Of a stretch of DNA of 64,000 nucleotides, positions 1 to 64,000 are shown piece by piece (the stretch's first letter is position 1; each line of letters begins with the position of its first letter). The stretch covers positions 18,758,539-18,822,538 of the forward strand of contig OY987248.1 of assembly GCA_963920765.1 (NCBI GenBank), written 5' to 3'. The notes beneath the pieces are model-generated. The model saw nothing but the letters and a program-made list of their open reading frames with translations, was not told the origin of the DNA and searched no databases. The position numbers and the translations under genes were made by a program. The stretch comes from Ulota crispa (Eukaryota; Streptophyta; Bryopsida; Orthotrichales; Orthotrichaceae).

Positions 1-495
1 ATAATGTTTTGTAGGTATCTCCACATGCTTTGCAAATAGTTTCCAATGTTTAGCAAATCAAAACAATTCTACATTATCACTTATAAAGGCTTTGCGTAAT
101 GCATGTTTAATTAAACTTGGCATACAAGAAAGTTATCAAGATTTTGGTGATTAAAGCACGGGTCTTGTGGTTTTGGCAAAATTGTCTTGCAGACTTTGTG
201 AGAGATTTTTGGCAAGTTTTTCCAAAGCAAGCACTGCCTAGTTGAGTTGAACAATGCTGCATAGGACTTTGCACGTGGATAAAAGTAACAACTAGGTGTT
301 CGTTGTCTTACCTCTTTCAAGTAATGCAGTATCATTAATTTGAGAAAAATGCGATTCTGGGAACTTTCAGTTCTTACATCCTCAAAGAGTTTTCATTCAA
401 TACTCTTGCCAGGACATACTGAAATCCAAAAGTCCCTAAATCTGATTTTCTCTCAAATTAATTAACAAATGTGTTCAATGGTTTTTGATTGCATA
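1..495. other. AT-rich intergenic sequence
   Basis: No gene or repeat is recognised here. The stretch ends at the A that precedes the Helitron terminus at 496. Confidence 0.5.
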
Positions 496-987
496 TCTAT
501 ACTACTAAGTGGGAGCCTAATCCTCATTGACTTCGCATCCTTTTCTAGAATCTTCTAGAACCTTTTGCAATAAATTGAAGCAAGCCTAGATATAGAACAC
601 CAAGCTCCCTCCAATCATGTCCTCCAAAACCGTCTTGACTTTGTTGGTGAAAGTTGAAACATATAGGATGCCCCAAATATAACACACCAAACGCCCTCCA
701 ACCATGTGCCAAAAAATTAACAAAAGGTCAACCGCCTCCTAACAAAGTATTTAAGAATAGCATTGTGATGAAGACAATCATTATTTTTGGTTTAAAAAAA
801 GGACCAAAATAATAATGCATCAAAGTTAGATTTTGAACCAATTATGAGATATTGATTTTCTATAAAGACAATACATGATGATTAGATTCTAAACTAATTG
901 ATTTGTAAGATATTGATTTTTTTAAAAATTGAATGTTACATTACCCATAGGTGTCCAACTCACGCAAAATGTGTGCTTATATACTAG
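496..987 (+). mobile_element. Non-autonomous Helitron
   Basis: The left end reads TCTATACTACTAAGTGGGAG, the usual form of plant Helitron 5' termini. The right end carries a short hairpin (CACGC, loop AAAAT, GTGTG at 961-975) followed 8 bases later by the terminal CTAG. The element lies between an A (495) and a T (988), which is the known Helitron insertion preference, and there is no target duplication. At 492 bp it has no room for Rep/helicase genes and would depend on an autonomous relative. I infer the class from the termini alone. Confidence 0.75.
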
Positions 988-1425
988 TATTACATAATCT
1001 CAAGAATGTGTGATACAAATGATTGAATAACCTCTCAATGCCTAAGTTGTGAATACATGCAAGGGCATTGAGATTTGAGAAGCTCTTTTGTCTTAAAGGC
1101 AATGCAATTAGAAAGCTAATTTTACTCATATAATAGAGATACCAAGCTCATCAATGTTGCATTCAATTTTAAGGGTGAATGAAGAGTCTATTCTCCCATT
1201 TCACTTGTTAGTAACACCAACATTGTTGAATAGGCAAAATGCCATTGCCTTGATGCTGTTCAAGCTGCGTGACTTAAATCCAAAATCTATATTTGTCTTA
1301 GATTGTGTATTGAAATTAAATCTCTTATAGAAACACATGTCACAACAATTGACTTTTGAGTGCCGCCAATTTAACAAAATTGATGTTAATGCTCACATAA
1401 AAATATGGCATGTAGAATGAGTAAA
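988..1425. other. AT-rich spacer between Helitron and CACTA element
   Basis: No open frame of note, RNA gene or recognised repeat. It ends with the AAA target duplication (1423-1425) of the next element. Confidence 0.5.
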
Positions 1426-1744
1426 CACCACAAGGAAAAGGGATCCTAATTGACATAATGTTGACATAAATTTTTTCAAAGTGACACAATGACTGATTTG
1501 GTTCCTTCCTTGTGTCAATTTGTAAATTTTTTAAGACCTTGTGTCAATTGGCACGGGGAAATGGGTCTTGATCAACACAAAGTTGACATAGAAGTGTCCA
1601 AATTGACACTATGACACATTTGGTTTCCTCATTGTGTCAATTTTTGAGGTTTTCACAAATTTGTGTCAATTTTTTGTTGATTACCTCAAGTCCTCAATGT
1701 CATCATTACATCCATTAGTATTTGACAAAAAATCATTACTCCAA

Positions 1745-2095
1745 CAATGTGACTTCAAATTGGAATCTTTCAAAATCTTTTTGGAATCTTTGAGAATCAT
1801 TAAGATTTTTTTGGAATCTTTGAGAATCTTTTAGAATCAGTGAGAATCTTTGAGATTCTTCTAAAATCTTTTAGAACCTTTGTAAATCTTTGGGAATCTA
1901 TTTATAATCTAAGTTGAGTATCTTTTAGATTCTTCTAGAATCTTTTTGGAATCTTTTTGAATTCTTTTTGGAATTTATTAAAATACTTCAACATCTTATG
2001 TATACATACAAACTTTTAGAGCATTTTTAGAATCTTTTTGGAAGATTCAAAAATCCTCAAAATAATATGCAATATTTTTTTAATCTTTTGGATCT
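1745..2095 (+). repeat. Degenerate short tandem repeat (GAATCTTTGA units)
   Basis: Many imperfect copies of a roughly 10-11 bp unit close to GAATCTTTGA occur in tandem. The same array, longer and in the other orientation, lies in the CACTA element at 3672-6855. This supports kinship of the two elements. Confidence 0.75.
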
Positions 2096-2589
2096 TTTGG
2101 AATTTTGATTGTATAATTGTAAAGGTTTTATTTCCATAACTTTCATAATTTGATGTTTTTTAATGCTAGCAAACTATAGAGGCTATTTGAACCTAATAAG
2201 TATTTTCTTTAAAAAAAATAGAACCCCAAAACATTTAAAAATGAAGCCAACTTTCACCCGCAACAATTCTTTTGAGATTTACGATTTCCAATTAGAAGTG
2301 ATAAACAAAAATAAAAAAAGGTGGAAATATGTATTTTTTAATAGTTTTGAACACCCTTGCTGATTTTTGCTCATAACTTTTAAGTAAAATATTGAAATCC
2401 GAAAAACAAATTTGGAGGTGAAAGTAGACTACATTAAACAATTTTTTGTAATTTTATTTTTTTGAATAAAAATGCCTTTTAAAAGCCAAAATAGCCTCCA
2501 AAGGCTGCTCGCTTTGCAAAATAATGAAAACATTCACATGTAGAATACAAATTTTAATTTTAATTCTTAAAACACACATGTGCATGTGA

Positions 2590-2665
2590 GTGGTGTAGTG
2601 GTTAGGGAATGTGGTTGAGTGCATCCGAGTCTCAACATGAAGGTCTAGGGTTTGATCCCTTGCTT
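2590..2665 (+). repeat. tRNA-derived sequence with pol III box A and box B
   Basis: TGGTGTAGTGG fits the internal box A consensus and GGTTTGATCCC is 9/11 to box B, about 45 bp apart. I could not fold a convincing tRNA with acceptor stem. The surroundings are shared, inverted, with 4083-4195 of the second CACTA element, so it is part of the transposon family rather than a functional tRNA gene. It could be a captured SINE head. Confidence 0.5.
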
Positions 2666-2936
2666 CAGCCATTCGAGCTTGTGCCTCTATGACGGGCCTC
2701 AGTTACAGCTTTACTACTTGACCAAGATTGGAGCCGACTGTTGATTTTTACCACTTTTTTGTAAAATTTTCTACTAATGTGACTACACTCTTAAATACAT
2801 AATTATGTCAACTGTCTTGTACAAATTGACATGATTATGTCCAAATGGATGTCCTAATCACCACATTCTAATCAATACTAACGTTGACACATGCATATCA
2901 ACTTTGTGTCAATTAGGACCAATTCTCCTTGTAGTG

Positions 2937-3671
2937 AAAAATGTCACTATCTTTTAAGAAGCCAATGAATGCCAATCACATGTTACATGTTAAAAATTGT
3001 GAATACATGATAGAATGCATTTAGAAGCCCACAAATTCCCAAGAGTTAGTGCAATTACAAAAGGGTCCACTATACTCACATATCCAAAATGGAGTCTATT
3101 TGTGAATAAATGGCAACTAATAAGCAAATAAAAAAAAGAATTGGTAGTATATAAATACCTTTTTTATTAACTATCTATTATTAGAATATCCTGCAAAAAC
3201 CCTTGATTGAACATGAGAATCTCTACCTAGATGCAAAAGTATAGATTCGTTGTAGCATTAGAGGAAAAATGAGCTCAAGAGAAGGCCTTCCAACCTTGAC
3301 AAACCACCTTATTTATTTAGGTAAGAGAATCATAGGTAAGGTATCTACACAAGTGTCTATCTTGTGTGAACTACTCAAGTGTACCATGGTACATAACAAA
3401 ATGATTGATGATGGAAAACAATATTATAACATGAAAATGACAAATGCAAGGACCTTTAGAGGGACACAAGAATAAAATGTTTAGGACTAGAATTTCCAAT
3501 CAAACGAGGACACTCATCAAACAAAAAGCATGTGATATTGTAAAAAGAAATTATTCTAATGAAGTACTTGTAAGCAGATATAGGGGATTAGCTTTTTTTA
3601 ATTTGAAAAAGGACATTACATTTAAATGCATTTGACTCCTCCAACCACTTCCCATAGGGACCTTCTCTTGA
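2937..3671. other. Spacer between the two CACTA elements
   Basis: AT-rich, with no gene recognised. A 25-30 bp stretch at 3253-3280 is repeated in inverted form across the insertion point of the next element (3655-3671 joined to 6859-6884). Confidence 0.5.
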
Positions 3672-3944
3672 CACTAGTAGAAAATTCAGCACAAAATCAA
3701 CAGAATTTCAACCAAAAACTGTTGATTTTTTCTGTGGATTTGGTCAAGTTGATTTGGATACTTTTCTATTGATTTTCTATTGATTTTTTGTTGATAATTT
3801 ACAGTTTTCTGTTAATTTTTTGTTGATTTTCTATTACTTTTCACGTAATTTATGTTGTTCAATTCTGATTTTTTTTAATTTTAATTTTTTTTTCATAGAA
3901 TATTATTTTATTTTATGAAAAAGTGAACTTTTTAAGGAGTCGGG

Positions 3945-4085
3945 CAACTGCTCGCACCAACAGGCAGCTACCCAAACCGTCGGGCAGCTACCCAAACCGT
4001 CGAGCAGCTACCCAAACCGTCGAGCAACTGCCCAAACCATCGGGCAACTGCCCAAACCTCCGGGCAGCTGTCTGAACTGCCGAGT
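3945..4085 (+). repeat. 20-bp minisatellite
   Basis: About seven imperfect tandem copies of AAACCGTCGGGCAGCTACCC, much more GC-rich than the AT-rich element around it. The 20-bp period is not a multiple of three, so frames running through it are artefacts. Confidence 0.85.
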
Positions 4086-4160
4086 AGGGCTGCCGACAGT
4101 GGGGTTTGAACCCCCTACCTCTAGGCTCACACTCCACAACTCTACTACATTTCCAAAAAC
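4083..4160 (-). repeat. tRNA-derived sequence, second copy
   Basis: On the minus strand, TAGTAGAGTTG (box A-like) precedes GGTTCAAACCC (box B-like). Downstream and upstream sequence matches the 2.5-kb copy in element 1, so it was inherited with the transposon. Confidence 0.45.
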
Positions 4161-4689
4161 CCCTAGAAAATGTGCAAACACACATGCACACAAGAAAATC
4201 ATGATTCTATTTGTACATTAAATGTTCATGTCTTTAATAACCAAGTAGACTTTGGAAGCTATTTTGGCCCATTAAAGGACTTTTTTTCAAAAAACTTAGA
4301 ATTAAGAAAAGCTGGTAAATGTATTTCACTTTCACCTCCAACAATTTTTTTTGGATTTCAATCTTTTTATCAAAAGTTATGAGCTAAAATCAGAGAAGGT
4401 GTTTAGAAATTCAAAAAAAATTGTTTATGTCCATCCTTTTGATTTTGTTTATAAATTTTTGTTGGAATTCGCAAATCTCAAAAAGATTGTTGCAGGCAAA
4501 GGTTGGATTCATTAATTATTATTATTTAGTGTTAGTTTTTTTGTAAAAAGAACCTTATTTTGTTAAAACAGCCTCCATAGTTTGATAGCTTCAAATAACA
4601 TGAAATTATGAAAAGTTACGGAATTAAAACCTTGCAATTATAAAATCCAAATTCTATAGACTTTTGAATAGTTTTGGATATTTTTTAAG

Positions 4690-5098
4690 GGCATTAATAT
4701 GTGAACCACACCCTTTGAACTATTGTACCACATCCCAGGGTAAATTTTAGATTTCTACCATCAAAACTTTGAGTTTGAGAATTTTGAATTCAAATTTGGA
4801 CTTAGAGACCATGATATTGTCTAGGACCATAAAAAAAGTTGCAATTCAACAACACCCAATGAAAAAACTTATCTTTTTTACAAACAATAGTAAAATTAAC
4901 AATTTTCTCCCTAACTAAACTTTTTCATTGGGTGTAGTTGAACTGCAACTTTTTTTATAGTTCTAGACAATACCATGGTCTCTAAGTCCAAATCTGAATT
5001 CAAAATTTTCAAATTCAACTTTTTGATGGTAGAAATCTAAAATTTACCCCAGGGTGTGGTATAATAATTGGAAGGGTGTGGTACACATATCAATTCCC
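4690..5098. mobile_element. Long hairpin element nested in CACTA element 2
   Basis: Two arms of about 180 bp are inverted copies; the outermost conserved motif is ATATGTGnACCACACCC. A short AT-rich loop separates them. It is absent from CACTA element 1, so it probably inserted after the two diverged. The exact ends and target duplication are unclear because the flanks are T/A-rich. Confidence 0.7.
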
Positions 5099-5879
5099 AT
5101 CTTTTAAAGCTTATAAAAGTATTTTATAAGATTGTTTTTTTTTAAATTCATTTGGTTAGTAATAAAAGGAAAATTACTAAAAACATCCTTTAAGTCTTTC
5201 AAAATATCAAGTTTACGCTGAAAATATTTGAAACATAAAAAATATTCCTTACTTTTAGTAGGAATATCAATTATACTCCTATTATTTTAGAAAAATAATA
5301 AAAATGCTCTTCTATTTTGAAATGTTAAATATATCTTTGTGTTATTTGAAATGTAAAAATCACCTTTGGTTTCTTGTAAGAATTTGCATTAAACTATACA
5401 CTTGGTTATCATACAACAGAGAGATATAAATAATTTAAAATAGTTGAGGAGCATTTTTAATATTTTTCCAATATATTAGAAGCATTGTTGATATTTATAC
5501 AAAAAGGAAAGATATTTTTGGTACTTTTAATCCTTGAGGGACATATATGATTTTTTCAAAGAATTGAAGAGCACCTTTTATATTTGTTTGTAAAAAAATT
5601 TTGGTATTTAAAACAACAAAATGTTGTACTTTTTATATAAAATTTTGTTGAATTAGTGAAGTTGTGTCCAAAAGTGTCTAGATCAACAGAAAACTGTTGA
5701 TTATTTTTGTTATTATGGTCATGTTTTTACTCGACTTTAAAGGCTGCTAATTTTAAATCTAACCAAATTGTGAAAAGTAAAGAAAATAAAACCAGTCAAT
5801 ATACACTCAAACTTCTAAAAGATTCTTTTTTTTTTCAAAACTTCTTTTATTTTTTAAAACTTCAAAACATTTTAATGAG

Positions 5880-6700
5880 GTCCAAAAAGATTTTCAAAAG
5901 ATTTCAAAAACAAACCTAAACTATTGTACTAGCTTTTTATTAAAAATATTTTAAAATATTTTGATGAATTACAAAAAGATTCCTGAAGGACTCTGATTCG
6001 GTCTAAGAGATTCTATTTCAATAAATATTTTGAAGTACTTTAACAAATTTCATAAAGATTTTAAAAGATTCTCAAAGATTCCAAAAAGGTTCTTGGAAAT
6101 TTTTAGAGATTCTCAAAGATTTTTAAAATTTCAAAAAAGATTTTCAAAAGATTCCCAAAGATTCTTAAAGATTCTCAAAGCTTCTCAAAGCTTCCAGAAA
6201 GATTCCAAGATTATTCTTAAAGATTTTCAAAAATTTTCAAAAATTTTCAAAATTCCTAGAACATTTCCAAAGATTCTCAAAGATTCCAAACTATTCTCAG
6301 AGATTCTCAAGAAGGTTATCAAAGATTCCAAGAAGATTCTAAAAGATTCCAAAAAACTTAAAAAGATTCCCAAAGATTTCCAAAGATTCTCAAGGATTCC
6401 TAAAAGATTTTCAAAGATTCTCAATTGTCTTGAAACATTCTCAAAGATTCCAAAAAAACTTGAAAAGATTCCCAAAGATTTCCAAAGATTCTCAAAGATT
6501 CCTAAAAGATTCTTAAAGATTCCAAGAAGATTCTCAAAGATTCTAAAATCTTGAAAAGATTTTTAAATATTCTTAAAAATCCAGAAAAGATTCTCAATGA
6601 TTCCCAAAAGATTCTTAAAGATTCTTAAAGATTCTTAAAGATTCTTAAAGATTCTTAGAGATTCACAAAAAGTTCCCAAAAGATTTCCAAAATATTCCAA
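5880..6700 (-). repeat. Expanded degenerate tandem repeat (AAAGATTCTC units)
   Basis: Dozens of imperfect copies of a 9-11 bp unit close to AAAGATTCTC, reverse complement of the array at 1745-2095. It carries a 174-codon stop-free frame rich in Lys, Phe and Ile that follows from the repeat composition and is not taken as a gene. Confidence 0.85.
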
Positions 6701-6855
6701 ATTTTTTGTTGATTTACATAATGGTATTCAAACCAACAGAATGTATTTAGTTTTTTACAGAATTTTGTTAAATTAGTCAATTAGCGTGGGCAAGTGCCCA
6801 AATCAACAAGAAACTATTGGTTTTCTATTGTTTTGGACGGAGTTTTCTACTAGTG

Positions 6856-7394
6856 TGAGCTCATTTTTCCTCTAATGATACAAAGCCCTTAGTCATTTTG
6901 TAACTCAAAAAGTTGTTACTGCTAATATATGTTCTACTTTCGAATTACATATGAAGCTTAGAAGCAACTGAAAACTTCAAGAGAAAGGACCAACTTCTAT
7001 GATTGATTGGAATCAACCACGGTCATCGAAGTTTTCCAATATAATAAAAAAGTATTTCTCAAAATTCTTGTGCATCTTGTTAAAAACTTGTTGAAGTATC
7101 ATTTTGTTTTCTAGTTTTGCAAAAAAATTAACACACGGCCATGTAGGGTTTCACATGTGTTTGTTGTTTCCTCCCTTTTTTTGTTTCCATCACTCATAGA
7201 AGTTGGCCCTAAGGCAAACAAGTCCAATGGGAAAACCCAAGAACTTGAACATGTGAGTAAGGGTTCCAAGTTGCAACATAAATTTGAGCAAAACCCGGTA
7301 GATCTTTATACAGTATGCAAGAAGGTATCAGCAAAATTGAAGAAAAAGGACTACAAACACCGATTTTGTTAAAACAGTAATATGCCATAAAGTA
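6856..7394. other. Intergenic sequence
   Basis: Nothing recognised apart from the TGA target duplication at the left edge. Confidence 0.5.
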
Positions 7395-7621
7395 CAACAC
7401 CATATTCGGTAAATTGGGAAAAATAGTACATTTTGGGACTTTCACTATTTTTGCTATTATGTACATGTTAGTTTATCACAAAAAACAAGAGTGCATTTTC
7501 TTGTACAATAGTGAAGTTTCAACAATTGCCTCCAAGCACTTCAATAATTACAACTTTTGAGCAATAACTATATCTACAAAATAATTCCTCTTTTTTTCCC
7601 AATTTACCTAATATAGTGTCC
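7395..7621. mobile_element. Miniature inverted-repeat element (G family, copy 1)
   Basis: The terminal repeat is close to AACACCATATTCGGTAAATT followed by GGGAAAAA; the right end is inverted and more diverged. The same termini bound 49676-49940. No coding capacity. Confidence 0.65.
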
Positions 7622-8600
7622 ATTACTTTGGAGCAATTCAAGTCACATGTTTTTAACTCAATCTAAACTATTCCTAATTTGTGGACAGAAACAAGTGACG
7701 ATTATATCACTATCTTTGGCACACAAATACCGTCAATTCAACAAATTTGACATTTGTATAATCAAAGATGTCACAAGAACAACTTAAATAGGTTGTGGGA
7801 CATTACGCCAACCTGTTTGCATCAATCTCCAGGTTTTTAGCTCTTTTTCTGTTCTTTTTTATCAACAGATTCACCAAGAGTTCGTCTAACTTGATAGAAA
7901 TATTGCAAACCCCATATACGGTACAAACAGCTACAAAGTTGTATATAGAAGGAGTTTTCATCGATCGAGTACCGACAGGTTTTGCGATTTTCTCTCTCGT
8001 CTGCCTTAATAAAATCGTTGTGACAAGGGTCATTGCAGCTCTCCCCCAAAATAAGCTTTCGATCAGATACTTAACATTTCTATTATCCTCCATTTTATAT
8101 TTCTAGTCTGAGCTTTTTAACACGCACTAGTGTGAGCTTGGTTGTAAGTATAATTCTAGCTGCAAACGGTGTCGTGATTGTCACAAACCAACGTCCCATG
8201 AAACTGGACTGTGCACTAGATAGCAATAATCAAACGCGAAAAATATACATGTTGACCAAGCAACCAGCAAATCTTGAGCTCGAATGCACATGGTATATTT
8301 CAAAATTTGATAAAGAAGAACTCTTGATTGAAGTTATCAGCAAATTCAGCAATTCTGTTTTTTCATTATTATGGTAAGGACAAGCTTTAATTGTGAACCA
8401 TCGAAAAATTCAGAACCTCAACAACCGTTCTCAGAATTTGCAGCCTCAACCAAATCTTCACAAAGATGATCCACTTGCAATACCAACTGAGTAACATGTT
8501 TCCCCTAAACATTCAATTAGAAAAAGCGCCCGAAGGGCAAAAACCGGAGCGTCCGGAGACGGTGGGTATACTCGAAATAGTATAATACGGAGTACATGTG
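7622..8600. other. Intergenic sequence with unassigned short frames
   Basis: Frames of 81-103 codons exist on both strands at 7795-8377 but show no domain I can name. The last 70 bases are GC-richer and contain an AAAAACCGG motif that recurs at 8857 and 8879. Confidence 0.4.
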
Positions 8601-8823
8601 CATAACATTGTTAACCAGCAGAAATCCTTCCCCCCCGGGTGGAGGAATAATGCTCCCCAGATTCCTGGGGTGATTTGAGTTATAATATGTTTCGTCTCAT
8701 TGGCCGGGCTGCCAGCCCGGCCAATGAGAAGAAACATATTATAACTCAAATCACCCCAGGAATCTGGGGAGCATTATTCCTCCACCCGGGGGGGAAGGAT
8801 TTCTGCTGGTTAACAATGTTATG
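8601..8823. mobile_element. Near-perfect hairpin element (X family, copy 1)
   Basis: A 223-bp palindrome begins CATAACATTGTTAACCAGC and ends with its complement. The arms are about 111 bp long with only one mismatch that I can see. It is flanked by TG on both sides (8599-8600, 8824-8825), consistent with a 2-bp target duplication. Two further copies (37172, 59063) share the 19-bp terminus and an internal ATAATGCTCCC-type block. There is no open frame of its own. Confidence 0.85.
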
Positions 8824-9248
8824 TGAGTGTATGAAGAAACCCCTGCCTTCGGGGAAAAACCGGAAACCCATAGAGGGATAAAAACCGGGAGTGAAACTAG
8901 AGAATACACCTCATCTAGGTAAGTCTAAGGTAGGTACGGGGTATCTGGGTGGCTCGTAAGTCCCATTCCTCAACGAAATACAAATTCAACAGACTCCATA
9001 AATCCACTACTTAAGATTCAAAGAAGAGGCACAACAATCCATAACGAAAATACAAAAGAAACAGAAAGCACAATCCAAAATTCATAAACAAAAGAAACTC
9101 TGCAGATAGACTCAAAACCCTAATCCATAAACCCCAGCGAGCCATTAGGGCAGATGGAGCACGCAGCTATCGTCGCAGCAGCGGCAGTAGCGCAATTTTT
9201 ATTCACGAGACCATAATATATTTACAGCGATGGAATTCTTAAGAGTTT
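8824..9248. other. 3' flank of the dienelactone hydrolase gene
   Basis: Probably contains the 3' UTR of the minus-strand gene that stops at 9249. No other feature recognised. Confidence 0.5.
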
Positions 9249-9944
9249 TTAGAGGTATTTGGCAAACCACTCAATCATGAGCTTGTGAGCCTCGGACGCA
9301 TTCTCCACGGCGATCTCGTTTTTCTCGTCATAGCGAATGGTCCACCCGTGCTGCACATCAGGGAAGATCTTCACAAAGCTCTTCAAGTCGGTGCGCGATG
9401 CCAGAAGCTCCACATACTTGTCGACGCCATCGCTGGGCGCTGCCAGGACGCAGATCGGCACGGCCACCTCCTCGTAATCAGAAACGTGGATACCAGAAGG
9501 GTGACACTGCACGATGGCCTTCACGTCCTTCTCCTTGGCCAGCGAGACCACCACTTTGGCGCCCCAGCAAAACCCTGCGGCTCCAATCGAGCTGAAACCC
9601 TTGTCCTTGAGAGCCTCCACCAAAGCCTGCGTGGTTTCCAATGCGTACCCCGTGGGAGAGTGCTTCGCCATCCATTGCCTCAAGTCCCCGCCCGTGAAGC
9701 TCCCCGAGAAGACATCGCCCTTGATCACGTCGGGTACCACCGCGAGGTAGCCGGATGCTGCCACTTTGTCCGCGAGCTTGCGCAGCAGCGGCGCCTTGTG
9801 GCCGAAGATGTCGCTGATGAGAATCACCGCCGCGGTTGTGGAGGAGCCCGTGGTGTACACTTGGTGGCCCGACAGCGTCTCCTCCTTGCCCTGGAACTCG
9901 GGCGTTGCTGGAGGCGCGGGCGTGCAGCACTCTTCCGTCGCCAT
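9249..9944 (-). CDS. Dienelactone hydrolase family protein
   Basis: A 231-aa alpha/beta-hydrolase of the dienelactone hydrolase family, single exon and probably cytosolic. The nucleophile elbow is GFCWGAK with Cys126 (the family uses Cys in place of Ser). A candidate acid Asp172 lies in APSDGVD and the catalytic His199 in QHGW, giving the Cys-Asp-His triad in the usual order. The frame is open further upstream to an ATG at 10121, but I chose the ATG at 9944 because MATEECC starts where family members start and the extra 59 residues look like translated leader. In plants such proteins are often labelled endo-1,3;1,4-beta-glucanase-like; their substrates are mostly unknown. The coding region is far more GC-rich than its surroundings. 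Confidence 0.9.
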   Translation of the reverse strand: MATEECCTPAPPATPEFQGKEETLSGHQVYTTGSSTTAAVILISDIFGHKAPLLRKLADKVAASGYLAVVPDVIKGDVFSGSFTGGDLRQWMAKHSPTGYALETTQALVEALKDKGFSSIGAAGFCWGAKVVVSLAKEKDVKAIVQCHPSGIHVSDYEEVAVPICVLAAPSDGVDKYVELLASRTDLKSFVKIFPDVQHGWTIRYDEKNEIAVENASEAHKLMIEWFAKYL

Positions 9945-10261
9945 AGCCTCCAAATTGGGTATGGCAGGCTCCTGCAAACCACGCAAATTGGATGCGAAGA
10001 GAAACACACAAATGGCGAGAGGTGGAGCAGGAGATTTAAGTGAAGTGAAGGAGCAGCGGGGATTGGAGAGTAGCAAAAGAACGTCCCCCCCGCACGGCCC
10101 TACCACCAAGCCCGTCCCCAAATTGTGGGAAAGGATCGGGCGTCGTTTCCGGCGACTCGATCACCGCATGGCTGGTAAGTTGTGCGGATTCACAATCACA
10201 AGGGCGGTGGTGGCGAATTCAAGGCGGTGTTCAGGGACCTTTCGTCAGAGATCACGTTCAA
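9945..10261 (-). other. 5' flank of the dienelactone hydrolase gene
   Basis: GC-rich sequence upstream of the chosen ATG, likely leader and promoter. An alternative in-frame ATG lies at 10121. No TATA box is evident. Confidence 0.4.
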
Positions 10262-10430
10262 GGCAATGATCCAAATATGATTTTCACTTTAGCACAAGTG
10301 GCTAAAAACACCGTTAAGCTAAAATTTTCAAATTTAACACTAAAAAGCTTACATTTTTTAGCTACACGAAAAATTTATTAGCAATCCTGCTAATTTTTAC
10401 CAATTTAGAAGACGCTGGTTGAAGGAGCCC
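10262..10430 (+). repeat. Dispersed repeat (E family, copy 1)
   Basis: Shares blocks such as CAAGTGGCTAAAAA and GCAATCCTGC with 24342-24503 and, less well, 32875-33010. Probably a miniature transposon; termini not defined. Confidence 0.6.
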
Positions 10431-10770
10431 CTCACCACAATTTTTTTTTTTTTTCATTTTTTTAAGAAGTGCAAAAGTGGCGATTTAAAATGTTGTAGTG
10501 GTGCTTCATATTTCAACATTCATCCACATAGTGGACAAAAAATATCACATTAGTACATATTACATGTCTATAATTTGGTTTTCATCCACAACTTGGCAAG
10601 TTTCTCCAATTTTTTTTTAAAGTTTGAAACCTTTTTGGCAATTTCATCCAAGTAATTGCGTTTTTTTTTTTCTATAGGTTTGGTGCCAGTCAAAGGAATT
10701 TGGTGCAACTTTGCCCCAAATCGCCAGAAAAAGAAACCCTGCTCCTCACTTGCTATGAGTGAGGTCCATT

Positions 10771-11054
10771 ACGTACATGGCAATGCCTAAGGAGGAGGGG
10801 ATTGCGGAGAAAAAGTGCTGACGAGGACGGCAAAGTCTGATGAGGAGGTGTTTTTTTTCTTGCAATCCTCAACAACAAAGGCTTTGTTTGACGTAAACCA
10901 CGAGCAGAATAGGATGAGAAATTGAGGATGAGAGTTGAAGTCGGATGAAAAATCTGTAATGCCTGATTATGCAAGAAAACTCGTGGAATCTAGCATTTTG
11001 TTGTAGAAGCCTCCCAAGAATTGAATGGGCAATTTTTTGGGAGTGGTTTACGTT
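10771..11054 (+). mobile_element. Dispersed element (H family, copy 1)
   Basis: Homologous over its length to 37532-37805. Shared blocks include GGCAATGCC, a GATTGCNNGAAAAAAAGTG-type block, GGATGAGAAAT and the right end GGGAGTGGTTTACG. It has an internal inverted repeat (GCAATGCC ... the complement near 10880). No protein. Confidence 0.75.
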
Positions 11055-11132
11055 ACCCATTCCCACAGTTTATTCCATCAGATGAGAACCGATATTTAGT
11101 AAATTGTCAGCCGCACAATAATCTTGTTGTAA

Positions 11133-12033
11133 GAGCATCTCCACCAGTTGGATGTAGCCTTTGAAATAGCATGGCGTCAAGCTTGTTGGATCTCCACCAA
11201 TGACTCGCCAAGGGTTTTTTTTTGCACAACCTTGCCAAACAAGGCTATGGGGCCTCTGAGCTGTCGAGGTTCTTTGATATTCTAGTGTGCTTATTTCTCA
11301 CTAGCAATTGAGCTTTAACTTGGGCCTCACAAAGGAATGTCAGTAATTTAAATGAAACTGATGACCTGTTTCAGGACCCCGTCTTGACATGAAGAATATG
11401 CCCTCGGAATAAAGCAACTCCAACTCCTTTTAAAGAAGCACTTAATTATTGATCATGTGGCAAGTCTCTAAAAAGGGTAACCAATGGTGATCCAAGTGTT
11501 CCCACGAGATATGTCACTTCAAAAGGGCCATCCAACCCTTTGAGGTTGAATCCAGTTGGTGGAAATGCCCTAAGAGCACCTCCACCGGTCCAAGGAAACT
11601 TTTGCTCCACATAGGTGTTTGCCCAGGCTGCAGTGACTAAAGTGGCGGGGCTGGGTGTGTAATCTCCAGCGGTTGAGGCTGGAAAAGACGCGGGTGGGGT
11701 AAGTCTACGATTTTTTGGGTCTTGTTGTGCCCTTCCTTTGTATTTTGACGCACTATTTGTCGTGCAAATTGCACCCACCAAAAAGTTACCTCTTGACATC
11801 TCTTTTACACAATAAAAGCAGAAGCTCAAAATAGAGCGCAAATCAGGAAAGCAAGCGTACTTATAGAATGCTACAAACTTCATCTATCTCGGTAGGTCCC
11901 CATGCTTAAGCCTTCATTTGGCAAGGCCAGGGAGAAAAAAACCTCAGTTGTGCCATCTGTGGGAACAGAAAGTGTAAATCGTACTCCAAAGACTTGCCAC
12001 TTCCCCGACTTGAGCCATCTGATGGAGATGCTC
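11133..12033. mobile_element. Tourist-like (PIF/Harbinger type) element, 901 bp
   Basis: The termini are GAGCATCTCCACCAG and its complement GATGGAGATGCTC. A 3-bp TAA duplication flanks it (11130-11132, 12034-12036), as expected for PIF/Harbinger elements. No transposase. A 145-codon frame inside (11446-11883, minus) has no recognisable domain. Confidence 0.8.
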
Positions 12034-12036
12034 TAA

Positions 12037-12318
12037 GGGCATCTCCACCGGTGACTCCACTCCAACACTCTCAAAGTGGATGAAAAGTATTGAGGCCCCT
12101 CTCAAAACCTTCTCAAGACACTTTGTCCTATTGTGTCTAGCAAGGACCTTTTAAGCCACTATTCATCATTATTGATCCTAGGTTTAGTAGACTTCATCCT
12201 CTACTTTCCTTGATAAGTGGTCAATTGATTATTCATGGGGCGTGTAGGAGTGCAAGGCCACCTTTTTGAAAAGTATGGGTGGAAATCAAGGAGCTTGAGG
12301 GCCTGCCAAAACAATTGA
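12037..12318 (-). mobile_element. Tourist-like element, right part lost
   Basis: Starts GGGCATCTCCACCGG directly after the TAA that also ends the preceding element. The interior matches the reverse of 27243-27565 (blocks AAAGTGGATGAAAAGT, TTGATCCTA/ATTGA). The match stops near 12318, where another inverted-repeat element begins. Confidence 0.7.
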
Positions 12319-12427
12319 ACTCCTCTAAACTAGTATTACCTAAACTAATATCTTGCATGTCCCAACACTACCCACCCTGTTGTATAACACATAACCTTCA
12401 GGCCCATGCATATTAGTTTAGAGGAGT
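12319..12427. mobile_element. Small inverted-repeat element
   Basis: About 109 bp bounded by ACTCCTCTAAACTA and its complement TAGTTTAGAGGAGT. It interrupts the preceding Tourist-like element. Confidence 0.6.
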
Positions 12428-12439
12428 ACCACAGCTTTG

Positions 12440-12745
12440 ACAAAAACCCTTAATTTCTTATTTTTGACCAATTTTTTAGAACATGCATCCAATGTTTGAA
12501 GAGAATTTTTAGCTTCACTAGCTGAAATTTAGCATTTTCTCAATTTCAACCGGATTGTCACCAACATGCATCAGTTATTTATCGTAAAAGTTAAAAATTT
12601 CCACTGTAATATACTATATTTATATATTTTTGGAAAAGGGATAGGTTTTTTATTTAATAGTTTTAAGTTTCAATTGAATGTTTTGCAATGCAATTTCAAC
12701 TGGCTGCCATTATACTAACCATTGGTTCCTCACTTCCTCCAAACC
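12440..12745 (+). repeat. Dispersed repeat (F family, copy 1)
   Basis: Collinear with 50030-50310 (blocks TTTAGCTTCACTAGCTGAAA, AATTTCAACC, TTGCAATTTCAA). Reverse copies lie at 25242-25420 and 57560-57790. Family right edge: GGCTAACAATACACTAAC. Probably a DNA element; class unknown. Confidence 0.65.
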
Positions 12746-13209
12746 CCGCATGCATTAGTTATTGCCTATATACTTACATTATAATTATAATTAGAAAAAT
12801 TTCAAGAATTTAGTCGGTTTTTAGCCGATATTTTAGATTGGCTGATTATTATTATTTTATTTTATTTTGTTTCTTCTTCTTCGTACATTGGGCAAAGGTG
12901 GTATTGAATTGTTCATGCAATCGTAAATAAAACAAGCAAAAGCATTCATGAAGAGTATTGTAAAAACACCAACTCTATACATTCTTGGATTGGCCTCAAA
13001 GAAAAATTTGGCATTAGGTGCGAAAAGAGCAAAACCTCCAAAGTTTTCAAATATTCTTCAAAAAGAAAATTGACCTATGCAAAACAATTTGAACACAAAA
13101 TATGCTTGCCATATACAAAATAGGCAACTGCATGTTTTATACAAAAACAAAAATGAATAAAAGAAATGGCATATTTTTAATAAAATGAAAACTGAGTGCA
13201 AGGTACTTA

Positions 13210-13403
13210 TACTAGAAGAAAAACAAAGATAAATGACTCCACAAATCACATTGACTAGGTCACGAGAATTGTCTTGCAACTGCACAAACAACTGCACAAC
13301 AATTGCATGACTAGATTGTAATTGTGTAAATGTTGTGGAGTTGTTGTGCAATTGCAAGGCAATTCTGGTAACCTAATCGTTTATCCTTATTTTTCTTCTA
13401 GTG
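13210..13403. mobile_element. CACTA-type miniature element, 194 bp
   Basis: Termini TACTAGAAGAAAAACAAAGA and, inverted, CACTAGAAGAAAAATAAGGA. A 3-bp TTA duplication flanks it (13207-13209, 13404-13406). Subterminal copies of an AACTGCACAACAA-type motif occur in both orientations. No coding capacity. Confidence 0.8.
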
Positions 13404-14238
13404 TTATGAATTGCTTAACTAAACTTCTTCTTTGATAACTAACAAGCAAGCATGCATACACAAAATAAACATTTGGCTCATGAATTTTAGCAAACTTTTA
13501 TAATAGATTATGTTCAAACTTTTATAATAGATTATGTTCAACTATAGACGGCATCACCTAAAACTTATGACCACTTCACATTGAGGCCTATGTTCCATCT
13601 TAAGTTGACCTAATTTATTAGTAGAATCATCAATCGGGCCCAAGTTTTGATTGAGCCTTGACATAAGGTCCTTAAATCCAATTGATGAACCAATTTCAAA
13701 TCAACAAAATGGTCCATGTTCTTGAATTGAATCAATACAATGTGGTGATCCAATTTCTTTTGGCTTTGGCCCAATTTTTATTGCCAAAGATTTGCTACAT
13801 AAACCCCCATGTCATCAATAAAACCAATCAAGTCAATCCTTAACATAAAAACATAGGGTCCAATTGATGACCCAACTGACAAAGTCAACCAATTTCATTG
13901 GTTTATTTCAATGGTTCTTAAACTAGGCCAACAAATCACCTTTAACTCATAAATGTTTGAGTGTGCCACTGTGACCAATACAACATGAGGTGTTTTTCTC
14001 ATATTTGGAATAGATTCACACCTTTACTATATTTGAGATCAACAAAGAAGTTGGAGAATAGATCAAAGCGATTCTAGTGAGCTACTTGAGGTCCCAAATT
14101 AAAACTTCTTGTAGGTAGCAAATGCCAATTATATAATAGCATACATACTATGCCCTATGGTCATTTAAGGGTTAATATAAAGTGACCCCATATTTTGGTT
14201 TTTAACAGCACTATCAACTTTTGTTTGAAAAATCTCTA
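13404..14238. other. AT-rich intergenic sequence
   Basis: No gene recognised. GGTCATTTAAGGGTTAA at 14161-14177 looks like the right end of a TTAA-type element whose left end I could not place. Confidence 0.4.
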
Positions 14239-14576
14239 TTAACCCTTAAAGGACGAATGGATCACCGTGGCTTGCCCTGCTTATAGCAGTTTACAGTGTT
14301 TTGCACATGGGCACCAATAGTCTTGCTTTAAAAAGTTGGAAAAGTCAACAGTGCATGGTGCCCTCATGAAAATTGCAAGAAAGGCAGCTTGGGAGCTAAC
14401 ACCATGTTTTTGAATCTTATCACAATTTGAATTAAAAAAAAAATGAATGCATCTCTTACATGATGGACCATGTATTAATAATCACTTCTGAAAAAAATCA
14501 AATGAAAAGCAATTTTTTTCTGATTCATAGAATCTTTTTTCAGAGCCGGAGGACGTTTTTCGTCCTCGACGTTTAA
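14239..14576. mobile_element. TTAA-flanked miniature element (B family, copy 1)
   Basis: Starts TTAACCCTTAAAGGACG and ends with a GGACG-TTTTT-CGTCC hairpin followed by TTTAA. The interior is homologous to 54870-55219 (TAACACCATGTTT, AATCTT-CCACAATTTG). TTAA flanks and a CCC start are as in piggyBac elements; that class is inferred, not shown. Confidence 0.65.
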
Positions 14577-15069
14577 CTTACGGGTTGAAAATCCATACCA
14601 TAGCCATGCGCCCCCATACTCCCTGCCACGGTCATACGCCCCTTACCCCTCCTACGGGCAAGCACCCTAGTCTCACGGCCACGGTCACCCGTCCCCCGAC
14701 ACGATGAGACGGACCACGGACCTTTTGCCCAAGCCCGAAGCGTCAGGGTAGCAGAGACCGCACGGACGAGGACGATGGATTTGAACCTCATCGCCATCGT
14801 CACCCGTCTCGCCCGTGTTTCCAGGTCTGGTGCCTCGCCTACCACTGCACTCCCATCGCCAATTTAGCTCAAATCCCGTTTCCGTGCACATCCACGCTCC
14901 AACATTACCCAATTATCAAACAGAATCTTACAGGGGCGTCGGAGGGGGGCTTGGATTCGTGCTTGGATTCGACAGGGAATGTTGTGAGATTGGAGCGAAG
15001 TCGACGCTCGTGGGGGTCGTTCCGGGGGAGCTTTGGAAGAGCGATCGAGGGGAGAAGGGGGTGACGGCG
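14577..15069 (+). promoter_or_regulatory. GC-rich 5' region of the formate-tetrahydrofolate ligase gene
   Basis: About 490 bp, sharply richer in GC than the DNA to the left; likely promoter and leader. The frame of the gene stays open upstream to an ATG at 14815, which would add 85 residues containing Arg/Ser-rich stretches. No TATA box is obvious. Confidence 0.45.
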
Positions 15070-18000
15070 ATGGGGAACATTCGGAAGCTGGAACCCTTGA
15101 GCCCCGTGCCGGCCGACATCGACGTCGCCAATTCCGTGAAGCCGCTGCACATCTCCGCCATCGCCGAGGAGCTCGGCTTGAAGCCCGAAGAGTACGATTG
15201 CTATGGCAAATCCAAAGCCAAGGTACACCACAGATTGATCGGCTTATGTATTACGATCTTAAGTTTTTTGTATTTCCTTCGTACTCCCCCTGTACGAGGC
15301 GTGGTTTGAAATTTGGGTAGATCTGATTGCATTGGTGGTTTGCTTTTTCGGTATGTACTCTCTTGTTTTTGAACATTAAATGCATATATTTGGGTTTGAT
15401 GAAAATGCAAATAAGCTACGTAAGGCTCTGCTTGAGCCAAGACACGTAATCCAGATTCCTTTTCTTTTGCAATCGTGAGCTCATGTTATGTTTTTAAAGG
15501 CGAGTGTGGCTCATATTAGAATTTCTTATTGGCTCAATTGCATTGGAAGCATTTGAACTGAGTTTTCCAATATTTGAAGGAATGCTCTCCCACTGGAAAA
15601 AAATGTGGTAAGAATTGCGAGTGATAGAAAGGAAGCCGTTGTGGGCAGCCAGCGAGCATCCATCTGAAAATAGCCATCTCTTTGCTCTTATTAGCCTGCC
15701 AGCTCCTGCACTGTTGATGTCTCCGGCCTTACCTTTGTGAGACCTATCTAAGAAAAGCTTGTTTTGAGTAACATACGTTGGATTGTGTATTTGGCATGCT
15801 TAGAATGAAAAACTACTGTAATTGAACATTATCACATGGATTTCTTGACCTTGTGAAAGCTGTAACAATGCTCGTATCTTAATTTTCTAACTGAACAACA
15901 GCATTAGATAAATCAATTTTTTTTTATAGGATTATGGTTTTATGAGTTGGTTGACAATGACATTCTGTGGTACTGTGATTGAGTTTTGTGTACTTGAGAA
16001 ACTCCACGAAGCTTTCTGGGCAATCAGGGTTAATCGCCCTATGTATGTGGACTGTTTCATCCGTTGCTCTGTTCGTCGAGAAGCAGTATTGCTTACAATG
16101 CTGGCTCCTGGAGATATTGATTTCGTTGATCCACATTGTTTCACTGGGGTCGTATGAGGCTTATGATACATGCTTACAGTACTTTGTAAAGTTTTCTCAT
16201 ACGAATTAACATGTGTCTATATATGCTGAAGATTTTAGAGTATGATCTGGGCTATCATTGGATCTATGTCAACAATGTTTTAGTTTCGTTTTTTTTTTCC
16301 ACCCTATTGACTTGCCTTGTGTGATATTGCAGGTCCTTCTCTCCACTCTGGACAGGCTAGTAAGCGCACGTAATGGATACTATGTAGTTGTTGGGGGGAT
16401 TACGCCTACACCTTTAGGAGAAGGAAAGTCAACCACAACTGTTGGACTATGTCAAGCACTTGGTGCTTACCTGGGGAAGAAGGTGTGCTTAAAAGCTCTT
16501 GCTTATCTTAGTTCAAGTTAGTCACTTCGATGTTGCCTGTTTTCATCAGCTGTTGACGTGAATATGTGAAGTAGCATAGGCATTGATCTTACCACCCAAG
16601 GGCGCATGTTTATGCTGCATGCATGTGGGTGGGTTTGCCAGGTGGTGACCTGCATAAGGCAGCCAAGTCAAGGTCCCACATTTGGTATCAAAGGTGGTGC
16701 AGCAGGCGGGGGTTACAGCCAGGTCATCCCCATGGATGAGTTCAACCTTCACATGACAGGTGAACAACGAAGGCGATTAGAAAGAACAGTTGGTTTCAAT
16801 ACAAACTCAGTGACTGCATTTTGAGCAGAGCCTGTTTCTGCAAGTACGTGTGGTAAATGCTAGCTAAGTACAGTATATTATCCTTTTTTTTTGCGTGATG
16901 GATCTATCTCTCACTGGCTCATTGCTACTTTTGCTCGACAGGTGATATTCACGCCATCACCGCTGCCAACAACTTGTTGGCCGCAGCTATTGATGCTCGC
17001 ATGTTCCACGAGGCCACACAGAAAGACAAAGCTCTTCTGAGCAGGTTGTGTCCTGCTGACAAGGACAAGAAGCGTAAGTTTGCGAAGGTGATGCTGAAGC
17101 GTTTGAAGAAGCTTGGAATTGACAAAACCAACCCTGATGAGCTGACACCTGAGGAAGTTGAGAAGTTTGTGCGCTTGGATCTCGACCCAGCGTTGATTAC
17201 CTGGAAACGAGTTCTCGACGTAAACGACCGCTTCCTGAGAAAAATCACTGTGGGACAAGGGCCAGAGGAGAAGGGAATGACGAGGGAAACCGGGTTTGAC
17301 ATTGCTGTAGGGAGTGAGATCATGGCGGTCTTGGCTCTCACGACCTCCATGGCGGACATGAGAGAACGACTGGGGAACATGGTGGTGGGAACCAGCAAGG
17401 GAGGAGACCCTGTGACCGCGGATGACTTGGGCATAGGAGGAGCACTCACTGTTCTCATGAAGGATGCAATTCATCCCACGTTGATGCAAACGCTGGAAGG
17501 GACCCCTGTTTTAGTGCACGCGGGACCCTTCGCCAACATTGCCCATGGAAACTCTTCCGTTATAGCAGATCAGATTGCCCTCAAGCTGGTTGGACCGGAT
17601 GGTTTTGTGGTCACAGAAGCTGGTTTCGGATCAGACATTGGCGTGGAGAAGTTCTTCAACATCAAGTGCCGGTATAGCGGGCTGACACCGCAGTGTGCTG
17701 TCATTGTGGCCACTGTAAGGGCGTTGAAAATGCACGGTGGCGGTCCTGCAGTCGTTGCAGGAAAGCCTCTGGACCATACCTACAAGACGGAGAACGTTGA
17801 GCTTGTGAGAAAAGGTTGCTCAAACCTTGTGAAGCATATTGAGAATACTAAGACGTATGGTGTGAATGTGGTCGTTGCTGTCAATGCTTTTGCTACTGAC
17901 ACGGAGGATGAGCTTCAAGCCGTGAAGCAGGCTGCTCTTGCTGCTGGTGCGTCGGACGCCGTGATCTGCACACATTTTGCTCACGGAGGGGCTGGAGCGG

Positions 18001-18833
18001 TATTCCACTAGTCCCATATCCTCCTCTAATCTGCAATTGACTCTTGGCCTGTTTGTGCTTTCCCCCTTGAGGTCCCAATATTTGTCTTTCTTTTTCTGTA
18101 CCTGGCTTTGGAAGAGGTAAATAACTGAGTACATTCGATTGTGTTTATGTTCAGGCCGAGCTTGGTAAGGCTGTCCAGAAGGCTTGTGAGCAGCACAATG
18201 GAGAATTCAAGTTTCTGTACCCACTCGACATCAGCATCAAGGAGAAAATTGAAGCGATTGCAAAATCGTACGGTGCAGCTGGAGTTGAATACTCTCCTGA
18301 GGTAAAGATTTTTACAAGCTATGGCTTTGATTACGTATAAGTCCTCTATCCAATGGTTGAGTTGCATGAAGCTGGGAAAACTGACTGGCAAACCGCTTTT
18401 GTAAATTTGGGTAATAATGTAAACATTGTCGATAGTACTCCATTTTTTATCCTTGTTTCTGTGAAGGTTTTTTTCTTTTGAATACCTGAAACCATCTTGG
18501 CAATGAGCTCTGATTTATGGTGTGCATCTTTTGCTGAATATGTTTTGTTAATGGCAGGCCGAGAAGCAGATTGAAACCTACACAAGACAAGGTTTCACAA
18601 ACCTGCCCATCTGTGTTGCCAAGACTCAATACTCGTTCTCAGACAATGCAGCTGCTAAAGGTGTACCGACTGGCTTCATCCTGCCCATTCGAGATGTCAG
18701 GGCTAGTGTGGGCGCAGGTTTCATCTACCCATTAATCGGTAGCATGAGCACCATGCCAGGACTCCCAACTCGACCCTGTTTCTTTGATATCGACGTGGAC
18801 CTTGAGACAGGTATGGTTTTAGGGCTCTCGTAG
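15070..18833 (+). CDS. THFS: Formate-tetrahydrofolate ligase (10-formyl-THF synthetase)
   Basis: ATP-dependent ligation of formate to tetrahydrofolate, giving 10-formyl-THF for C1 metabolism (EC 6.3.4.3); usually cytosolic in plants. Exons: 15070-15222, 16333-16482, 16642-16759, 16942-17999, 18155-18301, 18558-18833. All introns are GT-AG, phases agree, and the result is 633 aa with no stop, the usual length for the monofunctional plant enzyme. Landmarks: the N-terminus runs [19 protein letters not shown]; the ATP-binding loop TPLGEGKST is at residues 77-85; the KGGAAGGGY block is at 118-126; the C-terminus ends in GLS as in plant homologues. I chose the ATG at 15070 because MGNIRKLEP aligns with known starts. 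It is convergent with the LCIB-like gene, about 1.1 kb apart. Confidence 0.96.
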
Positions 18834-19915
18834 AAGTGCCTCGGAGATGTAGATTCAGAGGATTGTTGTTCACAGTCATCATGCGCCTTTGTTCTGTGCA
18901 TGCTCCGCAGAAGACTTTTATCTTGTTGCACTTGGTTATGTGTATTAGAGAGGTCATGAACATATTACACTACAGTGTTTTCTTACCTTCTTTTCTAAGA
19001 AAGGATTTTGAGTTACGGTGTTGTAATATGCAATGAGCTGCAAGATAGAAGATTCTGCTTGCGTTACTTTTAAGGATTTCAGATGTAGGAGTGTAGAGGT
19101 CTTTGGGTGCAAGAGCCAAATCCGTTGAAATTTCTTTTACAATTTCACGGTTGTATGCTCGTAGAATTGATTGTAGACAATTTCATTTCCATTCAAAGAT
19201 AAGTTCCTGTATGGAATAAGGCCAGTGTCCAAGATGGGATCAGGTCCCTACTGGGTGTAGAATCCTCCACTTATCCCTAGGACGCCTGGGTGTACGTTTT
19301 GTGAAGAGACATGTACTTACGTCTCTGCAAAATAAATGTAAAAACGTCCATTCTTATTTAGCTGTTCAACGGGAGCAGACAAGGATAGAAACTTTGAAAT
19401 TTTAAAAAGTGGTCCTAGACCCCTTCTTTGAAGGGTTAACGTTTTGTGCAGGATTTTATTCCAACTCACACTTGAAGAAAGAGAACTCTGCTGTTCATAA
19501 ATAGTTGATCAGAATCTTATATGACGCACACTGTATCGCATACGATGAGTTTACCGACACCAATTTGTATAACTCTGACATTAGAAGTAATGACATCCGC
19601 ATTTCATAATCACATTTTTTTAAAACCATATCTCAAAAGTGCCAGTTGTAAGCCACGCGTTTGCACATGCTTTGTCATTTAGTCGCACAAATTGAGCTAC
19701 GAGGTGCAACTAAAGAAGGCTGTGTTCAAATTTCGCAACACTGAGGTTGCTACAATTATGATCAGAATGCAAAACAGCAAATACTTCACAACGCTATACA
19801 AGAGTGGAATGTAGTGTGAAAATGGATATCAAACAATCGTTACTGTCAATGCTGAAATGGTTTGGTAGCCGCAATCAAAACGGAGCTGCTAGATATTGAG
19901 GAATCACTTCTAAGC
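18834..19915. other. Region between two convergent genes
   Basis: Should hold the 3' UTRs of both genes. AAATAAATGTAAA at 19329-19341 may belong to a polyadenylation region of the plus-strand gene. No other gene seen. Confidence 0.45.
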
Positions 19916-22900
19916 TTAAGCCACCACGACCTTGTTGCCTTGTACTTTGAGCTCCTGTTTCTTTCCCTTGGTAACAACATACGACGTCACTGCAACAAAA
20001 GAATATAGTACAAAATGTCAGCAGATTTGGTAGATTGGGAGCACTTAACGCACTTAAACATTTCAGTATTATGAGCTGCAAAAGGCTTGCGTAGGTAATA
20101 TGCATAGCTCTTAGAGCATCCGCACTCTTGCACGCAACCTGGAGCACTCAAAAGCAAGTGTAAAGGGTGCATCCACAATCACGGGCTCACTCAATTCTCT
20201 TCTGTCCCACCCTTGTCCTCAAGTAGGTACAAGCAAGCATTGAGAGCATATCACAGAAGACAAGTGTTGAGCTTCATTCATGAGCCTCTTGTGTCAATCA
20301 ATCAACAATTGATTGTCCTATACTTGGGCATGCTAAAGATTCATCAAATCCGAAATGTTCCGAAATGTTCCAATGTTTGAGCTACAATTAAGCAAGCCCT
20401 GTCTCTTATAGTGTGTTGACTAGTTTGCAGTGCTCTGGCAGTATTGTTGAGTGTGTGTGGGTGCGGATGCTCTTAGAACAGTAATCCTTACAATATTTTC
20501 TTCTATTTTTGAGAATCTAGTCCTAGAATTATAATAAATCTACAACTTCGCACATCGAAAGTGTATCAGTAATACTCACACATTCATAAAAAACTGGATG
20601 GGTAGAGAACAAACCAGGGGCAAAACAGTCGATGACAGACTCCGGAGTCCACAAACCGCCCTTCGCTCCGGCGTGGATTTGAACGCCTACAATGACAGCG
20701 TAGTCAGCCTTGGCAGGGTCGACAGTCTTACTGATGTGATCTTCCAGAGTGTGGGAGATAGCCTAAACCCCAACCACCTATTAGATTTCCATAGACCCCT
20801 TTTTCTTGGGAAACTTGATAGAACTAAAAATTTCCTACATTCAACCCCCCTTTGATTTATATTGCGTTAAATCAAAACCCTCTCAAAACTAGCAAACAAG
20901 GACATGTTAAACAAACTCCATTGAAACAAGAGAAAGGCCTCAAATTTCTACTGAAATACTCCCTCTGTCCCTCTAAAAAGCTCCATAAGCTCCATATCAG
21001 ACGCATTTCTTATACCACTAAAAAGCTCCCTTTTGCTGATTTCAAAAGCTAAGAAAGTGTTTGCCATGTTCAATGATCTCAGAAGGGCAAATTAATTAAG
21101 CAATTAGAGAGCATTCCTCTACTAGCAAGCTTGACCTTGCCCATATGAGGTACTATTGTTGCTACTAATCTTAAAATCATCAATAATGAGGAACTAGCAG
21201 CATGCACAAATATTATACTTTTTACATGAAATTTGGGTACCCAAATAGTGACATCAAAATTGCAGATTTTACATACATTTGGTAGAGGGTATATTGATTC
21301 TAGAATGCATGTGCCACTTGCACAAAGACTAAAACACAGTTAATCCTTTGCAAGGAAGCTTTTTGAACGTTTTTTAGAGGGACATAGGGAGTAGGTTCTT
21401 AAAAAGGACAGGGTTTACAACTAAAGAGAGGACTGGTACCTGCGCTGTGAATTTGGTCAACTGGAAGTTCGTCGGGTGAGCGGGCGGTTTCTGTACATTC
21501 AAAGCAAGCCTTAGGGATTAGAGCAGTACCAATCAGGACTTTATGAAGTCCTCAAGAATTACGCCTTGCATAGTACAGAGCAGGTTGCCGATCCTACGCT
21601 GCTAATAATTTACTGCAAAGGGCAAAAAGGGAATGCTATATCATGAGCGGGGAGTCTGGATTGTTTTGGTCAGAATACTAAATTTCACCTATAACCATGA
21701 ACTGATGTACTTAGGGCTTTATAATCGTGCTTTGTACACTTTCATCTGTCGAAAACTTGCTGTTTTTTTTCGTTTTTTCATTGACTTTTAGGCTCAGAAT
21801 CAGTTCCCACTCACATGATCTTAGCTTAGCGCTCACCGCTCACAAAAGATTGTCGTCAAGGGCAAGAAAACCTGGTTATGAACTTGGTTTTGCCATATTT
21901 GCTAGAGACTTACCTTGGCGAAGATCTGCCACTTCAGAGTATCGTATTCCACGTTATCTTCTCGAATGACGCCGTCTTGGTGAGCGCCGGAGCGAATCTC
22001 CTCCAACAGAACCTCAATGGCGCCACACGCGTTCGACACTCTTCTGCCCCTCTCGCACCACGGGGCCTTCTGTGCCTGCCACTCTCAAATCCCCCCACCT
22101 TCAGTCCAACACTCCAACTCTCCTTCACTCCCCCACTTGCTTAATCTCTGCACTCAAGGTCCCAATTTTATCTCTTTGAATGTGTGATGAGGAATGCTAT
22201 TATACCATGGGCGGAGGGATTAGTGAGCTGTGAGCCTGGATTTTTTTTGTCAGAATTCTAAATTCATTTATAATCGTGTACATGTGGCCTACGTTTGCGC
22301 GTTTTACATTTTCTATCTCTTAATTAATAACTTGCTGTTTTTTTAGTTTATTCACTGATTTTGAGCTTAGAATTGGTTCCTGTTAAAATGTTGACTTGCC
22401 ACTCATGGCTCACCGTTTTATGCTCACAAAATAGCATCGTCAAGCATCGTCAATGTGTGATGGGAAATGCTATACCATGAGCAGGATCAGAATACTAAAT
22501 GCATTTATAATCGTGCATTTTAAGCTTTCTACCCCTAAAAAAACTTGCCGTTTTTTAGTTTCCTTTGATTTTGAGCTCAAAATTGGTTCATGCTCACAGA
22601 ATCTTGGCTCGCCACTCATGGCTCGCCATTTGACGCTCACAAAATAGCATTGTCCTGTGTGATGGAAGTCTCAAGCGTGCAGAAAATTTGTGTTTTAGAG
22701 AAAGTCATAATATAGAAGTCTGAGAATTCATCACTAAACTGCTACTAAACAGCTTCTGTCAAGATTAGGAGAGGGTTATGATGCGGCAAATATGACTGAG
22801 GTTTAAGTTGCTTACCGTTCTGGTCCACAGCTGTGTGCGTAGCTCCAATGAAAACATCTGCATCCACATCAACATCAACAGTGTCAAATTTGAACTAAAG

Positions 22901-24641
22901 AACATCGGTGTCAGATTAAGAAGGGTATTTCCATAGGTTTAGAAATTGACATATTTTGGTGTAAGTGTCGCACACTTGGAGCCTGAAAGGAAAAAATGGC
23001 TTGGCAAGCAGAAAAGTGCCCATTTAATCGAAATTGCGCTTGTGAGTTCAACAAACTAGACAAAGGACAAAACTTTGTACCAAAAGCAGAGTTTTGGTTA
23101 TTAATTCCACACAGTTAATTGAATCGTGAAGTTGGGAATTGGCATCTACGTTGTAAACCCAAAGGTAGATTGCTGATGGCTTACACTTGTCGCGTCCATC
23201 AGGATTGGTTGGAGCGTGCGAAGTGGCAGCAATGAATCCCAGAGTGCCTGCGGTGACGACGCCGGAGATACCCGAGAGGTTGAAAGTGTGGCCAGAGTGC
23301 TGCAAACACTACCTACTGTAAGCAAAAAAAATCGGAACTCAAAAAGTTTAAAAACTCCATAAAAAAATGCAAGATCTAGAATGAGAGTAGCCGGTTCCTT
23401 ACCTTGTCGAAGAAATGAGAGATGGGCCGTGCAAGTTCGTCGCGACATGTGTTCACCAACACAAATGTGTTATCTCTGTTTCAGCAAATGTTGCCATTAG
23501 CACTAGCTCTACAAGGGCCTGATACCATGTCTTATACAAAGCCGCCGTGATACTTACAGAGCTCAACTTAGTTACCTGTTCTTACACTTGGTTACTTTAT
23601 TTAGAGTTTGAACGGAAATGGAGTTGTTCACTATCTCGTAATTTTAGATTGTATATAAAATTCATACACGCTCGTGCTCCCAAAGTGCTCTTTTTACAGC
23701 TCTATAGCGAACTTCCAATGCACGCAGTCCTCACGTATGTTGAAATGCTTAAAGAGACGCAGATAGTAATCTCTAAATAATCCTAAAATAGAGATATTTT
23801 CTCATTTGCTCCTACGGAATTCCATCACAGATGGGACTTTCAGTTAGTGAGATTGTTAAAGGTTATATTTCATAGATTTAGGGCCAAAATTCAGTTCTTT
23901 CATACATAAAAGTAGCTCAAAATGAGGAGAAACAATGTTACAGTAACGCTCATGTACGTTTCAACATCTGTAATGTCACATCCTTAGTTTCACCAAAAGA
24001 ACCCGGAAGTAAGTTACCCGAAGAACACAACTCAAAACTTACAGCGTACTCTCTCTGATACTCTCTTAATGATTACAAATAGTGGAATGTGATAAGGAAT
24101 TTTGAAAGTGTGAGAAGGATTAAGACCAGGTTCTGGATTCCTAATTTCTAAGGGCGTTAGGTGGTGACAGTAGGTGGTGACATTATAGAGGAATGGATGT
24201 CGTATATAAGGAGTTTGATATTTATAAAGTCACACAGGAAAAACCATTGCAGAGCAGCTATGGATACAAACTTCAGTAACTGCTAACACTTAAAACCACG
24301 GAATGATCAACACTCCGAATTCTGTGCTTGTCATCAACCTCAGTAGTGATCCCAACTATGATTTTCAACTTTAGCTCAAGTGGCTAAAAATACTGCTAAA
24401 AAGTCAAGATTTTCAAATTCAACACTGTGCTCACAAGTTTTTTAGCTGCATGATTTTTTTTGTAGCAATCCTGCAAAATTTAGCCAAAGATAGCTGAGCC
24501 TCACCTCTTGAATCCAAGTCCCTCTAGAGTGTCACGTGCGGCCTCGAAGTAACTGTCCTGCACTAACGCCGTGTCGAAGTACTTGGAGACTGTCTCCATG
24601 GCCTGGGGTGAAGCTTGACGTGCGTAGGCAATCTCTGCCAT
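19916..24641 (-). CDS. LCIB-like protein, theta-type carbonic anhydrase family
   Basis: Exons on the minus strand: 24641-24505, 23475-23403, 23299-23187, 22894-22816, 22075-21914, 21490-21440, 20762-20615, 19989-19916 (837 nt, 278 aa). Family signatures: CRDELARP (residues 56-63), HAPTNPDGRD, VFIGATHTAVDQN, and VSNACGAIEVL. By comparison with LCIB structures, Cys56, His128 and Cys151 would bind zinc and the Arg/Asp after Cys56 form the catalytic dyad. LCIB proteins work in inorganic-carbon handling in algae; activity here is unproven. Oddity: canonical splicing joins exon 3 to exon 4 one base short, and a GGGG run (22047-22050) in exon 5 has one base too many. The frame stays open, but about 35 residues between, including His128, are read out of frame. 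Compared with algal LCIB it is short, with no evident transit peptide. Confidence 0.8.
20114..20472. mobile_element. Tourist-like element in intron 7 of the LCIB-like gene
   Basis: Termini GAGCATCCGCAC and complement, with TTA on both sides (20111-20113, 20473-20475). The first 120 bp match the element entering the window end at 63885. Confidence 0.8.
21630..21857 (+). mobile_element. Miniature element (D family, copy 1), intron 5 of the LCIB-like gene
   Basis: Left end GGAATGCTATATCATGAGC; right end resembles the complement of GACAATGCTATTTTGTGAGC. Interior blocks AACTTGCTGTTTTTTTT and GATTTTGAGCTCAAAATTGG-like sequence are shared with three other copies. Confidence 0.72.
22191..22441 (+). 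mobile_element. Miniature element (D family, copy 2), intron 4 of the LCIB-like gene
   Basis: Same termini and interior as copy 1. Preceded by TGTGTGATG (22181-22189), a 9-mer that recurs before and after copy 3. Confidence 0.72.
22463..22654 (+). mobile_element. Miniature element (D family, copy 3), intron 4 of the LCIB-like gene
   Basis: Shorter copy in tandem with copy 2. TGTGTGATG lies at 22454-22462 and at 22656-22664, consistent with a 9-bp target duplication. Confidence 0.72.
24342..24503 (+). repeat. Dispersed repeat (E family, copy 2) at a splice donor
   Basis: Matches 10262-10430. It runs to within a few bases of the exon 1 donor (24503-24504) of the LCIB-like gene. Confidence 0.6.
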
Positions 24642-25241
24642 CGCTACCACTCCTCTGAAACAAAATTCCTCCCAATTCCCATGTCAAGATCACAATTTTC
24701 ATCACTTTGAAAATTGGTCAGAATCCAAGCAGGCTCTAACAGAACTCATCAAAACTCCCATCGAGACATGTGCTTGTTCAAGTTTGAGCTTTTCATCCCA
24801 TTGCAATTCCTCAAAAGTGTGCAACAGAGGCTGTATAACCAACCTTGGAATCTACGGTAGTTATTGATCAATCTAAATCAACACCTGTAAGCCAAATATA
24901 TGCAGTAATTCTTACGAAGTATGAGCACTTGGAAATATCGAAGCTTTGGGATGCTACAACACCTGGATCTTGTACAGCAATTGCTAGACTGCAACGAAGT
25001 CAGTCAAGCTATGGACATCGATGCTGGTGTCTGAGTGAGATCTCAGGATGAACCAGTCTTTATAGCAACCGACTGGGTCCCTGTAATTGTATAAAACAAT
25101 CTCCTGAGGTTAAATCTCCAGTCCAATGATGAGGCTGGATTATTGTTCTTTGGGAATATTGCCAGGCGATTTTGAGTGTACTTTGTAGGAGGGAAAGTGT
25201 TTATGAGTGTTTTTGAGCAAGGTTGTGGGAGAACAGGTAGT
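24642..25241 (-). other. 5' region of the LCIB-like gene
   Basis: The coding exon with ATG at 24641 is preceded by a good acceptor (TTTGTTTCAG at about 24657-24666). A matching donor, CTTC-GTAAG, occurs near 24917. An upstream exon is therefore likely; its frame carries stops, so I read it as 5' UTR. Confidence 0.4.
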
Positions 25242-25420
25242 CAGTGTATTGTCAGCCGGTGGAAATTGTTAAAAATCCAGTTGAAAATTCAAAGCACCGG
25301 CTAGAAAACCAGTTAAGTTTTCAAAAAGTGGAATTATCCAGTGCAAGTTTGTGAAATTACCGGTTGAAAATGGAAAATGCCGGTTTTCAGCAGGTAAAGC
25401 TAAATTTTTTCCTGAAGGCT
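25242..25420 (-). repeat. Dispersed repeat (F family, copy 2)
   Basis: Reverse orientation relative to 12440 and 50030. Edge TAGTCAGTGTATTGTCAGCC; interior GAAAATGCCGGTTTTCAGC. Confidence 0.6.
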
Positions 25421-27242
25421 TATTTTTTTGAGAAAAGAGAATCCTCTGCTCTGATTTTTAAGAGATGAATAGTTTGGGGTGAATAAGTGTCCAGATACAT
25501 TGTGTGTAACGTAGGGCCATTTGTATGGGTTTCATAGAAATTCGTATTCAAGCTACATACGGTGCACCTCGTTTTCCAGGTGCTGCAGGATTCACTGGAC
25601 ATATTTGTTTCCTCTTTTCTTGGAAGTCTTGAAATGGAAGGGAGAGAGGAATAACGGTGGGTTTCACACTTGTGAGTTCGTCCAATGCAATTCCCAGTGG
25701 GGCATTGTTTTGGTGTTGGTAAGGTAGGAGGCTCAAGAACCGGGCATCTACGGGCTGAAACTGAATTTTGGGGAGGTGAAACTTCTTGAAAAAGTAAATT
25801 TTCCTTGAAAGACAAGAGGAATTGACATCTAATCCAACTTATTTCAAAATTTTTGAAACTTTATGAAATCAGATATGAATTTTGAAGTGGAAAGGTCATA
25901 GGGCTCTAAAATAATGCACCTTCTTAAATGTACATTGTTTGTACATTACTGAAAACTCTGAAAAATAACATGTACGTATTGGATACATTTCAGAAAGTGC
26001 ACAGTTTTAGTGCCTGCATGGTTTATGAGCTGACTGACTTAGTTTTTGACAGATTTTTGCTGTCCTAAGTCCATTGGCTCAAAAACGGAGGGATTAGTCA
26101 CCATTGATTAAAAATTTGTCAAATTTGTCGCTAGTCTAGCAATATTTTGCCAGAAAAATGCTCTAATTCCCACTATCTAACGTTCTTTTTTGGGATCTAT
26201 TGCATGGGTAGTCACTTCTTTGGCAAATTTTACATTACTCATTTTCAACCGGTTTTTTTAGAGTATGCATTGGACATTCTCTCTGTCTTGTACTATAATT
26301 AGAAACTTTCTAATTTAGTTGATTTTTATTCAATTGATTGTGATTTTAGTTGGTATTTTTTTACATTTTATTCATCTGACTTTCTATTGTATTTTGGATC
26401 TCCTTACACATTGGTTACATCTCTCCTAGAATAAAACTTCAATGAAGAATGGGAATTTGTGAAGTAGAAATAATAGTCAATAAGAGCACTTCTCCATGGA
26501 GAAGATAGGACTTCCATTTTTTGGGCAGTGGAGAATGGAGGATGAGTTTACCTAAATAATGGTGATGTGGTAAGAAAGCAAGCTACATTTACATACTCAA
26601 TCAAACCAATTGAGATCTCCAACTATAAGGAGAGTGAAAGCAAGAAGTGCAAGATAAAAAAGAGATACGCACTGATAAAAACTTCATGTGAGAAAACTTC
26701 TTCACACCCGTTTGTCTCCTTTAAAGGTGAAGAATTTTTTCTCAATCTTTGCAAAATGAAGCCTCCACAAATCTAGGAGAGAGTACCATGTTCCCATTCT
26801 TTAAAGATTGAGAATGAGGCAAAGAAGGTATGACTGCTCCTACTGCCAAAACTCAAATTTTCACGTCACGGTTTGAGAGGCTAAAATCAGGTGCCACCTA
26901 TGGAAAAAAAAAATCTCCTTTTCTTTCGATCTAACCTTAAAGTAAAAACCGTCTAATAACACAAAGTCGTTATTTGTTTTATTTTGTTGACGACATAAAT
27001 AAAGAATTTTAGTAGGAATTTGAAGCTATAACTACTAGTAGAGGACGAATTCGTGACTTTGTTTGTAACCATGCTCTTAGTTGTTTTGGACATGAATATT
27101 GGTACAAATCAGGATTTACTGCAATTGTTGAGAACACACGTTCTTTTAGATAGTTTTTACCAATTGTTTACATGGTTGTCACATGGTCGTCGTATTAGGC
27201 ACAAGACCGCTTGCCCATCCGTCCATTTTGCTTGTCCAATTA
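25421..27242. other. AT-rich intergenic sequence
   Basis: A 131-codon frame on the minus strand (25420-25815) shows no domain. Nothing else recognised. Confidence 0.4.
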
Positions 27243-27565
27243 GGGCATCTCCACTGGTCCTGGCTCTTTCAAAGTTTTTCATCTATTTTGGCAAAGTCTC
27301 AAGCCCCTTGATTTCCCATTTGATCTCCACCCATGTTCTTTGAAAAGGTAATTTTACACTCCAACACACCCCATAAATAAGCAGTTGACCACTTATTAAA
27401 GAAAGTAGAGTATAAAGCTCATTAAATTTGGGGGTGAATAGTGAATGAATAGCTTGAAGAGTGTCTTGCTAGACTTGCTAAAACAAAATGTTTGAAAGTG
27501 TTTTGAGTGAGGTCTCAACACTTTTCATCCACTTTGAGCAAGTCTGAGCCATCGGCGGAATGGGC
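27243..27565 (+). mobile_element. Tourist-like element
   Basis: Starts GGGCATCTCCACTGG after TTA; ends near CATCGGCGGAATGGGC followed by TTG, so the duplication is imperfect. Homologous in reverse to 12037-12318. Confidence 0.65.
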
Positions 27566-27911
27566 TTGCTTGACGTTAAATTAGTGTTTGTTGATTTATT
27601 AAATGGGCAACCAAGACACGTCCAAATTTGATTGCGGACACAAGCACCAGTTTTGACCTTTGTGCAAACTACACAAAGCATAATATGGTCGCTTTTGCCC
27701 ACAAGTTTGCACTTTTGCAGCAAAGTGTTACTTCAAGCAAAATTTGGCTATTGGACAGCACAAGGAGACTCACAAAACAGACTTCATTGACGGATATATC
27801 TGTCCTCTCTTGTTTTTTTGGGACAATTTAGGATTTTTGACCTAAAAAGGGATCAATGAAATTATCCATGTTTTGACTTCATGTTGACAACAATGGGTGT
27901 CACTAGCATGT

Positions 27912-27978
27912 ACAAAGTATTACTATGAAAGAATTGATGTATTTTCAGGCCATCAAAAGCCTAATGCTTCCGTATTGC
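27912..27978 (+). pseudogene. Captured splice-acceptor and exon 8 fragment of the ASCC1-like gene
   Basis: About 65 bp match 41916-41981 closely, spanning the end of intron 7, the acceptor and the first 30 or so bases of exon 8 (shared GTATTTTCAGGCCATCAAAA and GCTTCCGTATT). Similarity stops abruptly at both sides. It lies just past the stop codon of the transporter gene, so may be in its 3' UTR. Mechanism of capture unknown. Confidence 0.75.
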
Positions 27979-28014
27979 TGGTTCGCCCTTCAAACTAAGA
28001 ATGGAATCCAAGTT

Positions 28015-31000
28015 CTAATTAGGATGGGAGGAACATGTGAGCAGGATCTGCAGTACCGTGGCTGCGTGAGGGACGACCAGAGGAAGTGCACAATCTATAG
28101 AGTTATCCACGAGCGCAGTTGTTGTAGTTATGTCGACAGATTTGACTGTTTCGAGGGACGTGCTATTAACCAAGTCAACTAGAGAAGTAGCGGATGCAGC
28201 AGCCATGGCCATATGATCCATGGCGGTCTGTGCAGCTTGCTCCAGGAGTTTGGCGATGTCCTCTGCCTCCTCAATGGCTTGCACGATGTCGGAGCCCAAG
28301 GTTGTGATGGCAGACTCCAGCATCCCTGTGGCGATGTCCTGCCACTGGTCAACCAGTGCAGCAGGAGTGCCCATGCCAGGGAGTTGCAAGGAGGCGTTGC
28401 TGACCACGTTTGCTGCGTGCTGCAGTGTCACGGAGGTGGCGATGGCGCCTGGTGCTGCCGAATGGAGCGAGCCCGACGGGGCTGGTGGAGTGCTCGTGAG
28501 CAAAGTCGACATGACCAAACTTTTCACGAACAAAAGCTTCAACTTAGCTTCCACCAGGAGTTGCTTGGCTTGCGCGGCGTAGTAGGGAAACTTGAGTTGC
28601 GAGGTGATGATTGCACCTTGCACATGATCGGCCACGGGCTTTGATGGCTGATGTTTTTGAGCTTGAGGATCTGATGGTACAGCAGGACTACAACCTGAGG
28701 CTTCTATTGGTGGTTGAGGTTGAGTTCTGGTGGCCGCGTTTTGTCGTGGTCTAGGTAGAGCACTAGTGTCATCTTGCTTGCTGACCAACTGTGCAAATAA
28801 GCTCGCCACGAGGATCACCAATCCTCCAACAATTGCCGAGTCATCGAGAGTGTCGCCTCGCAAAGAGAAGGACAGGAACGCTCCCCAGATGGGGATGGTC
28901 GTGTTGACCATCGTTGCAGTAGAAGCCTGAACTGAACGGAGGCCATGGATTTCTAGCCAGCTGCACAGTCCTGAGCATACAAGACCCGTGTAGATGAGAG
29001 GACCCCAAGGCAGAGACTGCAACTGGCTCACGTACTCCGTGATGGTTGTGTTTCCGTGAAGGACTCGAGAAAGCTCCCACACCAAACTGAGGGCGGCAAC
29101 GGTGCCGCACTGGATGGCTGACAAATCGAAAGCCTTGAAGCTCTTGCTGTGCGCTTCGGATCGGAAGATGTGGAGGGCATAGACAGCAGACGCGGCCAAG
29201 CCCCAGACGTCTCCCACTTGAGGTAGGGATATGCCCTTCCACCCCAGCCCTTCCTCCTCCAAAACTCCCATCCCTGCACTTGTTGTAAACCAAAATCATT
29301 GATAACTCTCTAAACCATGGCTGCCAGCGAAAAATACAGGTTATGAAATACATAAAAACAAAACAAAAGAAGAAATAGAACGGAACATAATGCATAAAGA
29401 ACAGTGAATGATCACAATGTATTAGATGACTATTCTTTTAAAATTCCTGCAGGGCATGATAAGGAGAGCGACTCCTGACCCAAGATGACTACTCTAATAC
29501 GTTCCAATGGCTGAACAAGAATAGTGTATCAAAACGTCTACGCCTGTTGTACATTCTAATAACTGCCCATTATTTTAGTAAACTTTGCTCCAAAGGTTTG
29601 AAACTCCGTGATTTTGAAAGAGCAGGGAGTGCGAGTAAGTACGTTACAGATCGACAATGACAAGCTATTGAGTTGGTTGTACCTGATAGTGCCACGAGAG
29701 ATGCAATTCGTGTGATGTTGCGAACAGAATTTCGGCCTGCACATAATTCCATGATGGGAACAAATATCACCTGCCATTCATTTCAGACAACCACGAAGTA
29801 TCAGATCAGATCGTGTATAATTTCGTTGCAATATGGATGCATCGGCAAATAAACAAGGGCTCATGAATGGACGATGTGAAATCAATCGCCGGCAGATTAT
29901 GGGGTGCGTAGTAGTACTTACTGTGAAAGCAAACAGAAGCGGCGCATCGCTGGAAGCCCCGCCATCGCCACAAGTTTCAAGGACCGCCGCAGCAAACAGC
30001 AGCCCTCCCAGCTCAGTGCCGGCTCTCAGAAGTGCGGGGTTTTTGTTTCGACCTAATAAGACATGGCGTAGCGCTGGAAGGAAGACCAGCAGAGCGGATG
30101 AATATCGCACAAGGCTGCTGAGGCTGGCTGGCAGCCCCGGAGTCGCGTCGGTTGCGAACTTAGCCGCTACAGTGCTGGAGCCATAAAGGGCGGCGAGCAC
30201 ATTGAGCAGCATCAGGCCTCTTGTTCTCCTCCTTCCCAGTTTCTTTGCCCACAGCTTTGGTAAGAAACTCTGTTGTGCATCGTCCGACGTTTCATCTCTG
30301 ATTGCTGAAGCTCTCTCCGAGTCAAAATTCTTCTGAGAAAATGGTCACGCAGCTCTTAGTCATACGTTTACATACAATTGCTTCTACAAATCGCCGCAAC
30401 GTAACACATTATCATTTTCATGAATAATCACTGACCATTTTAATGCTATTTTGATGAGAGATGGACCGTGTGGATGCAGTGACGACCAAGTCATGATCGG
30501 AACCGAAGTTGGCACAACGAATTTGCTGAGTTCAGGGAGCATGCTTACCGGCAATGGCGCTCCCCCTGGCAATGAATCAGCAGAGATGGTGCTGTCGATC
30601 TGGGGATTGCATTCTTGCATTCGTGCAGCGAGTTCTTTCAAGGTACCGGTCTGACTCTGCATGTGCAGCCTCCACGCGTCCTCCCAACAATGTTCATTCT
30701 CGGATCCACTCTCGCTTGCTTCGATCAACGAGTCGCCGCTTTTCAATTTGCGCCTCAATACCAGATCCGAGTAGGGAATCACATGCAGCCTTTCAACAGT
30801 CGCTCCATCGGCCACGGATCTACTCTTTGAACTCTCTTGATTTGTCGACGGATCTGCTGCGGGCCTTCGTCCGTTGAGGCTCAAGCTCCTCACGTAAGCT
30901 AACGAAGCGCTGCCTTTCCTGCTTCCAAAGCTGGTATGCGATGCCTGCACTGAACTTGTGAGGTGGATCCTCCGATCGCCATCGCCATTGTTGTGACGAG

Positions 31001-31085
31001 GTTGAAGGCGGCGGGACCCAACGAACTCGGTACTGCACAGCCGATCGGTGGCTCCACAGCGTAACGAGGGTCTCCACGTGAGCAT
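28015..31085 (-). CDS. EamA/DMT-family membrane transporter with long terminal extensions
   Basis: Exons on the minus strand: 31085-30432, 30332-29922, 29770-29683, 29273-28015; GT-AG introns, phases agree, 803 aa. Residues 1-218 are a soluble, Arg/Ser-rich N-terminal region that may begin with a plastid transit peptide. The first EamA repeat starts at MLLNVLAALYG (about 259) and includes the SLVRYSSALLVFLPALR helix and the VIFVPIME helix; the second starts at GDVWGLAASAVYALHIF (about 405) and ends near residue 550. Together they give about ten membrane segments, as in drug/metabolite transporters. Residues about 551-803 form an unusual hydrophilic, Pro- and Ala-rich tail with predicted amphipathic helices that I cannot assign. 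Substrate unknown. Start chosen as the most upstream ATG of the open frame. Confidence 0.85.
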
Positions 31086-32874
31086 TCTCTACTGACACAG
31101 CTTCTCAATCACGGAACTTCGGTTTCAAGTTCTTCCCCAAGTTTGGTTTCAGTAGAAAACTGAGTTCTTCGTTTCTAACGTAACACCGAACGTGAACCTC
31201 GCAGCAGATCCAAGCTCCGGCTTCTATTGAAACAGTACTGCTGCTGCCGGAGCGAGACCTAATTCTATGGCGGCGATATACCACGACCTATCTCAGGATC
31301 CTGGTGATGCAGCCGTAACAGCTCAAAATCCACTCAATACCGTCCATAAGCTTCCTAGACCCAAGTGTGTACATTCAGGCTGCAATAGACGACTCAGGTC
31401 CACAAGCTCAAGAAGATCGCAGATCGGTTAACGTCTCTCAAAGAGAATTGTGTAAAATATCATCACCTCTGTTGCACATGTTCTGCTTGCACGCTGAAAC
31501 TCGAAGTTCGCAGCAGTTAATTCGATCGATCACAGACCCCAATGCGCTGCTGTGGAGGCTTTTTATGCCACTGACTGGCGCAGCTGGTGGGCGTTGAGAA
31601 TCGAAGCGCGTGGTAGCAATAGAAAGTGACCTAGTTTTATAAGGAATTCTAAATTTATAAGGCTTGCATGAGAAGCAAAAGTGATATGAGAGGCGGAGCT
31701 GAAGGGCGTGGGGTGCAATGCGCAGTCCTAGTGTAGTGAATTCCAAGTGGCGGCTGTGTGACAAGAAGCGGCTGCGCATGAAGCAGCCGCAGGAAATGTT
31801 TCTAAATCCTAGATTTTGACCTTTTCGTGGACACAGCATTAGAGGCGCCATCTTGAACTGGGCTAGATACTAGAAAGTGGAGAAAAAAGGAGAACCTCAC
31901 TCGGACAGGGCCACGTGACGTTGCTCGCCTCGCCTGCCATTGTTTTGTTCCCACACGTGAGCCTTGCTGTCCAAACTTCCAATTTTTTCACCAAAAGCAG
32001 GGGTGGCCAAATTTTCTGCTTTCACGACCAATATGTGGCATTTTTACTGGTCGAGGAGGCTCCCATGTGTAGATTTTGATCACGAGGGGTTGTTTTGGGA
32101 GCTCCGTCACGAGGTAGATACCAACCATGACCGCAGTCACATGCACAATCGGTGGGCTTGGTGGGAGCCGTAGAGTAGACTGTCTGCTTCTTTCTGAGAC
32201 GAAATATTTTTGCTGGTTCCCCGAGCTTCCGTGCTTTGCTTTTTTCTCTTTGCTCTTTAGTATCTGGTTGATGTCTTCTGGGGACCCACGCCTGCTAAAT
32301 GGACGGAGCTGGGAAGAGGAAGGCTCACTTGTTTCTCGACTTGTCAACGTCATCCTCTCGTGTTGCTGTACTTCACCACAAAATGCAACCAAGTCACTGT
32401 AGACGGCGAAGAATTCTTGCTATTTTCGTCTGTGGACTAGAGTGAATTCGAAATCCGTTCGTTCACGAGTGAGCACAAATACCACCTCACGTCTCCTTTA
32501 CATCAAAGTCTCCCATCTAGTCAGTACATGGACAGTAAATCTACATCACTAGAGGTGCAACGGTATCTTTTAAAATAGTGTTTTCATAACCTCAGTTACT
32601 ATACAAAAGTTGGTTTTAGTGGCACTTCTAAACCACAAAACGACCACCACACCTGCCTTCACAGGGCTCTTCCCAAACACCGATTGCACAATTGTAAACA
32701 GCAACCCGCAACCGCATCTAGTATACATATGTCACCACATAAATTTTGGATCCACTTCCTCCACGTCTTGGAAAACGAAAACAACAACAACACGGTTCTA
32801 CATCAAAAAAAACGAGAGAAGCTTTCAATGAGGCATCAAACAATTAGCATCATAACATAAGATTACATACCAAG
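31086..32874. other. Upstream region of the transporter gene
   Basis: GC-richer to about 32.4 kb, then AT-rich. Frames of 137 and 134 codons on the minus strand (31438-31851, 31988-32392) have no domain I recognise and no supporting splice structure. Confidence 0.4.
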
Positions 32875-33010
32875 AGCATTTCCACCAATAGTACCTAACA
32901 CGATTTTCATAATTTGCTCAAGCTGCTAAAAACACTATTAAATGAGCTGAAAACTCAACTTTCACAATAGATTTCAAAATTTTGGTAGTTGTTAAAGCTA
33001 TCTACTAAAG
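32875..33010 (+). repeat. Dispersed repeat (E family, copy 3)
   Basis: Shares CGATTTTCATAATTTGCTCAAGC and GCTAAAAACACTATTAA-type blocks with 10262 and 24342. Diverged copy. Confidence 0.45.
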
Positions 33011-33344
33011 GTTTTACTAAAGCTAGTTGCGTTTGAGAATAGTAATTGCCTCTCTTCTTGAGAATGTGGAGAAGACAAGGTTGCTTCCCTGAAATGCCTA
33101 GAGCCCCAATCACGAGAGCAACATATTTATGCAGGTCCTCATGAACCAATACTAGAGTGGACAGGTGTGTTTGGAGGCAGAGCAGGTTCAGAGTGAGACT
33201 ATAAAGATGAAAAGTATCTAGAAGTCAAGTGAAAAAAGGACCCTTCCAGCATTGGTATGTGATGGATGTCACAAAAAATCTCTTGTAAGATCCATGGCAA
33301 AGTCTAAATATGGTCACAATGATCATACAAAAAATCTCCATAAT

Positions 33345-34121
33345 TCACCATGACCTATCTGACTGAGTCCAAGTTTGGATGCGCGACAAGTGTGGAAGAC
33401 ATTCATTAGGAGAAAATTGTGATAAAACAAGTGAGGGTGTACCGGCGAATAAGATTTTGTAGGAGCTTCTTTGTGCATCTACAATCATGTGGCTAATGAC
33501 CGGAGCTCTAATGCCAACACTCACATAAGGAAGCTCCTTCCACTTGTTGGTCATGGGGTTGCAAACAAGGATCCCTCACCCATCCAAAGCCCCAAAGCAA
33601 CGCAATCTTCCATCAGCTACCCCAAAGCAAAGCAGTCCTCCATCAACTACCAACAAGTTCCAACTAGAGTGTCTAGCATGCGATGGAAATTACAATTCCG
33701 GCATGGTAATCCATTTCCGCTCTGCAAGGTTGTATGAAGACCATGGCACCGCTAGAGAACCTCTCCCTTTCCATCCCACTCGAGGAGCATAGAATGGTCC
33801 CCACGCTCCACAAGATAAGAGGCACATCTCTTGGAACTGCAAATAGTGGATCAAAGCATTCCATCTCTTGCAAACCGCACGCATTTGGAAGACATCTGGT
33901 AAGGGAAGAAACGCCAAGGCCCATTCCAAAATGTCTTTGGGCAGCAACCTCCATGGCAACGACTCCTCTTGCTCCTCATATCTGAATAATTTGGATACCA
34001 TCTTTGGAGCATCACCACCATGTGGACCTAACCCTAATCCTGGACCACAGTTGTAGTGCACATTGCATAAGAACATGGAAAAACCGAAACTCAGAAGCTT
34101 TATATTAAATCTAGCAACCAC
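33345..34121 (-). pseudogene. F-box (kelch-like) protein pseudogene
   Basis: One reading frame encodes an F-box near residues 55-100 (LPKDILEWALAFLPLPDVFQ, then AVCKRWNALIH), followed by the aromatic spacer and the WITMPEL stretch typical of plant F-box/kelch proteins, then DGGLLCFG and NPMTNKWKELP. The frame is broken by TAA (33690-33692) and TGA (33576-33578), both in phase with the rest, so this is a nonsense-inactivated copy rather than a spliced gene. Between the stops, a 30-bp unit is tandemly duplicated (encoding VDGGLLCFGV then ADGRLRCFGA). The kelch region is short of full length. F-box proteins serve as substrate adaptors of SCF ubiquitin ligases. A truncated 143-aa F-box product could still be translated. 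Confidence 0.75.
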
Positions 34122-34595
34122 AGAAAAAGCCTAATTGTTGCACTTATATAACAAAGACTTAGAAGTCTTCTCCACTCTCATCACTCATTATTAATACACT
34201 CTTCAATTTATTCTTAGAATCCGTCATTGTGTGTTCATATCTGATTGGACAACTTCCACATAAAATGTATGAACATATGTGTAGTAATCAATCAGTTTGT
34301 CCCCCTTGAGGCAGTATCATTAGGGAAGATGGTTTGAAAACCTACCAGCCTAACTTTACCTATTTCAGATGTTATCAATAGCTGTCCTCACACCAAAGTA
34401 CATCACATTGCAACTTCAAGACCGGTAATCTAATATGTTTCCAAACTTGACTCGCCCCTAGAAACAAAGCTTGTTAAATGCATTCTATCTCTTAATGTAT
34501 ACTAGCAAGTGACTACGAATCTCATAGAGGACTGATTTCCAGATTGTTCGTTGTTCTGGTAAGGTCATTGTTTCATTATTACCCCTCGAGACACA
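34122..34595. other. Intergenic sequence
   Basis: AT-rich, nothing recognised. Confidence 0.4.
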
Positions 34596-34716
34596 GAACC
34601 CCATATTCGATCAATGTGGAGTTCCATGTTATATATGGAGTGTATCTAGATCAATACAATGTCCAGATACACTCCGCATATAACATGCAACTCCATGTTG
34701 TTTGAATATGGGGTTA
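34596..34716. mobile_element. Short hairpin element
   Basis: The arms run from AACCCCATATTCGATCAATG to its complement and pair through GGAGTGTATCT, with a very small loop. Looks like a foldback miniature element; no second copy in the window. Confidence 0.6.
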
Positions 34717-35316
34717 CAGAGTACTTCCCTCGCTTTTTAGCACAAGTGATAAAATGGAAGAAGTTAGGGTTTCGATCACCAGCTGGTTGCGTACCTTGGC
34801 TACATCCAAGAAAGTTTGAATGATCCACAGCTACAGAACTAAGTCGACCTAGCCAAGGGCGATCGATCACCACCACGTCGGCACAAGAACGGAGGACGCT
34901 CTCAATTCTTTAAAACACAACAGCAGGCAACACACTTCACAAGCAATGCCATCTGTACAAAAAACCAGGCAGGGGAAACAATCGTCCTATATCATCATGA
35001 ATCATGGTTTCTTTGTCTAAATCACAAGCACGTTCATCATGTCAGACGCAATCCTACGCGCGTTCAAGAAACAACACATACACTAGCAAATCTTGTAGTT
35101 CGAAGTGTCTTGTATTCAGCTCGGACTTGTCTTTCATTCTAAAAAATGATTTGAAAGTGCTTGGACCGGTCAACTTATTCCGCTGTGGACGTTCCTGACG
35201 AAAGGTTATCCATATTGCAATGTGAGCTAGCTAGCTACACTGAAATTGACTGAATATTGCGTTTAGGTTGCCCCAGACTAATTTCTTGACAATTTACACT
35301 ATATAAATAATTATTT
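34717..35316. other. Intergenic sequence
   Basis: No gene or repeat recognised. Confidence 0.4.
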
Positions 35317-35534
35317 ATTGCTGCTACATTAACTTTCATTAATAATTACTGCAATAAACTAATTTTAATGAGCATACCAACAACAATGACGTTGTTGAAA
35401 AACAAATTAGTTGCTTTTACGTTGTATTGCTGCTACATTAACTTTCATTAATAATTACTGCAATAAACTAATTTTAATGAGCATACCAACAACAATGACG
35501 TTGTTGAAAAACAAATTAGTTGCTTTTACGTTGT
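35317..35534. repeat. 109-bp tandem duplication
   Basis: Two identical or nearly identical 109-bp units, each starting ATTGCTGCTACATTAACTTT and containing a short palindrome AACAATGACGTTGTT. Their identity suggests a recent event or an assembly duplication. Confidence 0.88.
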
Positions 35535-36317
35535 AAATCATGTGAAATTCTAGAATTTAAAAAATTGCATGTGCCTTCAAGTGGTCAAACAATGAGTCAT
35601 GAGGTAACTTTCCAAGATAAGGCAACCTAAATGCAATATTCAGTGTACATAGCAAAGACTTGGACAAGCTTGGAAAAGCAATATTGGACAATTCCATTGT
35701 GAAGTGGTAAAGAAGCATTATGCTTGATATTGCAACAGTAGCAGTTGGATGCGCAAGCACAAGCTTATCTGCATCTTCCTTACGTAGCAGCCTGGCTATG
35801 GCGTTGAGGGGGGCTTGCCCAAAGTGCAATTTGTGCGTGCAAAGGGTGAGCAAGCATGGACGCATCACGCATGGTGAATTGGTGATGGAAGTCATGAATG
35901 TGCCACCCACTGCGTTAATGATGAAGCGACACATGTCTTCTCCGAAATTGTTGTGATTTCTATTTAGATTTTGGGAGTTGGTAAATGGGAATTGATGTCT
36001 GTACAACACTAGGCTTTAGACTATTTTCCAACACCTACTATATACGTTCAATCTATATATATATAAAAGAATCCCATTTTGGATGGAAAGGTGAGAGTTT
36101 GAGGGTTGCACTTATGAGTTGCATTCCGTGTATATAGGAGTAAACAATAATTTAACAAGTTGCACCTTTTACATTCTCTTTAGCCAATAAAAGTGAGTAA
36201 CTCCATGATTCATGTGGTAGTAAACAATAAAGTATAATGGATCACGGGAAGTTACACCACAACACTTTCTCTCAACCAATTGGCCCCCACGGGGCCACTT
36301 GGGCCTTTAGGGGCTAA
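35535..36317. other. Intergenic sequence with an unassigned frame
   Basis: A 150-codon frame on the minus strand (35557-36009) is the longest here. It has mixed hydrophobic composition but no motif I know. Function not assigned. Confidence 0.35.
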
Positions 36318-36825
36318 AAAATCTCATTCTACTTTTAAGGCCAATTCTTGATTATTTTCACCAATCAGATATTTCATGGCATTTCCCAAATTTCTTGCAA
36401 AACCAATTGGGGTAGCAAATAAAGTGGGATTTTTGACCCTTTCTGTCCACTTAGCTACACCTTGTGATTGCTATTTCCATCCATTTTGTGTGAAACTATT
36501 TTTATTGGAAAGTGGACAATCCTGCTTTCTAGAAATATAAGGTTCTTCTCAAGTAAAGCTTGTATGAAGCAGTAAGATCCAAAACCACACCAATCATGAA
36601 AATTAGATATTTTTCACCTACAACTCACTCAATCATTATAATATTTCACCTCTAGCAGTTGAGCTAGTTGAAATCTTGATGTTCATCAATAAGCAAGGTG
36701 TTCTTCCCATTTGTACGGTTGGATTATTAAAACTGGGTCCATATCTGATTCAACGACACATTTGAGTTTATTGCCCCCATTTCTAATAAATTTTGTGAAA
36801 ATGTGTATGGTCTTTAAAGGGTTAA
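36318..36825 (-). mobile_element. TTAA-type element (C family), truncated copy
   Basis: Ends GGTCTTTAAAGGGTTAA and is homologous, in reverse, to the left half of 45921-46832 (blocks CAACCACAAGGTGTAGCTAA and GAAGAGCCTTATATTTCTA in that orientation). The distal end is missing or replaced. Confidence 0.65.
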
Positions 36826-37171
36826 GGCTCTTGAGATACTTGTATAACGTTTGGCTTGCCTTGTCATTACTCCACTTGCATCAAGCACTTGAATACCTTG
36901 ATTATTGTAGTTTATAGCAAGGTCAAAAAATGAAGTCCATTACCTCAAACAGGCATGTGAAATCATGTGAGGACCATTTTGGTCTTTTGGGGGCGTTCAG
37001 GGATTAATAGGTCTAAACATTTGGTCAAGGCTATCATTGCCGGCAAGATTTGCATAAATATTTTGGTAATTGCTCAACAATTTCTAGCAAATCCTCAACA
37101 AAGTTACCACTGCAATTTCTTCCCCATAATTTTCTATTGGTGGGTGATTAGACACTAAGTTTAGCCCTTGA

Positions 37172-37371
37172 CATAACATTGTTAACCAGCCCCCCCGGTG
37201 AGGGATAATGCTCCCTAGATACCTAGAGGGGCTTTAGTTATAATTCAGCCAATTTCATTGGCTGGGCTGATCAGCCCAGCCAATTTCAAATTGGCTGAAT
37301 TATAACTAAAGCCCCTCTAGGTATCTAGGGAGCATTATCCCTCACCGGGGGGGCTGGTTAACAATGTTATG
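37172..37371. mobile_element. Near-perfect hairpin element (X family, copy 2)
   Basis: 200 bp; termini CATAACATTGTTAACCAGC and complement. Nearly perfect palindrome around CTGATCAG. Flanked by GA on both sides. The right arm of the surrounding foldback shows the unoccupied site with a single GA, so the 2-bp duplication is directly supported. Confidence 0.88.
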
Positions 37372-37531
37372 GAGCGCCTAGAGTTGAAACAAAAAAAGGT
37401 GTGACTTGTGTGCAATCAAAGTGCCTCTATGGATTGAAAAATACAATCCATAAGATCGGACCATATGAATTGTTAGTGGTGCCTCCATCATGCTAGGCTC
37501 GATTGGAAGTGGTTTCACCGAATGTGCAATG

Positions 37532-37805
37532 TACAGGGCAATGCCCGAAGAGGGGATTGCAAGAAAAAAAGTGCTAACGAGGAGGCGAAGCCTGACAAGG
37601 AGGCGCTTTTTTTCTCGCAATCCTTGACAACAAAGGCATTGCCCTACGTAAATCACAAGCAAAAAGGATGAGAAATCGAGGATGAGAATTGAAACCGGAT
37701 GAGATAACCGTAATGCTCAATTATGCACAACAACCCACAAAATTGGGCATTACGCTACAGAACCCACCCTGCAAATGAACGATAGGAATTCTGGGAGTGG
37801 TTTAC
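37532..37805 (+). mobile_element. Dispersed element (H family, copy 2)
   Basis: Homologue of 10771-11054. It splits the foldback left arm between GTGCAATG and AGATTATAATGG, which are contiguous in the right arm. Confidence 0.8.
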
Positions 37806-38171
37806 GAGATTATAATGGTCAAAATTGAGTTAACCCAACTTTTTGAGAGACATTATAATGTCTTTTGGGGGCTCAGGGGTTAACCCGTGAGTGCTCGGGC
37901 GACAATATATTGTATCTCAAAAAGTTGGGTCAACTCAACTTTGACCATTATAATCTCATTGCACATTTGGTGAAACCACTTCCAATTGGACCCAGCATGA
38001 TGGACACTCTTTCCACTGACAATTTATATGATCAGATCTTGTGAATTGTATTTTTCAGCCACAATTTATATGATCAGATCTTGTGGATCGTATTTTTCAA
38101 TCCACAGGGGCACTTTGATTGCACACAAGCCAGGCTTCTTTTGTTTCGAACTCTGGGCGCTCAGGGGTTAA

Positions 38172-38403
38172 TGGCGATAATTCGCCTGCAAAAGAGTTGG
38201 ATGTTTTTGAGGTGAAATAACAACAGTGAGTGAGCTCAAGGGCAGCGTGGGCATTGCGAATCGGAAGGAATTCGAGGGGCATCCCTTGAAGCAAGCAAGT
38301 CCTTGAATGAATGATTGACACTCCGCGGAGCTGCCGCAAAACTCCTGTTGTACTCACAGCAGCCTGCATGCATGCAACAGCACGACTTCAAGTGCACTTC
38401 GTC
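38172..38403 (+). promoter_or_regulatory. 5' flank of the ASCC1-like gene
   Basis: The 230 bp between the foldback element and the first ATG. Should contain leader and core promoter; no clear TATA box. Confidence 0.4.
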
Positions 38404-41400
38404 ATGACCGTTCTGCCGATTTCTTCACGACATCTGCTGCGCACCAATTCCTCCTTCCTCCTCTCCAGGTACCATCCCTCTTAGGCCAGTTTAGAGCCCT
38501 TTTGCAGGCGCAGTTTGGAAGTGATCATGGCTCCGCTACGTCGTTATTTGATGATATCAGTGCGAATCCTTGCGTTGATTATTCGATCAACGGCGTGATT
38601 GCAATACTCGGATAAAACACGAGGTTGAGATGGTGAATTAGGGTTTTGGTTTTAGGGTTTGGGAAGGTCCTACACGCACTTCACTTTTCAGTTTGGGAGG
38701 ATTTTGTGATTCATGTGCGTTGACTGAGTTTTGGTGAACATTTGGTGCAGGCTTGGAGAAAAAGCTCAGGGCGTTGTCACAGAGAAACTCTTCGTCAGCT
38801 CTTACTGGGCAGTAGTCACTCCGCAGCATTCCAAGGTATTTTTATTTTTCCACAGTTTCTATTACCAAGTTTTACAAGCTGAATGACAGAGGGTTCAAAC
38901 TCACCAAAGAATGTGTGATTATAGTACTGTATGCAAAAGTTATGAAGGATCAAAGTTGTGACTTTAAATTGACACCTGGACAAATGTTTAACCCCTAAAG
39001 GACTAAGCTGGATTTTTTTTTTTTTAGCAATATAGCAATTTTGGGCAGGTACATATGATTGGAGAATTCCATATTTTAGGCTGAAATTTTTAATAAAAGT
39101 GGGGACAAGGAATTTCTTTCATATGCACTAGATTTCATGACATTTGGAATTATGAGTAAAATGTTGTGGCCTAATATGTTACTTTTTTCACCCAGCAGGC
39201 AGTCCGGGCAGCTTCAAAAAATCATTTTTTTAGAAACAAACATTTGAAATTGGTTTAGGAGACTTGTGTGTATGTGGAAAGCATTAATTCATTCCATTTT
39301 GATCAATGAGATGAAAGTTACGAGGAGTTTTTATTTGTGGGCAGTTATGGATTCTCCACTCTAAAATAAGCTTTGAAGTCCTTTAGTTTACTCAATTTTT
39401 AATATATTGGAAAGAACATAAAACCAAAGGATGTTATTTATTAATGACAACATTACGATCATTGGGATTGGCATTTTTCATTTTCATGGTTAAATTCTTA
39501 ACAATTTAGTGTTTTGAATCATTCTCTACTTCTAATTACTTACTATTTTTTACGTATGTGTTTTACAATTCCAAACAATGAGACTTTTTTGACAAGCACC
39601 CTACTTAGGTGGAATAAGAAATGTAGAGAAGCACCACCCAAAAAACCTTTTTTCCTTAGGAATTTCACCTTCCGAAGGGGTAGCTTTTTTCATAGGACCC
39701 AAATATTCAAACCTTTTCTATCTTCCAATCCACGTAGTGAGAAATTCTGAAATTTTTTCCACATCTTCTTAAACAGTTCTACTATAAGATCCTATGGTTA
39801 CCTATGCATGAAAATGTTTTAAAATTCAAATTTGGTTGATGCTCTAAAAATGGCAGTTTTGGAGAGTTTTTGGTGAAAATGCAGCTTGGTCCTTTAGGGG
39901 TTAAGTATGCTTCATCCTCCTAATCAATATGTACCCAAAGTTCTTAGCATGCTAATTAATTAATGTCCCTACGTTATATATTTTTTCATTTATAGACCAC
40001 AACGTCAATGCGTGTTTCCTGTTTTGTCATCTTTGTTATCCTCTGTGACTCACGTTGTGAAGGGAGGGGGCTGTGCAGACATTTCTTACTTTCTTGAGAG
40101 AGGGGGAGTGCAAACGGGTTCGAAAGTTCAGTGTCACCACTATGGCTGCATCGGTATCTCCGGAGGAGGCTGAACATCCTCATGTTACTGAAAGTGAACC
40201 GCCTCAAGGTACTTGGTTTTTAGTATGGTTTTCGTATAATGAACTTTCTGTGTGGAGGTTTAATTCGCTTTTTATATGTACTTTTGCAATAATGATTTGC
40301 TTCAGTAACGATGCGGACCTTATGTTTTCAAAGCAGTCTTGAGTAGGTCATATGAGGACTTTCTTTAGCCTAGTATAATTTAGTTTTGGACCAATGTATG
40401 CAACGTTCTTCATTTATTCTGGTGATACGTATATGTATGTATATGGCCCCATCTGGAGTTTGTTTTGCACAGCATGATCAGTTAAATTGGTCATTTTCAA
40501 ATCATGAGTCCTTGGTCCCGTAGAGGTCAAGTGGAAGCGCTGAGGTGTAGGCTTGACTTTGTTTGCGTTCAATTGAGCAGATTTGAAAACCAGGGATTCA
40601 AAATATCTTCCTTGGAGGCGGAGGGGTCATCCAGAAAATGCTGCCAGATTATCAACCTCAATTTTTGTAAATGTTTCTCTACCATGTCATACTTTTTCTG
40701 ACTTCGGGTTTTAGTGCACGTTACTGCGCTTCCCTGAATATCTTCTCAATATTGAACTCGTGGCTCACTTGATGATCTTGGACCCCACAGTGTATGGAAT
40801 TAAGAAGAGCAGTTTGTCACTTTGTAAGTATCACTGGTTTTCAAAATAATTACTTTGTAGTTGTTTTGTAGAGTTTTATACTGCAGCACTTGCCGTCCAC
40901 GTATTATTTTGTATGATTGGCATTCCACGATGCTGCTCTGGAATTGTCAGCTCCTGTGTCCGTAGAAAATGCTAAACGGATGCATTGAAACACAACTTTG
41001 TGTAGGTGGATCCTCCTTTTCTCGGATTCCTGGTTGGGAAAGGGTACAATGCCACTACTTTCTATGTGTATCGTTCTCTGGTTTATTTCTATCATTTTAA
41101 GTAATCTAGTCGGTATCTTATTCAAAGACTGATGAAGCCTTCACTTGGCATTCCTTATCACTTACCTTATCAAATCTTCTCGCTAGTAAGGGTGTTTCTT
41201 ACAAAATGATGTGTCTGGCTTGCAGAGGAACTACAAGACAGAAGATAGAAAAAGATACGGGTGTGACTTTGCTCATTCCGTTGTCCAAAGAGGCCGAAGC
41301 CGGCAAACATGTTGGTAATGGCTCCCTCATACTTTGGATCTGTTCATGTCGTAAAGCAATGTTAATCTAACAGACCATGAGATCAATATTAAGATAATGT

Positions 41401-44309
41401 TGAATTGATGGCAAGTTGATGTCGACATGATGTTAACTCAATAATTGCCAACTTAAAACAATTCAGTGTAATATCAAGTTTTACATCACAATTCCATTAA
41501 GCGAACACCGTGTGTAATTTACTACTCCATAGTAATTAAGTTGAGGATTATATGAGTTGAATGCTTATTGATTTAACATTAAATGAAGTGTCGATCATTA
41601 ATGGGAGGGGGAGGGGTAGGTGTGGTGCGTCTTCTGAAATGTCGCTTGGCATGGGAGAAAATCGGGATAAAAAACGCAGCATGTGGGACACAGTCTGAAC
41701 GGGTCATATTGTGTACAGTAATTCAAGGGGAATGTCAACAGGCTTTGGACAAAGCAACGCAGCAGGTGCAGGAGGTTATCGATGAGGTTAGTAGCTCCAT
41801 ATTTCCCAAACAGAGATGTCCTCAGTTCTAATCACCTCGAAGCGGTAAAATATGGTGAATTAGTGCATCTGGAACCACTACTATCCATAATGCAGGCACT
41901 CCATTTTTAATATCAAAGAAATTACTGTGAAATAATTGGTGTATTTTCAGGCCATCAAAAGCCCAATGCTTCCGTATTCGCACTTCGTTTCCATTCCATT
42001 GGCGCTGCACTCGAAGCTGCTGGAGTCAGTTACAGATTTCCAGAGGTCTGTGTTGGAATCTGGCGCTTCAGCAAGTGATGGTAAGGCCAACCACTCTCTT
42101 ATAAATACGGCTTTGCTTTACGTCAGATGTGAAGTGCTGCGGCTCCGAACCCAGGTCCTCTTCTCAAATGGCTGCTTTCCACCTGTAGATTTTAAGGTTT
42201 CGTTTAGGTGATGTTCCAGCTATTTAAGTTGTTTATAATTGGTCGTCGTTATATACTGGAGGGGGGGTGTCGGTGGGGGAAGGGACGATGTTTGTAACAT
42301 TAGGGAATACGGATTTGTTGTACAGACCCTGACTTGAAGGACAAAGGTATTGACAAGTCCATATTTGTTAAGCCTGCCACATTTCATTTGACGCTCCTCA
42401 TGTTAAAACTGTGGAACAAAGATCGGGTGCAAGCTGCTGCAGATTGCTTGCAGGTACGATATATTTCCCAAGTTGCTTTTACGTTCAAGTAGCCTTTGAT
42501 TACTTGGCAGCTCAGTGATGACCACAAAAACTTATCCTGGTTCTGTGTTCCAGTAATTGAAAGGGCATCATCTGTCTTGTTGCATGTTTTTGGCTCTTGG
42601 TGTAAATGTTTGGAGCATTTTTTATACTACGGCTGTGTCCAATGTTCCAAAGTTTGCGAGCATTGTGAAGTTTTACCTGCATTTTTCTCGTTATTACATT
42701 TTCTACATTTTTGATGGTGGATATTTTGTGCAGAGAGTACTGCCCCGAGTTCATGAGATTCTGGAAGGTTCTCCGCTGACTATCAAACTGACAGGCGTGG
42801 TATCATGCTGAACTCATGTCTAACATTCTTCATGCTTTTTTGTAATAAGAATTTGTGAGGTTGATGAAGTCAAAGCACCATGCGAATAATAGAAACTTAG
42901 ATTCAACTGTTTCTAGAATATTTTTTCAATCTAGACCATCAACAGGCCTTGTTCTCGTTTGTTTTCTTTTTATTGGTAATTTTATTGAGTTCTATGGCCA
43001 TTTTCAAGGGTCACATATTTTATTTCTGATCTGTTTTGGACGTGTTACGGAGCGTCTTATGTGTATCAGTCATTTTCATGCTTCCGAATTTTTTTTCAAT
43101 CAATGGTTTAGAGTTTATTAGCTCTATGGATGAATTGACGGCTGCCCAAAATTTGACCTTTATTGTTTCCAGATAATGATTTGGTTTTTAATTACTGAAA
43201 ATGTCTTGTCGAGCTCAAAAGTACTTTTGCAGTTTGTTATTCCTGCTTTTTCCGAATATTCTTCAAGATTCACTATAGTAGAATACCACGTTTATAACGT
43301 CGAGTTGATATTTGTGTGGAAACAACAGGATTGCATGAATGGAAACCCTGCAAAAGCTCATGTGCTTTATGCGGATGTGGAACCTGATGACCAGGCAGGA
43401 CGCCTCATTAAAGCAAGCCGTATCCACCAAATTGAGCTAATTGGTTGTTTTCATTGGTTTTGATTACTAGTGCACGGTTCTTGCTTGGAATCAGTAGGGG
43501 CTAGAAAAGTATCTTAACGTGTACCAGAGGTGATTACTGAGGTTTTTTCCGAAGCAGGTCTTGTGATGGATAAAGACCAGACGCAGAGTTTGAAGGTAAG
43601 CACATCTTTGAATCCCAAATTTGGCCTCATGTGTTTTTCTTGAGCAGTTTTGAGTGGTGCATATGAAACTTTGCTTTTGTCCGATTTTATGGATTCATCG
43701 ATCAACACGTGCATCTTCACTGATTCTGATGATGATGTGAACATTGGCCCTATCTGAATGATCGTCTGTCACAGTCCGTTATTTCAAGTCCACAAACCTT
43801 AGTTTTTTTTTTTATTATTTTAGGATTTATTACCTGTCCCATACCTTTTCGCATATCTCGTGTTTGCATGGACATGGGATGATCTCATTCTCATGGTGGT
43901 TGCTCTTGCAGCTGCACGCAACTCTGATGAATACAAGCCAACGATCAAAAGCGTGCGTGCACTTTCTTACCTGCTGGACGAATGATGTCATGTCATGAAT
44001 GCAAATGGTATCATGAAATGTTACAAGACCTTGTTTGATTTTCTGGTTCTGGTAAGTTTGAGAAACTGATCTTTTGAGCGCAACTTGGTTTGTGGTTTGT
44101 GCAGAGGGTTTGGGAAACGCTATCATAAAAGAATCCCATTTGATGCAACGGAGATCATGGCCAAGTATGGGCAGTTCGAATGGGGGCAGTATCATGTTGC
44201 CGAAGCGCACCTATCCGAACGCTTTCGTTATGATGAAAACGGGTACTATCACTGCTGCAGTTCCATTCCATTCCCTCAAGTTTCAGGAGATGTGCCGATT
44301 CCTCACTAA
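38404..44309 (+). CDS. ASCC1-like protein: KH domain plus LigT/2H phosphoesterase domain
   Basis: Fourteen exons: 38404-38468, 38751-38835, 40079-40208, 40581-40666, 41006-41043, 41226-41314, 41719-41786, 41951-42080, 42326-42453, 42734-42799, 43329-43419, 43528-43595, 43912-43952, 44105-44309. All introns are GT-AG and all phases agree, giving 429 aa without a stop. Residues about 123-187 are a KH RNA-binding domain with GKGG (133-136) as its GxxG loop. Residues about 190-429 are a 2H phosphoesterase domain with both HxT motifs, HLT (251-253) and HAT (350-352). This is the architecture of ASCC1 and the plant 'eukaryotic LigT' proteins, linked to RNA processing and repair. The first two exons encode MTVLPISSRHLLRTNSSFLLSR, an Arg/Ser-rich, acid-free start resembling an organelle presequence. 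An internal ATG at 40142 is an alternative start without it. Confidence 0.88.
38988..39904. mobile_element. TTAA-flanked element (A family, copy 1) in intron 2 of the ASCC1-like gene
   Basis: TTAACCCCTAAAGGACTAAG at the left and GTCCTTTAGGGGTTAA at the right; TTAA at both ends as in piggyBac-type insertions. 917 bp, no transposase. Confidence 0.78.
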
Positions 44310-45920
44310 CTTGACCTTCTGGAGGAGCTGCCTCAGGACCCTTGGATCAAAGTACCTCGTATTTCGGTCACATATAACTCATCTTGAGCTACTAATCTCA
44401 GTTGATAGACATCAAAAGGAGAAACAGACTCGTCACTCACTTGGAACCTCATGACCGGTGAACATCAGACTTTTGTGTCGTTTTTATGGTTTCCATATGC
44501 TATGAAGAGAGAGCTCAGTGAGTTGTTGCAACTGCAAAAGGATGTTGTTGTCATGTTTGAAGAAAATGCACAGGTTGTGTAGGATTTGGTTTTTTGTTCT
44601 TATTTTAGAAAAGCATGCTTACTGCAGAATAGTTACTCTCTGGTGTAGTCTCAGGGTTTTTTTTATTCTTCCCTGCTTGAGACTAGGAAATCCTCTCCAC
44701 AAACTCACCAATGTTAAAAGCTGCGGGTTGTCTACAAATTGTAAATATTCAGTAGGCGTTGTCTTCCCACACTTTACCGCAGGCCTGTTCTAGAACGAGG
44801 TAACTCTGCACTTTCAATGGAGGGTAAGCATGTTGCTTACTCTTGTCACAAACAGAAACTCAATTGTTCAACTACTTGAAGGACTTCTTTCCAAATAGTG
44901 TGAGCATGAATTGACCAAAACCTTGGTTTTCACTATTTCTTAGAATGGAAAATAGGGTTGTCTGGTGTCATTGGTAGTGCTTTCAAAATTGCATTAGAAA
45001 TAGTGATGCATAGTTGGTTTTGGTTATCTCATAATCCTACCAGCTTGAATGGTCAGTCTTGAAGATGACTGAATCCTAATCAGCACAGAAGGTAATTTTA
45101 GAGCTTCTTCAGGGGTACGGTAAACAAGGCCCAAACTTCTGGAATGCCATATGTGGAGAATACAAGGTAAGAAGGGGGGTCATGTTGGCGTGGCATTTTC
45201 TTTGCCAAATCGTACGATTGACATCTTGTACTTCATGATTATTGGAAATTGTGATTCTATTGGGGTGCGATTTTGTCTTACCTGTTGTTTTGGGCAACTC
45301 TGGAGATGTGTGCAGAAAAGATTTGGACTCCATATGTGACCTAAGTAACCAATGCTCGGCACTTTTCAGTTTTCTGGTTATTGGCTTTAGTATACCACTG
45401 CGGTAGATGCATGAAATTGAGCTTTGCAAAATCATGGATAATTGTTGTAGCTTTGCAAAACCTTACAAAACCATGGACAATTGCTGTAATTATAAAGAAA
45501 TCAAGCTTTGCGGAAATGTGGAAGGCTTGCTTTGCCGCCTCCCAGAACCAACAATACTGGAAATTGTAATTGATTTCACTCTTCAACGCCAATGCGGAGA
45601 TTTTTTGTCTAATGGATGACAATTTGTAGGATGAAGAAAAGTTGCTTTTCATTTCATTGTTTTTAAGCGTTCACGGAAACAAGGTTAATCATGGAAGGCA
45701 AAAAAGTATCCTTAATAAACGGAGTTATATTTTTAAGCAACCAAAATTGTGAGAAGATTCACAAACACAATGTTATGTCCCATGTTGCTCTTCTTGTAAT
45801 TTTTATGAGAGCAACATGCAATTTTGACTCATGTAACTTTTGGAAAAATTATTAAAAATGCGTGGATAAGGTAGCCTCAATGTAATAGACAACCAAAGTG
45901 ACCAACTTGGCATTCAAGAG
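44310..45920. other. 3' flank and intergenic sequence
   Basis: Contains short local repeats (CATGGACAATTGCTGTAATT-like pairs near 45430-45500). No gene recognised. Confidence 0.4.
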
Positions 45921-46832
45921 TTAACCCTTTAAAGACCACACACATTTTCACAAAATCCATTAGAAATTGGGGTAGTAAACTTGGTTGTGTAGTTGAATCA
46001 AATATGGACCCAATTTCCATAATCCAACCGTACAAATGGGAACTACACCTTGTTTACTATAAAGTATCAAAATTTCAACTAGATCTACCGTTGGAGGTGA
46101 AATATTATAATGATTGAGTGAGTTATAGGTGGAAAATCTCTAGTTTTTGTGCTTGTGTGGCTTTGGATCTTACTTCTTCATACAAGCTTTGTTTGAGAAG
46201 AGCCTTATATTTCTAAAAAGCAGAGTTTCTCACCTTTGGAATGAGACTAGTTTCACACAAAATGGATAAAAATAGCAACCACAAGGTGTAGCTAAGTGGA
46301 CAAAAAGGGTCAAGAATCTTGCTTTATTTGCTACCCAAAAATAATTTTACAAGAAACTTGATAAATGCTATGGAAAATTCAATTAGTGAAAACAAGAAAG
46401 AATTGGCATTAAATGTAAGACAATTTTTTTAAGATGAAATGATAGCACCATTTCAATAGATCTTCAAATATAACAATTATACTACTATTGTATAGAGAAA
46501 CAATACAAGCATATTTCTTGAGCAATTTGAATTTTTTTAGGACCGCACAATTGAAATTTGACATTCTTCTTGGATGTTTGATGTATTGTGTTGTTGTTGT
46601 GATCCATCTTTGACCAAATATGGATACGTATTTTGAGGCCATGCCGTATAAACATCATTATTTATCAACTCACATGCTTGATTTCATTGTCTTTTATTTG
46701 GTTGGATGCAAAATTCTTGTGAGCACAAGCGTTCTTCAAGACCAGTTTCCAAATTGTTAAACAAATTTACTCTATAAGCCAAAGACCACTCTCCCAAACC
46801 AAAATATGGTTTGGTGGTCTCTAAAGGGTTAA
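45921..46832. mobile_element. TTAA-flanked element (C family)
   Basis: TTAACCCTTTAAAGACCACA at the left, GGTCTCTAAAGGGTTAA at the right. 912 bp. A truncated relative is at 36318-36825. Confidence 0.75.
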
Positions 46833-46840
46833 CCAACAAT

Positions 46841-47627
46841 AGGGGGTTTCAAGTATGCTATTCACTACCAATTTTATTCATGCGAATAAAATTGGTGAAC
46901 CAATTAGTCAAGCCACCGTTCATGTCCTCGCGTTCACCCATTCAAATATCCAAATTGTAGTGAACTACTCACCACCCTTTCAACTTTGCCCACAATCATT
47001 AATCCCGTAAGCTAATTTGGATCCCTTGAACTCCACCATCGTTGCTTCTAATCTGGAACCCTTTGGCTCCACAAGTATCTGCTTCTAATCAAGATCTCTT
47101 CAGCTCCACCATCGTCACTTCTCGAGCATTGCGATTCCTTGAATGACCTTGACTTGGCAAGCAACTCTGCATCCAAACTATCTAAAGGATCAGAGCGAGA
47201 GCCAAGAGGCGGGCAGCAACACAAACAGGCGCGGGAGAGACAAGAACACAAGCGGAGCTAGCAGGAGAGGCAAGGGGGGAGAGGCTTCAGGTTGTTCATG
47301 CGTGAACAAGCCATGAGGACCTCCTGGAGGTCCTCATGGGTGGTTCACTTTTGTGACTTCATGTTCACCAATAGGGGGTTTCATTTATTTCAAAAAAACA
47401 ATGAATGTTTGGTCGTGAACGAGTTTTTGTTTACTGGTGAATACGCTATGACGACCTCCGGGAGGTTGTCATGGCTTGTTCATTCCGTGAAATGCCGACG
47501 TTTTTCACGAATCTCATTCACGTGAATGATTCCGGTGCTGTAAGACATATATGAAACCTCTAATGAACAAAAACTAGTTCACAACCATTCGTTCACCGTT
47601 TTTTGAGATATCTAGCTGAAACCCCCT
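46841..47627. mobile_element. Inverted-repeat element with AAT duplication (outer)
   Basis: Termini AGGGGGTTTCA and complement, flanked by AAT (46838-46840, 47628-47630). It begins only 8 bp after the preceding TTAA element. A smaller element with the same terminus lies within it. Confidence 0.75.
47373..47561. mobile_element. Inverted-repeat element with AAT duplication (inner)
   Basis: AGGGGGTTTCATT at the left and the complement of AGAGGTTTCAT at the right, with AAT on both sides (47370-47372, 47562-47564). Same family as the outer element. Confidence 0.72.
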
Positions 47628-49675
47628 AATGCTAGAGATTGTCATTGATTTGTGAACACTAGTGTCAGATTCTTTTGAGAATCATCAAATCCTTGGATGT
47701 GGGAAATTTTGCACTAAAGACGACAAACAAATCATTCAATATTTGAAAGGACTTGATGAAACCTAAAGCTTAGATTTTCAGACATTTGTATCGTCCATTT
47801 TCTGTTTTTTTGACACGTGTCTGTATTACCAGGTAAAGGTATAATAGTATGTGTTTTCTCTGTAGACGGTTTGTTTATTCATACAAGAGCCAGATTTCAA
47901 GCATAAGAACCTAACGTTGAACAGGGAGTTGTCTCCACGTAATTGGCTGCCAAGTTCTTGGAGCCAAATATCTGGCATTGAGAGACTCTGAAACCATTGC
48001 CATTTCTGAATGCTCAAAATAATTGTGAGTTTTGTATTTACACAGGTTTTTTCAATAAATGCTCAATTTTCTCCAAAATATATATTTCAGTTTCATACCA
48101 TGTAATTGCTGTCAATGTTGACGGAGAATGGTAGATTTTAGAGGGTTTGAAACTTGCTATACAAGACATTTTGTTCCTCAAAAGTTTGATGCATTTAGGA
48201 AAACTCAAATGTGCTATTGTTTTGTGACTTTCATATCCTAAATGAAATTTTCTTTGAGTTCTATAGTGCAAGACACCGTAAACCAACAACTCTCTGTTCA
48301 AAAATGTCAAATATTTGTTGATTTTGAATGTTGTTAACTTTATTTTGGCAAACAATATTTCCAATATGTTTTTGTAACTTTTATCTTGAGATCTTTTGTT
48401 TATTATTACAAAAAGTTTCAACTTATTGAAGAGTGCTATGAATAGCTCATATGGTTGTTAAGTATTTGTTGCTTTATATTGTCTTGCATTGTAGTAATTG
48501 TAAATTTTGATGACTTGTTTTCTTTTGTCTTTCTTTCAAAATTCAACCAAGAAATTATAATTTGAGTTTAGCTTTTTCAAATTTGGTGTGTAATTGGATA
48601 TAAGTTGCATGTATACAAATAAAAGTTAAAGTGTTGTGAAAGTACAAGAATACATACCAAAGTGGTCTATACTTTTAGGGGTTACATAGCCTTTCTAATT
48701 GCAGGTATTTACTTATTAGGGCTCAAATTTAGCTAATAAAGAATATTTGTTTCCATCTAGAAAAAGCATCTTTGCTCCAAATTTCACAATTAAAGGTGTT
48801 GTAAAGTAAATGACCATTGTATGGGCCATACGTTGTAATTTACCAACTCTTAATGTTATATTTTCCATTTCAAAAATGTACATCTTGAATGAATTTAGAA
48901 ATATAGGATGGGCGGCTAGAATAGGTATTCTACTTTAAACCACGGCATTTTTGAAGAGTAATATACTATTGTTATATAGTGTGTTTTAACTAACATATAT
49001 TCTTGTATGTTTTCACATACTTAATCAATTATTTCACCATCCTCTTCATCAACGGCATCAAGATTGGAATTTGGTTTTGGTTTCAAATATTAATTTTTTC
49101 TTTTACAAATCAAGCACTCAAATATTGAACAATGAATGAATGTAAATGGATCCAATGTACTCATTTCATCCACTATCATATTACTAAATTGTTGTGTTAA
49201 TTTTTAATAGTTTGTTCCATATAGCTCTTCCAAATATTTCTTTACAATCATTTCATAATTCAAAGTATACACATTTGTTACACCTTACAACCAAATTTTC
49301 CAATTCAAGTACTACTCTCTTTAACTTCAAAAACAATAATGCTAAATTATTTTTAAAATTCACAACAATTTGAACTTAACAATATGAATGTAAAAATTAC
49401 AATATTTCAAAGAGCATGCTTAGTTTTTCAACCATTCTCGAAATTTGAAGGAATTTTGAATTGTTTGTTTTATATTTTATTTACAAATAAAGGTGATTGC
49501 AGTGGTAGACCCAGTCAAAAATGTGATCTATGAATCTTAACCAAAGTTTTGTTTAGAAGTCATTAAATCTAAATCTCCTTCTAGATTGCGCTTTATTAAT
49601 TCATTTTCACATCATAAAACATCCTCTATTCCTAAACCTCTTAATACTTAATGCCATATCTATCTGAGTTATTTG
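47628..49675. other. AT-rich intergenic sequence
   Basis: About 2 kb; no gene or classified repeat found. Confidence 0.4.
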
Positions 49676-49940
49676 AACACCATATTTGCTAAACTGGGAA
49701 AAAGGTAAAAAGGTAGGTACCATTTTGTACTCCACTTTAAACCCAAAAAGTCACCTTAAACCAGATTTGAAGGTATCATATTCAATCTGAGCCACTAAGA
49801 TTTTTTCCCTCGCAATTTCCTCCTCTCAAGTGAGGGTACATGTATCCAAAAAAAAGTTGGAGCTCGGTTTTAGGTGATCATCTAAAACCTTCAAAAGTTC
49901 CCAAAGGTACCCTTTTTCCCAAATTACTAAATATGGTGTT
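49676..49940. mobile_element. Miniature inverted-repeat element (G family, copy 2)
   Basis: Termini AACACCATATTTGCTAAACT and, inverted, AACACCATATTTAGTAATTT, each followed by GGGAAAAAGG. Related to 7395-7621. Confidence 0.7.
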
Positions 49941-50029
49941 TTTGTGTATTTATGGACTTTGCGTGTAATCATGAACTATGCAAAACACTAGAAGATTTTC
50001 CAGTTTTTAAACAAATATAGGTAAAATAT

Positions 50030-50310
50030 CATAAACTCTCTTGATTTTTAGGCAACATACCAAGAATCTCCTGGTCAAGGATTGGGGAGAAATTTCAGCT
50101 TCATTGGCTAAAATTCGGCATTTCCCAATTTCAACCAAATTTTCACTAGCATAGGCCAGTAATTTCTTGTAAAACTTCTAAAAATATACTATAATATTCT
50201 ATAATTAGATTTTTAGAAAAAAATTAACAGCTTTTTATCTGGTAGTTTCAATTTCAACCAATTCTTTTGCAATTTCAATCGGCTAACAATACACTAACAA
50301 CCACTTCTCC
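50030..50310 (+). repeat. Dispersed repeat (F family, copy 3)
   Basis: Collinear with 12440-12745; right edge GGCTAACAATACACTAACAA. Confidence 0.65.
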
Positions 50311-50469
50311 TCGATCATTGCTCCTGGTATCTAAACATTCCAACAAAAGATCTCTCATTGGTTTTACTTCTTTATTATCATTCATGAACTATGCAAAGTC
50401 CTTCATAAGTTAATATATGATATTTGAGAGTGCCAAAAGATGTTGTAAAAATGGCATTACCTAGGCAAA

Positions 50470-51054
50470 TAGACCACTTCACACTATGGCCAAAGGTTGA
50501 GAGGCTGTCAATTTCCACCAATTAAATTGCAAGTAACCAAGCATTTGGCCTCTCAATCTAGCTTCATACAAGAGGCCAAAGTCCAAAGTTCAAAGTCCAA
50601 ATTTTGTCGTTCTCCAATTGCCTACATGACATCACTCTTTCAACCAAAGCAATTGCCTTTCAAAAAGTTTAGGTCAAGCAAAAATGGAGACCCAAACTAT
50701 GGTTAAGAAGTCATCACTTTATTTTTAAATTTTTTTTGACAAAACCTAAGCCGTTCAATTGGAAGGACTACTTTTTAGAAGGTGAATGTCATGAGTTTGG
50801 ACTTTGGCTAGCCTTTGGAGATTTCACACTATGGCCATTCAAGTCAAGAGGTGATGGAAGTTCATTGCCAAGAGCGTGTAATGTGGACTTGGCTTTTGGA
50901 AGCTTCACATTGAGGCTAGCCAAGTACTTTGTAAATAACATTTTACTACTTAGTTTTAGTCCATTTCTTTGGCTTCTTAGCAAAGTTTGACCACTCAATG
51001 TCTCAATCCCACAACCTCTCTCCACCTGGTCAACCGTAGTGTGAAGGGGCCCTT
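50470..51054. mobile_element. Inverted-repeat element (J family, copy 1)
   Basis: Left end GACCACTTCACACTATGGCC; right end is the complement of GGGCCCCTTCACACTACGG. Relative at 58466-58931. The interior repeats the CTTCACACT motif at 50825. Resembles hAT-type miniature elements, but the target duplication is unresolved. Confidence 0.65.
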
Positions 51055-51110
51055 AGAAGTGCACACCATAGGACAAGACAAGTTCATGTTTGAAGAACAA
51101 GCTAGACAAT

Positions 51111-51431
51111 TAGGCCTAGTTCAGACTATCGGTTAAACGAAACATGAAAACTAGCACCATGTCTAGTGATTCGTTTGTTAAAAATGTTTCCATGTCATCG
51201 TGTGTCATCCAAGAGTGTGCTTCTACGAGACAATTTTGGTACCACCCTTGGAGCAAGTCCCAAAACTTCACTATCTTGACCGCTGATGTGGTTGTATTGG
51301 TTGGTGAACATGGATGTTAAAGTACCAGATAAACTCTCAATTTGAACCTTACAACGGACAAAAGCCATATTTCAACCAAACCAATCTTGTTTGAGAAATT
51401 TTCGGCTGGTCGCTAGTCTGAACCGGGCCTA
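51111..51431. mobile_element. Inverted-repeat element, 321 bp
   Basis: Termini TAGGCCTAGTTCAGACTA and, inverted, TAGGCCCGGTTCAGACTA. Only copy in the window; class not determined. Confidence 0.72.
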
Positions 51432-52164
51432 TTTGAGGTGCTTGTCAAAAATCACAGCTGTTCAAACTGGAGCTACACTAGAGGCATTAGCTAAATAAAG
51501 CCTCAATGGAGAACAACAGGGCGTGCAAGTGAGCCAAATGGGATGACTGGGGAGAGTCCGGAAGCTCTAAGTTACAATTGGCTGGGTCAACGTCCACCTG
51601 TACACCACACACACAAATGATGTGCAGACCAGGCGCTTTGTGGCTGCCCTTTGCCTGTTGCTCTGGTCTTGGTAACTTAATGTTTCGTCTTGGATTTTTT
51701 TCCATTTTTTTATAATATCACATACGGGGGTACGTGTCGCGCTTGCAGCACCTTTCCCACTTGTCCAAAAGGCTTGTGAGTGGATATCGTGTGCCTGCCG
51801 CAGCTGAGCAAATGCCGCAGCCATTGGGCCGATGGGGCTTTCGCGGCCGCAATCCACCAAACAAATGGAAGCTGGCCTGCCTAAAGCGCCGCGGCTGATT
51901 AAACTGCGCATCCGCCCCAGCCTCCCCTGAATGGCACCCCCTTGGCTTTTTCAAAAAATCCCGCCATTCCATCCACCCCCTTGCTCCCCCCACCCTAATG
52001 CCTCACACGTCCTTCTAAAATCTTAAAACATAGAAGATTTTATTGCCAAGGGGGACATGTAAGTTGCAACTCCAATTGCTATTATTTTTTTAATGAAGGC
52101 TGGGCCCATTATACGGGGGAGAACCGAGCTTTAGGGGCAGTTCACACTACATCCAACGTTCCAT
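51432..52164. other. Spacer with GC-rich patch
   Basis: Positions 51720-51990 are strikingly GC-rich for this region and stay open in two minus-strand frames (91 and 114 codons), but neither matches a family I know. It could be a decayed gene fragment captured by repeats. Confidence 0.35.
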
Positions 52165-52499
52165 CTCTGTAAAAGCGTTTGCACCCATACTCGTGCAAGG
52201 ACTCGCGCACGCAATAATTGGATGATAAAAGCTTAGGCCCTTGAAAATGTTCTTTTGACACTCAAAGTGAGTGTGTCAAACAATGGTCCTTGAAATCACT
52301 ATTCATTCTAAATTTAATGGGCTCTCTCCTCTACTCCAACTGATGATTGGTCAATTGACTATTTGTGAGGTTGATTGATTATTTGTGGAATTTGCTCAAA
52401 GAGCAAGGGTGGGGGAGAAATTTTTTGAGGGCTCTCCAAAAGTAGATGGAAACCCTTGGCAAGTCACAAGTTGCGTGCAAGGGTATGGATGCTCTAAGT
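52165..52499 (-). mobile_element. Diverged Tourist-like element
   Basis: Right end GGGTATGGATGCTC followed by TAA; left end is a diverged TTGCACCCATACTCGTGCAA. The interior resembles the 12037 and 27243 elements (GACCAATTGA/GATTGATTATT blocks). Confidence 0.55.
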
Positions 52500-53350
52500 C
52501 CCACCGCAATGCCAAATCCCAACTTAGTTGAGTTAATAAATTAAAAAAGCAATTCTAAAGAAAGTTTTGAATATACATTCAAATATATTAATGGGACTTT
52601 GGTGAAAGTTGGGTTTAGCAAAATGGTCAATCCAAACCTTGAATGAAGTCCCACCTTCTTTTGGCACTAAAACTTCCAAAAAGTAATGCCATGTAAGCAA
52701 TCACAATGTGGGACTTGAAACATAGTGTGAAATGTCAAGTCCTAATTTTTGACTTTGCACCAATCAGATTCTCTAATTTCAATGGAACTTGAGGCATGGG
52801 ACATACTCTGAACCTCCCCTTAATTACCTGTTAGTTGATTTTATTTTTATTATTATCTAAAAAATAAAAGATGATGGATGCACTTCTAGCCATAAAATAT
52901 GATTTGGGGAAATCAATGGATTACAGTCTTGATCTTGCGGATAGTCAACCAAAAGAATACTTTAAAATGAGGAAATGAGTAACTTTAATAGAATTTAAAA
53001 ATGTTGGAAATCAACTTATGAACTTGTCCATAGTAAGGAGTTTTTTTTTTTTTTTTTTTTTTTCCTTCCTAATAGAAATGAGCAGCTTTTATGAGCATAT
53101 GGAAAAACAAACCTTGATCATTTGGGGTTATAAAACAAATAAAATCATTGACAATGGTGTTGCCACAATCCTTCTTTCTCATAAAGACCCTTTCATTCAA
53201 TGACTTTGTTCAAAATATCAACTCCTTCTTAATGCCAAGCAAGCAAGTGGGTTTAAGAAGTTGGAACTGTGCAAAATTAAATCAATTAGTTGCTCATTAT
53301 GAGCAAAAGAGGAAGATTACAAATAAAACGTACTTCTTCTTGTACAGTAC
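52500..53350. other. AT-rich intergenic sequence
   Basis: Includes a 23-bp T run near 53040. No gene recognised. Confidence 0.4.
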
Positions 53351-54222
53351 AGTGGGGGGACAAAAAGATTGGGAACACCCTATTAGACCATTCTAAGAAC
53401 TTTGCTTAACATATAGAGTATAATTTTAAAAAATTGTCTTACATCATTGGTGTTTAATTCTTATGCAACCCCATCAAACAATCCAAATTTCAGCTCCTAA
53501 AAATCCAAACCCTATTTTTGGTGAATTGTTTTACATAAAATTCATGGTTTTACAAGATGATTGATTAAAAAATATTGGTGATGAATTTTTGAGATTGAAT
53601 TGCATGGGTATGTAAGGAACATCCATACAAACACCTTCCCTTCCAACAAGCATCTCCAAAAAGCTTCAAAATTCCTTCCATAGAGATTTCAATGTTGGGA
53701 TGATTATGACCAAATTTTGTAAAATAAATATAATTGTAAGATAATCAGATTTTGCAATTTGACTTGTTCATTATGATTAAGTTCATAACTTTGAGCACAA
53801 CAATATGTTTGATTTGCCAAAATCTTATTAAAAAACAATTATATCTAGTTTACAAAATTTGGTCAAAATCATCCCAACAATAAAATCTCTATGGAAGGAA
53901 TTTTGGAGATTTTTGGAGATGCTTATTGGAAGGGAGGTGTGTGTATGGATGTTCCTTACATACCCATGCAATTCAATCTCAAAAATTCATCACCAATATT
54001 TTTTAATTAATCATCTTGTAAAACCATGAATTTTATGTAAAATAATTCACCAAAAATAGGGTTTGGATTTTTAGGAGCTGAAATTTGGTATGCTTGATGG
54101 GGGCTACATAAGAATTAAACACCAATGATGCAAGACAAAAAAGAATCAGTTATACTCTATATGTTAGGCAAAGTTCTTTGAATGGTCTAATAGGGTGTTC
54201 CCAATCTTTTTGTCCCCCCACT
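53351..54222. mobile_element. Long foldback element, Tc1/mariner-like ends
   Basis: Arms of about 380 bp are inverted copies starting AGTGGGGGGACAAAAAGATT and continuing GGGAACACCCTATTAGACC. The loop is about 100 bp and AT-rich. A TACAGTGG start at the left resembles Tc1/mariner termini, but the right end reads ACTAC, so the TA duplication is not clean. No transposase. Confidence 0.78.
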
Positions 54223-54869
54223 ACACAAGCTTTTACTATTTAGCAACAATTCTTTGACTTAAAGCTTCAAGACACCACAAAGTGTCTTGAGTTTTTTTAG
54301 GGATACACTATCCTAATCTGTTTGTGTTGGCTAGAATTCAATATACTAACATTATTGCTAGTGAACAAGCTATCTCATAAGGTTTGATTATTTTCAAAGC
54401 TTGTGCAAAAACCTACGTTTTGATAAGATTTTTCAAAATTAAGTTGGAAGAGGAACAATATTTCACTTTTATAGTGAACATATAACTTTGATTTGCTGAG
54501 ATTTCAAATGCTGTCGAGGTTCAATTCCAGCCAAAAATGCAACAAAAACAAACAATTTAAATTTCAAACTACGAATTCTATGACACAAGAGGATTCTGTG
54601 TGCATGCAAAATCTAACTTGAAGGTAATAGGCCAGTGTCCAAATATTCTTCAAGGAATAAAACCAAAAAAGTTTGGAGATTGAAATATTGGAAATGGTGA
54701 CTTTCGACGGAAATCGCATGCAATTCTATGAGGAGGAAATTTTGCCGGTTGCTTCCAAAATTCCTCAGAGGCTTGCAAACACAACACAATGTTGCAAAGC
54801 ACAGGACAAGGAATTTGTTTGATTTTTTACATCGGTGAAGCAACATACATCCTTGAATGCATGCAGCAC
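54223..54869. other. AT-rich intergenic sequence
   Basis: Nothing recognised. Confidence 0.4.
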
Positions 54870-55219
54870 TTAACTCTTTGAATGCCCGGCTGGTCATGGT
54901 GATTGTCCCTCTACAATAGCTCTACATAAGTGTGGCAAGTGCCCACCCATTATAATAATGTTTTTAAAATTTATAAAAATTAACAATGTATGTTAATCTC
55001 ATGAAAATTACAAGAAGGGTAGTATGGGACTTAACACCATGTTTCAAAATCTTCCCACAATTTGGGTTACCTAAAACTATGAGTCCATTTGATGAGATTG
55101 TTTTTGGCGTGATCGCTTCTAGAAAAAACTGAAATGAAAAAATGGATTTTGTCTGTCCTACATAGTGCTTTTTTGATGACCAAGGGACAAAAATTGTCCT
55201 CTTGGGCATTTAGGGTTCA
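54870..55219. mobile_element. TTAA-type miniature element (B family, copy 2)
   Basis: Starts TTAACTCTTTGAATGCCC; ends GGGCATTTAGGGTTCA, where the final TTAA has mutated. Interior homologous to 14239-14576. Confidence 0.65.
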
Positions 55220-55420
55220 AGAAAAAAAAAGGATAGAACCATCCATGTGTGCACTTCATCCACAAAGGAGCTAAAATTCTTTTTGAAAAAAAGCCAAATT
55301 GGGTGCACCTTAGGTTTTGAGAGGGGTTTAAGATTTTCATCCAATCCTCGTTCAAAATATCACCCAAATTTTTGGTGTCTAGTAGTCAATATCAAAAATG
55401 AGGTGGAATTGAACCATAAT

Positions 55421-56359
55421 TTCCCCTAAAGGACCAAGCCCTCTTTTCTGCCAAAATCACTAAAAACTGCCACTTCTAGGAGGTTTAGAAAAAAAGGATT
55501 CTATGTTTTGTTTTTGGGAAATCCAACCGTAGGATCTTGCCTCAAACTGGAAGAGGTACTTGTGGGAAAAAATTCAACTCATCCCAAATGGAGAGGAGTG
55601 AGATATTTATACATCTAGAGTGAAAAAAAAAAAAATTCTCCATGCTGCCCAAAAATTTCAGAAGCCTTTGACCACTCTTATAACAAAAAAATTACTCTAC
55701 CCAAAGTTGCGCTTTATTTTTTCCATGTAGGAGATCAAGTTAGGTATGTGTGGGAGAATTTTCAAATCAATTAGAACTATACAACACATGGGAAAAAATA
55801 GTAAGTAAAAAGTAGAGAATGAGTCAAAACAATAAATTTTTAAAAACCAAATTATGGAAATGAAAAATTCCAATCCCTATGATGGTAATGCTAGAATATA
55901 AATTTTGCATCCTTTGGTTTTGTTTTTTTTTTCCAAAGTACTGAAAATTGAGTAAAATAAAGGACTTCAAAGTTTATTTTAGAGTAGAGATTCCATAACT
56001 GCTTGCAAACAAAAACTCCTCATAACTTTCATGTCATTGATTGGGATTATATGATTCAAAGCTTCTCATGAATAAAAAAAATCTAAAGAACCAATTTCAA
56101 ATTTAAGTTTTAAAAAAAAGTAAATTTGAAAGAAGTTTTTGAGCTGCCTGGATGGGCAATCCTCCCCAAATTTTTTGGAATTCATGCATAACTTCTTCGT
56201 CAAATGCCAGAATGAAGAAGAAATTGGATGCCCACGTAGATCTTTGAATTCCCCACCTTCAATAAAAATTTTGGAAAATCACATAGAGTAGTTTAGCCAT
56301 AGGTACATGCCCAAAGTCCAACATGTCCCCCAAAGGGACAACGGTCCTTTACAAGTTAA
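55421..56359 (-). mobile_element. TTAA-type element (A family, copy 2)
   Basis: CCCCTAAAGGACCAAGCCCT at the left, complement of CTTGTAAAGGACCGTTGTCC at the right before TTAA. Homologous to 38988-39904 in its terminal regions. Shares the TTAA at 56356-56359 with the next element. Confidence 0.65.
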
Positions 56360-56729
56360 CCCCTAAACATCTAAGAGGACAAAAATTGTTCTTTCAATGC
56401 CAAAAAACATCCTAAATGTGGAAAAAAACGTTTATTTCAAAAAAAAAATGGAAGTGGTCACAGTGATGTGCCACATCACTGAATGCCAAAAATAGCCGCT
56501 TCCAATGCCTTCATCTTTTTTAAAACACCAATTTGTGAAGAGATGTACAAGGTCCCCTGTTGCCCTTTTTGAGAGAGCAGCATATACTACTGACTTTTCA
56601 CTCTTTTGAGGAAAATATTCTCATTAGTGGGCACATGCCATATGTTGTTTGTTGCCCATGAATATTGTATTTTCCTTAATCACAGCCCCGGGTTGACAAT
56701 GGGTTTGGGGCCCGTCCTTTAAGGGTTAA
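56356..56729. mobile_element. TTAA-type miniature element (B family, copy 3)
   Basis: TTAACCCCTAAACATC at the left with a GGACAAAAATTGTTC hairpin, GTCCTTTAAGGGTTAA at the right. 374 bp. Confidence 0.7.
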
Positions 56730-57559
56730 ACTACCCAAATGACGACTAGGGTGGATAAGCTTGTTGAACCAGCTTTGGTGCCCATGAGGTGTATGTGGGC
56801 AATTTCTATTGACATCCGTAGCTAACGCATAATCACTTGATTTGATGAGGGAAATATGAAAACTCCCACCGCTGGGTGGGGTATCACCCCTCAAGCAATA
56901 ATGCCGGGTAGGGTAACTCGGGTTACTCAGTTACACGTGTCAGACAGGTATTAAAAAAAGGGTATGTATAGGGTGAAAATTGGCCCAAATAAGTTGCCGT
57001 GGCACAGGATGCATGAGACATGAAGCACGTTTACCTGAACAGCGCAATGTGAGAATGGAAGACATCATGTTTAGAAACGAAGTCGTGAGAGCAGGGTTTA
57101 AAATGCTGGCGAATGCCTGCTGCTCTGTCCCCTTGACATTGGAGGAAATCAGGAGGGAAGCAAAACGTATGGAGGAAATTTGTCAGAATTTGTCAGCATT
57201 TTAAACCCTGCATGAGAGTCTTCATGCCAAGGCCCACACAAGCCAAAGCAGTCGGTTTGGAAGAGATGAAGAAGTAAAAAATGTAATCTTGGAGTATCAT
57301 GGGACAACCACTTTGCTCAAGAATCCATGCATTGTTTTACTAAAGTGAAACTTTTCACTGATCAAGGGTAGGAGTTTAGAGACAACATTTTATAAACTCA
57401 AAATTATTGGTTTCAAATGAAATGTAAACATGAGTGTAAAAATTAAAGGGATCTACTTTTACTTTCACACAAAGAAGTAAATGCAGTCACTTATTTTATA
57501 CAAAAAAATTATAATTGAAAAACTTTTTTTTTAGTGTGGCCCGGCCCAATGTGCAAGAA
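56730..57559. other. Intergenic sequence
   Basis: A short frame at 56980-57204 has no known domain. No gene called. Confidence 0.4.
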
Positions 57560-57790
57560 GAACTGGTATTTAGTGTATTGTTAGCCAATTCAATTTGCAA
57601 AATAGCCAGCTGAATTTTAAATTGCCAAATAAAACTTATTCAAAGTTTACAAAAAAAACTAAATATAGTACATTCCAGTGTAAATATAGAGAATATTTGA
57701 TGCAATCTAGTGAAAAACCAAATGAAGTTGAAAAATGCCGGATTTTAGCCAGGGAATCAGAATTTCTCCCCGAACGCTGGCCCGGCCTTC
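57560..57790 (-). repeat. Dispersed repeat (F family, copy 4)
   Basis: Edge TAGTGTATTGTTAGCCAATT; interior AAAAATGCCGGATTTTAGCC. Reverse of 50030-50310. Confidence 0.6.
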
Positions 57791-58465
57791 AAAAATTCAA
57801 AGTGCCTGTGCCAAAAAGGAGAATTGCAGTTCCAGAGGCGGGGCGGCGATAGAATTAGATGCTTTGAAATTGGCTGTGAGTGTGGGATGCGGCTTCCCAT
57901 TTCCAGGGATCCCCAACGCCAAGGCACTTGGCGTCTCTCCCTTGAGCCCTTTGACTGGCTCGGTTTAAGGTAGGTGCACCCATAAGCATGGAAATAAGGG
58001 TTTTGGAGTAGGAAAAATAGATGACTAACTTTGAAAAAAATACTGTATGTTAGGAAATGGAAACCAAAAATATTGGCATCGATTTCAAGACTCCAACTGC
58101 AAGCATTTGTTCACAAAGATTTTTCAAAATCCAAAATCATTGAAATTGTAAGAACCATGTGTAAGAGATGTTAATCATAAGAGTTGTTGGTTCTTAAATA
58201 GTGAGATGGGTACTCAAAACCTCATGCTAGTCACCCACAACCATCATTTCATCATCCATAACCATCACTCAGTCACCCACAACCATTTGGTTTTTTATTA
58301 ATTAGCCCTGCCATTGTCAGGTGACGGGCATGGGGACGCAACGTTTATGGATACTGCTACCTTATTGCACATACGTCGATGTGGTTAGGGTGGAAAAGCT
58401 CAATATTTTTTGCCTTTTATTTTGGTATTGTTTAGTGAAATTTTTTAATCAGTGGTATCTCACTA
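57791..58465. other. Intergenic sequence
   Basis: Nothing recognised. Confidence 0.4.
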
Positions 58466-58931
58466 AGGGCGACTTCACACTATGGCCAATCAAATTGAGA
58501 GGCTATCGGATTGAGTGGGCAAACTTTGTTGAGAAGCCAAAGAAATGAGATGACAACATGTAATAAAATATTGTCTTTGACACCTTTGGTCGCCCTTAGT
58601 GTGAAGCCTCCAAAGGTCAAGCCCAAAGTTCAAACTCATAACATGTATTAGACCTTTCAAATCTAAAGGCCAAGATCTTGTCAGCTTTTGATTATTTTAA
58701 GAAAAAAAGTTGATGGCCTCTCAACCATAGTTTGGGTCTCCATTTGTGCTTGACCCAAACTTTTCTTGAGAGACCGTTGTTTTAGATGAAAGAGTGATGT
58801 CATGGAGAGTGAGGGATTTGTGGATTTTGGCCTCTAGTGTGAAGGATCAAGAGGTCAAAGTCTTGATTTCTTGCAATCTAATGGTGGAAATCAACGACCT
58901 CTTGACCTATGCCACAATGTGAAGTGGCCCT
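58466..58931. mobile_element. Inverted-repeat element (J family, copy 2)
   Basis: AGGGCGACTTCACACTATGG at the left, complement of AGGGCCACTTCACATTGTGG at the right. An inner inverted copy of the same terminus ends near 58606, so this copy is composite. Confidence 0.65.
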
Positions 58932-59062
58932 AGAACAGGGTCTCTGAATCCAAATGTAAATTCAAAATTAATTAATTCAATTTCCTAATGATAAATATCT
59001 ACACTAACATTCCAGTGGTGGTGAAAAATTAGAGCTTTTCCATCTTGCCCCACATCAACGTA

Positions 59063-59258
59063 CACAACATTGTTAACCAGCCTTTAAACTTCCCCTCCGG
59101 TGGAAGTATATGCCTCCCCAGATATTTGGGGAAAGCTTTAATTATAGATTGTTGGAAGCTGGTTGGTACAGGCACTCAGCCGCTGGTGTTCATTTGCTTG
59201 GGGATCCGCATATTAAGGGGAGGAAAAGGGACCCCCAAGGAAAGTTAACAATGTTATG
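59063..59258. mobile_element. Hairpin element (X family, copy 3, diverged)
   Basis: Left end CACAACATTGTTAACCAGC, right end GTTAACAATGTTATG. Flanked by TA on both sides. The arms no longer pair in the centre, so this copy is old or rearranged. Confidence 0.75.
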
Positions 59259-60135
59259 TATGTGCAGGAAACCGAGCCCCTTTGACTGCCACTAGATTCA
59301 TCAGCCATCCAGGGAATAAGAATAATAAGACTTTTCCCATGCACAAGAAAGCAGTTGGAATGAATATCCACATTTGCTTGGGTCCAGCTCTCATCAAGCT
59401 CACTCTAGCACCACACGCTTCCCGAGAGTCCAAAAACTCCAAACCCAAAGAGAGAACCAAATTCTCCCCGGCCAGCTGGCTCCACAAACAGCCAACAGGA
59501 TTTAGCACTCAGTTTTTATTTTTCTATTATTTTTACAAAAGTTCCAAACACCCCTTTCTAATGTGGATTCCAGTGCTTATTTGATATACCGTTTTGGAAA
59601 TGCTGACGTGGAAAGCGATATTTAGAGCATCCGCATGCAGTCATTCGCATGGACTGATGACTGCGTTTGTCATTGCCCCTATTCAAAATGCGGATTTTCT
59701 TAATTTTCATTTGCGTTGGTAATAAGCATTAAAAGAATGAACATTAATATGAAAAATAATCATAGATATGTATTATGAGTATATGAAAGTTTAAAACCCC
59801 ATAACCTAAAAAGTTATCACGTGACTATTTATGTTTTCAAAAATCATGTGGAACCTCTTCATTGGTTACTTGGAGTTAGGGGAATGTTTCAAGTGAGAAA
59901 ATGAAATTCTCTAATGTGTTTATATGACGTATTCCACAAACTTGTTTTAGGTACGTTAACGCAAACTTGTCTCAATGAAGAAGATTGAACTCTAGTTACA
60001 AAAAAGCGTTAGAAAAAGTGCAAGCTTCTGAAACTTGCCTCATTTTAAAACTTGCTGCCTTGATTCCTAAGAGTATTAGGGGATATTACAAGTGTGGTTT
60101 TTTTAAGGCAAAAAGATGGCAAGCTAACCATTAGA
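59259..60135. other. Intergenic sequence
   Basis: TTTAGAGCATCCGCATGCAG at 59623 looks like the left end of a Tourist-like element whose right end is not found. Confidence 0.4.
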
Positions 60136-60386
60136 GGAATACTATACCATGAGTAAGGATTTGTGAGCCATGAGTTGTGAGCCTAGATCTTTTGTCAAAA
60201 TATTAAATTTTACTTATAATTGTGTACATAGGTCCTTATAATTGTGCATCTTAAACTTTCATCTTTTGAAAAACTTGCCATCTTTTTAGTATTTCCATTG
60301 CTTTTGAGCTCAAAATTGGTTCCCACTCACAAATTCTTGGCTCACCACTCATGGCTCACCTTTTACACTCACAAAATAGTGTTGTC
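60136..60386 (+). mobile_element. Miniature element (D family, copy 4)
   Basis: GGAATACTATACCATGAG at the left, CTCACAAAATAGTGTTGTC at the right; same family as the three copies in the LCIB-like gene introns. Confidence 0.72.
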
Positions 60387-62050
60387 TGCTAAACTTTTAA
60401 TTGAGCTCTATCCTAAAACAATCTCCTTGGAATTTTAACCACTTGGATCACACTATTTGAAGTAATAATTAATTGTTATAACCCATGGTAGATTGAATTA
60501 ATTTAAGTAAATGTGAACTTTTTTTTTGCTCCTTGCAAATTCACCTATTCCTATAACTAGTGTGAGTTAGAGTCGTTACTATAAGATACACCAAATGAAA
60601 TATCTTGTATAAAGTTAAATGATTTTATTGATGAATGTATAGTCATACATGATTGTATCTATTTCTTCCTTACACACACATTCTAGGATTCTTGTTGCTT
60701 GATGAATGAATACACAAAACATTGCCTAGGCTACAAGTTGGAACATCAAAACATCTTCTTGTGAAAAACCATTTGCCATGAATTGGATGTGTGAATGCCT
60801 TCAATTCCCCACAAAAGTGAAGAAAATGTTATTGACAAGTACTTGTTTGGAATTTAGCTATTTAGACTGTTAACAATAGATGAAGAGTCAAATTCAACCA
60901 TAGTTACACTTATGCTTCACATCTTCAAAACAAAGAAAAAATATTGTTTTTTTTTAAAAAGCCATTCATAATACTGAAAATCATAGGGATGAATTCTTCA
61001 TTCTAAAATCTTGTAAATTAAAGGAGTGTACTTCAGTTAGTTTTTTTGTACGCCTTATAAATAAGAAATTGACCAATTTGTTTTTGGAAATGAACCAAAA
61101 TGTCTTGGTGATATTCTAAAAATATTTAATGGTATTTATCAATTAATGAATATGACAAATTTATATATGTCCAAGTGGCCAAGAATATTGAGTCTATTTT
61201 TTGAGCAAAAGATTGTTAAAATTGTAAATAATTCTATTATATTTGATCAAGCTTAGATGAATAAAAATTTCTGCAATCTTTTTTTGAACCTAAGTAGTGT
61301 CATCATGTGGTTCTAATATAGAAACTAAATACGGGTTTTATAAATAAAATAAAATCCGTATTTAGTTTCTTCATTCCAGTTATTTTTTTATAGTTTTTAG
61401 ATGCAAGTCTAAATATTTTTATGAAAAAAAATCCATGAATTAGGTTGCTTTTACGGTGATTTTTGTTTTCATACATCATTGTTATGGATTGGTATTATTG
61501 GTTGGTTATTATTTATATATCACATTCCAAATTTACTTTGCTCTTTTTAAAAAGCTGTAAGGCAAATGTATACATTTGAACAAATTTGAAATTTGCACTC
61601 TCACACCAACATTTGTTTCTTTGTCACTCTACGCAACCATGATCCTTGATCCTTCATTGGACTTGGCATTTTGCTCGCAAAAAAATGTATAAGAATGCAT
61701 GCTACATTAATTTTCTCAGACATAACAACCTATGATTATATGGTTGTCACATTGGACCAAACCTAAATTGCCCTTCCATCCATAGCAAACACAAACAATC
61801 AAGGTGTGGACTCAAAAATATATTTTTGTCTTCAATTTTTTAAGCATGAACGCGAGTTGAACTCTGCAGTCATGTCCTAATGTCTGCACCCTAATTCTAG
61901 CATGGATAACCATCTTGTTTGGTTTGGTCTGTCCGTTTGCCTGTCCTATCCGACAACCAAATCTTGCCCAATGTGACAACCATGCATTTAACTATTCATA
62001 CCCAACCAAGATGATAAGTTCAAAGGTAACCATAGGCAATCATGGCATGT
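60387..62050. other. AT-rich intergenic sequence
   Basis: A short palindrome around 61320-61370 (AACTAAATACGG with complement). No gene recognised. Confidence 0.4.
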
Positions 62051-62979
62051 TTAACCCATAAAATCCCATTGTCCCTATATGGGACAAAATGGATTTTAGG
62101 CAGGCTATTCAAATTTCAATACTTGTTGTAGTTTTTTGAAACTTTTTGTGAAGGTTAAAAAACACATTTGTTTTTTGCGAATATAGCTTTTATCTCAATT
62201 GGTGGTTGAAAATAAAAGTTATGGCACAAAAGTCTTTTTTTAGTTTGGCAGGAAAAAAAATAACCCCCACAAAATATTAAGATAAAAATACTTAATCATC
62301 TTACGCATAGATTGTATTTTTATCTACATTAGAAGCTTTAATTTGTTCCATTTGGATTTGTTATGAAAAAGTTATGAACAATCTGTTCTTTGGGCAATCA
62401 AGACATCTTATTAAAAAATAACTTGCAAGATTCATTTTTGAACTCAAATTTTATAACTTTTCAAAAAATAAATGTTGGAAGGTTAAAATTTATTACTATA
62501 ACAATTTTGCCTTTGAGATTAGCGTGTTTTAATTCCATCTTAGAGTCAACAATTTAGTTTTCCCTTCAATTTTGAACCCACTCCTATTTAACAATTTTTT
62601 TATAAGTGAAAATTGATTGTCTTTTTTATTAAAAAATCTTCTAGATTCTCAACTTAGTTCTTTAATATAAATGATTATAAACTCAAAATCAAGTGTGCAA
62701 AAAATTTATGCTATAAAGATTCAAAATTATAAAACTTAATCAATTCAGGGGCCAAAAATATAGTTTTCTTCATTTTAATTTCATGAATCTTGCAGCCTAC
62801 ATGGTCAAAGTTTTTGGAATTTCTTTCACATATTCTTTAAATATTATGGTACAAGATCCTACATTTAGACATGTAAAAAAACTATTTACTAATTTTTCAA
62901 TTTTTTTCCTGTTTACAATAGAAATGACAATTTTGAGTGATTTTCAACATAAATAAGGCCTTGGGACTTGAGGGGTTAA
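62051..62979. mobile_element. TTAA-flanked element, 929 bp
   Basis: TTAACCCATAAAATCCCATT at the left; the right end inverted reads TTAACCCCTCAAGTCCCAAG. TTAA at both ends. No transposase. Confidence 0.6.
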
Positions 62980-63884
62980 AAAATGCCCCTTGTATATTCT
63001 TCCCAGAAAATTTACACTTTTTGCATGTGATTTCAAACATCGACTCTTCTGTATTTTTACAGGTAGGTTTAGAATTGCACATTTGGCTATTGTACTATTG
63101 AAAGGATTGAAAAAAAATTACAATTTTAGAAAAACATGATGTCGGAATTATGGGCCACATACGTAGAAATGGTAATAGCAACAGAAATGACAAAAACCAC
63201 CGTTTAAAAAACGTTTTTGAAAAATACCACTATTTGAGCGAAACAAATTAAAAACAAAGTGCATCTGGCCAAGCATAACAATAGGGACTTGTGTGTTGAG
63301 AGATTAGCCATGGGTTATTTCTATATTTGTGATTACAATCTTAAGAGATTCCAAATATCTTCACACAATGTCCAAAACCAAATATTGAAAGAGTTTGGAA
63401 CCTTCTCCAAAGCAACAAAACTAAATCCCTTGATACTTTCAAAAGACACTTAAAAATTAGCATGAGGGGTTGAGTGTGACTTCGAAGGATGACGGACACT
63501 TGATTTAAAACTCACCCCATTTGATTGGTTATAATGTATCAAATTTGAGTAAAAAGGAAACCGACTTTATGTCACCAAGAATGTGTGAAAATATTACATG
63601 TCTCGATTATGCAAAAGAAAAAGGTCAAAGAAAGTATTGCCTCTTCTTACCACTTTTATGCAAATTAAGGGTCAACTTCCCTAGAGGTCTCAAATAAAAA
63701 AGTGAGGAAACAACAAATGGGTTATGAAGCCATGCATGGAAGTGTGCTTAATCAAAAATTGGTTTTGGCAAGTTTATTACAAGAATCACACAAAATTTGA
63801 CAATTTGAGTTTTTCACAATTGAAAAATGTTGATCACATGTTTGATTCCAATGTAATATGAAAGTTGGCCCAATGTCCAAGTTA
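62980..63884. other. AT-rich intergenic sequence
   Basis: Nothing recognised. Confidence 0.4.
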
Positions 63885-64000
63885 GAGCATCTGCACCCTT
63901 GCACGTAACATGTAGCTCTCAAAAGCTGGTGTACAAGGTGCATCTACAACCACGGGCTCACTCAAATTTTGGATGTCCCACCCTTGCCCTCTAGCAAGTA
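63885..64000 (+). mobile_element. Tourist-like element, cut by window end
   Basis: Begins GAGCATCTGCACCCTTGCAC after TTA and matches the first 120 bp of the element at 20114 (ACCACGGGCTCACTCAA). Confidence 0.7.

Follow-up and report, generated by a model that had tools for sequence, protein, structure and literature searches.

Intact LCIB-type carbonic anhydrase gene, of a family best known from CO2-concentrating algae, on a moss chromosome

LCIB and LCIC of Chlamydomonas reinhardtii (structures 5k5w and 5b5x) are stromal proteins that take part in the CO2-concentrating mechanism of this alga. Among land plants, hornworts have pyrenoids; none are known from mosses. By the published description, the hornwort Anthoceros carries a land-plant LCIB with conserved zinc and catalytic residues (PMC8075897). 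The passages of that paper on which we draw confine LCIB to hornworts among land plants, and this hornwort-only occurrence has been used there to suggest that LCIB serves the hornwort pyrenoid. A competing statement, in the part of PMC7027989 used here, is that LCIB/C occurs in non-angiosperm land plants. LCIB is also discussed as a candidate part for CO2-concentrating mechanisms in crops (PMC9614477, in the section cited). Here, we describe an LCIB-type carbonic anhydrase gene that stands intact on a moss chromosome, within a window (the whole stretch of DNA analyzed) of 64,000 nucleotides.

The gene lies on the minus strand, where eight exons, joined in frame by seven GT-AG introns, run from the start codon at 24641 to the last base of the stop codon at 19916 and encode a product of 280 aa. 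Exon 1 (24505..24641) opens with MAEIAYARQ and has in-frame stops upstream of its ATG, exon 2 (23403..23475) carries C56, R57, D58, and E59 (CRDE), and exon 3 (23185..23299) carries H98 (in SHAP) together with the GRD motif. Exon 4 (22816..22857), which reads YVFIGATHTAVDQN and has a weak donor at its 5' neighbor, supplies H116, and exon 5 (21914..22083) holds SNACGA with C142. Exons 6 (21440..21490) and 7 (20582..20762; AISHTLED...DYAVIVGVQIH...) are followed by exon 8 (19916..19989), which includes the stop codon and was matched in the protein search of the genome.

The border of lowest certainty in this model is the acceptor of exon 5, TTTGAG, which lacks a pyrimidine tract. The exon 4/5 region was compared in four versions by bit scores against LCIC and 12 reference rows. 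The canonical model scored best against LCIC, at 105.8 bits, and against 6 of the 12 rows; the other six, more distant rows (6kfs and L004-L008) favored a noncanonical short version by 0.5 to 6.1 bits. Joining the chosen exon 4 to a short exon 5 lowered the LCIC score to 97.1 bits. A frame through FKFDTVDVDVDAD before exon 4 reached 87.5 bits with a long exon 5 and 98.2 bits with a short one, and no GT-AG intron can connect it to exon 3. All 280 codons are free of stops and frameshifts, and the gene is real and intact. The first-pass annotation had placed eight exons between exactly these two end points in what it called a plant-like genome, which proves to be specifically that of a moss; its eight-exon assembly holds, but its length of 278 aa becomes 280 aa, and we would guess that another splice choice at one border explains the difference.

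We conclude that the host is a moss and not a hornwort, since the plastid contig has no rpoA between petD and rps11 (whose frames are separated by 188 bases), contig C156 (104,638 bp) is mitochondrion-like, its first 6 kb containing group II introns and part of cox2, and PsaB ranking points the same way. On these three grounds, we also discarded a liverwort, a fern, and a streptophyte alga as possible hosts. Literature values for mosses are plastids without rpoA (Tetraphis or the arthrodontous group) and a mitochondrial genome of about 105 kb. We would guess that the 112.5-kb plastid contig represents a moss plastome in which the two inverted-repeat copies were collapsed into one. In the 275-Mb assembly, the gene is located at 18.78 Mb within contig C7. 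A dispersed repeat in intron 4 (22505..22655) and a repeat in intron 6 with 23-nt inverted ends that are 96% complementary (20957..21395) both have copies on contigs C1-C10. The coding GC of the gene resembles that of its FTHFS and EamA neighbors, and its GC3 is 61.6%, versus 79.3% for the DLH neighbor. A protein search of the assembly, covering copies detectable exon by exon, found no second LCIB locus. A PF18599 profile search of the genome gave zero matches and missed even the gene described here, since the profile search works exon by exon.

At the protein level, the product matches Pfam LCIB_C_CA (PF18599) over profile positions 2-209 of 223 with 111.8 bits (E 4e-32), well above the curated cutoff of 25 bits, and its best solved-structure relatives by phmmer are Chlamydomonas LCIC (E 1.1e-29) and LCIB (E 1.1e-27). 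Such a profile search was the check that the first-pass annotation had proposed for its assignment to the LCIB (theta carbonic anhydrase) family, and both searches bear the assignment out. The motif landmarks it had listed are present as CRDELARP, HAPTNPDGRD, VFIGATHTA, and SNACGA, starting at residues 56, 98, 110, and 139, respectively, as are its Cys-His-Cys triad (C56, H98, and C142), which we take to be the zinc ligands of the family, and its Arg/Asp dyad (R57 and D58). The core aligns over residues 17-229 with LCIC and 6-246 with LCIB, with sequence identities of 35% and 31% across the aligned segments and with CRDE, H98, and ACGA conserved; by homology to 5b5x and 5k5w, the moss protein probably adopts the family fold. 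The diatom protein PtLCIB4 (5b5y and 5b60) belongs to the same family and matches over residues 15-154 with about 26% identity over the fragment; its natural form reads CSDE, and CRDE occurs in the engineered S47R mutant.

Bacterial relatives were sought by patterns, each bacterial or archaeal species being represented by a single genome; 83 stretches matched and eight of them encode relatives, a lower bound since the patterns are short. These eight come from Planctomycetota (L001), Bdellovibrionales (L002), Actinomycetota (L003), and Balneolota (L004-L008), lack introns, and share 18.5 to 31.8% identity with the moss protein at a similar core length; all three that were checked in Pfam belong to LCIB_C_CA. 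No relative was found in viral contigs, plasmids, or NCBIfam, nor in phages, the last searched with one exon at the DNA level. C56, D58, H98, and C142 are common to all 13 aligned rows, and the moss protein keeps all 12 columns that are invariant across them. R57 is also present, as in 7 of the 13 rows, one of the seven being an engineered mutant; in five of the eight bacterial relatives, it is replaced by S. The first-pass annotation had described the protein as much shorter than algal LCIB. While the N-terminal extension is indeed absent, this is not a shortened enzyme, since the catalytic core is spanned and the open frames of the bacterial relatives measure 208 to 262 aa (n = 8; the shortest is ended by a contig edge).

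On balance, we consider it probable that the locus is an intact nuclear moss gene for a core-only LCIB-type (theta-type) carbonic anhydrase that is cytosolic and has a housekeeping role, with no CO2-concentrating mechanism involved; the first-pass annotation had named a cytosolic role outside such a mechanism as possible. Activity, expression, and location of the protein are what we infer from its sequence. In this scenario, C56, H98, and C142 would coordinate zinc, a zinc-bound hydroxide would be positioned by the D58/R57 pair, and the enzyme would interconvert CO2 and bicarbonate, working in the cytosol for want of an evident transit peptide. Its job may be to supply carboxylases with bicarbonate, to balance pH, or to recapture respired CO2; we favor such housekeeping over an algal-type CO2-concentrating mechanism because pyrenoids are not known from mosses.

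Whereas Chlamydomonas LCIB and LCIC are stromal, the moss protein has no evident transit peptide at the annotated start, although weak upstream exon candidates are present. The same enzyme might carry a plastid transit peptide encoded by an unrecognized upstream exon and act in the stroma, where algal LCIB is placed (PMC9614477, in the section cited), an alternative that we regard as somewhat unlikely. An acceptor-like sequence of good quality, TTTTGTTTCAG, stops 13 bases short of the ATG. In favor of the annotated start and the cytosolic reading, the LCIC alignment begins as early as residue 17, and the ATG is preceded by in-frame stops. At the first threshold, the upstream scan passed a single candidate, with no donor above 4 in 24663-28500, but with a relaxed donor threshold, 41 pairings of an ATG with a donor had the correct phase. 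Because of these additional candidates, we weighted the cytosolic part of our reading lower and the upstream exon higher. The nearest candidate, MGVLMSSVRACLDSDQFS, has a donor of 0.1, against 0.4 for the weakest donor of the gene itself, and implies a 51-base intron, which is short for a plant; the context of the annotated ATG, GCGATGGC, is presumably favorable.

As for the origin of the gene, a tentative reading, which we rate as nearly as likely as not, is that the ancestor shared by all land plants already had LCIB and that some mosses have kept it as a carbonic anhydrase operating without a pyrenoid. In the best tree, the moss protein groups with Chlamydomonas LCIB and LCIC, with support of only 70/68. 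In the first tree, which included the fragments PtLCIB4, 6kfs, and L006, its place was unresolved within five rows (99/98); the second tree omitted these three and is compatible with both vertical descent and a bacterial origin. It is unlikely that the moss lineage instead acquired the gene from bacteria, independently of hornwort and green algal LCIB. The planctomycete protein L001 nearly equals LCIC in its score to the moss protein (102.4 versus 105.8 bits), their grouping is not rejected (p-AU 0.353), and the passages of PMC8075897 cited above give no LCIB in other land plants. Against such a transfer stand the best tree, the seven introns and old dispersed repeats, which indicate long residence, and the report of LCIB/C in non-angiosperm land plants in the cited part of PMC7027989.

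The moss protein is divergent, with an end branch of 2.5 to 3.5 changes per site, and Chlamydomonas LCIB, which has the CRDE motif too, shows no carbonic anhydrase activity in vitro, according to the sections of PMC9614477 and PMC8825250 used here. Both points would fit a catalytically silent protein that serves as a structural element or a regulator, but the retention of every residue invariant in the 13 rows, together with R57, makes this quite improbable. That the gene is unexpressed or decaying is very doubtful: three donors score low (0.4, 0.8, and 1.2) and the exon 5 acceptor is poor, yet the open frame, the seven GT-AG introns, and the invariant columns are all intact. Although some small unplaced contigs appear foreign (L024 and L015), it is extremely unlikely that an epiphytic alga or bacterium contaminated the assembly, since the gene lies within C7 and its intron repeats recur on contigs C1-C10.

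The moss host sharpens the finding because PMC8075897, in the passages cited, reports LCIB in no land plants but hornworts; the gene supports the statement of PMC7027989, as far as that source is used here, over that of PMC8075897. An intact moss LCIB breaks the hornwort-only correlation between LCIB and the pyrenoid. If LCIB was indeed ancestral to land plants, hornwort LCIB would be no mark of a CO2-concentrating mechanism, and "unique to hornworts" would be wrong. Moss LCIB also offers a land-plant case that can be tested by knockout without a pyrenoid, separating a basic role of the family from its role in concentrating CO2.

The eight-exon LCIB-like gene that the first-pass annotation had placed at 19916-24641 was recovered, and its predicted product assigns it firmly to the LCIB family of theta-type carbonic anhydrases. 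Exons 1 to 8 (24641-24505, 23475-23403, 23299-23185, 22857-22816, 22083-21914, 21490-21440, 20762-20582, and 19989-19916, with the stop codon ending at 19916) lie on the minus strand and join in frame to encode 280 residues, in which the LCIB landmark motifs named by that annotation are present. All seven introns start with GT and end with AG, and three donors are weak, scoring 0.4, 0.8, and 1.2 in a simple plant-like matrix. For the exon 4/5 region, four versions were each scored against the same 12 references. The canonical model came out on top for six of them (LCIC and LCIB of Chlamydomonas reinhardtii, the diatom PtLCIB4, and the bacterial relatives L001, L002, and L003 from Planctomycetota, Bdellovibrionales, and Actinomycetota), and a non-canonical short version gained 0.5 to 6.1 bits for the other six, which are more distant (6kfs and the Balneolota proteins L004-L008).

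The profile check bore this assignment out, as PF18599 (LCIB_C_CA) was the only Pfam-A match up to an E value of 0.001 (E 4e-32; 111.8 bits, where the curated cut-off is 25; match over positions 2-209 of the 223 in the profile). Among solved-structure chains, eight distinct sequences passed the same E value of 0.001, led by LCIC (5b5x; 1.1e-29) and LCIB (5k5w; 1.1e-27) and followed by three versions of PtLCIB4, by 6kfs, and by an LCIB-domain protein of 264 residues that is present in two versions. Alignment of the moss protein with four PDB-derived sequences gave 20 invariant columns; once eight bacterial relatives were added, 12 columns were invariant in all 13 rows (C56, D58, E59, F76, G88, G91, A94, H98, P100, H116, C142, and G143). 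We take C56, H98, and C142 to be the zinc ligands. R57 is common to 7 of the 13 rows, one of them an engineered mutant.

The alignment to LCIC starts at residue 17 of the moss protein, and in-frame stop codons lie 14 codons upstream of the ATG. A scan of 24663-28500 found no donor scoring above 4 in any phase and a single ATG-starting exon in the right phase above score 1; without a threshold, 41 upstream ATG-to-donor combinations emerged, and one of these, MGVLMSSVRACLDSDQFS, would have an intron of 51 bases and scores 0.1 at its donor. Because the weakest donor in the gene itself reaches 0.4, such low values leave room for a transit-peptide exon. The cytosol is the better guess for the location of the protein.

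Some small unplaced contigs of the assembly look foreign: bacterial Ig and TSP3 repeats occur in L024 (G000:C20), and Vps35 lies next to a histidine kinase in L015 (G000:C100; 47% GC). Contamination is thus a fair question, and the LCIB-type gene sits in host sequence. The window spans 18,758,539-18,822,538 of contig C7 in an assembly of 274,817,297 bases and 157 contigs; by match positions, C1 to C6 each reach at least 16.8 Mb, and C8 to C12 measure 21.2 Mb, 19.1 Mb, 15.8 Mb, 6.3 Mb, and 18.6 kb. A repeat in intron 6 (20957-21395) has 39 further copies among 40 scored candidates (2,643 seen), spread over C1 to C10 at 85-88% identity, and a second repeat, in intron 4, likewise has copies on C1 to C10. 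The divergence of the intron 6 copies suggests that the insertion, and hence the residence of the gene in the moss genome, is not recent. Another element, in intron 7 (20109-20477), carries inverted ends of 17 nt (TCTTAGAGCATCCGCAC; 94% complementary), and ends like these are present at other places in the window.

Neighboring genes, identified by Pfam on parts, encode a dienelactone hydrolase (DLH; 9249-10160, minus strand), a formate-tetrahydrofolate ligase (FTHFS; about 15070-18833, plus strand), and an EamA transporter (28015-30344, minus strand). With a coding GC of 53.5% and a GC3 of 61.6%, the LCIB-type gene is close to FTHFS (52.6% and 57.5%) and EamA (55.1% and 58.8%); DLH is higher (60.1% and 79.3%).

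The organelle contigs identify the host. C157 (112,500 bp) is the plastid, with rpoB, ycf66, psaA, psaB, psbC, psbD, atpB, rbcL, petA, and others named by recognition. Its PsaB scored 1696-1700 bits to 8htu, 6l35/7xqp, and 7ksq/7kux, five entries that are presumably from Physcomitrium patens, 1662 bits to 9lut/9luu, and at most 1618.5 thereafter. In the roughly 42 kb of C157 that were read, the petD frame finishes at 78162 and the rps11 frame starts at 78351, leaving no space for rpoA. Loss of rpoA is described as typical of moss plastomes in an excerpt of PMC5877570, and an excerpt of PMC4035505 assigns it to Tetraphis and all arthrodontous mosses, not to other major moss lineages. The first 6 kb of C156 (104,638 bp) contain group II introns and part of cox2, the latter named by recognition; published mitochondrial genomes of mosses measure 105,340, 104,239, and 107,730 bp. 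Together, these features place the host among the mosses, in the Tetraphis or arthrodontous group. An Rfam IsrR match at L029:1737-1923 (minus strand; 192 bits), antisense to plastid psbC, is probably due only to the relatedness of psbC and isiA.

A protein search of the assembly gave seven matches at an E value of 1 or below, all of them exons of the LCIB-type gene. The PF18599 profile search of the assembly returned no match and missed even this gene, so a distant paralogue could have gone unnoticed.

In the best tree of ten rows, which was built without hornwort and streptophyte algal sequences, the moss protein, on a long branch, groups with Chlamydomonas LCIB and LCIC (support 70/68). Grouping it instead with the planctomycete protein L001 was not rejected (p-AU 0.353), nor was placing it outside a group of LCIB, LCIC, and L001 (p-AU 0.176).

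Elsewhere, the window holds a near-perfect inverted repeat (8601-8823; its two arms of 111 nt are 99% complementary and separated by 1 nt), an exact tandem duplication (35316-35535; 109 bp, 2.0 copies, 100% match), and a degenerate array with a unit of about 10 bp (6054-6701; AAAGATTCTA) that gives long spurious open frames. An F-box open frame (33690-34130, minus strand; PF00646, E 7.3e-07) has an early stop, past which the sequence looks, by eye, like a decayed continuation.

Full-text searches of open-licence literature for LCIB with moss or mosses showed no title on moss LCIB among the matches listed, which is not proof of absence from print. The LCIB-like gene first noticed in this DNA is confirmed as a further member of a known family, in a moss, where a prominent paper (PMC8075897) says that the family should be missing. 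With this gene in hand, a disputed claim on land-plant evolution becomes directly testable.
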